Of a stretch of 64,000 nucleotides of DNA, positions 1 through 64,000 are shown in pieces (within the stretch, counting starts at the first letter, position 1; the number at the start of each line of letters is the position of its first letter). This DNA comes from Pratylenchus scribneri. Its lineage: Eukaryota > Nematoda > Chromadorea > Rhabditida > Pratylenchidae. A program made the position numbers and the translations under genes. The notes beneath the pieces were generated by a model that was given only the letters and a program-made list of their open reading frames with translations, did no database searches and was not told the DNA's origin. The DNA lies in contig JAQSEB010000109.1 in the NCBI GenBank assembly GCA_030063045.1, positions 310,001-374,000 on the forward strand. Reading direction: 5' to 3'.

Positions 1-1
1 A

Positions 2-3000
2 AATTTCTTGCGAACAATCCTCAACGCAAAGAGGGAAGATCCTGACAATTGGAACACAACAAAGCTGCGTGAAGAGCTCAAAGCAGCCGTGCAGCGTGAA
101 ACAGCCATTCAAGAGGTTATGTCCGAATACAATATGGACCAATCCTCGTCGCATTCTCAAAACCGGTCAAAAGGTGCACCGGGATTCAAGAGACATTCGC
201 AAATCTCCTCGGTTGTAGAGGGAGACAAATTAAAACATGCCGGAGGCAAATACAATTCAAAACCGGCAACAGTTCCAAAGGATCAGCCAATTACAAAGCC
301 AAAACAGAAAGGCTATAAACCCCAATCATGGGACCAAACAAACAAGGCAAAGAAGCCAGAATTCGGCCGAAATAAAGGCCAAGGGCAGCCACAAATACAA
401 AGTCCAGCATCGCAGCGGCAAACTCATTCACAAGGCCAGACGCAAGGCCAAACCGAAACCAAAGGTCCCGGCCCCTGTGCATTTTGTGGGGAGCAACATT
501 GGCATAATATGTGCCCCAAATACACAACTCATCAGCAACGAATCACAATAGCTCGTGAAAAGAAACTTTGTCTGCGCTGCCTTCGGGCAAATCACATTGC
601 CAAAGATTGCCCTCGACCGGCTACATGCTACAATTGTCGGAAACCGCATCCAACGGCATTATGCCGAAGCAAAGAGAGGCAACACACACAAGTGTCATCT
701 TTGATGGAGCAACAAATGGGAGAAATGCTCCAGCTCCTGAAGGAGCATAGCGTGACACCAGAAGTCCAAAACAAAAATGATGGACAAATCACTGCGCAAT
801 GCAATTCAATTCACCAGGATCCATGCAACCAAGTACTACTCATGACGATTGAAAGCACAGTCTTCAATCCAACTGACCCAACCAAAAATATGGTTGCGAT
901 GATATTTATTGATCCGGGTGCCCAGCGTTCTTTCATTACTTCAGAAGCGGCTATGAAGCTGGGATTGTCGAGCATGACAAAAGAAGAATGCTATTTGACT
1001 GCGTTTGGAGAAAAGGTGCCCAAGCGCTATCAAACGGACCTAGTGAAGCTAGGATTCCTCTGCCCAGGGGGCGATCGAATGATCATCAATTTGAATAAAA
1101 TGAAATTCCTTGTAAAGGAAATGCCCATGATTTCGCCAACAGAATTGGATACCGCAGAGATTCGACGGCACAAACTCAGAATCCCAAAATTGAGGGAACC
1201 AGAAATACTTTTGGGCATGAACATATTTAATCAACTCAAAGTCCACGAAGAAGGGCAATTGCCTAGTGGTTTTTCAATGTGCAACTCTCGATTGGGACCA
1301 CTCCTCTGTGGAGAAGGACAACTCGAATATGTGTCATACAATGACAATATTACATATGTTTTGAGTGTGCACGAACATGAAAATGTCGAATTCAGCTCCA
1401 AGCCAGATGATATGACAATGGATAATCAAATACATGAATTCTTTGGCCTAAATACAATAGGAATGGATGATGCAGCCGAAGCCAATGACAAAGAAGAAAT
1501 TATGCTACAATTCCGCAAAAATCTGACATTCATTGATGGCAGATATCAAATGGCATTGCCTTTCAATCATTTGGTCGATAATCTGCCAACAAATTATAAA
1601 CAGGCCAAGGCCAGACTGGCACAAACTTTGAAAAAACTCAAACAATTAAATTTGGTTGAACAATATGACAAAATCATTCGCGATCAAGAAGAAAAAGGAA
1701 TGATTGAACGAGTTGTTCAAGCCGACGAAAGAAGCGGACCAGTTCACTATTTACCGCACAGAGCGGTCATCAAAGAAGACAAGGCCACGACAAAAATCAG
1801 AATCGTGATGGACGCAAGTGCCAAGCCAAAAGGGATACCCAACGCTCCATCACTGAATGATTGCCTCCACACAGGACCACTCTTATTGAAAGAGTTGGTC
1901 GGAATTTTACTTCGTTTTCGAAGGATGAAAAATGCCATATTGGCAGATATTGAGAAGGCCTTCCTTCAACTTTCGGTCCGAATTCAGGATCGAGATTGCA
2001 CCAGATTCCTCTGGTTCGATGATCCAAAGGAAGTGGATCCAGAAAACATTCATTTTGAAAAATGCATTATTTTTCGATTTTGCCGTGTCAGTTTCGGCTT
2101 GACAGTGTCACCCTTTCTCCTCAATGCCACAATTCGTGAGCATTTGATGTTGTTCGATTTGCCTTTGGCACATATTATTGAAGAAAATCTTTACGTCGAC
2201 AATATTTTGATCGACGTTGACGCTGTTCAAAAGGAAAGGAACCTCTCCATTCAAGATATTTGTGAAGAAGCCAAAACATTGTTCGAATCAGGAGGGATGA
2301 CTTTGCGAGAATTTTTCTCGAATGACCCAAATGCAATCAGTGGATTGCCGGAATCAGATTTGGCCAAAAATCAAACAGAAACAAAAATCCTTGGCATCAA
2401 ATGGACCACCAAAGGAGATGAAATTCATTTCATATGGCCACAATTTTTGGCAGACACAAAACTCACACGAAGAAGTTGCCTTTCGCATATCGCATCACTC
2501 TATGATCCGCTTGGCTTGCTCTCCCCAGCTCTTCTTCCCGCAAAAATCTTCCTTAGAAAAATTGTTGACACCCAATCAAAATGGGATGAAGAAGTTAGCA
2601 AAGAATTGAAAAAAGAATGGCGAGAAATTATGGAACAATGGAGGGGTTACAACGGAGAGCCAATCACCATGACTTTTCCAAGACACGTACCCAGTCATGA
2701 AGTCAGTGAACTCCATTGTTTCACTGACGCAAGCGGTCATGGGCTCGGCATTGCCATTTACCAACGCTCTGTATTGCCTGAAAAGGCACAGAGTAATCTC
2801 ATTTTCGCCAAAAGTTTGAATAAACCAAAAAATGTGCATGAACTCGAAAGCACGATTCCTAAAATGGAATTACAAGCACTCACCCTTGGGGTGAAAGCTG
2901 CCAAGTTTGTCCAACAGCAACTTCGAATAGAATCAGGGCAAATCACAATATGGACAGACAGCCTTTGTTGTGTGGAACGACTCAAACAATCGAAAAAATA

Positions 3001-6000
3001 CGATCGTTTCATAACAAATCGGCTCAACAAAATCCGTGGCACATTCCAAGTCAAACACGTTTATGGCCAAGATAATCCGGCAGACGTGGCCTCCAGAGGA
3101 GCCAGTCCACGAGATTTGGTCATGAATCTATTATGGAGATTTGGCCCCGAATGGCTTGCCAAAGACAAGAATCGATGGCCAACTCCGTTGGATGAATATC
3201 AGCCTGGAGATGAACAAAAGGAATGTGCCAGTGAAGAATCAAACCAACCTTTCTTTGGGCTGGAAATCAATCTAATAAAAGATGATCCTCCCTCATTCAT
3301 TGTTGCCGAAAATTTCACAAATTGGAAGCATTTAAGAAATGCAACTTATTATTTGTTCAAATTCATCAATAAAATCTCCTCCAAAGTGAAATTGGAAGGA
3401 GAATTGGGCAAACAAATTCAACTCATGCCGAAAACTTTGGGTCCACCCACGGCAAATGAATTGTATGGAATTGTTGAAAATTTCCTTCTTGCAGAAGCTC
3501 AAAGGATGTACCCACCAACAGAAACGCAGCAAAAGGATCTGCGTATTTTCAAGTCCCAAGGATTATTCCGTTGCAAGGGACGGCTGAATCAAGCTGATTT
3601 AGCTGAGGAAGCAAAAAATCCAATATTTCTTTCGGAAAAAGCTTGGATTACCAAACTCATTGTTCTCGACCTTCACAAAAAGATGAAGCATTGTGGAGAA
3701 TCCACGCTTCTGGCAGCATTGCGGGAAAAATACTGGATTCCCAAGGGAAGAAAAACCCTTCGAAAAATCATCCACTCAAAGCAATATGGTTGCCTTCCAT
3801 GCAGGAAGTATAAATTGAAACCATATGCTTATCCGGAACCTCCGGATTTGCCAAAAAGCCGCATCCTCCGCGAACGCCCATTCGGGAACTGCGGGGTTGA
3901 TTATTTTGGTCCAATGATCGTGAAGGATGGCAAGGATGAAAGAAAGGCCTGGGGAGCCTTATATACTTGTCTCGTCACTCGTGCGATTCACCTTGACCTT
4001 GCCGATGATTATTCGGCAGAGGCTTTTCTTCGCACATTTCGGCGCTTCTGCGCCAGACGCGGAATTCCGAAGCTGATGCTTTCGGACAATGCCGGAAACT
4101 TCACATTGGGAGCAAAAATAATCGAATCCAGTTGGAGACACCAACTGATGGATGAGGCTACCCAAGCTGGGGCTGAGTGGAAGTTCATCACTCCCAGAGC
4201 ACCGTGGATGGGCGGAGCCTGGGAGCGGATGGTTGGGATCACAAAAAGATCCCTTATGCGAAGCATTGGAAAAATGCGACTCAGTCGCGATGAAATGCAA
4301 ACATTGCTTTGTGAAATAGAAGCAGTCGTGAACAGCAGACCCCTCACCTTTCAATCAGACAGCGAACCATTGAGAATCCTTCGCCCAATTGACTTTCTTT
4401 TGCCTTATGGCGACGTCGAAATCAAGACTCCTCTTTCGGAGGAAGATCCAAATGATCCGGATTATAATCCGAAGGTCCAAAGTGATCAAAAACTTCACAC
4501 AATGATGAGATGGGCATCAAAAAGGATCAACAAATTTTGGACAATTTGGCGAAATGATTATCTTCTAGCCCTCCGAGAAAGAGACATGCATTCAACAAGT
4601 GATAACAGCTACCCCAGAGAAGGGGATATTGTTTTAATTGAAGAGGAGGAGGAAGACCGATCAAAATGGGAATTAGGAAAAATCTTATCCCTGGTCAAAA
4701 ATAGGGATGGTCACCCTCGTGTTGCCAATATATTAAAAAATGGAAAAACTATGAAAAGAGCAATAAATCAACTCTATAAATTGGAAATTCCAGATCAATC
4801 AGTTCAAAATCCGGAGTCAAGTATTGTGAAAAGCACAGCATTGGCCATCATGAATCAAAATTTAAAAATGCCAACTTTATCCAAGGAAGCTATCATCGGT
4901 TTAAATGATTGGTCATTCAAACAAATTCGGCCAGACGAATGTGATGATAATGATGTGGTTTCGATGGGTGAAGCAAAACTCGACCACGGCCAACAAGAAA
5001 GACTCGAAGAGCTATGGAACACTGGAAAATATGCCAAATTTCTAATAGAAGTCAATGAAGCGGAAGCTCATGGCAAAAGGTTGATGAATCCAACAATGCC
5101 TACACGGCAATTGCCATTATCAAGCAAATTTTCATTGAGCAAATCAAAAATGAAAAGGCATCAAAAATTGAAGCATCAATCAACATCAAAAACAACAGAA
5201 ATGATGGCCTCTGTGACTGTGCAAAGTCGACCAGTTACCAATGAGCCCATGCAAGTCAGCAGCTTACCACCAGTGCATAAACCAATTCAAGCACCTGCAA
5301 TTGAACTCATTCAATCTGTTGCCGAGAAGCCAGTCCAGGCTAACATGTTGCCACTTTCGTTGGAGGCAGTTCAAGTAAGCAGTATGCCACCAGCAACAAA
5401 GCCAAATGAAGTTGGCAATTTGCTATCAATGGCAACGACCGAACAAGCTCAACTATTGGTATCGACAATTGGGTCGATTCAAATCCCAAATGAGGCGGAA
5501 AAATCAATTAATGTGAGCAGTTCACCACCTATTGGCGAAGCGGTTCAAGTCAGCAGTTTGCCTCCAGCTCATAAAACGGTTCAACCGGCTGAGAAAATAT
5601 CTGTTCAAATTGGTGAACGATCCACGGCAGTTGAAAATGATAAGAGCAATTCGAAACCGGACGCACCAATGGAAGAGGCCAATGTGACGCCAACAGAAGA
5701 TTGGACACCATTCTACCGGAAACCGGGATACAGAATGAAAAGGAAGAATCCCCTTGTGCCATCAAAGCATCAGCCTTACATGAAGGCAAGAGGAGATCGA
5801 CCTCGCCTACACACTTCTGGCTATAACATGCTCTTCCGTTCATTGGGTGGCAAAAAATGGCTGATTGAACAAAGTAAAAAGCGAGCCATTCTCAATCAAT
5901 TGTCTATTGAAAAAAGAATTGAATTCTTGGACAAAGAAGAAAGAAAATTGCAAACTGCCCAAATCACTTCGTCTCTGGCCAAGGAAACTCCAAAGCCAAC

Positions 6001-6070
6001 AGCTCCCGATTTAATGACGCCTGAAAAATTGGCAAAGAGAAAAAGGGAGGATTTGGAAAGAAAACTCTAA
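2..6070 (+). CDS. BEL/Pao Gag-Pol polyprotein, 5'-partial
   Basis: The frame is open at the window edge, so the first codons seen are internal to gag. Counting TTG at 8 as residue 1, three zinc knuckles begin near residue 157 (C-x2-C-x4-H-x4-C types). A retropepsin-like motif lies at D302 and reads DPG rather than the usual DTG/DSG. The RT catalytic box is YVDN at 729-732, where YVDD would be expected. RNase H acidic residues sit in TDAS (D907), the PKMELQ and WTDS segments and NPADVASRG. The integrase has an H-H-C-C zinc site (about residues 1220-1272) and catalytic D1298, D1360 and E1406. A long C-terminal tail (about 1600-2020) holds degenerate VQVSSLPP-like repeats and a very basic end. 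It would make the virus-like core, cDNA and integrase. The altered protease and RT motifs could be natural variants or signs of decay. Confidence 0.93.
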   Translation, partial: NFLRTILNAKREDPDNWNTTKLREELKAAVQRETAIQEVMSEYNMDQSSSHSQNRSKGAPGFKRHSQISSVVEGDKLKHAGGKYNSKPATVPKDQPITKPKQKGYKPQSWDQTNKAKKPEFGRNKGQGQPQIQSPASQRQTHSQGQTQGQTETKGPGPCAFCGEQHWHNMCPKYTTHQQRITIAREKKLCLRCLRANHIAKDCPRPATCYNCRKPHPTALCRSKERQHTQVSSLMEQQMGEMLQLLKEHSVTPEVQNKNDGQITAQCNSIHQDPCNQVLLMTIESTVFNPTDPTKNMVAMIFIDPGAQRSFITSEAAMKLGLSSMTKEECYLTAFGEKVPKRYQTDLVKLGFLCPGGDRMIINLNKMKFLVKEMPMISPTELDTAEIRRHKLRIPKLREPEILLGMNIFNQLKVHEEGQLPSGFSMCNSRLGPLLCGEGQLEYVSYNDNITYVLSVHEHENVEFSSKPDDMTMDNQIHEFFGLNTIGMDDAAEANDKEEIMLQFRKNLTFIDGRYQMALPFNHLVDNLPTNYKQAKARLAQTLKKLKQLNLVEQYDKIIRDQEEKGMIERVVQADERSGPVHYLPHRAVIKEDKATTKIRIVMDASAKPKGIPNAPSLNDCLHTGPLLLKELVGILLRFRRMKNAILADIEKAFLQLSVRIQDRDCTRFLWFDDPKEVDPENIHFEKCIIFRFCRVSFGLTVSPFLLNATIREHLMLFDLPLAHIIEENLYVDNILIDVDAVQKERNLSIQDICEEAKTLFESGGMTLREFFSNDPNAISGLPESDLAKNQTETKILGIKWTTKGDEIHFIWPQFLADTKLTRRSCLSHIASLYDPLGLLSPALLPAKIFLRKIVDTQSKWDEEVSKELKKEWREIMEQWRGYNGEPITMTFPRHVPSHEVSELHCFTDASGHGLGIAIYQRSVLPEKAQSNLIFAKSLNKPKNVHELESTIPKMELQALTLGVKAAKFVQQQLRIESGQITIWTDSLCCVERLKQSKKYDRFITNRLNKIRGTFQVKHVYGQDNPADVASRGASPRDLVMNLLWRFGPEWLAKDKNRWPTPLDEYQPGDEQKECASEESNQPFFGLEINLIKDDPPSFIVAENFTNWKHLRNATYYLFKFINKISSKVKLEGELGKQIQLMPKTLGPPTANELYGIVENFLLAEAQRMYPPTETQQKDLRIFKSQGLFRCKGRLNQADLAEEAKNPIFLSEKAWITKLIVLDLHKKMKHCGESTLLAALREKYWIPKGRKTLRKIIHSKQYGCLPCRKYKLKPYAYPEPPDLPKSRILRERPFGNCGVDYFGPMIVKDGKDERKAWGALYTCLVTRAIHLDLADDYSAEAFLRTFRRFCARRGIPKLMLSDNAGNFTLGAKIIESSWRHQLMDEATQAGAEWKFITPRAPWMGGAWERMVGITKRSLMRSIGKMRLSRDEMQTLLCEIEAVVNSRPLTFQSDSEPLRILRPIDFLLPYGDVEIKTPLSEEDPNDPDYNPKVQSDQKLHTMMRWASKRINKFWTIWRNDYLLALRERDMHSTSDNSYPREGDIVLIEEEEEDRSKWELGKILSLVKNRDGHPRVANILKNGKTMKRAINQLYKLEIPDQSVQNPESSIVKSTALAIMNQNLKMPTLSKEAIIGLNDWSFKQIRPDECDDNDVVSMGEAKLDHGQQERLEELWNTGKYAKFLIEVNEAEAHGKRLMNPTMPTRQLPLSSKFSLSKSKMKRHQKLKHQSTSKTTEMMASVTVQSRPVTNEPMQVSSLPPVHKPIQAPAIELIQSVAEKPVQANMLPLSLEAVQVSSMPPATKPNEVGNLLSMATTEQAQLLVSTIGSIQIPNEAEKSINVSSSPPIGEAVQVSSLPPAHKTVQPAEKISVQIGERSTAVENDKSNSKPDAPMEEANVTPTEDWTPFYRKPGYRMKRKNPLVPSKHQPYMKARGDRPRLHTSGYNMLFRSLGGKKWLIEQSKKRAILNQLSIEKRIEFLDKEERKLQTAQITSSLAKETPKPTAPDLMTPEKLAKRKREDLERKL

Positions 6071-6073
6071 TGG

Positions 6074-9000
6074 ATGCAAAAAAGGGAACGGAATTATCTA
6101 CGAAGGGATGCTAAATGGGTGAAGGAAAGTGCAAAAAAGGGGCTCGAACTCTGCCCAGCTACGCCAATGTTTCCTATGCCAGATGAACCTTGTTCTTCTT
6201 CTCAAACTAAACAACGTGAACAGCCAAGAAGTCCAAGTGCAACCCGAAAACGATCCCGTTCGCGAAAGAGAAAAAGCCGCAGTCCCTTGAGAAAAAGAAG
6301 AAGTTGCAGTCCTTTGAGACAAAGAAAGAGTCGCAGTCCAAGGAGAAAAGAAAGTGCGAATCATCGTGCTCGGGACAAATCACCAAAGAAAGGCGAAGCT
6401 TCTGAAAAGCCGCCATCATCAACAGACAAAGGCCATTCAAGAGCCATTCTCAAGGCACTCTCCTATCATCAAAATTATCTGCCTTTCAATTTGTTCACCG
6501 AATGCGATTGGTCTCCGCAACACAAATACTGTACGCGATCAAATACCCTGGAGAACATGACAACAGGGCGGCTGAAAATGCCTGAATACCGCAATTATCG
6601 TGCAAATAGTATATTGATGACAATAATCCTCAGTTGGCTTGGGCGTCGACAAAATTTGCCACCGCAACAATGGCAAAAAAGCAAAAAACACCATCAAATG
6701 ATCACTGGTGAAATGAATTTGACCACAATGGAAATTGCAGAAAAACTCTACTATGAAGAATGGCAAACAAAGCCAAATAAACACTTTACTTATGATCATA
6801 TTGAAACAGCGTTAGAAAAATTTATTGCTTCGTGTAATTGGGTGGCATCATGCATCGAAAAACATCCTTACCAAGCAGCATTCATGAGAGACGGAAGAGA
6901 TGAAACAATGCATTCAAATGACAACGATCCCACAAGTGGATTTCCTCAATTTTTGGTGCACATAAACAAATTGGTGATGATCGTTTTGACAAATATGAAA
7001 AGAAAGCGTTACTTCCCAGAATCATGCCTCATGAAGGCACCAACAATTTGTATTGGCGATTATACTGCGGAAGTAACCAACCAATCAATTACATCGTCTT
7101 CCTGTTGGTTTGCCTATTACGGTGAAAAGGATGAAAGAAGCATGAGAGAAAAATTGTTTCCTGGTCACACAGTACAACGAGCAATATTTGCATTTCAACC
7201 AAAGGACCAAAATGACCTCACAGAACAAATTCGTGAAGGCATGTTGGATTTGAAGAAAGCGGGCCTCGAAGTTAACCTCATTTTGCAACACTCAAAGCAA
7301 CGAGATTGGGCCGCAATTCAAAAACGAGGAGGAAAATTCGCCGCCGAAGCCAAAGCAGGCTATTTTATCACAAATGGGGAACCAAAGGATAGAAAGGCAG
7401 TCCTCGATGAAATTCTACCAAAACAAACCAAAAATGATGAAGCATCGACTCAAGCGCCACCAGCCAATGCCAGTAAAGAAGCAAAATTAAAGTGGGCCCA
7501 AAAATACATTGCAATGCTTCAAATCATTATGGTTGCAATGATCTTCATGATGCAACCAATGTCAGTGAATGCCGCACCCATTTGGAAACCAAATTTTCCG
7601 GACACAGAAAATCTGCTTGGCATACCCATTTTTCAAATTGAAAAAAGAGGCCCACAAGAAAATTCAATTTCGGCCAGCACACAAGCATTGATCGATGAAT
7701 ATAAAAGAAAATTGAGAGAGCAACCTGATCAATTGCAGCAACACAGCAAAGACTTGGCACAAAAAGCTTGGAAAGAGCATCAAAAACAAATGGCGGAACT
7801 ATCATCAACTACAATAATGTCAACAACTACTCAATCTACAATTGAAGTGCCACAAAGCACCACAACCACCAAAGGAACATCATTCACGATCTATTTTCAA
7901 AGATCGACAAGTTTGAGTCCAACATCAACTATTCAAACGAGTTCAAAACAAAGTTCGGCACCCACAATTCAATCATCTACGACAAAGTCAAATCGAATGA
8001 CCACTCAAACTCGATTCCAAACAAGCACGCTGAATACAATGGCATCTCCCAGCTCATCGCCAGTTCAATCTTCAACAATGTTGTCCACAAATTACCAACA
8101 ATCCACAACACAATCAACGACAACGCGACAGTGGACTGGTCGACAAACATGGCGCCGGCAATACACCAGAACAGAGGAGAATCCCCATCACAAGAATGGT
8201 GATCCGGCTCTTCTCTGTCCCAATCAAGGTTCTTCAATATGGTCATTAAAATTGGGAGAGAACTCGCCGTTTTGTAAACCCTTACCCTCATTGAGTGCAA
8301 CTTGGAATGAAATGGGTGTCTACCTCTATGGAAGGATCATAAATCCCAAAAAGGTCGAAGATGCGATGCATTGTTCAGCCACAAAGACTATAAAGTCTTA
8401 TTACACAAATCTTTTGGGCGACGAAGTCAGCGATCCTCCGGTTCCATTAACATATTTTTTGGAAATTTCAAAACATGACTGCCTCAAAATGGTTGAGCAG
8501 CATGTATGCCCATTCTTCGATCCACCACAACCACTCAAATGGGAAAATCATGTTTGGAAAACCAACAATGCACTCATAATCGATTATCCGGGAAGGATTC
8601 ACAGTTTCTTCCTTGGAGGCCGGACCAGCGAAGCAATCAACTGCTTCTTGCAAAACGCGAGCTTGTATTATAGGCCGCATAACCTAAAATTGACTTCGCC
8701 TATACACCCGGTTGATGAATGTCACTATGAGAATCAATATAGTTTCCTTATGGACAATACTTCCCTAGTCTGGAATGCACATTGCACAAACCACAAATGC
8801 CAAACGTGTGACTTCGAATTCAAGGAATGGAGAAAAGGCGAATACACCGGCCCCAGCGAAAAAACCAATGCCATTTGGATATCCGACAACAAGGAACAGG
8901 CTTTGACATTTGATTTGAATGCCGAAAAAGTCACTGCATGTGACGATCTTGAGATTCGAATTGCAGAGCAAGGACTTGGAATTCGGCAAATTCAATTTCA

Positions 9001-9322
9001 AACTTTATTCGCAAACCAAACAGAGAGCAGACGCAAAAGAACAGTGACAGAAAGTCAACTCGCAACACAATTGACAGCAGCCCAATACAATACAAATCGA
9101 GCACTCATGCAATTATTTATGCAAGAATGTCGCCGTTCACAACGAACTACCAGTGCCACACTGCAAGCGCGTAAAATGCTCAAACAGAAAAGCCTAATGG
9201 CGCGATGGATCGGGGAGGAAACACTTGAGATTTGGCACTGCACTGATGTTCCTTTAAGCGATATCAATTATCGCGAATATGATGACATTTGTTTCAAATT
9301 CATCCCAGTAAAAGTCCGATGA
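6074..9322 (+). CDS. SR-rich region plus N-terminal part of an envelope-like glycoprotein (BEL/Pao)
   Basis: This 1082-residue frame starts two codons after the pol stop and in the same phase, so it may originally have been one polyprotein. Residues about 50-116 are Arg/Ser-rich with RSRSP-type dipeptides. Residues about 120-470 form a globular region I do not recognise. A hydrophobic stretch at about 477-500 ending near a small-residue site could be an internal signal peptide. It is followed by a Ser/Thr-rich mucin-like segment (about 576-690) and a Cys-containing ectodomain. A furin-type R-R-K-R lies at 986-989 (bases 9029-9040). Precursor cleavage by furin and a signal peptide are usual for viral envelope proteins. 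Several nematode and arthropod BEL/Pao elements carry captured viral glycoproteins, but I cannot say which viral family is the source. The frame ends at TGA 9320-9322, and coding-like sequence continues after it. Confidence 0.75.
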   Translation: MQKRERNYLRRDAKWVKESAKKGLELCPATPMFPMPDEPCSSSQTKQREQPRSPSATRKRSRSRKRKSRSPLRKRRSCSPLRQRKSRSPRRKESANHRARDKSPKKGEASEKPPSSTDKGHSRAILKALSYHQNYLPFNLFTECDWSPQHKYCTRSNTLENMTTGRLKMPEYRNYRANSILMTIILSWLGRRQNLPPQQWQKSKKHHQMITGEMNLTTMEIAEKLYYEEWQTKPNKHFTYDHIETALEKFIASCNWVASCIEKHPYQAAFMRDGRDETMHSNDNDPTSGFPQFLVHINKLVMIVLTNMKRKRYFPESCLMKAPTICIGDYTAEVTNQSITSSSCWFAYYGEKDERSMREKLFPGHTVQRAIFAFQPKDQNDLTEQIREGMLDLKKAGLEVNLILQHSKQRDWAAIQKRGGKFAAEAKAGYFITNGEPKDRKAVLDEILPKQTKNDEASTQAPPANASKEAKLKWAQKYIAMLQIIMVAMIFMMQPMSVNAAPIWKPNFPDTENLLGIPIFQIEKRGPQENSISASTQALIDEYKRKLREQPDQLQQHSKDLAQKAWKEHQKQMAELSSTTIMSTTTQSTIEVPQSTTTTKGTSFTIYFQRSTSLSPTSTIQTSSKQSSAPTIQSSTTKSNRMTTQTRFQTSTLNTMASPSSSPVQSSTMLSTNYQQSTTQSTTTRQWTGRQTWRRQYTRTEENPHHKNGDPALLCPNQGSSIWSLKLGENSPFCKPLPSLSATWNEMGVYLYGRIINPKKVEDAMHCSATKTIKSYYTNLLGDEVSDPPVPLTYFLEISKHDCLKMVEQHVCPFFDPPQPLKWENHVWKTNNALIIDYPGRIHSFFLGGRTSEAINCFLQNASLYYRPHNLKLTSPIHPVDECHYENQYSFLMDNTSLVWNAHCTNHKCQTCDFEFKEWRKGEYTGPSEKTNAIWISDNKEQALTFDLNAEKVTACDDLEIRIAEQGLGIRQIQFQTLFANQTESRRKRTVTESQLATQLTAAQYNTNRALMQLFMQECRRSQRTTSATLQARKMLKQKSLMARWIGEETLEIWHCTDVPLSDINYREYDDICFKFIPVKVR

Positions 9323-10234
9323 GGAGAAGACTGGAAACCAGCGTTCCTCGATCCAGAGTTGCGGATTCTTTCTGCAACTGCGCCAGTGGCCGATTGCAAC
9401 ATTTACCGATTTCATTATCTACAAATTGAGCGAAATCGATGGCTGAGAATCGACACAAAACATGGCACTTCAATGCGTATTGACCAGTCCAACATTCACG
9501 AATTTCAAGAGCACATGAAATTAACTGGCTTCGATATTTCGCCGAAAGGCTTCCATGAGTGGACATTATATAACAATACGGACATCACATTATTCACGCA
9601 TGTTGAGGAAAGTGCCAGATTCCAAAAATGGAAGGATTCAGTGAAACAAGAAGAGCACAACAGGGCAATGGCCCTTGGCAACATGCCAGGAGGGTTAAAG
9701 GGTGTGGTCGAAAATTGGTTACATGACCTCATCCAGTCCATCATCCATAAAATCATGCTGTTCAGCTGTGGATGGGCACTTTTCTTGTTTTTTCGAGACT
9801 TTCTCTGGCCAATTCTCCTTGCCAACCTATTCATGCCAATCATTTCAACAACGCGAGTTCTGTTGGGCATGCCACCATTAAAACGGAAAGGAAAAAAGAA
9901 AAGCAAACGGGAAAGCAGAAGCACAAGCGAGGACGAAAGAGAATTGGAACCACTCACGACACCGAAGCCATGCATCAAAAAACGAAAGGCACGAGTATCA
10001 AGGAAAAAATCGACATTGAAGCGAAGGAAAAGCCGAAAATCTACGGATTTCATTGAGGAAAAACAAAAGGAACCGTCACAAGAAGAAGAAGAAGAAGAAG
10101 AAAAGGACACAATAACGGAGCCGAAAAAGAGAAAACAATCACTTCACATGGACCTAATTTCACAAGTCGTCAAGTTTGCACCGGCGGGAGTTTCGAATAT
10201 CGACGATCCAGGAAAGGCTGGATCGAAAAAGTGA
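9323..10234 (+). pseudogene. C-terminal part of the envelope-like glycoprotein after an in-frame stop
   Basis: Reading continues in the same phase directly after the TGA at 9320-9322 with no compositional change, so this looks like the second part of the same glycoprotein. The first ATG is at 9359 or later, which would leave out the junction. Two adjoining hydrophobic stretches (bases about 9755-9800 and 9800-9850) look like a membrane anchor near the C terminus. A highly basic tail follows (KRKGKKKSKR-like), then an acidic Glu run coded by GAA repeats at 10081-10104. Ectodomain, anchor, then a cytoplasmic tail is the topology of a class I or III viral fusion protein. Whether TGA is bypassed or simply disables the element is unknown; I favour inactivation. 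Confidence 0.65.
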
Positions 10235-10258
10235 ATAAAGAAAATTAAGAAAAAAGGA

Positions 10259-10755
10259 TGAAAATCAATGATAAATTTCCCCTTCCCTTCTTCCCCCTTT
10301 TTTCCCCGATATCCATTCTTTCCTTTTACGGGCGTTGTTCGCCAAATACTGCGCTGAGCGCATCCATTCATTTTTTCCCCCAAATTTTACACTTTTTAAT
10401 CGCGCATTCGGCGCAAACAACCAGTTCCCCTTTTTTGTTCACATTTTGATAGCTATCGCATGATTTGAGCAATTTTGCCCCTTTTAATCATATAATTGTC
10501 TTCTATTCGGAGTTCTCTCCGCCATTCATTCATTCATTCAATTCAATCGCCAAAAAGTGTCCTTCCAATTCATTCATTCAATCCAATCAACCAAACACAT
10601 ATTTTTGTCCATTTTGTTCATAAATTTTTGTTATTTAATAAATTAAATAAAATTTAATATAATAAATTTCGCCTAAATTTCCCAACCCAATTTCACATCA
10701 ACAAAGCTCAGATAGGAGCAAAAAGTAAATTCCGAACAATTTACTCAACGTCAAA
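10259..10755 (+). repeat. probable 3' LTR of the BEL/Pao element (end approximate)
   Basis: The last coding stop is at 10232-10234. A purine run (AAGAAAAAAGGA) is followed at once by TG at 10259, which is the usual polypurine tract and LTR start. The next 500 bases are C/T-rich, contain repeated CATT units (10523-10575) and an AATAAA-type signal near 10639. The 3' end cannot be fixed without the 5' LTR; a CA near 10752 is one candidate. Confidence 0.45.
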
Positions 10756-12563
10756 AAGAAGCAATTTTTGATTAAGAATTTATTATTATATATATAATAT
10801 TATCCATGAATCTAAATTTATGATATATGATAGTCTTGTATAAAAATATTTTTATAAATATAATCTATTTTAAAAATTCGGTTTTATTAAAATAATTTTC
10901 TGCATTTCATAGATAAGATATTTTCTTGAATAAATTTAATTTTTCATAAAATATAGAAAAAAAATTAAATTAAATTATTCATATCCAATATTTTTCATCA
11001 ATTTTTAAATATTCTTCAGAGTCTACTTATAGACAGTGGAAGGCATTGCCAATTTCAAAAAATTGTACTAAAAAACTTGCTATCGCTTGGCAATAATATG
11101 CCACTGACGAAAATTGTGCCAAAGTCGAAATAAGGTTGGTTGGTCACCATCCAAATTCAACATGTCAACACCCGAACATGACATAAAAATGCTAATAAAT
11201 TGAGTGCTATCCCGGTATTACAATTTTTGTCATATATTCTGAGATTATTCTGAGATTACCTCATAATCTATCAGTTAGCCCCGCTTCTGGAACATACATA
11301 TTCAGAGATTATGATTCAAAATATGAAACAATCTGAAAATATTCTCAGATTATATCGCGTTCTTAATCTCAGAATATGGTGAAAATATGGTGAAAAAATG
11401 AATTCTCAGAATATATGAAATTCTGAGAATTTTTTTGAGAATATATCATATTCTCAGATGATATTTTCACCGTATTACAGCATGTAGTCTCAGATTATGG
11501 ACAAAATATAATTTCAATATTTCACTTAATCTCAGAATATTTTGAGAATATGAGGCAAAAATCTGATTCCCTTATTCTGATTTTCTCGCTCACTGTTCAG
11601 ATTTTTTCCATTGTTCGGATATCTTCGCGCACCCCGGGACCTAGAGAATCCCCGGATCAAGAACATGAAGATTTTATTTAAAAGTATTTCGAATTAAAAA
11701 ATTATTATTAAATAAAATATAAAAGTTGATAAAAAAATTATTTTAAATTTTATTTTACTTGTTTAAAAATTTTTGATGCTATTTAATTCCAATTTAAATT
11801 TATCACATTGCACACATATTCTTCTGTGAACAATTGTCTTAAAGATCAAAAATTTAATTGAAAATATATCTAATCGACATCTGCTTTTGAACATTTTGTT
11901 TATTATTTTTGTTGTTCCTTTCATTTCCTAAATTTTGTTTTTGTGCATTGTCATTGAACTTTGAGCTATTAAAAAATTATATGGAAGAAAAAAAAAACAA
12001 CAGCTGCAATTGTTAAATTTATTTGATCATTGGCAACAGAAAAAAATATTTACACCCTTCAGAATTGTGATTTATGTATTTTTGTTAAATAACGGAGTAT
12101 TTAAAAGCTCAGAGATAAAACATAAAATATCACAAAAAATAATATAATCAAACTACCAAATATTACAGCAACGAAAGCATTTAACATTATTTTCTGCCTT
12201 TTCATTCTAATTTCGGCAATTTGCTTATTGGAACTAATTCGATAAGGAAGCAATCAATTTGAGAAACAATATACCATTTACCTAATAGCTATAAAGTCCT
12301 AAAATTTTTTAAATTTTTTCATAACTAAAAAATTCCTGTTTAAATGTTGCATTTTTTATAAGAAAAAAAATACGAAACTTCTTAAATTTAAAAAATTTTA
12401 TTATAATTAAAAATGATTTAATATTTTCAACTGATAATTATTTCCACACTCTGCTGATGACCTATAGCCAAAATAATATCCCAGAGTTGATGGTATTGAA
12501 GCATCTCTTTATTTGATACCATAAATTTGCGTTAAAAATTAACATTTTTAAAATATTTTAAAG
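10756..12563. other. AT-rich stretch with a palindrome-rich cluster, no convincing gene
   Basis: Apart from the TCTGAGAATAT cluster at 11225-11600 I see no exon set. A minus-strand frame ending at TAA near 12107 codes for about 45 residues with one strong hydrophobic segment preceded by basic residues (a tail-anchor-like end), but no upstream exon could be joined, so it is not called as a gene. Confidence 0.5.
11225..11600. repeat. cluster of inverted TTCTGAGAATAT-like motifs
   Basis: Within 375 bases, TCTGAGAATAT-like words and their reverse complements (ATATTCTCAGA, CTCAGATTAT) occur more than ten times in both orientations, often within a helical turn or two of each other. This could fold into hairpins and resembles the inside of an inverted-repeat transposon. 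I could not define clear ends or a target duplication. Confidence 0.5.
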
Positions 12564-12740
12564 GCCCAAACCTACCGTTCAAGAGCAAACTGCGAAACTG
12601 CCTGTGAAAGTTCTTGCAATCAAATGTACCGACCAAAACGAGAATACGAGAAATGCAAGGGTTCTTGCGGAAATTTTTGCCGTGACTGCGGATTGGAAAT
12701 GAATTGTATGGGCTCCAAAATTCAAGGCTCTTCGGGATAA
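12564..12740 (+). CDS. Cys-rich small protein, terminal exon (5' part not found)
   Basis: An acceptor TTTTAAAG at 12563 opens a 58-codon frame ending at TAA 12738-12740. It has eight cysteines in a regular pattern, C-x3-C-x3-C-x12-C-x3-C-x3-C-x2-C-x5-C, so the CX3CX3C unit occurs twice. A polyadenylation-like AATAAA follows at about 12778. Spacing and small size suggest a disulphide-bonded secreted or surface protein. I found no upstream exon with an ATG and signal peptide, so secretion is inferred only from the cysteines. No known family is recognised. It is one of the few plus-strand coding segments outside the retroelement. Confidence 0.45.
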   Translation, partial: AQTYRSRANCETACESSCNQMYRPKREYEKCKGSCGNFCRDCGLEMNCMGSKIQGSSG

Positions 12741-13166
12741 GATGAAGTGAAGAGCCATCGTTAATTGAAGAATGAGAAATAAAATTGATAAAATAACCAA
12801 ATTTTGAAAGATTACTATTTTTCTACTATAAATTAATTATTTTTTTTAACATTATGAATTAAGCATTTTTTGTACTTGTCATTAAAATATTTTTTGTCAT
12901 CAAAATTATTTCTTGGAAAATGTAGGAACAGCAAAGATAAAAAAAACGAATTTAGCATTTGGCTGGGTCATCTTTAATCAATGAATGACCTCAATTTTTG
13001 GAGTTTAGAGAAAGAAAATATTCTTTGCAAGCATTTCATTCTTTCCCATCTCTATTTACAAATTGATTGGGTGATAAGATTTTATATAAAAAATGAATTA
13101 AGAACAGATTTAAAAAATAAGTCTGAATCGAACTAAGATTTCATTAAATAGCTCATTCATTTTTTT
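12741..13166. other. intergenic, AT-rich
   Basis: I see nothing coding here beyond the probable 3' UTR and AATAAA of the preceding Cys-rich exon. Confidence 0.5.
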
Positions 13167-13400
13167 TTATTCATTATTCAACATTTCTTCCATCCGATCT
13201 TTCAACCAATAGAGTACATGAATTGGTATTGGCCCATATAAATATTTAGGCCGATGCGATATTTTTGCATCGGTGGTAATTGTTCGCATTGTAAAATTCA
13301 GCAATTTTTGGTTTGTTCGGCGCAAATGAATTTCCAGTTTATAATCGTAATGGAGACCGCCCGTAACAACTTGACGGCAAATTAGCAACGATGATGACGA
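13167..13400 (-). CDS. orphan terminal exon with a QVVTG motif, weakly cystatin-like
   Basis: An acceptor (TTTTAAAG at 13401-13402, minus strand) opens 77 codons to TAA at 13167. The frame begins SSSSLLICRQVVTGG and continues with alternating hydrophobic strand-like residues (HYDYKLEIHL). Q-x-V-x-G followed by a Tyr-rich strand is the hallmark of cystatins, inhibitors of papain-like proteases. The N-terminal glycine, the preceding helix and the C-terminal PW hairpin are not visible in this exon, so the match may be chance. No upstream exon was found before the minisatellite at 13.5 kb. It could be a fragment of a larger or broken gene. Confidence 0.35.
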   Translation of the reverse strand, partial: SSSSLLICRQVVTGGLHYDYKLEIHLRRTNQKLLNFTMRTITTDAKISHRPKYLYGPIPIHVLYWLKDRMEEMLNNE

Positions 13401-13539
13401 CTTTAAAAGGAAAGAGATGAAAAAAAAGCAATTAGGGAGAGCGATAAAATTCGTCGAAAAATATTCGTATATTTAATTTTTAAAATATAAAACAAATTGT
13501 TAGATTCCAAAATACAAGTTTATTATTTAAAAAATGTGT

Positions 13540-14015
13540 TTCAATTAAAATGTATTTTCGATTAAGAAAAATGTGTTTTTGATTAATTGAAAAATGTGTT
13601 TTTGATTAATTGAAAAATGTGTTTTTGATTAATTGAAAAATGTGTTTTGATTAATTGAAAAATGTGTTTTTGATTAATTGAAAAATGTGTTTTTGATTAA
13701 TTGAAAAATGTGTTTTTGATTAATTGAAAAATGTGTTTTTGATTAATTGAAAAATGTGTTTTTGATTAATTGAAAAATGTGTTTTTGATTAATTGAAAAA
13801 TGCGTTTTTGATTAATTGAAAAATGTGTTTTTGATTAATTGAAAAATGTGTTTTTGATTAATTGAAAAATGTGTTTTTGATTAATTGAAAAATGTGTTTT
13901 TGATTAATTGAAAAATGTGTTTTGATTAAAAAAATGTATTTTCGATTAATTGAAAAATGTGTTTTTGATTAAAAATGTATTTTAATGTTAAAAATGTCTT
14001 TGATTAATCAATAAA
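13540..14015. repeat. 23-bp minisatellite (unit GATTAATTGAAAAATGTGTTTTT)
   Basis: About 15 nearly perfect copies of a 23-base unit run from about 13580 to 13920, with degenerate units at both ends. In reverse complement the unit contains AAAAACACATTTTTC and AATTAATC, which it shares with the array in paramyosin intron 18. Confidence 0.95.
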
Positions 14016-14122
14016 AACACATAGATTAACCTTAGAATCTAATTTTTGTCAAAATTACACGCAAATATATGATATTTTATTATTCGCCCTAACTCCTCTG
14101 GTCTAATGTGTCAATAAACTTT

Positions 14123-15634
14123 TTATAACATTACATTATTTTCTGGTCGAATTGTATGCAAACCATTTTTTTGCTTCTGTTCGAAATCTTCAAGTAGAGC
14201 ATGCATTGCGTTGAGCAAAAGATTTGCATCTTCTGGGATAGATATACGTGGAAAATCGATTAACATAATTTGTTCATCTCCGACTCCAATATCCTTTAAT
14301 TTTGAGAAATGTTTTTTAAACTATCTTTAATTTGAACCTGTTGGATTTTAAAAAATTTTCTATAACTTTCGTCTTGCCACAAATCAATTTTGATCCTTCT
14401 GTACCTTGGCTCAATATCCATCGTATATTCCAACATTTTAGTCAATATTTTCTTTTGAACTGGCAAATTCTCTGCCTGATTTGAAATAATTTGCTGCTGA
14501 GAATCTACATTTGTGTCCTGAATATATAAATTAAATTAATCGATTTTTTATATATTAAGCTATTTACCAATATCGATTTAGAACTGAGCCTGCTTTCCTT
14601 ATTCAATTTTATTTAAATTTATTTTTTTATTTGTTTTGTGGCTGACAATAGTGCTGTCCAAAAATCATTTTGTTTTTTTTCCAACTTTTTATCTCATACG
14701 CTTGTAATTGTTATATTTTCATATTTTTTTTTTTGAATTTTTCCGAAGTATTTATAGTTTTTAAGTCAATTTTAAACTGTTAGACATAGTCAAAGTTCAC
14801 CACTAACGCTTTTCTCCAGCGCATAAGCTTTCTAAATATTTATTAAAAAGAAAACGAAAAAAATTTTTTCCAAATAAGAGGAAAATTAGAATATTATCGA
14901 AAATTTATAAAATTCTATTCTAATACATATATCATACATTGTTATTAATATGATTAGTTGGAATTGCCTCATTTTTCTTGGCCATCTTCTTTTCCTTCTT
15001 AATTTTCTTCTTCTCTTCCATCTTCTTTTTCTTTTCTCTTTTCTTTTCCTTCTTCTTCAATTTTCGGTGCTTCTTCTTTTTATTTTTATGGTTTTTATTA
15101 ATTCCTCTTGCTTCTATCTCCAATTTCATCTCATCTATTTGTTCCTTCAATTTGCCATTTTCAATTTTGAGTTCATTGTTTTCGACTCTAACATTTCCAA
15201 TTTCCTCTTTAATTTCTCTTATCATTGACAAGTATTCATCTTCCAATTTGGTTAATTTTTCTTCAACCATTTCACTCTTTTCCTTTTGTTTCTAATAATT
15301 GACATTTTAAATTTATCAACAAAAAATTGGCATATTTTTAAAAATATTTATTTATTTAAAATTCACCTCAGTAAGCATAAAATTCATTGTCACAATTCTG
15401 TTGTTGAATTTGCGGTCAATTTCATTTAAATCCATCTTATTGGCCAGTTTAATATTTTTCATTTCTTTGGCCAAAATAAGCAAATCGGACTGAAAAATAA
15501 TTTATTTAAATATTTAAAAAATGAAAATATAAAAATTTTACTTTTAAATTCCTGAATTCTTCTAACAAATTTCCCTGGCAAATTTTGTCTGGCGTCAAAT
15601 CAATTAAATCATCATCAGAATTTGTGTTCTCCAT
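14123..15634 (-). CDS. uncharacterised lysine-rich coiled-coil protein, 6 exons
   Basis: Exons: 15542-15634, 15367-15489, 14938-15291, 14568-14597, 14338-14517 and 14123-14293. All lie in phase 0 and give 316 residues. The product opens with an acidic MENTNSDDDLIDL segment and continues with a helical region. Exon 3 carries a long heptad-like Glu/Lys/Leu coiled coil followed by a Lys-dominated block (about residues 150-185), which could be a nuclear localisation signal. Exon 5 is mixed charge, and exon 6 ends at TAA 14123-14125. Exon 3 would itself stop at 14932 if its GTATGA donor is not used, giving a shorter 191-residue product. The 30-base exon 4 is the least certain. I do not recognise a family. 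Low-complexity charge makes function guesses unsafe. Confidence 0.55.
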
Positions 15635-17198
15635 ATTTTTAATGTAAATTAATAATTTAAATATTTTAATTAAGCAAATTGAAAAAATTATAAAATAATT
15701 GGAGGAAACATTCGAAAATGGAATTGACTTCAATATTTTGTGGAAAATTCTCGCAAAAATACACCAATCACAATTCCAATAGACGATTAAATATTTTTAA
15801 GCAATTTTCCCATCCATTTAAAAATTTTATTTTTTAATCCTCATCATAATTATAAATCAAAATTCTCTATATTTTTTCAAGTAATTTTTCATAAGAATGG
15901 CATTAAATCGAAAAATAACATCAAAGATTGTTGACATTGACAAAATTGAAAAGAATGCGGATTAAAAATTGACAAAATTGAAAAGAATGCGGATTAAAAA
16001 TTGGGTATAATTATAATTATTGATAATATATATATAAATAATATAATTATTGCTCAGCTATTGATTTGCGTAGGATTACTGTATACATTTTTAAAATCCC
16101 TAGGGGAATATTTTTGAATCACTAAAAATTGAGAAAATTTGCATTCTAACTCCTTAATTGGTAACACTGCGCTTTTCCCAACTAGTTAATTTTGGTCGCT
16201 TTTTTCCACGTTATTCACTCCGCTCCGTTCAATCCCATCCTGACCTTTGATAAATGGAAAATTAAATTTTTTCATAATGAAATAATTTATGGATTTTGGA
16301 ATTTTTGGAAATATAAGTATGCTATATTACATTTTTTCAGAAATTTATTTTTAATATTTTTTTTCCATAATTTTTGGTTGAAAAAAATTTTGGATTTTTT
16401 TCTTGTTTTTTTTATTTTTTACAAAATTTTCTGGAGAAATAAGTTTAAAAATCATCAAATTTTTTTTTATAATTTTAAAATATCGCATAATAAATTTTCT
16501 TTTCTTAAAATTTATATTTTTTTTCATAATTTTTCTCTTATATTTTCATTCTTTTAAAAATCATTCTGTTAAAATTTCCTCTTTTTGTTTTTTTTTGAAC
16601 CGGTTTACAAACCATCCATTGCGTGGATTCCAAATGCCATATTTGAATTCCCCATGGCCGAAACCCCAGATTCCCAATTTTCATCCGCCAACGGCATTAC
16701 ATTTTATATAGGGTTAGCTCTGGGGCGGGATATGGCCAAATCATGACCTATGCACCTTCTAACACGAACTTGTTCTTGGACAAGCCCCACATCCCAGCAA
16801 ACTATATATTATTTTGAAGCCCCCATTCTTCTGGATGGCAATAAAGAAACTCCTCACGAAAATATCAATATACAAAAAAGTTATGAACGAATATGTAAAA
16901 ATTTGGGTCAAATTCAAAGTCCAAAAACCGGTTTTCACCTTCTGCTAACCATGTGGCCGAAATCAACTTCAAACCAGATCGTTCCCAAATTAGTCTATAC
17001 GCGTGCATTCCTGATACAATTTTTCTAAATACACCTCCCGAAACCCAACCCGAACCTTATCCGAAAATTTTAGCGACATTTTTTTCCTTTTAGCTTTTTA
17101 TATTTTTTTTCGAATTAAACGAAAACATGAATAAATTTTAGTAAAAATTTGATAAATGTTTATTAAAATAATTCATCCACAATTTAGACTATTTGCTT
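15635..17198. other. AT-rich intergenic stretch
   Basis: A 32-base direct tandem pair lies near 15936-15998. 16260-16600 is strongly T-rich on the plus strand. 16600-17080 is less AT-rich and contains open frames on plus, but I find no splice-consistent model or recognisable protein in it. Confidence 0.5.
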
Positions 17199-17514
17199 TC
17201 ATGAACATTTCTTCTCACAAAATCCACCAGGGCCCCCTCCTTTTGCATTGCAGTACCAATTTCTCGGGCATTCAGAATCATAAATACAATGTTGATGTGT
17301 ATCGTCGTCGCCCGTGGGGGTTAAGCATTCTTGCATACAAAATCCGGCACAGCACCAATTTTTTGGACATTGGAAATCCGAAACGCACTTTTTTAGGGCC
17401 TTTAAATATTATTAAAATAAAATTTTTAAAATATTTAATTTGTACCATTAATGTCTTTAGAGAATGTGTTGTAAAGAGGATTATTGTGAATAAAAATGTG
17501 AAAAATTTAATCAT
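17199..17514 (-). CDS. small secreted Cys-rich protein, two-module, 2 exons
   Basis: Exon 1 (17446-17514) codes for 23 residues, MIKFFTFLFTIILFTTHSL..., a clear signal peptide. A 46-bp intron (GT at 17444-17445, AG at 17400-17401) joins in phase to exon 2 (17199-17399, stop TGA), for 89 residues in all. The mature part has two modules with the same framework. The first is C-x5-C-P-K-N-W-C-C-x3-C-x3-C. The second is C-x5-C-P-R-N-W-Y-C, then a Gly-rich loop, then C-x3-C. The first Cys of the CC pair is Tyr in the second module, so there are 11 cysteines, an odd number. It should enter the secretory pathway and form disulphides. I recognise no family; small EB- or WAP-like modules are the nearest in style. 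Short exons hid it from simple ORF scanning. Confidence 0.6.
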
Positions 17515-17603
17515 CTTCTTTATTTCTAAGATAAAAATATTAAGAAAAATTTTTAAAAAGTGCTTTCAAAAATAAAAATTATAAAATATAAATGTGATAT
17601 TTA

Positions 17604-18204
17604 TTATATATAGAATGTATTTAAATATTGGGGATGGGCGGATTGTGCATTAAAAAATTGCATATTAATAAAGCTAATGTTAGCATTTTCAAAATGAATA
17701 TTCTGATCGTCTTTTGATCGATTATGGTTCGTGCTCGCTTCTTCTTTCCATAATGTTTCCCAAATGCAAACAATTGAATAAAAACACCAGCTTGTATGTT
17801 GAAATGCGGTAGTCAATGTAAAATAGAAAAGTGCCAATGTTGTTTTTTTGTTTGGATCACCTAAAATTACTATAATTTGTATAAATGTATTCAAAAATTA
17901 AATATACAAATTTTAGCCCATGAATATTTATTATAATTTTGAATCATAATCCATTGCATTAGAAATGTAGTAGCATTTATCATTAAGAGATGAGCAAATC
18001 CAAAAATTGCAATTAATGATCCCTTTGGGACAATTATCTAGGAAAAAATGATTCTAAATAATTACTTTTTAATAAAACGGTGTACCTTCGGCTTCCAAGT
18101 TATATAAATAATTTGTGTAAAGAAAAACAGTATTATAGAAAAATGGCTAATTAAAGACCATATTAACCAGAGGGCTGCTAGATGTATTTTATTACAGATT
18201 TGTA
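17604..18204 (-). CDS. partial multi-pass membrane protein, otopetrin-like
   Basis: Three exons join in frame: 18086-18204, 17908-18037 and 17604-17860 (stop TAA). They code for a hydrophobic segment ending FFFTQIIYITWKPK, then a segment with FGFAHLLMINATTFLMQW, then a third with a membrane segment followed by a polar tail. The order of a Q-x-Y-F membrane end, a polar link, then an F-G-x-x-H-x-x-x-x-N segment is what I recall for otopetrin proton channels, judged by eye. Otopetrins have 12 membrane segments, so most of the N-terminal part is missing. Only 130 bases separate the first exon from receptor gene A, so the copy is truncated or the upstream part is elsewhere. Alternatives are an unrelated membrane protein or a pseudogene. 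Confidence 0.4.
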
Positions 18205-18334
18205 CTTTATTTTGACTTTGTTAATATTTAATAAACTTTTTTTCACGAAATTATATAAAAATTATTAACATATAATATTTATAAATAAAAATATTAATTG
18301 AATATATAAAAAAAGTTCTTAATAAAATTGTTCT

Positions 18335-20931
18335 TCAAGTTGTTGTTGATTGCAACGGAACAACGATTGTTGTTCCTTTTTTGAATGGAGCCAACAACGC
18401 ATCTCGATATGGTCGAAAGGTCCAAAGAGTGGCCAAAGGATTGAAAATTGGCAGCCAACTATTTATAAAAAAATTGATAAATCCTTCGTTCGTATTCACC
18501 ACTTTTATAAAAATAAAGCCAACGAAAAAAAGGGCAAAAATTGCTTGTGAAATAAGCGGAAAACTGGCCTAAAATTTATTTAAAAATTATTATTTGCATT
18601 TAATTTTAAATAATATAATATATAATTAAATTTTTTTTTCAGAAAAAAATTATTCTTCGAAATTAATTTTAGGTAATTCTCACAATAATAATTAAGCTTT
18701 TAGTCAATTGTTTATTCAGTTCCTTCAGCCGTTCATTCATTGCATGGGCGGCCACATATTTGACCATTTGTCGACTACAAAAAATAATAATTGAATAGCA
18801 AAGGAAATAGCAAAACATAATAAATAATACAACAATCTTTTTTGTAGATTCCTTAATTATTGATTTTTAATTTTTTTTTTATTTTCTGATTAATTCTCAC
18901 CTTCAATTCAAATGCTATAAATGTGATATTCTCGTTGAAATCAATGGAAAGATTGGAAACATCGATGGAATCATTTAATAATGGCTTTATAATTGAAAAA
19001 TAACGGCCAAATGTGATTATGACTAAACAAATAATTGGTGCAGTAAGGAAGAGCAGATATCGGCAAATTGTTATTTTCACGCTTCTAAAATTTTTTTATT
19101 AATTTTAATTAAATTTTATAAAAGTAAATTATATTATTGTGTTGTGAAATTTGTGGATTTTTTTAAAAAAAAACTTAAATTTTAAAATTAAATAAAGGAA
19201 ATATTTAACTAACCGAAAACAAACATTTAAATTGCCAAAAAAAAATATGAAATTCCTTAAAAATCATTACATTTTAATATAACTCATAAAGACGCATTGA
19301 ATATAATTTTTCTCGATTTTATCAAAATTAAAAGGTATAAAACTGTTTAAAACCAATTTCCTTTTGGATCAAAATAAGTTAGAACTAAATTTACGCAAAA
19401 TCATATTCAGATTCTTGACAAGATATATCAATCAATTGAATATAAAGATTAATTATTTTTAAGATAAAATTCCGAATATTTACCTATAATTTTTTTAGAA
19501 TTTTCATTCAATGTTTTTTTTTGAATAATTTCATGTTTTTTAAGAATTCAAATGTTTTTTCGGCTAATTAAATATCAAAACGATTTTTTGTCCATCCAAT
19601 TCGGAACTTTTTTGAATCTAATTGGTTGAAAACAAAGAATTTCCATAGTAAACTTTTTTGGGGCTAGGGTTAGGGTTATGGTCCGGCTTTGGTTCTAGGG
19701 CTAGGTTTAGGGATAGGTTAGGTTCAGGGGCTTGGCCATAACTTGTTGAGTTATGCGCAATTTTTTGGCCATAAGTTTTTTGGCCATAACTCCATCTCCA
19801 ATGGACCAATTAACTTCATCTAAAATTTCAATAATACCCTTTTTCCTTGGTTATCGAATGGTATATAGAGCAGAGCCTAATTCTAATATTAAAAAGTTTA
19901 TTTTAAATTCATTTTCAATAAATTAGAATTAAATGCAAAAAAGGTCGAAATTAAATGCATGAAAATTCTTTATTACTTTATTTTAATTAAAAATCTAGTT
20001 ACTTTAAAAATATTCTAATTTTAATTAAAAGTTTAATCCGCAAGTATCGGTTAAGCAAGCAAATAAATATGAAAATATTACCGAATCAAGACCAAATAGC
20101 GATAAATAAATTGGACAGCAATGGCAAAAACATCCAAATGCAAGAAAAAATGCCATAATAATTGCAACCACCACAAATACATTGGATCATTGATAAACAA
20201 TGGACGAATCAAATAGCCATCAAATAAGAAAAAAACAATGTTTCCAGCTGCATCAATGTAAGTTGCATACTATAAAAAAAATATAAGGATATAATATTAT
20301 TTATAATTTTAATTAAAACGAAAAGTTATTTTCTTCCTCTAATTCGGTTCTTTTTAGCCTCTAATTTGACTATTTTTGTTTTCCTTTGGAAAACTTTTTA
20401 AGGGCTAGGGTTAGGGTTAGGGTTAGGTTAGGGGTGGCATGGGATTAGGGGCTAGAGACTTGGGATATGTTGGGGTTAGGGGCTTGGACATAATTTTGTT
20501 TAATTATGGCCATTTTTGTGATAATGTTTTTGGCCAAATTATGACCAAATGGCCAATTTAAATGATCTTAATTGCATTTAATATTTTTTTGTAGGCTATC
20601 GATTGGTAAATTATAGATTTTTACAGACTAAAATTTAGCCAAATTATGGCCAAAAAAACATTTTTCGCAAAATTAGAGGCTGAATTATAGAAAGGAAAAA
20701 AAGTATAATTAATTAATATGAAAAATCAAAAGAAAATCCTACTGGAATGGCAATGCACATAATGACCAATGCTAGAATGTCCAAAATGCATGTTTGGAGC
20801 AGTACCCGACTATGGAGCCACATTTCTTTTGGTGTTCGATGAAGAATAAGCCAAAGAAGGGTGAAATTCAGTAAAAATCCCAATGGGGGAATTAATAGGG
20901 AATTTATGCGGAAAATTGAATTTAATGCCAT
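18335..20931 (-). CDS. serpentine chemoreceptor A (Str superfamily-like), 5 exons
   Basis: Exons: 20743-20931, 20082-20269, 18901-19084, 18684-18851 and 18335-18568, giving 320 residues with intact phases. Exon 1 has TM1-TM2 with an N-terminal MALNSIFRIN and the inter-helix RTPKEMW motif. Exon 4 carries NERLKELNKQLTKSL, the cytoplasmic loop before TM6 typical of Str/Srd/Srh receptors. Exon 5 ends TM7 with NPLATLWTFRPYRDAL, matching the family's (D/N)P...PYR end. Such receptors are G-protein-coupled and usually sense odorants in sensory neurons. The tail differs from B and C (GTTIVVPLQSTTT). Introns 1 and 2 hold telomere-like GGGTTA repeats. Genes B, C and D are paralogues in the same orientation. 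Confidence 0.8.
19615..19830. repeat. TTAGGG-like tract in intron 2 of receptor A
   Basis: Degenerate GGGCTAGGGTTAGGGTTA units run from about 19661 to 19740 and are followed by repeated TTGGCCATAA words. The arrangement is nearly the same as in intron 1 of the same gene (20330-20580), so both are copies of one dispersed repeat and not chromosome ends. Confidence 0.7.
20330..20580. repeat. TTAGGG-like tract in intron 1 of receptor A
   Basis: GGGCTAGGGTTAGGGTTAGG lies at about 20403-20435, then GGGGTTAGGGGCTTGGACAT and ATTATGGCC-type words follow. It shares the core and the right flank with the tract at 19615-19830. Confidence 0.7.
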
Positions 20932-22280
20932 TTTTTAATATTTAATATAATTTCTGTCAAATTTAACAAATAAATGGTAATTATAATTGCGAATATTAAA
21001 AATTTTTAATAAATTTAATTTTAATTTATAGAGTAAATTTCAATTCTAAATGTATTTGATAAAAAATAATATGAAAACAATATAGAATAAATTTTTTTTT
21101 TGCTGGAATGATAATATAAAATTGTATCTTTAAAATGTTTTTAAAAAATTTTTAATACGAAATTATTCAATAAAATTTTTAATTATTTTAAATAATTTTG
21201 GCACGCTTTTTATGGGTGCAAATTTTTTGCCATGTGTTTTAAATTGTTGCCGAGAAAATGAAAAGAAAATAATATTTTTTGGCTACATTCTTTTATCGAG
21301 GAAATAAATTTTTTACAAAAAATAATAAATTATTTATTCAATATAAATTTAATCACATTCATCAGAAAATGTTTAAAATTTAATTAAAATAATTATACCA
21401 ATTGATTTCTCTATCTTTTAAAATTGATAATTAACAAAAAATCATTAATTAATTTTTTTCTTTCAAAATTAAATTTTTTGAAAATTTGCACTTTTATTTA
21501 AAGTGTAAATCTTCGTAAAAGAGCATTTTTTCACGACTAGAGCAATCTTTGAAAATTAAAATAACATTTAAATTTATTTTAATTAATTTTTCCCTGCAAG
21601 GTTATTATTGTAAAAATTTATCACTGAAAGGTCATTTTTGATTTAATTTTTCACTGGGGTTTGTTTAGTGGCAATTTTTTAATTAAAATCTTCGTCTATA
21701 ATTTAAAATTTCAAAAATTTCTTATCAAAATTCAACTTATATTAGCAGTGAATTATCCTCGTTTAAAAATTTAACTAATTATTTTTGAGTATTTTAAATT
21801 CGATAAAACAATTAATTTTTATTTGACCTCATCGTTTTCATAGACAGTGTATTTTATTTTGAAAAGAAATCTGGAAATTCAAAAAGATAAATGCGAGAAT
21901 ATTCAATTGCGGTTAAAAACAGACTTTTAATAGTGAATAATTTCGATGGATTTTACCATCTGCTACATAAGAAATTTGCCAACTTACAAATTAATTGTTA
22001 ATGAAAAGATTTTCTACCCCAAAATTATTGAAATCTGAAATTATTTTTTAGCCTGAAAAATGTACATTATTTTGAATAATGATGTCTCAATTCTATGAAA
22101 TAATCCGATGAGCAGCTGAAAATTTCCATCTATAGAATTAATAATTATCCATAAAAAATTTTTCAGAATTATTAATTTCAAAATTAATTACTGAGAGCAA
22201 ATAAAATGTAAACAAAATTTATTGTAAAATTTTTATTTAAATAAGAAGTCAGTTTAAAATTGTAAAAATAATAGAAATAC

Positions 22281-22524
22281 ATATGTTGCCGCTAAAGTTG
22301 AAATTCCGCTAAAAAGTTGAAATTTTTACACACTATCTCGCCGAAGAAGCATAGCACCAAACCCTATGCCTTGCCCTAGCCCTAACCCTAAACCCATGCC
22401 GGCTCTTCACTAACCCTAACCCTAGCGCTAGTTTTTCGAAAACTCAACTTTTCTCTGCTTCTCTAACGAAAATAATGTCTAAATTTCAACTTTAGCGGAA
22501 TTTCAACTTTAGCGCCGACATATA
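22281..22524. mobile_element. MITE-like inverted-repeat element with a telomere-like core
   Basis: The left end ATATGTTGCCGCTAAAG and the right end CTTTAGCGCCGACATAT are imperfect inverted repeats, and the homology continues inward (AAATTCCGCTAAA against TTTAGCGGAATTT). The core holds CCCTAGCCCTAACCCTAAAC and CTAACCCTAACCCTAG. A TA target duplication is possible but cannot be shown. An identical copy lies at 26158-26401. Confidence 0.65.
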
Positions 22525-22567
22525 TTTTCGATTGTGAAAATATACATATTTAAAATTTTTACTTTTT

Positions 22568-22790
22568 GCCAATCATGGTAACGGAAACATCAATTGTTCC
22601 TTTTTGAAGGGATGGATTAAAGTATCTCGATATGGCCGAAATGGTCCAAAGACTGCCCAAAGGGTAGAAAAAAGATAGCCAATTTATTTGTAAATAGATG
22701 AAAAATCTTTATGTCACATTCACCACAGCTATTAACATACGTTCAGGAAAAAAAAGGCACGAAAAGCTTCAAATAGTAAGCAATTTGAAA
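22568..22790 (-). pseudogene. decayed copy of receptor exon 5
   Basis: The sequence follows exon 5 of gene B (22888-23106) closely, including the TCTCGATATGGCCGAAA segment coding for the FRPYR motif, but has frame-breaking changes. It lies directly downstream of exon 5, so it is a relic of an older tandem duplication. The same relic is at 26445-26667, so it predates the 3.88-kb duplication. Confidence 0.7.
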
Positions 22791-22887
22791 TTTTTAATAA
22801 TCATATTAAATAACTATTTAATGTATTTTCTTTATTCGTTCATAGTTGATATTTCAAAATTGCAGTTTCAAATTTCATGTTGCCGAA

Positions 22888-24828
22888 TCATTGTGGCAGA
22901 ACATCAACAGTTGCTTTTTTGAAAGGGGCCATCAACGCATCTCGATATGGCCGAAAGGTCCAAAGTGTGGCCAAAGGATTGAAAATGGGAAGCCAACTAT
23001 TTAGCAAATAAATGAAAAATCCTTCGTTCACATTTGCCACTCCTAGGAACATGGAATGGATGAAAAAAAGGCCAAAACAAGTTTGAGAAATAAGCGGAAA
23101 AGTTGCCTGAAATTGATTAAGAAATAATTCGAAGTTTAACAATTTAAAATTTTCACAATATTTCTTTTTTAGAATAACAGTGCAAATATAATGTCCGAAA
23201 GAATATCTATTTAATTACTAGAAAAACATATGTATTTTCAGGAAAATATAAAAATGTATTTAAAAAAACATTAATATTTTTAAGAAAATTATTGGTAAAT
23301 TAAAACACAAATTTATAAAAAAATGCTACAAAATAATAATGTTTTCAGGAAAAATAAAAATATTAAAAAATTTATTTTTCATATCAGTAAAGACAAATAT
23401 GTCTTTTCCTAAAAATATAAATTTCTTATTTTCAAGAAAAAATGAATTTTTCAGAAAAAAAAAAAACAAATTTTTACTAGAAAAAGCAAAAATATTAAAA
23501 AATAAACAAAAATTTTGTATTTTCAGGAAAAAAAATATTTACCAGAAAAACGAAACTTATATAATTTAAGTAAAAAAATTTTCTGGATATATTCTATAAA
23601 AACTAAAAATTTGTAATCATAACATATATTTTCCAAAAAAATAGTAATTTTTATATGAAATATATCCATAGATAAAATTTGATTGAACTTACAATAATAA
23701 TTAAACTTTTTGTCAATTGTTTATTCAGCTCCTTTAACCGTTCATTCATTGCATTGGCAGTCACATATTTGACCATTTGACGACCGCAAAAAATAATAAT
23801 TGAATAGGAGAGTAAATAGTTTATATTAAGTATTAAAATCATAATTTTAATTTTAGATCCCTGTTTTCGGATTTTAAAAAATTAAATAGATTTGTTAACT
23901 AATAATTATTCGGTACTTTTCCGTTATGGGCCACCCTACCCTTACAAAAATTATGAAATTTATTCTCAGAGGTAATTTTGGGTGCTTATCAAGAATTTGA
24001 CATCATTTTCATAATATCAAGCCAATTTAATAAGAAAATGCCAAATTTTACGAAGAAAATGCTGGAGGGAACCAAGGATAATTTGCTAGGGTGGCCCATA
24101 ACGGAAAAGTACCAATTATTCTTATTACATTCAATTCAAATGCCGTAAATGTGATATTTTCATTGAATTCAATGGAAAAAGCAGAAAAATCAATATCATT
24201 ATTCAAAAATGGCTTTTTAATTGCATAATAATAGCCATACATTATTAACAATGAACAAATTAGTGGTGCAGTAAGAAATAGCAAATATCGAGACAAGGTT
24301 ATTTTCTTGTTTCTAAAATTATTTTATTAAAACGTAAATTAAATAATTACCTATTTAGGACCAAATAACGGTAAAGAAATTGAACTGGTAGGATGAATAC
24401 ATCCAATTGGAAGAAAAAATGCCATAAAAATACCAATAACCATAAATACATTGGGTCATTGAAAAAAGGACGAAATAGACCGGAAAAAATCAAATATCCT
24501 TCAAATATGAATAAATTGTTTCCATTTTTATCAATAAAAGTTGCATACTAAAAAGGGAATTTAATGATATTGGATAATTTATTTATTTAATAAATCCACT
24601 TAATATTAGGATCGAATATTATTTAAATGTAGATCTCACTGGTATTCCAATACAAAAAACAAGCAAGAGAAGAAAGTCAAGAATGCATGTTTGGAGCAGT
24701 ACCCGACTATGGAGCCACATTTCTTTTGGTGTTCGATGAAGGATAAGCCAAAGAAGGGTAAAATTCAGCAAAAAACCCAATGGAGGAATTATGAGGGAAT
24801 TTATGCGGAAAATTGAATTCAATGCCAT
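22888..24828 (-). CDS. serpentine chemoreceptor B (Str superfamily-like), 5 exons
   Basis: Exons: 24640-24828, 24351-24547, 24129-24312, 23693-23860 and 22888-23106, giving 318 residues with all phases intact. It has the same seven-helix plan and motifs as gene A (RTPKEMW, NERLKELNKQLTKS, NPLATLWTFRPYRDAL). Exon 1 is closer to gene A (MALNSIFRINS), while exon 5 is identical in protein to gene C, so the gene is a mosaic made by unequal exchange or conversion. Intron 3 holds a 202-bp MITE at 23912-24113. Exon 4 begins with GGA instead of the GAA of its paralogues, a Glu-to-Gly change at the junction. It is probably expressed in sensory neurons like other Str-type receptors; this is inference. 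Confidence 0.8.
23912..24113. mobile_element. hAT-type MITE in intron 3 of receptor B
   Basis: The terminal inverted repeats are GGTACTTTTCCGTTATGGGC and GCCCATAACGGAAAAGTACC, 202 bases apart outer edge to outer edge. The insertion is flanked by an exact 8-base target duplication AATTATTC (23904-23911 and 24114-24121). The paralogous intron of gene C has a single AATTATTC at this point (about 27781-27788), which is the empty site. An 8-bp duplication points to the hAT superfamily. Confidence 0.92.
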
Positions 24829-26157
24829 TTTTTAATATTAAATATAATTTCTGGAAAATTTAACAAATTAATGGTAATTATAATTGCGAATATTAAATAT
24901 TTTTAATAAATTTTTTTTTAATTTATACGGTAAATATCAATTCCAAATGTATTTGATAAAAATTAATATGAAAACATTAAATAAAATTTTTTTGCTGTAG
25001 TGATAATAAAATTGTATTTTTAAATCTTTATGAAAAATTTTAATATCAAATGACTCAATAAAATTTTACATAATTTTGGCACGCTTTTTATGGAAGCAAA
25101 TTTTTTGCCATGTGTTTTAAATTGTTGCCGAGAAAATGAAAAGAAAATAATATTTTTTGGCTACATTCTTTTATCGAAGAAATAAATTTTTTACAAAAAA
25201 TAACAAATTATTTATTCAATATAAATTTAATCACATTCATCAGAAAATGTTTAAAATTTAATTAAAATAATTATACCAATTGATTTCTCTATCTTTTAAA
25301 ATTGATAATTAACAAAAAATCATTAATTAATTTTTTCTTTCAAAATTAAATTTTTTGAAAATTTGCACTTTTATTTAAAGTGTAAATCTTCGTAAAAGAG
25401 CATTTTTTCACGACTAGAGCAATCTTTGAAAATTAAAATAACATTTAAATTTATTTTAATTAATTTTTCCCTGCAAGGTTATTATTGTAAAAATTTATCA
25501 CTGAAAGGTCATTTTTGATTTAATTTTTCACTGGGGTTTGTTTAGTGGCAATTTTTTAATTAAAATCTTCGTCTATAATTTAAAATTTCAAAAATTTCTT
25601 ATCAAAATTCAACTTATATTAGCAGTGAATTATCCTCGTTTAAAAATTTAACTAATTATTTTTGAGTATTTTAAATTCGATAAAACAATTAATTTTTATT
25701 TGACCTCATCGTTTTCATAGACAATGTATTTTATTTTGAAAAGAAATCTGGAAATTCAAAAAGATAAATGCGAGAATATTCAATTGCGGTTAAAAACAGA
25801 CTTTTAATAGTGAATAATTTCGATGGATTTTGCCATCTGCTACATAAGAAATTTGCCAACTTACAAATTAATTGTTAATGAAAAGATTTTCTACCCCAAA
25901 ATTATTGAAATCTGAAATTATTTTTTAGCCTGAAAAATGTACATTATTTTGAATAATGATGTCTCAATTCTATGAAATAATCCGATGAGCAGCTGAAAAT
26001 TTCCATCTATAGAATTAATAATTATCCATAAAAAATTTTTCAGAATTATTACTTTCAAAATTAATTACTGAGAGCAAATAAAATGTAAACAAAATTTATT
26101 GTAAAATTTTTATTTAAATAAGAAGTCAGTTTAAAATTGTAAAAATAATAGAAATAC

Positions 26158-26401
26158 ATATGTTGCCGCTAAAGTTGAAATTCCGCTAAAAAGTTGAAAT
26201 TTTTACACACTATCTCGCCGAAGAAGCATAGCACCAAACCCTATGCCTTGCCCTAGCCCTAACCCTAAACCCATGCCGGCTCTTCACTAACCCTAACCCT
26301 AGCGCTAGTTTTTCGAAAACTCAACTTTTCTCTGCTTCTCTAACGAAAATAATGTCTAAATTTCAACTTTAGCGGAATTTCAACTTTAGCGCCGACATAT
26401 A
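26158..26401. mobile_element. MITE-like inverted-repeat element with a telomere-like core, second copy
   Basis: It matches the element at 22281-22524 in position within the duplicated block, so it was copied with the block and did not insert independently. Confidence 0.65.
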
Positions 26402-26444
26402 TTTTCGATTGTGAAAATATACATATTTAAAATTTTTACTTTTT

Positions 26445-26667
26445 GCCAATCATGGTAACGGAAACATCAATTGTTCCTTTTTGAAGGGATGGATTAAAGT
26501 ATCTCGATATGGCCGAAATGGTCCAAAGACTGCCCAAAGGGTAGAAAAAAGATAGCCAATTTATTTGTAAATAGATGAAAAATCTTTATGTCACATTCAC
26601 CACAGCTATTAACATACGTTCAGGAAAAAAAAGGCACGAAAAGCTTCAAATAGTAAGCAATTTGAAA
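26445..26667 (-). pseudogene. decayed copy of receptor exon 5, second copy
   Basis: It is the duplicate of the relic at 22568-22790, lying directly downstream of gene C exon 5. Confidence 0.7.
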
Positions 26668-26764
26668 TTTTTAATAATCATATTAAATAACTATTTAATG
26701 TATTTTCTTTATTCGTTCATAGTTGATATTTCAAAATTGCAGTTTCAAATTTCATGTTGCCGAA

Positions 26765-28498
26765 TCATTGTGGCAGAACATCAACAGTTGCTTTTTTGAA
26801 AGGGGCCATCAACGCATCTCGATATGGCCGAAAGGTCCAAAGTGTGGCCAAAGGATTGAAAATGGGAAGCCAACTATTTAGCAAATAAATGAAAAATCCT
26901 TCGTTCACATTTGCCACTCCTAGGAACATGGAATGGATGAAAAAAAGGCCAAAACAAGTTTGAGAAATAAGCGGAAAAGTTGCCTGAAATTGATTAAGAA
27001 ATAATTCGAAGTTTAACAATTTAAAATTTTCACAATATTTCTTTTTTAGAATAACAGTGCAAATATAATGTCCGAAAGAATATCTATTTAATTACTAGAA
27101 AAACATATGTATTTTCAGGAAAATATAAAAATGTATTTAAAAAAACATTAATATTTTTAAGAAAATTATTGATAAATTAAAACACAAATTTATAAAAAAA
27201 TGCTACAAAATAATAATGTTTTCAGGAAAAATAAAAATATTAAAAAATTTATTTTTCATATCAGTAAAGACAAATATGTCTTTTCCTAAAAATATAAATT
27301 TCTTATTTTCAAGAAAAAATGAATTTTTCAGAAAAAAAAAAAACAAATTTTTACTAGAAAAAGCAAAAATATTAAAAAATAAACAAAAATTTTGTATTTT
27401 CAGGAAAAAAAATATTTACCAGAAAAACGAAACTTATATAATTTAAGTAAAAAAATTTTCTGGATATATTCTATAAAAACTAAAAATTTGTAATCATAAC
27501 ATATATTTTCCAAAAAAATAGTAATTTTTATATGAAATATATCCATAGATAAAATTTGATTGAACTTACAATAATAATCAAGCTTTTAGTCAATTGTTTA
27601 TTCAACTCTTTCAGCCGTTCATTCATTGCATTGGCGGCCACATATTTGACCATTTGTCGACCACAAAAAATAATTATTGAATAGGAGAGTAAATAGTATA
27701 TATTAAGTATTAAAATCATAATTTTAATTTTAGATTCCTGTTTTCGGATTTTAAAAAATTAAGTAGATTTGTTAATTAATAATTATTCACACTTACATTC
27801 AATTCAAATGCCGTAAATGTGATATTTTCATTGAATTCAATGGAAAAAGCAGAAAAATCAATATCATTATTCAAAAATGGCTTTTTAATTGCATAATAAT
27901 AGCCATACATTATTAACAATGAACAAATTAGTGGTACAGTAAGAAATAGCAAATATTGAGACAATGTTATTTTCTTGTTTCTAAAATTATTTTATTAAAA
28001 CGTAAATTAAATAATTTTACCTATTTAAGACCAAATAACGGTAAAGAAATTGAATTGGTAGGATGAATACATCCAATTGGAAGAAAAAATGCCATAAAAA
28101 TACCAATAACCATAAACACATTGGGTCATTGAAAAAGGGACGAAATAGACCGGAAAAAATCAAATATCCTTCAAATATGAATAAATTGTTTCCATTTTTA
28201 TCAATAAAAGTTGCATACTAAAAAGGAAATTTAATGATATTGGATAATTTGTTTATTTAATAAATCCACTTAATATTAGGATCGAATATTATTTAAATGT
28301 AAATCTCACTGGAATTCCAATACACATAATGAACAAAAGAAGAATGTCCAGAATGCATGTTTGGAGCAGTACCCGACTATGGAGCCACATTTCTTTGGGT
28401 ATTCGATGAAGAATAAGCCAAAGGAGGGCAAAATTCAGCAAAAAACCCAATGGTGGAATTAACAGGGAATTTATGTGAAAAAGTGAATTCAATGTCAT
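26765..28498 (-). CDS. serpentine chemoreceptor C (Str superfamily-like), 5 exons
   Basis: Exons: 28310-28498, 28021-28217, 27797-27980, 27570-27737 and 26765-26983, giving 318 residues with intact phases. Seven hydrophobic segments are spread over the exons as in A and B. Exon 1 reads MTLNSLFHINS and has HRIPKEMW in place of the HRTPKEMW of its paralogues; exon 1 is closer to gene D than to B. Exons 4 and 5 are nearly identical to gene B. No defect is visible. The empty target site for the MITE of gene B lies in intron 3. The gene is last in the A-B-C tandem and lies about 2.5 kb from the 3' end of paramyosin, on the same strand. Confidence 0.8.
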
Positions 28499-30955
28499 TT
28501 TAATATAAAATTCTGTTAAATTTAATACTTAAATTTATTTTGTTTGACAAATAAAAATAATGACTTTAAATAAATGTTCCAAAAATTTTATTTATATATT
28601 TTTTGATCTAATTTGATTAAGTAAATTCAATTCAAAAGTTGTTAAAAATGAGGAATAACTGTGAATATTTTCAACTGATTTCAATTACTATCATACGACA
28701 TTTTCCAACAAAAAAAAATATTAAATATTAATGAAAAGATTTTTAGCAGTTCGAACTTAATTTGTAAGTAAATATCTCCAATTCTATGAAATTACATATT
28801 AATTAAACATAATGAACACCTGCGGTGCTTCCATTGAAATAAAAGAAATTTCAAAAGGTCAACATTATTTCATTAAAAAAAGGTGTCTCTATCGACTATG
28901 ACATTTCTGCTGAATATTTATTATATTGCATGTTGCATCATCATTGGATATTTTTCGGAGTGGAACGGTTCGTGGCGAAAGCTAATAGCTAGGCGCCTAA
29001 TGAATGGTTTAGAATGTTTTATATATCATTGAATAAAGCAAAAAATTCTCTATCAGTCCATATAAAAATCAAATTTTAAAACATAATTTTACATTTTTTA
29101 AAATTCAAAAACCTTCAAATTTGACCCAATTTGGCCCACTTTTATTCAAAATATCAAAACTTTTTTTTATTTAAAACATTATAAACTGTTTTTTATATCA
29201 TTAGATAGATAATGCATTGCTCTATTAAATGAATTAAAAAAATTAATTATGGTTTGGTTTAGAATAAGATTAAAAAAAAACTGGTCCGCCACGAACCGGC
29301 CGGCCACGAACCGTCGCGTACCCGATTTTTTTTTTTTATTAATTATTTGTCTTGATCGAAAATTTATCAAAAATGAGAGTAAGATTTTTAATAATTAAAA
29401 ATATAAATGCTTTGGAATCCCGTGAATCCTTCTGTGGAATCCTAGGACTAAATCTTTCTGGATTCCCGAAACTAAATCCAAGGGGCCATGGCAATGGGTT
29501 AAAATGGATCAGCTTCTTCCGATTCCATAATTGGTATTAAAACTTTAATTATTTCGAATTAATTTAATTATGAAAGTTTTAATAATGAATTAATTTTAAA
29601 TGAAATCTGAAAAATTTACTTAGATTCTTTTTAATTCCTAAAATAATAAAATTCATGGAATATATAATGAGAGAGAATTTTCCTCTCTATAAAACCATAC
29701 CAAGATCATGAATGATTCAATACTTGATTAAGTTTTTTTTAAAATATACGAATAATAAATGGTTATTTATTTATTTCCTTTGAAAAAAATGGTTATTTAT
29801 TTTTTTTTTCAAGAAAAAATGGTTATTTATTTCCTTCGAGAAAAATGGATAGCTAGATGAGATGACTTTAGGGCATGTCGAATTTATTGTGAAAAAATTT
29901 CGTTGCCAATTTAATTTCCTTCTCATCCCTTATTGGATTACAAAATTCAAATTTCAACACAAAATTCTACTTAAATGTTTATTATTGGTGGCACCGACAA
30001 AAAACAACATCATATGTGTGTGAATAAAAAAATGAAAAAAAAATGTTTACATATAATGTTGGTGTATTGTGTTTTGATTAAATACGGTCGGTAAGTGGTG
30101 TGATTATTATATTTTGTGTAAAATGTGTTGCTTGCTGCTGCTTAATTCGTTGTTGAACCTGATTTTGTGCTGCATTTTGTTGTTGATTTTGTTGTTGTTT
30201 GAGCTGCCGCGCGCCGCACATTTTTGTGTTGTCGCCGAGATGGTTTACAATTTTTAATAAAATTGGGTGACTATTTTATTTGTATATGTGTTTTGAGACA
30301 ATTCCACGGGGTTCACACATTATTTTTTGAGAGGCACATTTTTGTGCCATTTTTGAAAAGTTTATTTTGTGTGAAATTCCCCTGCGTGGAATGTTTATGT
30401 GGTGTGGTGAAAACAAAGGATTGAAAAAATAAAACAAAAAAAATTATAATGAAAAATGATCAAAAATTGAAAAATGATCAAAAAATGTTGACACAAAAAA
30501 TTGTGAAAAATGATCAAAAAATGTTGACACAATAAAATGTGTGTGTATTTTAAAGCAATTCTATTTGAATACACTGAAAGCAAAAATGAAAAAAAATAAA
30601 GCCGTGGTTGCTTTGAGAGAAAAAATGCAAAAAATGAAGAGAATAAAAATGATGAGATGAAGAGAATTTTGATGATGATGATTTGATGAATATGGGATGG
30701 ATGACTAGGCACTTGTTCAATGGAAACATGATAAAATTTCATGTTCCATTTTAATGGGATCAATAGCAGAGAAGTGGTTTTTGGTTGGAAATCTCATAAA
30801 TATTTTTTTTTAAATTTATTAATCTCCTTAAAATTTTAAAATTGCTCTGCTATTGATTTATGTGGTAAAAAGAAAGGGAAGGGGTTGGGTCAGTCAGTCA
30901 GTCCTCGTCGTTCATTGATATTATTCACAAATTCTTCACGTGTTTCTATGTTCGT
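28499..30955. other. intergenic region between paramyosin and receptor C
   Basis: It includes the probable paramyosin 3' UTR (a minus-strand AATAAA at about 30815-30820). A minus-strand open frame at about 30083-30290 is Gln/Asn-rich (LKQQQNQQQNAAQNQ) and may be a small gene or UTR noise. Short direct repeats of AAAAATGATCAAAAA lie at 30455-30530. Confidence 0.5.
28960..29325. mobile_element. possible degenerate inverted-repeat element
   Basis: The left segment CGGAGTGGAACGGTTCGTGG and, on the opposite strand, CGGGTACGCGACGGTTCGTGG-type sequence on the right form an imperfect inverted repeat around about 300 bases of AT-rich DNA. The right end has two tandem CCACGAACCG words. No target duplication is evident. 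Confidence 0.4.
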
Positions 30956-33900
30956 CTATTGCTCGTCCTCAAGCACGTAGACCTTTGGTGAGTTGCTCTT
31001 GTTGGTCACGACGGAGCTGCGATGCTTGGCACGGATCAGGTGAAGGCTGAAATTTTTTGTGAAATTTTTATTATTTAATTTTTAAATTTTTATTCTTTCG
31101 GGATAGATAGGGTCTTAAATGTGATTTACTTAGCTAATTGAAAACACATTTTTCTTAGTTAATCGAAAACACATTTTTCTTAGTTAATCGAAAACACATT
31201 TTTCTTAGTTAATCGAAAACACATTTTTCTTAGTTAATCGAAAACACATTTTGCTTAGTTAATCGAAAACACATTTTTCTTAGTTAACCGAAAACACATT
31301 TTTCTTAGTTAATCGAAAACACATTTTTCTTAGTTAATCGAAAACACATTTTACTTAGTTAATCGAAAACATATTTTGCTTAGTTAATCGAAAATATTTC
31401 CCTTAATTAATCGAAAATACATTTTTCTTAGTTCAAAATCACTTTCTTAAGTTAAACGAAAACACATTTAAATAATAAAAAATACATTTTCTTAACAGCT
31501 GCTTACAAAAATTTTTTCGAGGTTGCTGTTGACTGACCCCCATTTGTCATCTTGATTTTTATCAATACCTGCTCTCCGCTTGGTCAGCCCGTCCTTCGGC
31601 ATCTTCCAACTCGCGTTGGTAGCGGCGCACACGTTGCAAGTTTTGCATTGTGACGGCTTCCTGTAAAATGTCAAAAATATTTAAATGAGATTTTTAAGCC
31701 AATTCTTAAACGAACCGCTTCGCCGAGTTGACGTTTCTGGATGTTCAACTTCTCCAGAAGACGGTCGGCGGTGTCGGTAGCCATCACGAAGTTCTTGTGC
31801 TCCTCGTCAATTTGCATTTGCATTTCCCTGTGAGGAAATGAGATTTGAATCAAAAATAATACGAATTCTGATTAATTTTAAAATGCAAAAACAAAATTTT
31901 TTTGATTAATTCTTCCGAAAAATTAAAATCCTATTTATTCTGATTAATTCTGAAATGTTAAAATCTGGAATTTAAAAATCAAAATTCTAAATTCCATGAA
32001 TTTTTAATCAGTAAGGAAAAGAAATAATACTTGATGCGGCGATCCTTCTTGCGCAAAGCATTTTGTGTCTCCTTGTGGCGTCGGGTCTCCTCATCCAATG
32101 CAGTCTCCAAATCGCGAATGCGAGTCTCCAGCTTGGCGATGACACGCTTTCCGCCCAATAGAGCAGCGGCCTCGGCCTCTTGGATTTGCACTTGCAATTG
32201 TTTGACCTGTTCCTCCAGAGATTTGCGCAATGCATCAATCTTCATCGAATGCTCTTGCTCTTCATGCAACTGCTCGACGGCGCGAGCAGCGTCGGCAAGA
32301 GCGCGGTTGGCACTGGAAATTTGGTATCCATTTTTAAAAATCTATTTTAAATTAATTAAAAAAGTGGCCAACCGTTCATCGGCAGCGTGCAACTGAAAAT
32401 TTATAAAAATTATTTCATAAAATTCATTCCCGACTAATTTATATTATAGTGGATATATCCGATTTGCTATTCAACATTTTCTTTTGATTATTTTTACAGA
32501 AATTTCTTTCAATTTAATTTTAGGCATTAAATATATATTTAATTTTTAAATATTTTTTAGCAATTTTATTGTTCCAATTTTTTGTCAATGAAAAAATCAT
32601 TCAAAAATAAATAAATATTTTAATTATTTTTTTAAAAAACAAAAAAAAAATAAATTTCTTTTGCTTACAACAAATCGACTTATCCTTTTACTTAAATTTA
32701 ATCATTTTCATTTTCACTCACCTCTTTGGTGGCCTCGTCCAAATCCGCTTGTGCAGTGGACAACTCCGTCTCCAGCTTGTTCTTGATTGCGGTCAAATTG
32801 TTGTTGATGGATTGCAAATCGTTGATTCGGCCATGAGCCTCTTCCAAGTCCATTTCGGCTTGTTTTCGTGCACGCACAGCATTGTCCAATGCCGTCTTGC
32901 ATTCCTCCAGCTCGGCGGCCAGCGCAGACACTTTGCGTTGGGCCAAAGCGTATTGGTCGAGGGTTTGTTGGAGTTGGCGTTGGGTGTCCTCCAAGCTGGC
33001 TTGCAACACTTTGAGTTGTTCACTCTGCTTCTTGATGGTCTTCTGTGCTTCGATGTTGGCACGGTTCAAGTTGTCTAGAATTTATAATTTTTATTTTTTA
33101 AATTTTTATATTTTATAAATTTTTTTAATAATTTCTATTACTAAAATTTTACTTTTTTTTTTAAATTTTTTATGTTATAGTCGATTAAGTTTTGAACTAT
33201 GGCCAAATAGATTGATTAGGAACAATTTTATTTATAAATTTTAAAATACTTCGATTTTAAAGTTAATTTGAACTTAAGTTAAGTGTTAAGTCTAATGGCC
33301 AACTGAAATTTCAATTTTATACCGGTCTAACGTTTTTAAAAATAATTAAATCTGGTCTGGCATTTCCCCATCTGATAAATCAACAACGTGGAATAGAATG
33401 TGTAAGCCATTCATCGTAAATTACTAAAACAAGAATCGGCTACAACTTTAAAATTTTCTATTCCAAAAATCTTATTAATTTTTATTTAAAATTATTTCCA
33501 TTTATAAATTCATTTTTTAACTTTTTTATAATTATCTAAAATTATTTCCCTCCAACTCACCAATGGTCATTTCCAATTCGGCAATTTCGGCCTGGTACTT
33601 CTTCTTCAGACGCGAAATTTCAGCCTTCATTCGGGCTTCGGCATCGGCCAATGCCGCTGTCAGGCGATCAATTTCGAATTGCATATTCTTGCGCAAATTC
33701 TCAATTTCCTCTTCCTTCTCTTGCAAGCGGCGTTCCATTTCAATGCGCAACGCTTGCAATTCGGCCAGAGCACGATGGGCACGGTTTTCGGCATCACGGC
33801 GAGCGGCATCCGCTTCCTAAAAATTAGAATTAATTTATTAAAAATTAATTATTTAAAATATGCCTTGAGGGCAGTTTGCAGTTCGCGAATTTCGCCAGCC

Positions 33901-36900
33901 AAACGGGCATTTTCCAAGTCCAATTCGTGCAATTTGCGGTTGGCATCGGCCAAGGCCTCCTTTGCTTCGTGCAAGTCGTCTTAAAAAATATGGTGAATTA
34001 ATTATTAATTTAGAGCTATTTTTGTAAGAATTCAATTTTCCATTTCAGTATTAAAATTAATATAATTATTCTGAATTCAGATTATCTGTTTCAAAATGAA
34101 TCAAAATTCTTATTTTAAAATATCAGGACAGGAATAAAAAAAATGGGAATTCTTATTCATTTTTAATTAAAAATCTAATAATCTAACCTTGCAATTTCTT
34201 GTTCTCGCGAGCCAAGGCCTCCTTTTGTTCGACTGCCTTTTCGTACAGATGCTTCATCTTCTGCAACTCGGCCAATGCGCCGCGCAACTCGCGTTGACTA
34301 AATTAACAAATTTTTAGATTTTTTAAAAATAAAAAGTTATTTTTTCCAAAATTTTTTTGACTCACGTGTTCTCCAATTCGACGGTCAGCTCGTCGATGCG
34401 TTGCTTCAATTCCGCAACAGTGCGTTCCAATTGCTCTTTGGCACGTTCCAAAATGGCAATCGTGTTCTGTGCCTTCTCCAAATCCACAATCAGCACTTCG
34501 ACCTAAAAGGCCCGAAATTTTGATTTATTTTTCTATCTTTTAGTGATTACCTCAGATTGCAATCGGGATTTGGCCTTCTCCAATTGGGAAATCTTCTGGA
34601 GCGAAATTTCGATTTGCTCCTCGTATTCCGCCTGTTTTTGCATCATCTTTTTGCGCAAATCCTCCACTTCCTCGTGGTGAAGTGCAACTTCGGCGTCGAA
34701 TTTGCTCTTCCATTGCGAGATTTCCGTATTGGCCAACGAGAGTTTGTGCTCGGCTTCCTAAATATAATGAAAAATTTAATTTTTGAAAATTGAATTAAAT
34801 GATTTTTTTGTCAATTTTTTTTTCACATTTCAATGATCGGGAACTGAATGAAATGATAGATATAGGTTTTTGGTCGAAATGAAAAAGAGATAAAAAAAAA
34901 AGTAAATTTAAACCTTTTTATATCTAATTTTATTAAATAGAGTAGAATTCAAAAAGTCTAACATTAAAATAATTGATTTATTTTTTTATAAAGCATTATT
35001 AATTGAAATGTTACACAGAATTAATCAGTCAAAAAATAATTTGAACCCTTTTTACATCCAATTAACTTTTTATTATTTATTAGTTAGATAAAATTGAAAT
35101 TTCTATTAAAAATGCTGATTCATCAGTTAAAAAATTACATTTCCTAATTTCAAGAATGTTTTATTTTTTCCCTTTAAATATCCTAATTAAATGAATTCTA
35201 TCAAATTTAGAAAAAATTTTCTCAAACAAAATTAAATTCTTTAGAGATCAAAATTAAGAAGTTAAAAACTCGATTTTATCAAATATTTTCCAAAATTAAT
35301 AAAAATTTTAATTTTCTTTTTTTATTCTCTCACCGATCGTGCAGCGGATTCCTCGTCCAAGGCGGTTCGCACGGCGTCCAATTCGAGTTGGACTTGATGC
35401 AATTGGGCTTGCATTTGGGAGCGTTCACGTTCGGCATCTTCCAAACGACGACGGGCCTCTTCGAGTTGTTGGGCCAATTGGTATTTGACGTGTTGCAAAT
35501 TGTCCAATTGCACCTTTTGGTCGTGCACTTCCTTGAGCAAATCTTCAATTGGAATATGGAAATATTTAGAATCGGAAGAAAAATATAATTGTAAATAAAA
35601 ATAAAATCATAAAAAATGAAATTTTATAAAATATGCAAATTGAATTAAAATTAATTATGACACTTATTTCCATTAGAGGTAGAGAAATTGTGCGCTCTAG
35701 ATTTTAGATTGACTTATAAGAATTCAATTAATCGGCTGATTTTGGGTATTCTTCAATTATGAATATTGTTTGAAATACTTTCGAAAATTTTTTAAAAATT
35801 TATTGAGTATTGATTCAAGGTTGGCATTTGGAATACCGATAAAGTTAGTTCCCAATATATCCCTAAATTATTCAAATTCAATGGTATTGGCTTACAGGGT
35901 TTATCTTAATGATCCCAAAAAGATCAAAAGCCCTAGAAACAGAATAGAGCCATTCTATTATAATATATTTGATATAGAGGCACTCCTTGGGATTGTGGAT
36001 GATCAAACGCTGGGTATGGAAAAAATAACTATTGTACTGACTATTACCGATGGATTTGACTATATTCTGACTCATTAATTAAATAGAAATATCAATGGGA
36101 TTACTAATTGTAATACTGTGCCGAACTGGCATTTTTATCTTATTTTACTGAATCTTTCTTAATTAGCTCACCGTTATTCTCGGCTTGAAGGCGTTGGCGT
36201 TGTTGGGCCAGATCGTTGACATGCTTGTTCAAGTCCTCGACCTTGTTGGCCAAATCGATGGCTTGAGCCTCGAAACGTTCGGCTGCTTTCTCGGCGGCAT
36301 GCTTTAAATTTTGGTGAGTTTTAGCTTAAATTCCCTTAAGCTTTGCTGACCTTCTCCTTTTGGACTTGGTCAATGGTGGCGGTCAACTCAATCACTTCAT
36401 GCTGGAGGCGTTGGCGTTCACGGTCGATCCTTTAAAAAATGGTGGAATTTTGAGGATAATAAAATTAATTTTAAGAAATATGAATTGTCACAAATATTCT
36501 TTATAGAACTAATAATTATCATTATGCTCTTTTAATATTCCATTGGATATTATTTTATAACCCTTTCAAAATTGGATAAATTTGTGGTTTAGCACTTTAA
36601 TTTGTGGACATTAAACAAATTTTAGCTAATTTTGTAGAGCTTTGGTGAATTAAGAAATACTATATTTTAAAAATGACCCTGCCTGGTACTTATGGGTACA
36701 CTAAATAGAGTTAAAAATGATTTCAAATACAATATCCAAATTATTAGTAACTAAGACCTTAAAATTGATTTTTGTAAAAGTTAACTATTAAACTAATTTT
36801 AGGTTGTCAAATTTTCATTAATCTGAAATAAATCAATTTCAATGAGGTAATTTCGAAAAAGAACGAATTTTTGACCACAAATTTTATTCGATTTATTTGA

Positions 36901-38134
36901 CTCTTGATAAGCCAAATTCCAACATTTACCAAGGGGAGAGATCACAGTGGGAAATTGTTGGCTTTACCCAGATGGACAAATATGTCCAAAATAAGGTCAA
37001 AACAGAAAACACTCCATCCTTTACTCCCATAAAATGCAAAATACTGACTTGGCATTCTTCTTCTGGAGCCCCTCAATTTGCTCATTATAGTCCAAGCATG
37101 CATCGTTGTGCTTTTTGCGAAGCACATTCAATGCATCCTCAGCCTCCAATTGCGACTCTTCCAACAATTTGCGCAATTTTTGCAATTCGGCTTCACGTTT
37201 TCGGTTGGCCTCGATCTTTAGTGGGAATGAATTTTTTCAAAAAATTTGTAAAAATTAAAAAATTTTAATTATTTTTTTCCGAAAAATTTAATATTTTTCT
37301 AATTTTTGTCCTCTCTGACTTGTTGGTCGGTGGTTCCTTCGGCGTCCTCTGTAAAAAGAAGAAAAAAAATTTAATTTGAAAAATTAAAAAATTTTCCACT
37401 GACCGAGGCGATCGGTCAATGCAATGAGTTGGACGCTCAGATCGGCACGTTCGCGCTCAATCTTAAAAAATAGGAAGGATTTATAATTTTTTCGATGTAT
37501 TTTCTTTTAATGAATTTTGTGTCCTTAAATTTAGCCAATTTTAATAGAGCCTTTTCAGTGTTCGAAATGGCCAAATTTTGCCAGTATATGGGTAAATGAC
37601 ATTCATTGAATCTGAGGCCATAAAATTTTGCTAGAGATTTTCCATGTCTAATCAAATTAGAACTAATTTTACGGTAACCCTATTATATGTCTCAATAAGA
37701 AAATTATATTAAAAAATTATTTGGCCAAACTACTTACGCGATTGCGCAGCTCGCGTTCACTTTCGAGGTCCTCTTGCAAAAGACGGATTTTGTCCTCCAA
37801 ACGGGTCAAGCTGCCCAAGTCAGCGACCGACCTGTAATGTGTGAGGAAAAATTATGCAATAATTTTGGAAATTTTGTGTTATTTTAATTCTAGAATTAAA
37901 AAATAAAATAAATGTTAATCAAAAATTTATTTGATTATTTAGATTTAAAAATTTTTTTTCTTTTTTTTTCACATTTATATATATATTTTCAAATTAAATT
38001 TAATAAAATTTCCATATATTTTATTTTTACATTGCTCCGAATGGGGCACCGCCAGCAAAAGCGCTCATCGAGGGCGATCGGTAGAGGGCGCCAGCATTGG
38101 CCATGCTCGGTGAACGGTACAAGGAGTTGGACAT
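30956..38134 (-). CDS. unc-15: paramyosin, 19 exons
   Basis: Exons: 38031-38134, 37738-37831, 37404-37461, 37320-37348, 37049-37215, 36351-36429, 36172-36301, 35334-35542, 34551-34757, 34366-34502, 34188-34297, 33864-33979, 33561-33816, 32722-33074, 32373-32392, 32031-32312, 31716-31827, 31569-31660 and 30956-31046. They total 2646 bases, or 881 residues, about the length of the C. elegans protein. A non-helical head with two Y-R-S-P-S-M repeats precedes a coiled-coil rod over nearly the whole length, then a short tail ending VYVLEDEQ. Paramyosin forms the core of invertebrate thick filaments in body-wall and pharyngeal muscle, and head SPSM motifs are known phosphorylation sites. Intron 12 uses a GC donor and exon 15 is only 20 bases. 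Intron 18 holds a minisatellite. A minus-strand TTTTTTCTAG upstream (near 38235) could be a 5' UTR or trans-splice acceptor. Confidence 0.97.
31125..31485. repeat. 25-bp minisatellite in paramyosin intron 18
   Basis: About 12 copies of a 25-base unit built of TTAGTTAATCG followed by AAAACACATTTTTC run through the intron, becoming degenerate towards the right end. Its core and the TTAATC word are shared with the array at 13.5-14.0 kb on the opposite strand. Confidence 0.95.
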
Positions 38135-41100
38135 TTTTAGATGGTTTTTTAGTCCTCAGGAGAATTTTATTTGGGTCAATTTAGTTTTTTTGATGCGCAG
38201 CAAGCAACAAAAATCAGCACAAAATCAACACGGCTAGAAAAAATAATTTAATTCATTTTTTGAAGAAAATTATTTATAAATAAGAAAAATTCGCTAAAAA
38301 TATCTCGGTTGGTCAATATTTTCAGAAATATTTTTCATCTCATTTTGTTGGTCTTTAGCCTTGAAATTTAGCCCTCCAAAAAATTTCTCACAAAATCACA
38401 AGATCCCAAAATTAAGATTGGATGGAATTTGCGTGGGGGAGCATCATTTGAGTTGGAAAAAATAACAAAGCTGCCAAATTCTGAGCCAAACAGATGTGAG
38501 AGGAAAGAAAAAATGAGGACAGTAAAAGTAGGTTTGAAGTAAAAAATCAAGAAAAGTCAGAAGAATGGATGGATGTGGATGGAGATGAATGGAATGAGTC
38601 GGATCCATTTTAGCCGATAAGAAAAGAGCCAATCAAGATTCCATAAAGCGGAATTGTGAAAGCAAAATGAGCCGTCATTTGTTGAGGCAAATGGAATGAA
38701 TGAGTGGGTGAATTTCCCCATTGATAAACCAGCCTATTGGGCACAACAAATGTTGTTGATCTATTAGATTGGCGGAAAAGGGGATATATGGAGAATGGGA
38801 AGAGTCAGAACGGAAGTGAATTGAAGAGAGCAAAATAAGTTTGTCCGCCGGCTGAAATTAGTCAGCAACCTAGATATCATCCCACAATACAATAGCCAAT
38901 TGGTCAACCATGGTCATTGAAGGGGAAGATAATAAGAGGCAATTAATTGAATGGAATTTGAGGTAATCGAGGTAAATTGGAGGCAAAAAATATGGATAGA
39001 CATGTGTAAAATATACAATGGCCTAAAAAGTGAAAACACAATTCTGATTTGCTAAAAACACAAATTCTTATTTGTAAAAACACAAATTCTGATTTATAAA
39101 AACACAAATTCTGATTTATAAAAACACAAATTCTTATTTGTAAAAACACAAATTCTGATTTATAAAAACACAAATTCTGATTTATAAAAACACAAATTCT
39201 TATTTGTAAAAACACAAATTCTGATTTATAAAAACACAAATTCTGATTTATAAAAACACAAATTCTGATTTGTTAAAAACACAAATTCTGATTTGCTTAA
39301 AAACACAAATTCTGATTTGCTAAAAATATAAAATTCTGATTTTTTAAAAAAACAAATTCTGATTTGCTTAAAAACACAAATTCTGATTTGTTAAAAACAC
39401 AAATTCTGTTTGCTAAAAACACAAATTCTGATTTGTTAAAAACACAAATTCTGTTTGCTAAAAACACAAATTCTGATTTGTTAAAAACACAAATTCTGTT
39501 TGCTAAAAACACAAATTCTGATTTGTTAAAAACACAAATTCTGTTTGCTAAAAACACAAATTCTGATTTGTAAAAATACAAAAACACAAATTCTGATTTG
39601 TTAAAAACACAAATTCTGATTTGTAAATACACAAAAACACAAATTCTGATTTATAAAAACACAAATTCTGATTTGTTAAAAACACAAATTCTGATTTGAG
39701 AAAAACACAAATTCTGATTACGAGAAATACAAATTTATATGCGAAAAGGACAAATCTGACGGACTGGGGTAATAAAATAAATAATAATAAAAAAGATATG
39801 AGCGAAAAAGAGCTTATACCTTATAGCATGTACATAAAAAATATATTCTGCGAATGAGATAAATTGATTTTTAATTATTAGGGATATTAATGGTTGATGA
39901 AATATCCTTTAAACTCTATCCAAAGATTGTGCCAAAAATATGCTAAAAATGGGAGCGATGGTTATTTGGTGAAAGTATAGGAATTTGGGGCTGGGAGCTG
40001 GGACTGGGAGTTGGGTGAGAAAGGGAATTTTAAATGATTATGATTAATAATAATGGGGATTGGAAATTGACTTCCTTTCCATTCTATTGGAATCAGGATT
40101 CAAAAGGAGGGGCCCTGAGGCTGATTGGAACAACGAACAAAAGTTGAAGGCAACCCCCAGGAAAGAATGATGAAATGGGAATGCCTTTTGCTTCTTCCAA
40201 CCGGCATTTCTCTCGGAAGCTTCTTCGATGCGGGGGCGGAAATTCCTGTTGATCCATTCCTCAATATCCAACTTTATAATAGTTTTGCTGCCACCATTGA
40301 ATAGGTGGTTTGTCGTTGTTGCCGTCAGCAAATCAAAGGGAGGGAGGGAGCAAGAGAGAAGCAAATGGCAACAGACGGTGTTATAAAGAGGGATTTGGGG
40401 AGGGAGATCGCTGGATTTGCTGCCGTCAGCAGCTTGTGGAATTGGGTATAAAACAAATGTTAACAAAATGGATTGAGGGAAATGAGAAGAAGCTGGATGA
40501 TGGGGCCGTGAATAAACCGCCGAAAAATGAGAAAAGATGCGAAAGGAGGAAAATGGTTTGAGGAAAATGATGGGGACGACTAAAAGTAAAATGGGTGGGT
40601 GGATAAATGGAAGCCAAGATGTGGATCCAAGTTAAAGGGGACCGAAATGAGTTGGATCTACCGAAAAAAAAACAAAAAAATCTGTGTCAGTTGTTAAGCG
40701 GCAGTGAAAAATTCAAAAGAGAAAAGAAGTTGGAGGGGGGGAGAGGGATTTGGTACTCAAGCAAAGTTGGGGCCATGGTGATTTGGATGGGGAAAAGAAG
40801 GGATATGGATCAGAATCGCAAGTAAAAGACCCTAAAGATAGCGAGAGGCAGCTGTCCCTTTTTATTTTTACTCCTTGGTCCCTTTTGCTTTGGGTTTTGG
40901 CCCAGATTTTCCTTGGACCCACCCCACTGCTCCATCCCGCCGGTTTTTGGTGCAAGTGCAATTTATCTTATTCTTCTTCCCAATGAATGCAAGGCAGATT
41001 GACAGCCACTTTCCTGAACTAAATCTCGATCCTAGTAAAAGCTTGAATGTTTGGTTGAATGCTTTTTACCGAGAAAAAGGAAAAAAGGTGTCTCTTTCTC

Positions 41101-42721
41101 ATATGTAATGGGGAATGGAGAATGGGTGCCCAATGAACTGATTAATAAGAAAGAAAAAAGAGAAATGCGGAAAGAGTTTAGAGGGATTTTTAGCCAGATT
41201 TATAGTTTTTAATTACAGAGTCAAATTGAAATAAATAAATGAATAAATTGTAGAATTAATTTCAATTTTCTCAAACATATTGATTCATAATCAAAAATAT
41301 TTATTGTTAATTTTGAATATTTAATAGATTCCGAAATATCGAAGATTTTTTATTTTAATTCGTAAACATAATTAATTAAAAATGTAAAACAAATTTAATA
41401 AAAAAAAACATTTTTCTTAATTAATAAAGGAAATGAGAAATGATGCTTTTAAAATTAAAAAATTTTCAACCTATAAATTGGGATGATCATTTATATACTG
41501 AGGCAATTTGTATTATTTTTAGCGCAGAAAAAATTTCGTTCCAGCAGGATATCGCGAAAAATAAAATATTTTCAAAAAAAAAGAATACAAAATAATTTCT
41601 CTTCGCAAATTAAATTAGTCTCATATGAATTGGTTGGCAAATGCGCATATTAAATGATTCGGCAATTCGATATATTATTTATTTGGAATCAAAAAAGATG
41701 CTGCGCAATTCTTGGGAAGACAAAAAACTAATAAGCCATATCCCCAAATATTTAAAGGGGAAAAAATTTTGTTGCTACTCCCTGATGCCCTCTCATATTT
41801 CAGAGCTGATTAACCGGCTGCTTTTTAGTTGGATCGACTTTTCCCTCCAATTTCCTCCCTTTATTCCGCTTTCTTTCCCTGGGGCCAACACAAATTTGCC
41901 TTGTCCCCCCCAATATAAAAAATCCATTAGTCCCACTCCTGTCTTTTCTTTGACTCAATCCCCGCTTCTGCTGGGCCTCAATATTTTCTCGATCCATTCA
42001 GTCCATTGAAATTCGCTGCTTTGGATCAGAGGCACATATTCTTCTCTGCTCTCATTTGTTTTGTGTTGGGAAAATGTGAACTCTCTGATAAAATTTCTTG
42101 CCCTTCTGTTTCTGGGCCCAAAATACTCTGCTAATGGATGAAGCACACACAATGTGTAATGGATGGAAGAGTTTTTTTGTCTTCATCTTGTTTATCCAAG
42201 GCTAATGCTTTTAAATGTGTAGGCGAAGAACTGAGCTTTTTTCGCTTTTTATTGGTTTCCCTTTGGCTTTTGCGATTTTGTCCTCACGATTCTCGAAATT
42301 GAAAGTGAAAATGAATAAAAAAAGAATAGTTTTTGTCTCAAGGTTTGAAGAGGAGAATTTAGAGGAATGAAGAGCAAAAATCAAAAAGAGATGGATTTTG
42401 GGTTAATTTTTTTTAAATGATGAATATTTATTTCCAGTAAAGGAAATATTTAATTTGCCAAAATACATTGAAATTGTTTAAAAAATTGAAATAGTTAAGT
42501 GGTATACTATCCTGATCTCCATTTTATTCGATTGATGATAGATCTTATTAAAAAAAATATTTTAACTAGCAGAAGGAATAAACAAAGAAACAACAGAGAT
42601 AATATAGATAGATAGAAATTTTTACAAAAAATAATAAAAGAAAATTCATTTATCTAATTTTCACTTTTTCGATTTTGATGAAATTTTAAAAAATTATTTC
42701 TTCAAGATATGCTGCGGCTGA
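38135..42721. other. upstream region of paramyosin, no supported gene
   Basis: This 4.6-kb region presumably contains the paramyosin promoter. It is less AT-rich than average at 38.4-39.0, 40.0-41.1 and 41.7-42.3 kb. Several open frames there (for example 40044-40466 minus, 41641-42009 plus) have no recognisable domain and no splice-consistent neighbours, so I do not call them. A minisatellite occupies 39046-39760. Confidence 0.5.
39046..39760. repeat. 22-24-bp minisatellite (AAAAACACAAATTCTGATTT)
   Basis: About 30 units of AAAAACACAAATTCTGATTT plus a 2-4-base joint (AT, GT, GTT, GCT) are arrayed head to tail. At about 39360-39580 two unit types alternate (one ends CTGATTTGTT, the other CTGTTTGCT) to make a 45-base higher-order repeat about five times. 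A lone unit occurs at about 45095-45130. Confidence 0.95.
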
Positions 42722-44037
42722 TCATTGCGGTAAAATATCAATTGTTGCTTTCTTAAAAGGGGCCAACAAAGCATCTCGATATGGACGAAAAGTCCAAATA
42801 CTTGCTAATGGGTTAAAAATGGGCAGCCAATTAATTAGCAAATAAACGAAAAATCCTTCATTCACATTCACCGCTCCTATGATTATTGTACTGATGAAAA
42901 ATAGGGCAATAAAAGCTTCCGAAATAAGTGGAAAACAAGCCTGTAAATAATTTAGAATTAATACAAATTTATTATTAATTTAAATATATTTTATAATAAA
43001 TGTATTTATTTTCGAAAGAGAAATCCTATTATTTCAAGAAAAAAAAGAATATGGATTTCCGGTAAACAGAAATATTTATTTTTAAGTTTTTTTGGAAATA
43101 TTTATGTAAAATAAAATTCTGAAATATTATTAATTTTATTGTGATTCAACTTACAATAATAATTAAGCTTTTTGTCAATTGTTTATTCAGCTCCTTCAAC
43201 CGTTCATTCATTGCATGACCGCCCACATATTTGACCATTTGTCGACCACAAAATATAATAATTGAATAGGATAATAAATAGCATAATAAAAGAATTAATG
43301 TTGAAATATTCTTTATAGATTCCTGAATGATGGATTTTAAATTTATTTAGAATTAAATCTTACATTCATTTCAAATGCTACAAATGTGATATTCTCATTA
43401 AAATCAATGAAAATATCAGAAAAATTATTCAATAACGGTTTTTTTATATTGTAATAACTGACACATGTCATTAAAAATGAACAAATTAGTGGTACAGTGA
43501 GGAAGAGCAAATATCGACATAGAGTTATTTTCATGCTTCTAAATTTTTTTATATTAAAAATATCATTAAATAAATTACCGATTTAAAACCAAATAGCGAT
43601 AAAGAAATTGAACGGCAACAGCAAAAACATCCAATTGGAAGAAAAAATGCCATAATAATACCAAAAACCACAAATATATTGGTTCTTTGAAAAATGAATG
43701 AAATAGACCAGAACGAATCAAATAGCTGTCAAATAAATTGAAAATATTTTTTCCATCTGCGTCAAGGGCAGTAGCATACTATTTACATATAATAACGGAA
43801 TTATTTAATTAATTAATTAATATCAAATAATATTTAAAACAATCTGACCGGAATTCCAATGCATAAAACGACCAAAAGTAGAATGTCCAAAATGCATGTT
43901 TGGAGCAGTACCCGACTATGGAGCCACATTTCTTTTGGTGTTCGATGAAGAATAAGCCAAAGAAGAGTGAAATTCAGCAAAAAACCCAGTGGAGGAATTA
44001 ATAGGGAATTTACATGAAAAATTAAATTCAATGTCAT
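42722..44037 (-). CDS. serpentine chemoreceptor D (Str superfamily-like), 5 exons
   Basis: Exons: 43849-44037, 43579-43778, 43364-43538, 43155-43322 and 42722-42940, giving 316 residues with intact phases. The motifs are those of A-C: HRTPKEMW after TM1, NERLKELNKQLTKS before TM6 and NPLASIWTFRPYRDAL at the TM7 end, with the same C terminus DILPQ as B and C (DVLPQ). The introns are short, without repeats. It is a clear paralogue separated from the A-C cluster by paramyosin, so the cluster was either split or seeded from here. Role as a sensory G-protein-coupled receptor is inferred from the family. Confidence 0.8.
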
Positions 44038-44734
44038 TTTTTTATTATAAAATTCTGTAAAATTTAATCATTAAATGTAATAAGTATATAGTAATTAATA
44101 GTAATTTAATTAAGTGTTAAAATCACAGTTAATCACTTTTCGATATCCATAAATTAGGTACTTATACTATACATATACTATATATACTTATGTGTTATCT
44201 GTGCTCAGATTTTTTTCGGTCACCAAGGAATAGGTAACGCTAACCCCCATTAGTCATCCGCTAGTAGGTTATAGCATCTTTATCTTTAGGGAATAGGATA
44301 TCATTTCACATATCAACCCTAAACATAATTATCTATAGATGGGACCCTTTATCAAATCTAAGCAAAAATAATATAAAAATATCTTAAACTACCAAGAATA
44401 ATTCGTTAATAGAATGTTAATCAATTTTAAAAACAATTTTAATGATATTGCGATTGTGATATCTTAAGATAATTGAAAAAGACATTTAAAAACATTATTC
44501 TGTTCTTGTGTAATTTTCATATTCAATATTGTCTGACAAATAAGACTTCACTCTCTAATTGTAAATATTGAATTAGACAACCAAAATTATTAACAGAATT
44601 TTTAGAACGTAAAAATTAATTACATTTCCAGCCCTCAAATTATAGTGGTCCAAATTTGTTTTGTTCTCTTATAAATGCGATCTTACAATATTAAGTCTCA
44701 ATTCTATGAATTAAATTTAATAAGCAGGTGAAAT

Positions 44735-45080
44735 TCACAACTTTTAATATTTATTTATTGAAAAAAATAATTTTGAGGATAAATTCATGAGAAATTAGTG
44801 AAAAAAAAGAAATGAAATTCATAACTTCAGAAGTAATATTTATTTATTGAAAAAAATAATTTTGAGAATAAATTCATGAGAAATTAGTGAAAAAAAAGAA
44901 ATGAAATTCATAACTTCAGAAGTAATATTTATTTATTGAAAAAAATAATTTTGAGAATAAATTCATGAGAAATTAGTGAAAAAAAAGAAATGAAATTCAT
45001 AACTTCAGAAGTAATATTTATTTATTGAAAAAAATAATTTTGAGAATAAATTCATGAGAAATTAGTGAAAAAAAAAAGAA
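44735..45080. repeat. 89-bp tandem repeat, nearly 4 copies
   Basis: ATAACTTCAGAAGTAATATT recurs at 44821, 44910 and 44999, exactly 89 bases apart, and a partial unit precedes the first. Units are almost identical, so amplification is recent. Confidence 0.95.
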
Positions 45081-46396
45081 AATTTAAAATTAAAACAAAT
45101 TCTGATTTGCAAAATTATAATCTGATTTATATTACTTTCACTGATTGTTGATTGTTTACTTGTTGTATTACGGCTAAAAGATTGGACCAAATTTCTTTAA
45201 CCGAGAGAATGAAAAGTTCCATTCTTGTTTTTTGACTTTTGAGCCAAATTGTATAGGTGCTATTTAAAATTGAAATTTTGGAGTTTACAGATTAATATTT
45301 TAAAAATGCATCAAATCTATTCATATTTAACATTTTTATAATTAAGTCAATCATGATAAATCAAATTTAATTATATTATAGAATAGGACAGAATCGGTTT
45401 ATGGGACCGAAATCGCTAATTTTTTACTCAAAAACCGTAATCGAAATTCGAAAAATGGCCAAAACCGATTAGGTCAATAATAATAACTTTTCGATTTGTC
45501 CCCCCCCCCCTTGAAGAATGGAAGTCCTTATATAGTTTAAAATTTCTCCCTGCCAATGCCAAAGCAAGAAGATTTAGGCTTGATGAAAAGGAAAATAATC
45601 AAAAAGAAGTTTGAATTATTTTGTTTGATTTTTTATTAAAAATTTAAATTTCCATTTCTACCACCCTTTTTTTCAAAAAAAACCGCTATAAATCAACTGA
45701 TCATAATATTTTTCTGGGATTCACAATTGGTTGAGAGGTCTTATTTTAAGTCAAATCATAGAGTCGTCATATAGTTTAATTCTGATTGAAATTTATCATG
45801 TTTTTTAATAAAAAAAAATCCATAAAATGACATTATATCATATATTTAAATTAAAATTAATCCTGGACTAAATTTTTTCCTTCTCATTTATTTCATAACA
45901 TTCGCAACACTGATAAACGGCGGCATAGAGTCGAAAACCGTGCACAACAGGCACCGAACAAGATTTGGTTGGATCTGCAATGCAAATTTGGATTGTATCA
46001 ATATTGCATTAGAGGGAATATATTTTGTTAATTGTTAGACAATAATTGTTACCTATCGGTTATTTGTCGTTGTGGCCACATTTGAATTTTTTTTTAAATT
46101 CTTATTTATTATTCATATTTTAAAACGATGAAAAAACTTGATTTTTAAGTTGGAATCTTAAACCAATTTTGAGTGTAAAGGGCAACACAGGAAGGGGTGA
46201 AAAAATATGACAATAGATATCAATAATATCCTATAATTTACGAATTAAATGTTGGACCAGATTTTACAGTCAATATTTTTTGGGTGATGGCGAAATTTTT
46301 AAAAGAAATTATAACTTTTTATAAAATGACCTTTTTTGTAATTCCCTTTAAAAGATCAATAACCAACTTAATAAGTGAATTAAATCATCCCATCCC

Positions 46397-46809
46397 GTCC
46401 GGGGTCAATTCCACAATAGACAAAAGACAGTGCCAATGTTGTCAATTCCACAATAGTGTCAATGTAGGCATTTTCGCCTTATAATAAATCAGAAACCGGT
46501 TTTAGACCCTACAAACCTTATAATATTTTGTAGATCTCATCGAGACACATCGATTGGTATATAATTTTTCATGGTTTGGACTAAAATTAAAGTGTTAGAC
46601 CATTTTTCGAGTTTTTGGTTTTAAACTCTTTTATTATGGGCCAAACCATAACAATTTATATATCAATCGATGCGTCTCGATGAGATCTACAAAATGGTAT
46701 AAGGTTTGTAGGGTCTAAAACCGGTTCTGATTTATTAGAAGTCGTAAAAACTCACATTGACCCTATTGTGGAATTGACCATATTGACCCTATTGTGGAAT
46801 TGACATAGC
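46397..46809. mobile_element. nested inverted-repeat element
   Basis: The outer arms contain GTCAATTCCACAATAG (left, twice) and CTATTGTGGAATTGAC (right, twice). Inside lies a second long palindrome (about 46488-46750) with arms AGAAACCGGTTTTAGACC and GGTCTAAAACCGGTTCTG-like. The whole is bounded by a 13-base direct repeat ATCATCCCATCCC (46384-46396 and 46810-46822), which may be a target duplication. The inner palindrome has relatives at 57691-57930 and about 61084-61345. Confidence 0.7.
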
Positions 46810-47575
46810 ATCATCCCATCCCATTATTTGAAAATTTTAATTCTACTTAAAGTTAATATCTTTTCTAGCGAGGGCAGAACTATTATATTTTTATAATTCC
46901 TCAATTATTCGATTATTTTTATAATTATTATATAATGAAACTGCGACGATTTTCCTATTCATTCCATCACTTATCCATAAAATAATTGTACTTCAATTAA
47001 TTTATTGAGTGAATAAATATTTTCCTAATTAAATTGGAATTTGCTATTTATCACTCTACTATTGAATTATACTCATCTAGGTCTATAGCTTTTTAATGGA
47101 ATTTTGGCATAAAAATTACTGTACTTTTAGTCCTTTATGGGGAAAATTTTTATTAATATTAAATGGTCATGGCCAAATACATTGGTCAAATTGTACCAAC
47201 AGTAAATGATTATGGCCAAATTGCACTAAAAGTGGATTATCATGTCCAAATTAACGATGCAAAATTATATAGGGAATGTCAACAAAATATATGAAAATTA
47301 TCATAATCATTAAAATTAAATCATACGTTTACATTTTTTTATTAAATCAAAAATTATAATTAGAATAGATAAGGAAATTTAGAAAATATTAAATATCAAA
47401 TTAATCGAGGTGAAAAGGACGGTTTAAATTTTATGTATGAATGATGGTGAAAATGTAGAGATCGAAGCAAAATATTATTTGACAAGCATTTTCAATTTTA
47501 TTGAGATCATGATCAATTTTTATGAGATCAGAGAAGAATATAGGGAATAATTTTAAAATTCAAAGTATTTCTTAA

Positions 47576-50500
47576 TTAGGCGATTGCTCCTTTATGAGTT
47601 AAGAATTCCATCAATGCTTCAATTTCCATATTGATGCTGGCTGTGGCTTTGCGAATTCTCTGTGCAATTTCATTGGTTTCCCCGTCGTCAAATGAGCGGC
47701 CGCAGAAACTGGCAACCATGGCTTGGGCGTGGGCATCATCACTAAATTTGTAAAGGGTAATATTTTTTGATACGCAAATTCTAATTTGTAAAAAAATTTT
47801 CGGAAAATCAAATTATGTACTTTTCCGTTATGAAACACCCTACTGAAAAATTATAACCACGTCCTGATACTTGATTTAATTTTGGCTGTAATCACGAATC
47901 TATTATCTTCATTATATAATATATAATATTATATTATATTGTTAAGATAAGGCCGATGCCGACTTTTACCAAGAAAAAATAGAGAGGAGTCCAAAGGTTT
48001 TCTGGTAGCAATAAAAATTTGTACATAGCCATAAATTGACAGTTCATGGAGCTGAATCGAATGGTACCATTTTTATTACTTTACTTCCAAATTCCAATAT
48101 AGGCAAGCTATGACCGAAAAGAAATATGTGTTTTGGTAGGGCATTTTATTCTTAATTTAATAATGGAATATTATCCAATAAAAGTTGTGTCATTTATTTC
48201 AGCTTTCCAAATTTTCTTTGTCAATTCACATTAATATGCTCATATCAAAAAAATATTAAAAATTACGCTTGGTTCTCCCTTAGATTTTCTTAGTAAAAGT
48301 CGGCATTGCCTTACCAAGAAATCTTGCCATGACGAAAATGATGTCGAATTCGTGAATAAGCACCGAAAATAGACTATTACGACATTTTCAGAATTTTTTG
48401 ATCGGTTGGTTCATAACGGTAAAATAATACCAAATTATGTATTCCAAATAATAGAAAATATTGGCAATGTTTGCTAGTTTCGTCAATTAGGCATACCTTG
48501 CAACGGAAATATTGCTGCCATTTTTGGCCCCTTTTGCTCCATCCGTTGAAGTGCCTCCACGCATAAGTAATTTATCCCTGAGTTCTACAAAAGAATTCAA
48601 ATTTTTTTTTATATTTATTTAAACCATGCATATCAATAAAAGATCGTCGCTTGCTTGGAGTTGAGCGAATTTTGTGAGGAGTCGCAGTCAAATCCAGCTA
48701 AAATTTAATAAAATTAATTTAAAATGGAAATCTATTAGTTTGCCCCAAAGAAGAATTAATTTACCCAAATTTTTCGTGTCAAAAAATAATAATTTGTTGA
48801 GGCCATATAATTTGGCCAAATCAGAATTCTTTAGGATTCTCTAAACGCTAGCCCCTTCCCATCCTGTTGCCCTGAATCTAACCCTGACTGAGTCCTAATA
48901 CCTAGTTATTTCCAAGATATATGACCTCAAAAATATAATATTTTTCGACATAAAACAATTAGGGTAAATTAATTCATTTAAAATTTGAATATTTAAAATT
49001 AAAATTTTATTACCTGTTTGAGTGCATCATTTAGTTCATTGCATTTGCCTCGAATTCTTTTAAATTTTATTAAATAAATTCCTTATTAAAATATGCTAAT
49101 TTTTACTCGGTATAATGAAGAATTGTATTCTTGACAATTTCATGGATTTCCGCAACCCAGAATTTCATTGAAAGCCCAAGTGCCCTGCGGCATTCATTGA
49201 TGAAGGCCTGCGATTGAGCTACGGCACGGTCCAAATTGTGATTGCCCCAGAGCTTAAATAAATAATTATTTCATGTAAATCATAAATTTTTTTTCTAAAA
49301 TTTTTATTTTTAATGTTAAAGCTGATAAAATATGGAAAAAAATATTAATAATTTTAGAATAATAAAATTATAAAAAATTCAATGTCTTTTTTTGCCTGCA
49401 AATATTCTCCCTTATGCTCAGGATGCGGAGCCCAATCCATTACGGCACTCCAATCCTTCATCAACAACGGTTCCACTTTGATGCCCGCTTGCAACATAGA
49501 CAGAATGCCCTGTTTTGTGTACAGGTCACCTCGGACCAAATGCGGATAACTGAAAATAAATAAAAAATTTAATAATTTTTGAATAATTTTATAGATAGAT
49601 TGTTTAAAAAATTGGAATATTCAAATAAAAATATAAAGCCTTACAGAAATTTGACGGTCATTCTGACGTCCACTCTGCTCAATTCTTTCCGCACTTTGGA
49701 GAGCAATAGGCCGAGTAATTTTGCGCAGGCTGAAAACAACAATTTATTTTATTTCAACAATATTCCCCAATTTACCTTTGTTCGATTTACATTCATCCAC
49801 AACTTCGCATTTTGGTTCGCAAGCTTGATGAAAACATGGACTTTTGGAGACGAAAATCACAATTTCGTACAAATCCACCTAAGAAAAAATTTTTTTAATA
49901 TTTTAAATATTTGATAATTTATAATTTATTTTTTAGTGAAAATTTTTTCTTAATTTTAGCCAATAAAATATATTTAAATTTTTTGGTATATTTTTTTTAT
50001 TTCTAAAAAAAAATGAAAGATAAATTTGTGAAATATGACAGTATTATTTTATCTAATTTTTAAAAAGAAAATTATTTTAAAATTTTTTAGATTTTAATTT
50101 ATTAAAATAAAAATATTATAAAATATATTCATAAAATTTTTGTACTTTACTTTATATTTGGAGATTAAATCATAGATGGAGGCGACCAACTGTTCCTCCA
50201 CATGCGGTTCACTTTTTGATTCATGGTAGAAATCCCCTCGATAAATGTAGTCATCGCCAATTAGCGTCACAATTAGGCCACTGAAAACCAAATTTCTAAT
50301 TATTAAAAATCTTCACACTCAATGAAAAATTTAAATGAAAGAAATAAATTCAAATTTTGGGAAAAAGACGGCAGAAATATTGAGAAAATCTGAAAATATT
50401 TTTATTAAATATGCTTTTGTATGTTTTATATAAATTAAATTTTTTAAAATTTATTTTGAGATTTAATTTTAAATATTTATTTAAAAAAAAGGAATAATTA

Positions 50501-53375
50501 GTTCAAAATTAACCTGCTGTCCTGCTTATGCTCAAGAAAACAATTCTGGACATGTTTTGGCACATGAAATTTGGATGCCCCATTCGAGCAATCTCCACCG
50601 CATTTACAGCTAAAAAAGAAATTTTTAAATAATTAATAAAAATAATATGAATTTAAATTAACCTGCTCGAACAAAATTCATAGACCCCACGGCATTGGCA
50701 TTCCTTTTTGCCGCATTGTTTCTTCCCTTTGGCACATTGGCATCTGGGAAAAATATTTAAAATGAATAATTTTTTAACATAATTTTCATTTAAAATAATT
50801 TTTGAATTACCCTTGAGCCGGTTTTTTCACTTTGATCGCCCGTTTCGGTGGCTCCTTATTCTTGCAAATTTGTTTACAATTGCAAAACTGAAAAAAATAT
50901 ATGAAATTATTATTTATAAATTAAATAAATTAATATTAAATATTTGGAATTAGAATACTAATTTTTAAACATAGTTTTTATTTTTAAAATATTAAAAAAA
51001 TTAATTTTTAAAAATGTAGTAAAATTAATTCTCTTTCCATAAGCCCTTGACTTCGTGGCTTTTAAAATTTAAATTCAATCAAAAAATTGAATTTGCCCGT
51101 TGGGCATGAGCAAAAATATTATTACTACAGTTGATCCCTTTAGTAAGATTTAATAAGATTTACGTTTGAGCAGGATTCTTTGATCCGAAGGCAATCGCAT
51201 CGTTCCGCTTTGGTGCAAACATTTTTGGCCGGTTTCGTTGGATCCGCCTCACAAGAGCACTAAAATGATTAATATGAATATTTTTAAATATTTTATAAAA
51301 TATTTCCAAAGAAATAAAAAACTAAATTTTTTTATATTGTCAATTTAATATTTTTAATACCTTGCAAATAGCTTGATTCAAGCAATCGCCACGATATTTT
51401 ATGTGCTCGCAGCGTTCGTCGCACATTCGGCGCATGGCAAAGCAAGGGCAAGAGTCGGAGCTGCATCGATTTTGCTGTAGAAAAATAATAAATTTATTTA
51501 AAAAATGTTAAATATCACCGCCATTGGGCAATCGCAGCAAGCTGGCGGGTCGGTTGTAACCGCATGGGACACTGCAAAAAATTTTTAAATTATTTTTTTT
51601 TATTTTTAAATTTTATTTATTTGTTTACTTGAATTCATGCCCTGATGAATTGGAGGACCGCCTTGGGGTGAAGACATTCCCAGCGTGAGGGTCGAAGTCA
51701 AATGTGAAGGATTCTACAGAATAGAAAATTATTTTTTATTAAAATATTTAATTTTTAAAATTAATAAAAAAATAAATTTAATTCTTAAATATTTTTGCCT
51801 CACTTGATGATGATAATGATGTGCCGGTGGGGTAGGGACAAGTATCAAAGAAGAGGAAAGATGATGAGTTCGATGCCCAACAAGACTAGTTGCCGCCGAT
51901 ACGTCAACACTGCTGCTTAAATTAATGGGAATCTATAATTAATTTACTGCAAAAAACATATAAAACCAAAATAATTATAATGGTTTAATTTTTTCCTAAA
52001 TTCACAAATCATACACCATTGAAAGAGCTAGTCAAAATGTATATAATTTCAATGGTAGGTATATAATTTGTTATTGTTTAGTCAAAAATTAATGGTATAA
52101 AACGGTTTAAACTGATTTTGTTTAGAGTGTAAAGTAAGTTAGAATTGGTTTAACCAATCAAACCATAATCAAAGTCTTGTAGAAATCAATCGATATAAAA
52201 TTTTTACGTAGAGGAAAAAATTCTGAACAGTTCTTTCCTTTCAAAATTAAATAAAATCAAAGTCAAAATTTTTATTTATTAGAAAATATTAATAAAAAAA
52301 TAATTTTTTATGCCAAGATCTAAGCTTTTAATTCTTTCCGAAACAGAAATTTAGAAACCTGCAAACTGATTGAGCGTCAGCAGCCGATAATGGGCCAATA
52401 CTGGAATATATCAGTGAGCCAGTTCCAGTGTGGGAACCAATTGTTGCGGTGCCACCAACATTTCCAACACCAGCAGCACTGTAAGGTTGTGATGAATTAC
52501 GCCAATAGGAATTGTAGCTGTAAAAAAAGAATATTTTACAAAATTTATGATTGCTTTTTTCTATTTATTTAATTCATTTAAAAATATTTTGTGCTCATTT
52601 ATCCATAAAAATATAATAAAAATAGTTAGTATTTAATGCGGAGAAAAAACACAGGCAAATATCAAAAAGAATAATGGAAATGCTGAAAGATTTTAAAGAT
52701 TCGGAAGTTTTTCTCATAATTAGGCTAATAAATTTTTTATCAATAAATAGAGCTTGTCAATCTCATTGAAAAGTATTGAATTGTTTTGGTTAAAAATAAG
52801 ACGGTATTAAAAGTTTTAAACTAATTTTCGTTTTTGGTTCAAAATTGAGATGGGATTAGTTTAAGTTATTCCAAAACATAATCAAATAATACATCTTGTG
52901 AGATCTATCGACTAATTTATAAAATCTCTGAATATTTTTCCATAAAAATAGGTATATAAAACGTTAATTAATTTCAAAATAATCAGTACCAATCAAAATT
53001 GTGCTGATAGCATTGATGATGCTGGGGATGCCTTGTGGGTTGATGTGTTGAAGCGGCCGCCGCTCCTGCGTTAGGTGGACCAGTGGAAACGGAACGAGGA
53101 TGCGCTACAGGCTTTTGGGGTGAACCAAAATCGACAACAGCGCCTAATAGAAAATTGTTACTTTCTCATTTTTGTGAGGAATAAAGAGTCGTTTTTATTA
53201 TTTAAATTTTATAATCCAATTTTATTAAAAAATCACCGGTTGAACTTTTGTCTGCTGTTGCTGTATTATTGCCGTTTTTATTATTGTTTCGGCTGTCGGC
53301 GCCGTTAGTCGTATGTGGATGATGTTGGGAAGAAGGCTGATGAGTGCTGGAGCCTCGTCTTTTTTCCCACTTTAG
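47576..53375 (-). CDS. CXC-domain / AID-APOBEC-like cytidine deaminase fusion protein, 20 exons (first exon uncertain)
   Basis: Exons: 53237-53375, 52990-53143, 52359-52517, 51804-51915, 51629-51713, 51519-51571, 51361-51474, 51164-51259, 50811-50887, 50663-50743, 50514-50609, 50151-50280, 49776-49878, 49645-49729, 49396-49549, 49107-49252, 49014-49056, 48625-48697, 48497-48584 and 47576-47741. They give 717 residues with every phase matching. Residues 1-225 are His/Ser/Asn-rich. About 228-385 hold three Cys-rich modules of the CXC type (for example C-x-C...C-x4-C-P-C-F-A-x4-C), which bind zinc and often DNA in LIN-54/tesmin, E(z) and MSL2. Next comes a deaminase: H415-V-E417, then 28 residues, then S-P446-C447-x4-C452, and QGILSMLQAGIKVEPLLMKD (508-527) matching the AID/APOBEC GL..L..AGV...(M)..(K)D segment. 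Predicted role: cytidine deamination on nucleic acid. The start lies in an unseen exon; 54222-54353 is a candidate. Intron 15 has a GC donor; intron 19 holds a MITE. Confidence 0.82.
47819..48431. mobile_element. larger hAT-type MITE in the last intron of the deaminase gene
   Basis: The left end TACTTTTCCGTTATGAAACA and the right end GGTTCATAACGGTAAAATAA(TACC) are related to the 202-bp MITE at 23912. Internal words match too: AAAATGATGTC...AATAAGCACC in one is found reverse-complemented in the other. An 8-base target duplication AAATTATG flanks it (47811-47818 and 48432-48439). It also contains an internal inverted pair around GCCGACTTTTAC/GTAAAAGTCGGC. The copy is 613 bases and more decayed. 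Confidence 0.8.
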
Positions 53376-56300
53376 CTGGAAAATTTACAAGATTAAAAAA
53401 TTAAATTTTATGTGATTAATAAAAAATTAATTTAAAAAAATTAGTAATTAGTAATTAATAAATTGGAGATGAAGTAATTTAGAAATAAATATATTTTTCC
53501 GGAATTTTTTTTCTGTTTTGATTCTATTAACAACTAATAAAATCGGTGTAATTTTTAAGGGAATTTTGTTCAAGCGAAATACACTTGTAAGTTAACATTA
53601 ATATTTTCCACAGAGAGGAATTGCTTCTTTTTTTTATCCGGAGGGGATATGCTTTTTTAAGGGAACTTTGAGAAGTATGCAGAAAATTAGATTTATGATA
53701 TAGACAAAAATATGCTTTAATTATTTTTTGTTTTATTTTCCGGAAAACAGCATGTGATTTTTTAGCTAATTTGTTATCTATATTTTTGGCCTAAAAAGGA
53801 TTGAATATTTTTTTTAGGTTGACAGCAATTTTGACCACCCTAAGAAATGAGAAAGCATAAAGGTTTTTTGGATATTGTGTACAAAATAAATCCATTTTTA
53901 ATGCATAGCAAATGATGCGGAAATAATAGGAAGGGATAATAATATTGGAATTAATTTTTTGGAATCTTTGTTATTTTAATAATAGTAATAAAGAGATTAT
54001 TTTCTTTATTAGGCTTTACTAACAATTTGATTCACTTAAGATTAAAATTTTGAGTAATGAAAAAATTGCGAATATTTATTAATGAAAAGAAAAGGCAATT
54101 TAAAGAATGAATTCAATTTTTATACAAATCCCAAGGGAAAACACGAAGAAATTAATTCCGCGCGCCATTGAATGGGAGGCACATTTTTATGGCCACAAAT
54201 TAATTACATATTATTCCTAACACCCCACATCGATTCCCCACCCTCAGTCAGTCTGTTTGGCCTTTGGGGCCAACGCTTAAAGCCATTCTCTCCGAAGGGA
54301 GGCGAAGGCCAATAACAACCGCCGTTGCCGCCGCCGCCGCTTATTATCGACATTGCCACATTGACTATGTTTTGGTTGGCCAAGGGGAAGTGAGGGAGGC
54401 GAGGCAAAGCATTGAATGGGGAGGGGAGAATAGAAGGAAAGAGCAAAGAGTCTATAGATATAGAGCAGCTAATGGAAGCGGGGCCCCGGCGGGAGTCTCG
54501 CCTCCTTCCCCTCACAATCTATTCCTCTGAATTGGTGTCGGGGCCAACTTGACGCAATTAAAAGTTATCAAGGAATGAACCAATTTTAATGATTTTAATA
54601 TTAAAAAGAATAGACTTTTGGCTAGCCAATAATATTAATTTTATTTAATTTGATTTAAAATTGAGAAAGTTATGTGCAAAAAGCACCGAATTTGCTAATC
54701 CAATATTAAAAACATTTTAAAATGTTTTTTGGTCCTACTTCCATCAATTCTAAACCAATTTAAATAAAATTAATATCATTTTATAGCCAACTATCTGCTC
54801 TTTAATTTGATTAAAAAATCATCAAAATTGGTTCAGTTCTTGATGAGTTATAATAAACGGCGCCAAGTTGGGGCTTATCCCTGTGAGGAGAAAGGAAAGG
54901 AAAGAGGGGACGATATAGCAGAGCAAATGGAAAAGAAAGCCCCGCGGGGAGTCTCGCCCTCTTCCTTTCACTCAATTCATTGCCTTGCAGGGCGAGAATC
55001 GAGAATAGAGAGAGCCAAGCACAGAGCAGATGGACAAAGCCCACAGTTTGCATTTTGCATGGAGTATTGGCCCACCGAATGGTGGTGGTGCCGACGGGAT
55101 TGGAAAAGAAGACTAAAATAGTTAAGGGACTTGGATTTAGAGGCCAATGCCGCATTGTGTCCAAACAAAAATAGAAAAGGGGGGAATGTGGGCACATTGA
55201 ATGTGCGATGGCACACACACAAACAAATTATGGGGTTCATTGTGTGTTTTATGCGCTGACCGACTGAATTAGAATGGGTTCATTTTAAAAATGTGCAAGA
55301 ATCGAAGAATATTTTTGACTTGTAATATTTCGGTTTTTGGAAATTATTTAATTGAAATAATTTGGAAAATGAATTAAAATAAATAATAATTAATTTTCAA
55401 TAAATATATTGGAATTAATAGCAAAATAATTATAATGGTTTAATTTAAGGATTTTTCCTATATTCACAGAACATATATCCCTTTCAAGAACTATTGTTAT
55501 GTTATTATAAATGCCATATTTTAATCAAAATAAAAGTATATTAAACAATTTAAAATTGAAACCCATTTTGTTTTTGGTTTAAAAAGTAGATTGAAATGGA
55601 CATTAAATAATGTAAACCTATTTCATATTGCTATAAAATATGTAGAACTGGTTAAGCCAAAACAAACCAGTAAAATCATTTCTTCATTTTCAATAATTTT
55701 TCATCAAATAAAAGATATTTCCCAAAAAAATTAGAAGTAAAATTTACTTTTTTTTGCAAACTTATTAATATAGGTCAGTCGGTCAAAGCTCAAAGGCTAT
55801 GCAAATGTTTAGGCGGGAAGTCCTAAATGAGGATAAAAGCGGGGAAATGTGCGGGGAAAGTAGCATAAGAAAAGTGGCAATTTGAGAAGATTTGTGCGAG
55901 GACTGCAGTGATGACTGCTTTGGCTGATGAGTCCTCATTGAAGTGGCCTCAAAGGAGGATGGATGGGATTGAGGAGCGCAGATTTTCCGTGCCGACAGCC
56001 ACTGGCTCTCTGGGTTAAAGAATAGGACACACTCTAATGAAAATGGCAACTCAAATGAGGAAATGGTCTAAATCCATCCACAACAACATAGAAAGTTTTG
56101 GATTTGGAAGTGAAATAATTTTATTCATTAAAAAGACGCTCAAATGATGAAAAAGCCAAAATTACGGATCTGATTTTTAATTCGCAAAAATTACAAAATA
56201 AATGCTATTTTGTGAAATTTGCTAAAATATCGTGTAAGAATCTTAAGATAAGATAAAAAATAATTTTTGAATTTTTATTACATTTTTACAATGAAATTTT

Positions 56301-56743
56301 TTATTTTAAAAAGTTTCAAAATTGTAATGAGAAAAAGGTCAAAAAATTATTTCAAATGTATGAAATAAATGCTGAAAAAATTATTTATATGTTTTTTTCA
56401 TCAAATCTGATAAATATGGAAAAATAAGTTAAAAAAAACCCAAAAATCTCCAGAATTCGTTTTATACCTAATAAAGCATAAAGTCCTTAAGCAATGAATG
56501 AGTGAGGAAAGATTGATTGTTTATGCATGGACCTGAGGCGACTCTATTCTGACAATGAAAACGGCAAAACAGAAGGGGGAATGGGTACTCGAGGAAACCG
56601 GATTCATTTTTGAATAAAGGCTTATAGTTTTATGTAGTTATAGAGTGAAACAAAAATGACCATTGGTCATTGGATTTTGTGTGCAAATAATTAATTAAAT
56701 TGGTAATATAAAACTTATTTTAGCCATGTATCGAAGTGCATAA
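53376..56743. other. upstream region of the deaminase gene with GC-richer blocks
   Basis: 53376-54120 is AT-rich. At 54222-54353 on minus a frame starting ATG codes for 44 residues (MSIISGGGGNGG...) and ends at a possible GT donor in phase 0 with the first assigned deaminase exon, so it may be the first coding exon. Two GC-richer blocks (54200-54540 and 54850-55240) share words such as GGGAGTCTCGCC. ORFs at 55783-56049 and 54807-55240 show nothing recognisable. Confidence 0.45.
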
Positions 56744-57549
56744 CAGTGTTTTCATGATACCAAAATTTTCAAAATGATATGATAGTGATATGATAGTCAA
56801 AATGGTATCATTCAAAATGATATGATATGATAATGATAGTGGCAATTATCACTATCATATCACTATCATATCATTATCATATCATTTTAGCATTATCATT
56901 ATCATATCATTTTTCTATCATTATCATTTTGAAAAAACCGAGAAAAAGACCAACATTTCCAAAAAAATTTTCTTTCCAAGTTAATAAATTTTCTTTGGTT
57001 AGATAAATAAGTTTAATGGGATTTCATTTTTTAAGTATAGCTTTAAATTTTGAATTTTTTAAATTCAATTCAGAGAATCGTATATGAAAAATTCAATATA
57101 TATTTAAGAGGGGTACATAAGAAAAAGATTTGATTGCTAAAAATGGCAATAAAGGGTTCAGGAATCATAATTTATTTAAAAATTGTCCAAAATCTATAAA
57201 AAGTTCTTTGAAAAATAGACAAAATTTTCAAAAATTCTTTGAAAAATGGACAAAATTTTTAAAAATTCTTTGAAAAATGGACAAAATTTTTAAAAGTTCT
57301 TTGAAAAATAGTCAAAATTTTCAAAAATTCTTTGAAAAATGAACAAAATTTTTAAAAATTCTTTGATAAATGCCTGATTTCAACTATCATGATACTATCA
57401 TGATAGTATCACTTTTTTATGATAGTAAATTTCTAAAAATGATATGATACTGATATGATAGTCAAACTGTTATCATATCACTATCATATCATTATCATAT
57501 CACTATCATATCATTATCATATCATTTTAGCACTATCATGAAAACACTG
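56744..57549. mobile_element. hAT-type MITE, 806 bp, rich in GATA/TATC palindromes
   Basis: The ends are CAGTGTTTTCATGATA and its reverse complement TATCATGAAAACACTG. An exact 8-base duplication GTGCATAA flanks it (56736-56743 and 57550-57557), as expected for hAT. Next to both ends lie dozens of ATGATATGATAGTGATATGA-like units in opposite orientation, so each arm is a long subterminal repeat. The centre has about five units of a 31-33-base repeat (TTCTTTGAAAAATGGACAAA...). No transposase is coded. Confidence 0.93.
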
Positions 57550-57690
57550 GTGCATAATAAAATAAATATTTACTGAGATTGTCTGGCAAGAGATTAAATA
57601 AAAAATAATTTAGCTTCCTTTTGGAAAGTAAAATTTTTTTACCGACAAAATTTCTTTTTTACCAGTAAAAAATCCTTTTTAACAACAGAA

Positions 57691-57930
57691 CAGCTTTTGA
57701 CTTCTAATAAATTAGAAACCGGTTTTAGACCATATAGATCTTATATCATTTTGTAGATCTCATCGAAAAGCATTGAATGGTATATAAAATAGCAGGTTTG
57801 AACCAAAATGGAAATATGGTTTAAAATTTATATGACAATCAACGCGTCTCGATGGTATCTGCAAATTCAAATTGGTATAAGGTTTGTAGTGTCTAACAAT
57901 GGTTTCTGATATATGAGAAGTCAAAAGCTA
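57691..57930. mobile_element. palindromic MITE-like element, CCGGTTTTAGACC family
   Basis: The arms are CAGCTTTTGACTTCTAATAA at the left and, inverted, TAGCTTTTGACTTCTCATAT at the right. Inside, AGAAACCGGTTTTAGACC and TAGATCTCATCGA-like words match the inner palindrome at about 46488-46750. A third, more decayed relative lies at about 61084-61345. Confidence 0.65.
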
Positions 57931-59016
57931 TTTTATCCGTAAAAATTAGTAATCCTTTTGGAAAAATTAAATAATGAACGTGAAGAAAAATAATTTCGCC
58001 TTTTTTCGGAAATGTTTCAAATTTTTCAAGAATATAAACCATTGAAATCATATTCAAAAATTAAATATTTTGATAAAAAATAATGTTTTTTATTGAAAAT
58101 ATTGATAACACTAACCATTGTTACAGGGCTGCCGGAGAAGAGCACAGTTGAAGGTGATTAAAAATGAAGAATTTTTTTAAATTAAAGTCTTTATGGAATT
58201 TGCTGAAGAGTAACATATATTCAGATATATGTTGAATTAATTTCTAAATAGCATCTATCCTACAACTTTAATGTTTAATTTACTTAAAAATATTATTTCT
58301 AAATTAAATTTAACATAAGGACAAATCAGGAAGTAATTTTTGCATAATCTTAAATGAACATTTACGGTGTTTTGGAGTAAAATTGTCGGAAGATTTTAAA
58401 AACCCACAAAATTGTCAAGGATAAAAAAACAAAAAGACCCAACTTTTCTACGACTTCATTTCCACTCTTTCCCACAACCCCAAAAACTTTATTCCTCCCA
58501 AGGGAATCATCAGCAGTATTGGCGGCGGCCCAAAACCAAATGTAGTGGGCAATGGCTGAAACTGTGCCTTCATCGAAGAATCCTATTGGCCGAAAAGTCC
58601 AGCAGCATTTCCTCAAAATTGGTGAAGAGCCCCAAAAGACCCAGCAGTCAATGGGCAATGGCCAAAATGCTTCTTTGAGCAAAATTCACTGGCGCGGTAG
58701 GCGTTAAAAGAATGCAATGTTCTCGAGCCAAAAATAATAAATCTTCCCTTTCTGATGAGCCAGAGGTCTCATGAGAATTGTGACCAATGAAAAATGAAAA
58801 AAATATTGAGGTTAGGCGAAAATTTCAAGCCAGCAGTGAAAAGTAAAAATTTAAAATAATTTGAACCAAAGTATAAATGAATTCAAATTCAAAGTAATTA
58901 ATTTAAAAAAAAATCTAAATGTCTTAAATATTTATTCAATCAATGAAAAATTTATTTTTAGCCAACATTCAAATTTAATTATAATAATAAGAACATATAT
59001 AGTTTTACTCTTCTTT
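57931..59016. other. intergenic, one possible short coding segment
   Basis: 58400-58700 is GC-richer, with open frames on both strands. The plus-strand frame from 58551 (MAETVPSSKNPIGRKVQQHF...) runs 50 codons and could be a first exon, but no partner exon is visible, so it is not called. Confidence 0.45.
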
Positions 59017-61547
59017 TTAGTTATTTTGTGTCCAATTGTTGATTTGAGTTCGAGTGTTGGAAAATGATGTCACCATATTAATATTATTATTCATGCCACT
59101 AGCATGAGAGGATGATTTTTTGATTAAACAACAAAATATGCGTCTGAATTGTTGTTTAACATCATTTCGAAATTCGCGGACCAAAAAGAATAGGCAAATC
59201 TCCTCAGTGCATGTGGACAATAAAACGGCAAAAAATGTCAGCCAATAAAAAATAATTTGTGGAATTTCCGACCAATAAATGGTATATGGCACTATATACG
59301 GAAGGACAAGCCAGCGCAAAGATGACATGAATAGGCAAGAGAAGCAGACAATCAAAATTCGGACGGAATCCTTTTCAGAAGTTGTATCATTTGACAGTGT
59401 TGAATTGCTTTTATCTTAATGATAATTAAAAATTTTTGTTGTTATTATCAGCTGATCATTCACATTTTAACCAGATAATTTTGCATGTGATTGCCGCATA
59501 GCAGAATGCTCCAATCCCCATGCAAATTTTGTGAATTATTAAAAAGAGAGTTGATGCTGAAGGCCATCGTCTCAACAACCACATTGTTTGGTCCAATAAG
59601 CCAACAATTAGTGAAAAGAGCCAAAGAAAAGCACAGATTAGATAAAAGTTCCTTAAATCGAACAAATAATTATAAAATATTTGAATAAACAAAAACACAA
59701 AATTTTTGGAAGAATAAAAACACAAAATGTTTCGGGTGAACAAAAACACAAAATGTTTGGATGAACAAAAACACAAAATCCTTCGATAAATAAAACACAA
59801 ATGTTTGGATGAACAAAAACACAAAATCTTTCGATGAATAAAAATACAAAATGTTTGGAAGAATAAAAGCACAAAATGTTTCGGATGAACAAAAACACAA
59901 AATGTTTGGATGAACAAAAACACAAAATCCTTCGATAAATAAAACACAAATGTTTGGATGAACAAAAACACAAAATCTTTCGATGAACAAAAACACAAAA
60001 TTTTTGGAAGAATAAAAACACAAAATGTTTCGGATGAACAAAAACACAAAATGTTTGGATGAACAAAAACACAAAATCCTTCGATAAATAAAACACAAAT
60101 GTTTGGATGAACAAAAACACAAAATCTTTCGATGAACAAAAATACAAAATGTTTGGAAGAATAAAAGCACAAAATGTTTCGGATGAACAAAAACACAAAA
60201 TGTTTGGATGAACAAAAACACAAAATCCTTCGATAAATAAAACACAAATGTTTGGATGAACAAAAACACAAAATTTTTGGAAGAATAAAAACACAAAATG
60301 TTTCGGATGAACAAAAACACAAAATGTTTGGATGAACAAAAACACAAAATCCTTCGATGAATAAAACACAACATTTTTGGAAGAATAAAAACACAAAATG
60401 TTTGGATGAACAAAAACACAAAATCTTTCGATGAATAAAAATACAAAATGTTTGGAAGAATAAAAGCACAAAATGTTTGGATGAACAAAAACACAAAATG
60501 TTTGGATGAACAAAAACACAAAATCCTTCGATAAATAAAACACAAAATTTTTGGAAGAATAAAAACACAAAATGTTTGGATGAACAAAAACACAAAATGT
60601 TTGGATGAACAAAAACACAAAATCCTTCGATAAATAAAATACAAAATTTTTGGAAGAATAAAAACACAAAATGTTTGGATGAACAAAAATACAAAATCTT
60701 TCGATGAATAAAACACAAAATCTTTCGATGAATAAAACACAAAATGTTTGGAAGACTAAATTGTTATTGATTAAATCTGGAACATTTTCTTTGCCGAAAA
60801 CCAATTATAATGAAATGGGAATAACATGGCATGGGCTCGGTTCATGGCCAATGCCAAAATATGGGTAGCGAAAACCATTTCATAAATAGTTAAATTCGCA
60901 GTGAGCAAGTTGTTAAGAAGGGGTGGCGATACGCAAAAAATATTGTTGATTAAAAAGAATGGCATTTCCATAAGCAATCGAAGAAGACTTCCAATTGCCT
61001 AAAAGTAAATAAAGTAAAATATTCTCATTGAATAAAAATTTAATGAATGTTTGATTAAATTTAAAATTTAACATTCATACTAATAGTAGTTTTTAAATTC
61101 TAATAAATTTGAAATCGATTTTAGACCATAATAAACATTTCTTATTTTAAATTTTAATCAAAACTGAGAATAAGCAAATTTAAACCATATTTTTAGATAT
61201 TGGTTTTAAAAACTTAAATTTTGTACCAAAACCTAATATTTTTATACCATTCAATGTGTCTTGCTCTTCCTAAAATCTAAAACTATTGTCTAAAACATCC
61301 TTCTGCTGATGTATTTTAGAAGTCAAAAACTGCTTTTTGGGGTAAAAAAGTAAAATGTGCTGTTTAAAAAAATTTTGTAAAAAAGTTATTTTAACAATTT
61401 TATAACCCTGCTGAATACGATGATCATGGCCGATCTGGTTTTGGATAATTTCAAAAGTGGATGAAAGAAAATGAATAGAAAGATGAATATTAATAAAACA
61501 TCGAAGGAGAATCGAAGAAGCCAATCATAAATTTGTTGTTTTGTCAT
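59017..61547 (-). CDS. serpentine chemoreceptor E (Srx-like), 4 exons
   Basis: Exons: 61407-61547, 60784-60998, 59464-59651 and 59017-59414, giving 313 residues with consistent phases. TM1 is in exon 1. Exon 2 carries TM2-TM3 with ALAMNRAHAMLFPFHYNWFS, matching the (A/S)-x-NR-x-x-A-x-x-x-P-x-x-Y motif after TM3 of nematode Srx/Srt receptors. Exon 3 has TM4-TM5, and exon 4 has TM6-TM7 followed by a basic FRRIFCC tail. Intron 2 (1132 bases) is almost wholly a minisatellite. Its donor GTTCCA is weak, which is the least sure junction. Intron 3 is 49 bases. Function as a G-protein-coupled sensory receptor is inferred from the family. A paralogous last exon lies at 63210-63610. Confidence 0.75.
59688..60765. 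repeat. 25-bp minisatellite with higher-order structure in intron 2 of receptor E
   Basis: About 43 units of ATGAACAAAAACACAAAATG plus TTTGG or a variant are arranged head to tail. Variants ending CTTTCG, CCTTCG and TTTCGG recur in a fixed order, making a higher-order period of about 150 bases in the left two thirds. It lacks stop codons in all three minus frames, which creates three overlapping spurious ORFs of 356-428 codons. Confidence 0.95.
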
Positions 61548-63209
61548 TTCTTCAATTGATCAAATTTGTTAATTTTATAAAATGAAGGGGAATGAAAAAT
61601 TTTGCTAACAGCATTCAATTTTTTTTCTTAAGTTATGATTTAATGAGAATTATATTAAAAATTGTTTGACAAAGCTGAAAACCAGACTAGACACTATCAA
61701 ATTAAATTATCAAATATTTTACGAGTAAAAATTTTAATTTTTAAAATATCTTTTTTCCATTTCCAGCGGAAGGTCAAAAAACATCTTTTATTAAATGCAA
61801 ACAATTAAAATGTAAATTACAAGAGAATAAATTGAATTAAACGCCGATTCTAAAATGTAAGAGAAATGCACCAGACTAATTATGAATTTATTATTGTGAA
61901 TTTTTTCATTATTTTTTTTTAAATTTAATCATATAAAATCGAATTTTATTTTTCCTAGAATTGAATTTTAATTTTACATCATTAGGTAAGGACTCGTTAA
62001 GAATCAAAAACCGTGACTAATAAATTCGACAATAATGATTTTTATATTTTTTTTATTATTTATCAAATCTTCTTAATTTTATTTAACATAAATATTAATA
62101 AAAAATTAGCTTAAGCCCTATAAATTTTTTTATAATTTTTCTAAAAGGGCAAATACAATTTTATTTGGGGTACAAATTTTTTAAATTATCTTAAAAGTCC
62201 CAAAAAAAATAATAAAACGCTTGCTCAATAAGCCCATTGGCATTGGAACATTGTTTCAATCAATTGAAAATAGTGGACGTTTGATAGTTAAAAATCATTG
62301 TAAATAAAAGCATATATGTTAATGTCAGAGCTGGGTCCGACTCCAACTCCGACTCCGCTCCGGAGCTGGAGTCGGAGTTGAAGTCAAAATTTTCAAAGGT
62401 CGGAGTTGGGATTCGGAGTCAAAAATTTTGAGCGACTCCGGACTCCGGTCGAGTCCGGATTTTTATTTAAAAAATGTATTTTTTACCTAATTTTTAAAAA
62501 ATTTCTCTTTTCAATTTTTTTAAAATTAAATTTTTTTTGTTTTATTTTGACTAAAATTGAAATTTTCGTACCGAAATTATATAATTTTCGGAAATAGATG
62601 TTAATTTTACACAAAAATGCCCTGGAGCCAAATCGAAATTACTTTAAAAAATTTCTGCGGAGTCAAACTCCGGAGTCGGAATCGAGCTTTAGAACTATTC
62701 CGGAGTTGGAGTCGGAGTCAAAAATTGGAAATTCCGGAGTCGGAGTCAAGATTTATGAAAGCCCAGCTCTGGTTGGTGCAGGTGCTAATTGAAAGGACAG
62801 CTTTGCTGGGGCAGTAGAATATAAAGAATGGTTTTCTTTAGTTTGTTCCGTTCCCGCGTCACAACCTCCTTTCTCCCATCAACATTAATTATGCTTCATA
62901 TCAAAAAATTCCCTCCCATATAAATTTTTTATGCACCCCATTCCATTCCTAATAACCTTGATATAAGAAAACAAAAACACCTGTTGATATGGGAAGGGAA
63001 TAGTCAAGACTCTCTAGTAGTATACAAAATGCAAATGTGGTAACTGTTAAGCCACTCAGAAAAAAAAAGAAAGAATAAATGAAATAGCAAATGAATCATT
63101 TTCCTTTAAATAAATATAAAACTGTCTTAATTAATTAAAGAAATGAAAAATTAAAGAACATTTCTTTCTAAAATTGAATTGAAAATTTGAATATTCGATT
63201 CTCTTCTTT
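61548..63209. other. intergenic between receptors E and F
   Basis: It is AT-rich with no gene seen. It includes the GGAGTCGGAGT element at 62326-62771 and a GC-richer patch at 62810-63000 with no recognisable coding. Confidence 0.5.
62326..62771. mobile_element. inverted-repeat element built of GGAGTCGGAGT units
   Basis: The ends are CAGAGCTGGG and CCCAGCTCTG. Next to them lie multiple ACTCCGACTCC (left, then inverted) and CCGGAGTCGGAGTC (right) units around an AT-rich core. The flanks GTTAATGT and GTTGGTGC could be a decayed 8-base target duplication. This resembles a non-autonomous hAT-type element. Confidence 0.6.
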
Positions 63210-63610
63210 TTAGTTATTTTGTGTCCAATTGTTGATTTGAATTCGCGGGTTGGTTGATGAAAATGAAGTCACAATATTAATATTGTTATTTATGTTATTA
63301 GTAGCAGAAGATGATTTTTTGGTAAAACAGCAAAATATGCGTCTGAATTGTTGTTGAACACCTTTTCGGAAATCAACGACCAAAATGAATAGGCAAATCT
63401 CCTCAGCGCATATGGACAATAAAAGGGTAAAAAATGAGAGCCAAATATAAATAATTTGTGCAATTTCTGGCCAATCTTTGGGTGAATTTTGGGCAATGAG
63501 AAAATAACGTAAAGATGCCATGAACAGGCAAGAGAAGCAGACAATCAAAATCCGAGATAAATCCTTTTCGGAAGAAGCACCACCACTCGACAATGTCTCC
63601 TTTTTAATAT
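63210..63610 (-). CDS. serpentine chemoreceptor F (Srx-like), last exon only
   Basis: An acceptor at 63611-63612 opens a 401-base exon in the same phase as exon 4 of gene E and ends at TAA 63210. It codes for TM6-TM7 with ILIVCFSCLFMASLRYF and a tail RRIFCCFTKKSSS...INNWTQNN nearly the same as gene E. The exon-3 homologue is not present in the remaining 390 bases. It lies beyond the window or is lost, so completeness cannot be judged. Confidence 0.65.
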
Positions 63611-64000
63611 CTTAATAATTTTAAATATTTTTTTTTTATTTTTAACTGATAAAACGCAGGGTAAAATTACCTTGATTAAAATAAGGTGTAAAAACAGAAA
63701 ATATTAGAAGTTTATGATAAATCCATAATTTAAGATATTGCCAAATTTTATAATTTTTACCTTTTTATCAGTAAATATTTTTACCAGTTTAGTCAATTCA
63801 ATAATTCAATAAAAAATCAGAAAAAAATTAAAAAATTGATTCCAACCTAGAGAAAAATTCCTCATTAAGAATAAATTATAATTATTTTTGATTTTATTTA
63901 TTAATGTACACTAAAAAAATTTAAAACAAATATATGTTGAAAGAGAAGAGTCCTTTCTAAAGGGATAAATTTATTTTGATTTTTTTAAAATTTTTTTTGG
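63611..64000. other. AT-rich, no gene seen
   Basis: No homologue of receptor E exon 3 was found here; this is probably an intron of gene F or non-coding DNA. Confidence 0.5.

Follow-up and report, generated by a model that had tools for sequence, protein, structure and literature searches.

A conserved nematode gene of Pratylenchus scribneri joining three CXC-like modules to an AID/APOBEC-type deaminase domain

Most of what is known of AID/APOBEC enzymes concerns immune mutators that evolve fast. AID, APOBEC2 and APOBEC4 have been described as conserved in invertebrates, including nematodes (PMC12993061, in excerpt). In 2011 Iyer et al. identified putative nucleic-acid deaminases of Nematostella and Caenorhabditis elegans that bear very little similarity to AID (PMC5956068, in excerpt); the C. 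elegans protein is presumably an orthologue of the P. scribneri gene analysed here. C-to-U editing of gld-2 mRNA was suggested for C. elegans in 2004 and found no support in embryo RNA-seq (PMC6581053, in excerpt). CDD-2 of C. elegans, the proposed editor of svh-1 mRNA, resembles the present protein as a proposed nematode C-to-U RNA editor but differs in clustering with cytosine nucleoside deaminases, and the same source states that there is no biochemical evidence of editing in animals (PMC11305532). In the literature searched, we found no confirmed AID/APOBEC editing in nematodes. We know of no CXC module in CDD-2. LIN-54 or Tesmin/TSO1-type proteins (PF03638) carry two CXC modules.

The window, a stretch of 64,000 nucleotides of P. 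scribneri DNA, holds a gene that was reassembled independently as 20 exons on the minus strand (window positions 53375..47576), chained with consistent phases. The chain comprises 2154 bases including the stop codon and encodes 717 residues, arranged as follows.

51629..53375, minus strand: exons 1-5, His/Ser/Gln-rich N-terminal extension, residues 1-216 (exon chain, homologues, homeologue L010)
51361..51571, minus strand: exons 6-7, CXC-like module 1, CCDC...C-x4-CPCF-x5-C-x3-C (exon chain, CXC alignment A4)
50811..51259, minus strand: exons 8-9, CXC-like module 2, ERCDC-x6-C-x3-C-x-C-x3-C-x-N (exon chain, A4)
50514..50743, minus strand: exons 10-11, CXC-like module 3, GCQC...KECQC-x6-C-x3-CKC-x3-C-x-N, and linker into the deaminase (exon chain, A4, weak Pfam TCR)
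49107..50280, minus strand: exons 12-16, AID/APOBEC deaminase domain, with the end of exon 11, residues 379-595 (APOBEC_N, homologue models)
50196..50204, minus strand: predicted catalytic motif H415-V-E417 (gene model, homologue alignment)
49819..49842, minus strand: predicted zinc motif S445-P-C447-F-H-Q-A-C452 (gene model, homologue alignment)
49396..49549, minus strand: exon 15, loop-7-like YPHLVRGDLYTKQ and GILSMLQAGIKV...KDW, GC donor (exon chain, homologues)
47576..49056, minus strand: exons 17-20, conserved C-terminal tail with LDLTATPHKIRSTPSKRRS, then predicted helices with CGRSFDD-x-ET and the stop codon (homologues)

Splice sites are GT-AG throughout except for the intron after exon 15, which is GC-AG; both other P. 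scribneri copies have a GT donor there. At the 5' end, no ATG directly before a GT was found in 53376..56500, and the gene model has no start codon. An in-frame TAA after exon 16 was considered as the gene end and ruled out: homologues continue through every domain, exons 17-20 included, and the end at 47576 is therefore right. The original prediction of a single gene with three CXC-like modules and a deaminase is supported by both the gene model and the orthologues, and its motif positions are borne out: H415-V-E417, 28 residues, P446-C447-x4-C452, then GILSMLQAGIKV...KDW in exon 15.

The whole model matches APOBEC_N (PF08210) at E 1.2e-24, with 87.7 bits against a cut-off of 25, and the deaminase match is thus beyond chance. 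H-x-E and P-C-x2-4-C are present at the right spacing, and in a fold search homologue models matched AID/APOBEC structures, APOBEC3 among them, in keeping with an AID/APOBEC-type deaminase fold. The predicted fold with zinc ligands H415, C447 and C452 agrees with the gene model, the orthologues and the homologue models; this is one conserved gene, with catalytic and zinc residues kept. Other searches gave less: the novel AID/APOBEC clade NAD1 (PF18778) scored 19.8-23.5 bits, below its cut-off of 27, a single-sequence PDB search with the deaminase returned only APOBEC3G at E 0.013, a PDB profile search with the whole-family alignment returned no match (E up to 1), and NCBIfam returned one RibD match, below cut-off. 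Fold, HxE, PC-x4-C, SxSPC and the AG-x-x-V segment are common to this protein and the AID/APOBEC family, from which it differs by its N-terminal CXC-like array, its helical C-terminal tail and its very slow evolution. It also adds three invariant cysteines downstream of the zinc motif (C116, C122 and C128 of homologue P0026), which vertebrate AID/APOBEC members, to our knowledge, do not have. Within the zinc motif, all three P. scribneri copies have FHQAC, against FHQDC, YHQDC or FHQNC in the 51 motif-bearing homologues, the Asp being almost always kept and N occurring in one.

In the CXC part, an alignment of ten sequences (A4) contains 27 invariant cysteines, and by inspection modules 2 and 3 have the cysteine spacing of the PF03638 CxC repeat, sharing with LIN-54 and Tesmin/TSO1-type proteins the pattern CxC ... 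CxC-x6-C ... CxC-x3-C-x-N. The Pfam TCR profile itself (Tesmin/TSO1-like CXC, PF03638) reached 14.7 bits over two stretches, below its cut-off of 23.5, and of the 11 TCR matches reported among the best candidates in the P. scribneri genome none lies on a contig of the gene copies; those that pass the cut-off belong to LIN-54-like loci, on four contigs. The Tyr preceding the central CxC makes a minor-groove contact in LIN54. It stands in both modules of LIN-54-like locus L011 (KLYCDC, KNYCEC) and, among the other LIN-54-like loci read, in the first module, and is replaced here by R in module 2 (ERCDC) and E in module 3 (KECQC). Because the modules fall below the TCR cut-off and have R or E where LIN-54-like loci have Tyr, we call them CXC-like and keep them out of TCR. 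They also number three rather than two. Module 1 has CPCF, which presumably resembles the CPC[FY] of EZH2/MSL2-type CXC, and the A4 profile matched no PDB chain (E up to 10). Several homologues are named "CRC domain-containing" in public records. The CXC part could plausibly serve to target the deaminase.

A single-sequence search found 47 proteins and a profile search 64; all named proteins in each (32 of 32 and 48 of 48) are nematode. A search with the divergent alignment A5 found 10 proteins, eight of them nematode and two unnamed (P0019 and P0065, the latter newly added); it returned no named relative outside Nematoda, and since these searches need shared 5-residue words and similar length, absence elsewhere is not implied. 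Among the 65 homologues, 51 have SPC, 46 have SPC with HxE at the right spacing, 43 have the third CXC motif, and 37 have the third CXC motif and HxE-SPC together. SPC occurs without HxE in five proteins: P0028, P0029, P0036 and P0054, whose gene models seem incomplete, and a Plectus paralogue, P0056, which reads HAS-E in place of HxE. The combination of CXC, deaminase and tail extends from Trichuris, Trichinella and Soboliphyme through filarids, strongylids, Strongyloides and Caenorhabditis to cyst and root-knot nematodes. The C. elegans orthologue is presumably ZK287.1. That gene is listed with others, of diverse or uncharacterised function, whose expression is higher in earlier than in later neurons (PMC12667811, in excerpt).

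Identity to the window model is high over great distances, in the deaminase domain (Meloidogyne 95%, Acanthocheilonema 88%, Caenorhabditis bovis 85%, Trichuris muris 67%, Soboliphyme 59%) and in the tail (93%, 82%, 80%, 61% and 48% in the same order). The His/Ser-rich N terminus (residues 1-227) is mostly kept in three of 20 homologues compared, all tylenchid, and is 49-57% identical over 158-190 residues in the Meloidogyne, Heterodera and Globodera proteins (P0048-P0050). A 25-row tree sets a fast group of six proteins (Plectus, Soboliphyme, two Trichuris, Trichinella and P0065) apart from a slow clade with support 100/100; long branches meet in this tree, which leaves the branching order within the fast clade uncertain. 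Soboliphyme, Trichuris and Trichinella each occur in both clades. The close similarity of the fused proteins across roundworms suggests a conserved basic job and not a fast-changing immune weapon.

The P. scribneri genome searched (276 contigs, 227,248,964 bases) has three contigs matched by a protein piece and holds two copies besides the window gene; APOBEC_N gave one exon-size match in it, at one of these two. Over exons 4-20 of the three copies, synonymous and amino-acid changes stand at 73:1, 93:3 and 75:5 (dN/dS 0.003, 0.007 and 0.015), and the gene is under purifying selection. Exons 1-2 are looser (dN/dS 0.10), those of L009 lying outside the comparison, as its stretch starts inside exon 3. 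LIN-54 copies were dropped as a yardstick, their 1-3 synonymous differences in 33 sites being too few, and the figures stand without a yardstick gene from the same genome.

The most likely reading, itself close to an even call, is that the protein is an active AID/APOBEC-type cytidine deaminase, tethered by CXC array and tail, nuclear, and acting on limited endogenous sites in single-stranded nucleic acid. Catalysis, nuclear place, tethering and an endogenous substrate are what we infer here. The N-terminal triple CXC-like zinc array would tether the deaminase to DNA or chromatin, possibly to RNA, the helical tail would serve partner binding or dimerisation, and the protein, acting in the nucleus, would deaminate cytosine in single-stranded DNA or RNA at a limited set of sites. 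Kept zinc residues do not prove deamination, APOBEC2 being the precedent. Against this reading stand the lack of HxE in P0056, the Ala that replaces the Asp of FHQDC in all three P. scribneri copies, and the gld-2 edit unsupported in C. elegans embryo RNA-seq (PMC6581053, in excerpt). The CXC modules under the TCR cut-off and the CXC profile that matched no PDB sequence also count against it.

Second to the active deaminase, and rather unlikely, is a scaffold of the APOBEC2 kind, in which the fold binds nucleic acid or chromatin, zinc serves stability, and the protein regulates transcription or chromatin with little or no deamination. Conservation over the whole length, from the CXC modules through the Cys-rich stretch that follows the zinc motif to the tail, would fit a multi-contact complex subunit. 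The HxE lost in P0056 and the residue changed beside a zinc cysteine in P. scribneri also speak for a scaffold. A pure scaffold would however be expected to lose the Glu of HxE more often, and this Glu is kept in every listed clade-A protein with a model that covers the position, as it is in five of the six clade-B proteins in the tree.

Third in rank, and quite improbable, is a restriction factor against retroelements or viruses, like vertebrate APOBEC3. The APOBEC3 structures among the fold matches speak for it, as do a retroelement-rich genome (150 reverse transcriptase matches scored of 409 candidates) and the fast clade B, which could be such a branch. Arms-race genes of the APOBEC3 type typically evolve fast; here dN/dS is 0.003-0.015, with strong conservation across the phylum. 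In 43 pairs from the best-scoring 30 of the 150 scored loci, a sample biased towards intact copies and hence weak evidence either way, transitions are balanced (1240 G/A vs 1207 A/G, 1079 C/T vs 1090 T/C) and strand bias is at most about 2:1. Five of 86 uncorrected transition tests fall below 0.05 (smallest 0.008), three of them involving locus L036, whose A-for-G vs G-for-A counts against three relatives (35:17, 40:23 and 37:18, partly common to L034) are a weak hint in favour, as is L032 against L026 (43:21). Extreme conservation, together with the lack of strong hypermutation among the copies tested, weakens the role in retroelement defence that the original prediction entertained. A methylcytosine role is unlikely because cytosine methylation is reported absent in Meloidogyne incognita and C. 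elegans (PMC5934874, in excerpt). That neighbouring CXC-protein and deaminase genes were read as one is highly improbable and we reject it: the model lacks a start codon and records P0051-P0053 are fused to an unrelated acyl-CoA dehydrogenase, but splice phases are compatible, homeologue L010 is open to the same stop (L009 likewise from exon 4), and homologues, those 37 of 65, bear both parts in one chain.

The original prediction knew of no description of this architecture, and this holds in part. Several homologues already carry the name of one of the two domains in public records, and the 2011 work pointed to a nucleic-acid deaminase in C. elegans (PMC5956068, in excerpt); among the matches listed, mostly titles and abstract starts, we recognised no paper describing the CXC-deaminase fusion, and an earlier description is possible.

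Returning to the active, tethered deaminase, we tentatively extend it: a phylum-wide, developmentally needed enzyme with its own chromatin tether, possibly with a second zinc held close to the active site by its Cys-rich stretch, might edit defined endogenous sites, a constitutive, non-immune AID/APOBEC pathway in nematodes. An AID/APOBEC version that barely changes across roundworms and carries a built-in zinc array would be a test case for roles of the family outside immunity, one open to direct study in a standard laboratory animal should the C. elegans orthologue be confirmed.

The Asp that almost universally adjoins the second zinc cysteine of the deaminase is replaced by Ala (S445-P-C447-F-H-Q-A-C452, window 49819..49842), a substitution common to all three P. 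scribneri copies of the gene. At the exon 15 donor (window 49394..49395), the window copy carries GC and both of the other genome copies carry GT, a comparison which suggests that GC is probably a splice-site change in the window copy. Among the homologues recovered by protein searches, the Trichinella proteins P0051-P0053 and P0060 bear odd names in the public records (acyl-CoA dehydrogenase fusions or adhesion GPCR). The LIN-54-like CXC loci of the P. scribneri genome (L011-L016) are spread, among the matches listed, over four contigs (C57, C114, C194 and C200).

The first part of the window (1..10000) differs in base composition, with a G+C content of ~0.41-0.44 against ~0.24-0.37 over the remainder, and a strong skew in which A exceeds T.

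Upstream of the deaminase gene, a block at window 53693..54944 is 79% identical to the homeologue L010, and within it 59 bases (54177..54235) align without a single mismatch. This stretch may represent a conserved promoter or non-coding element.
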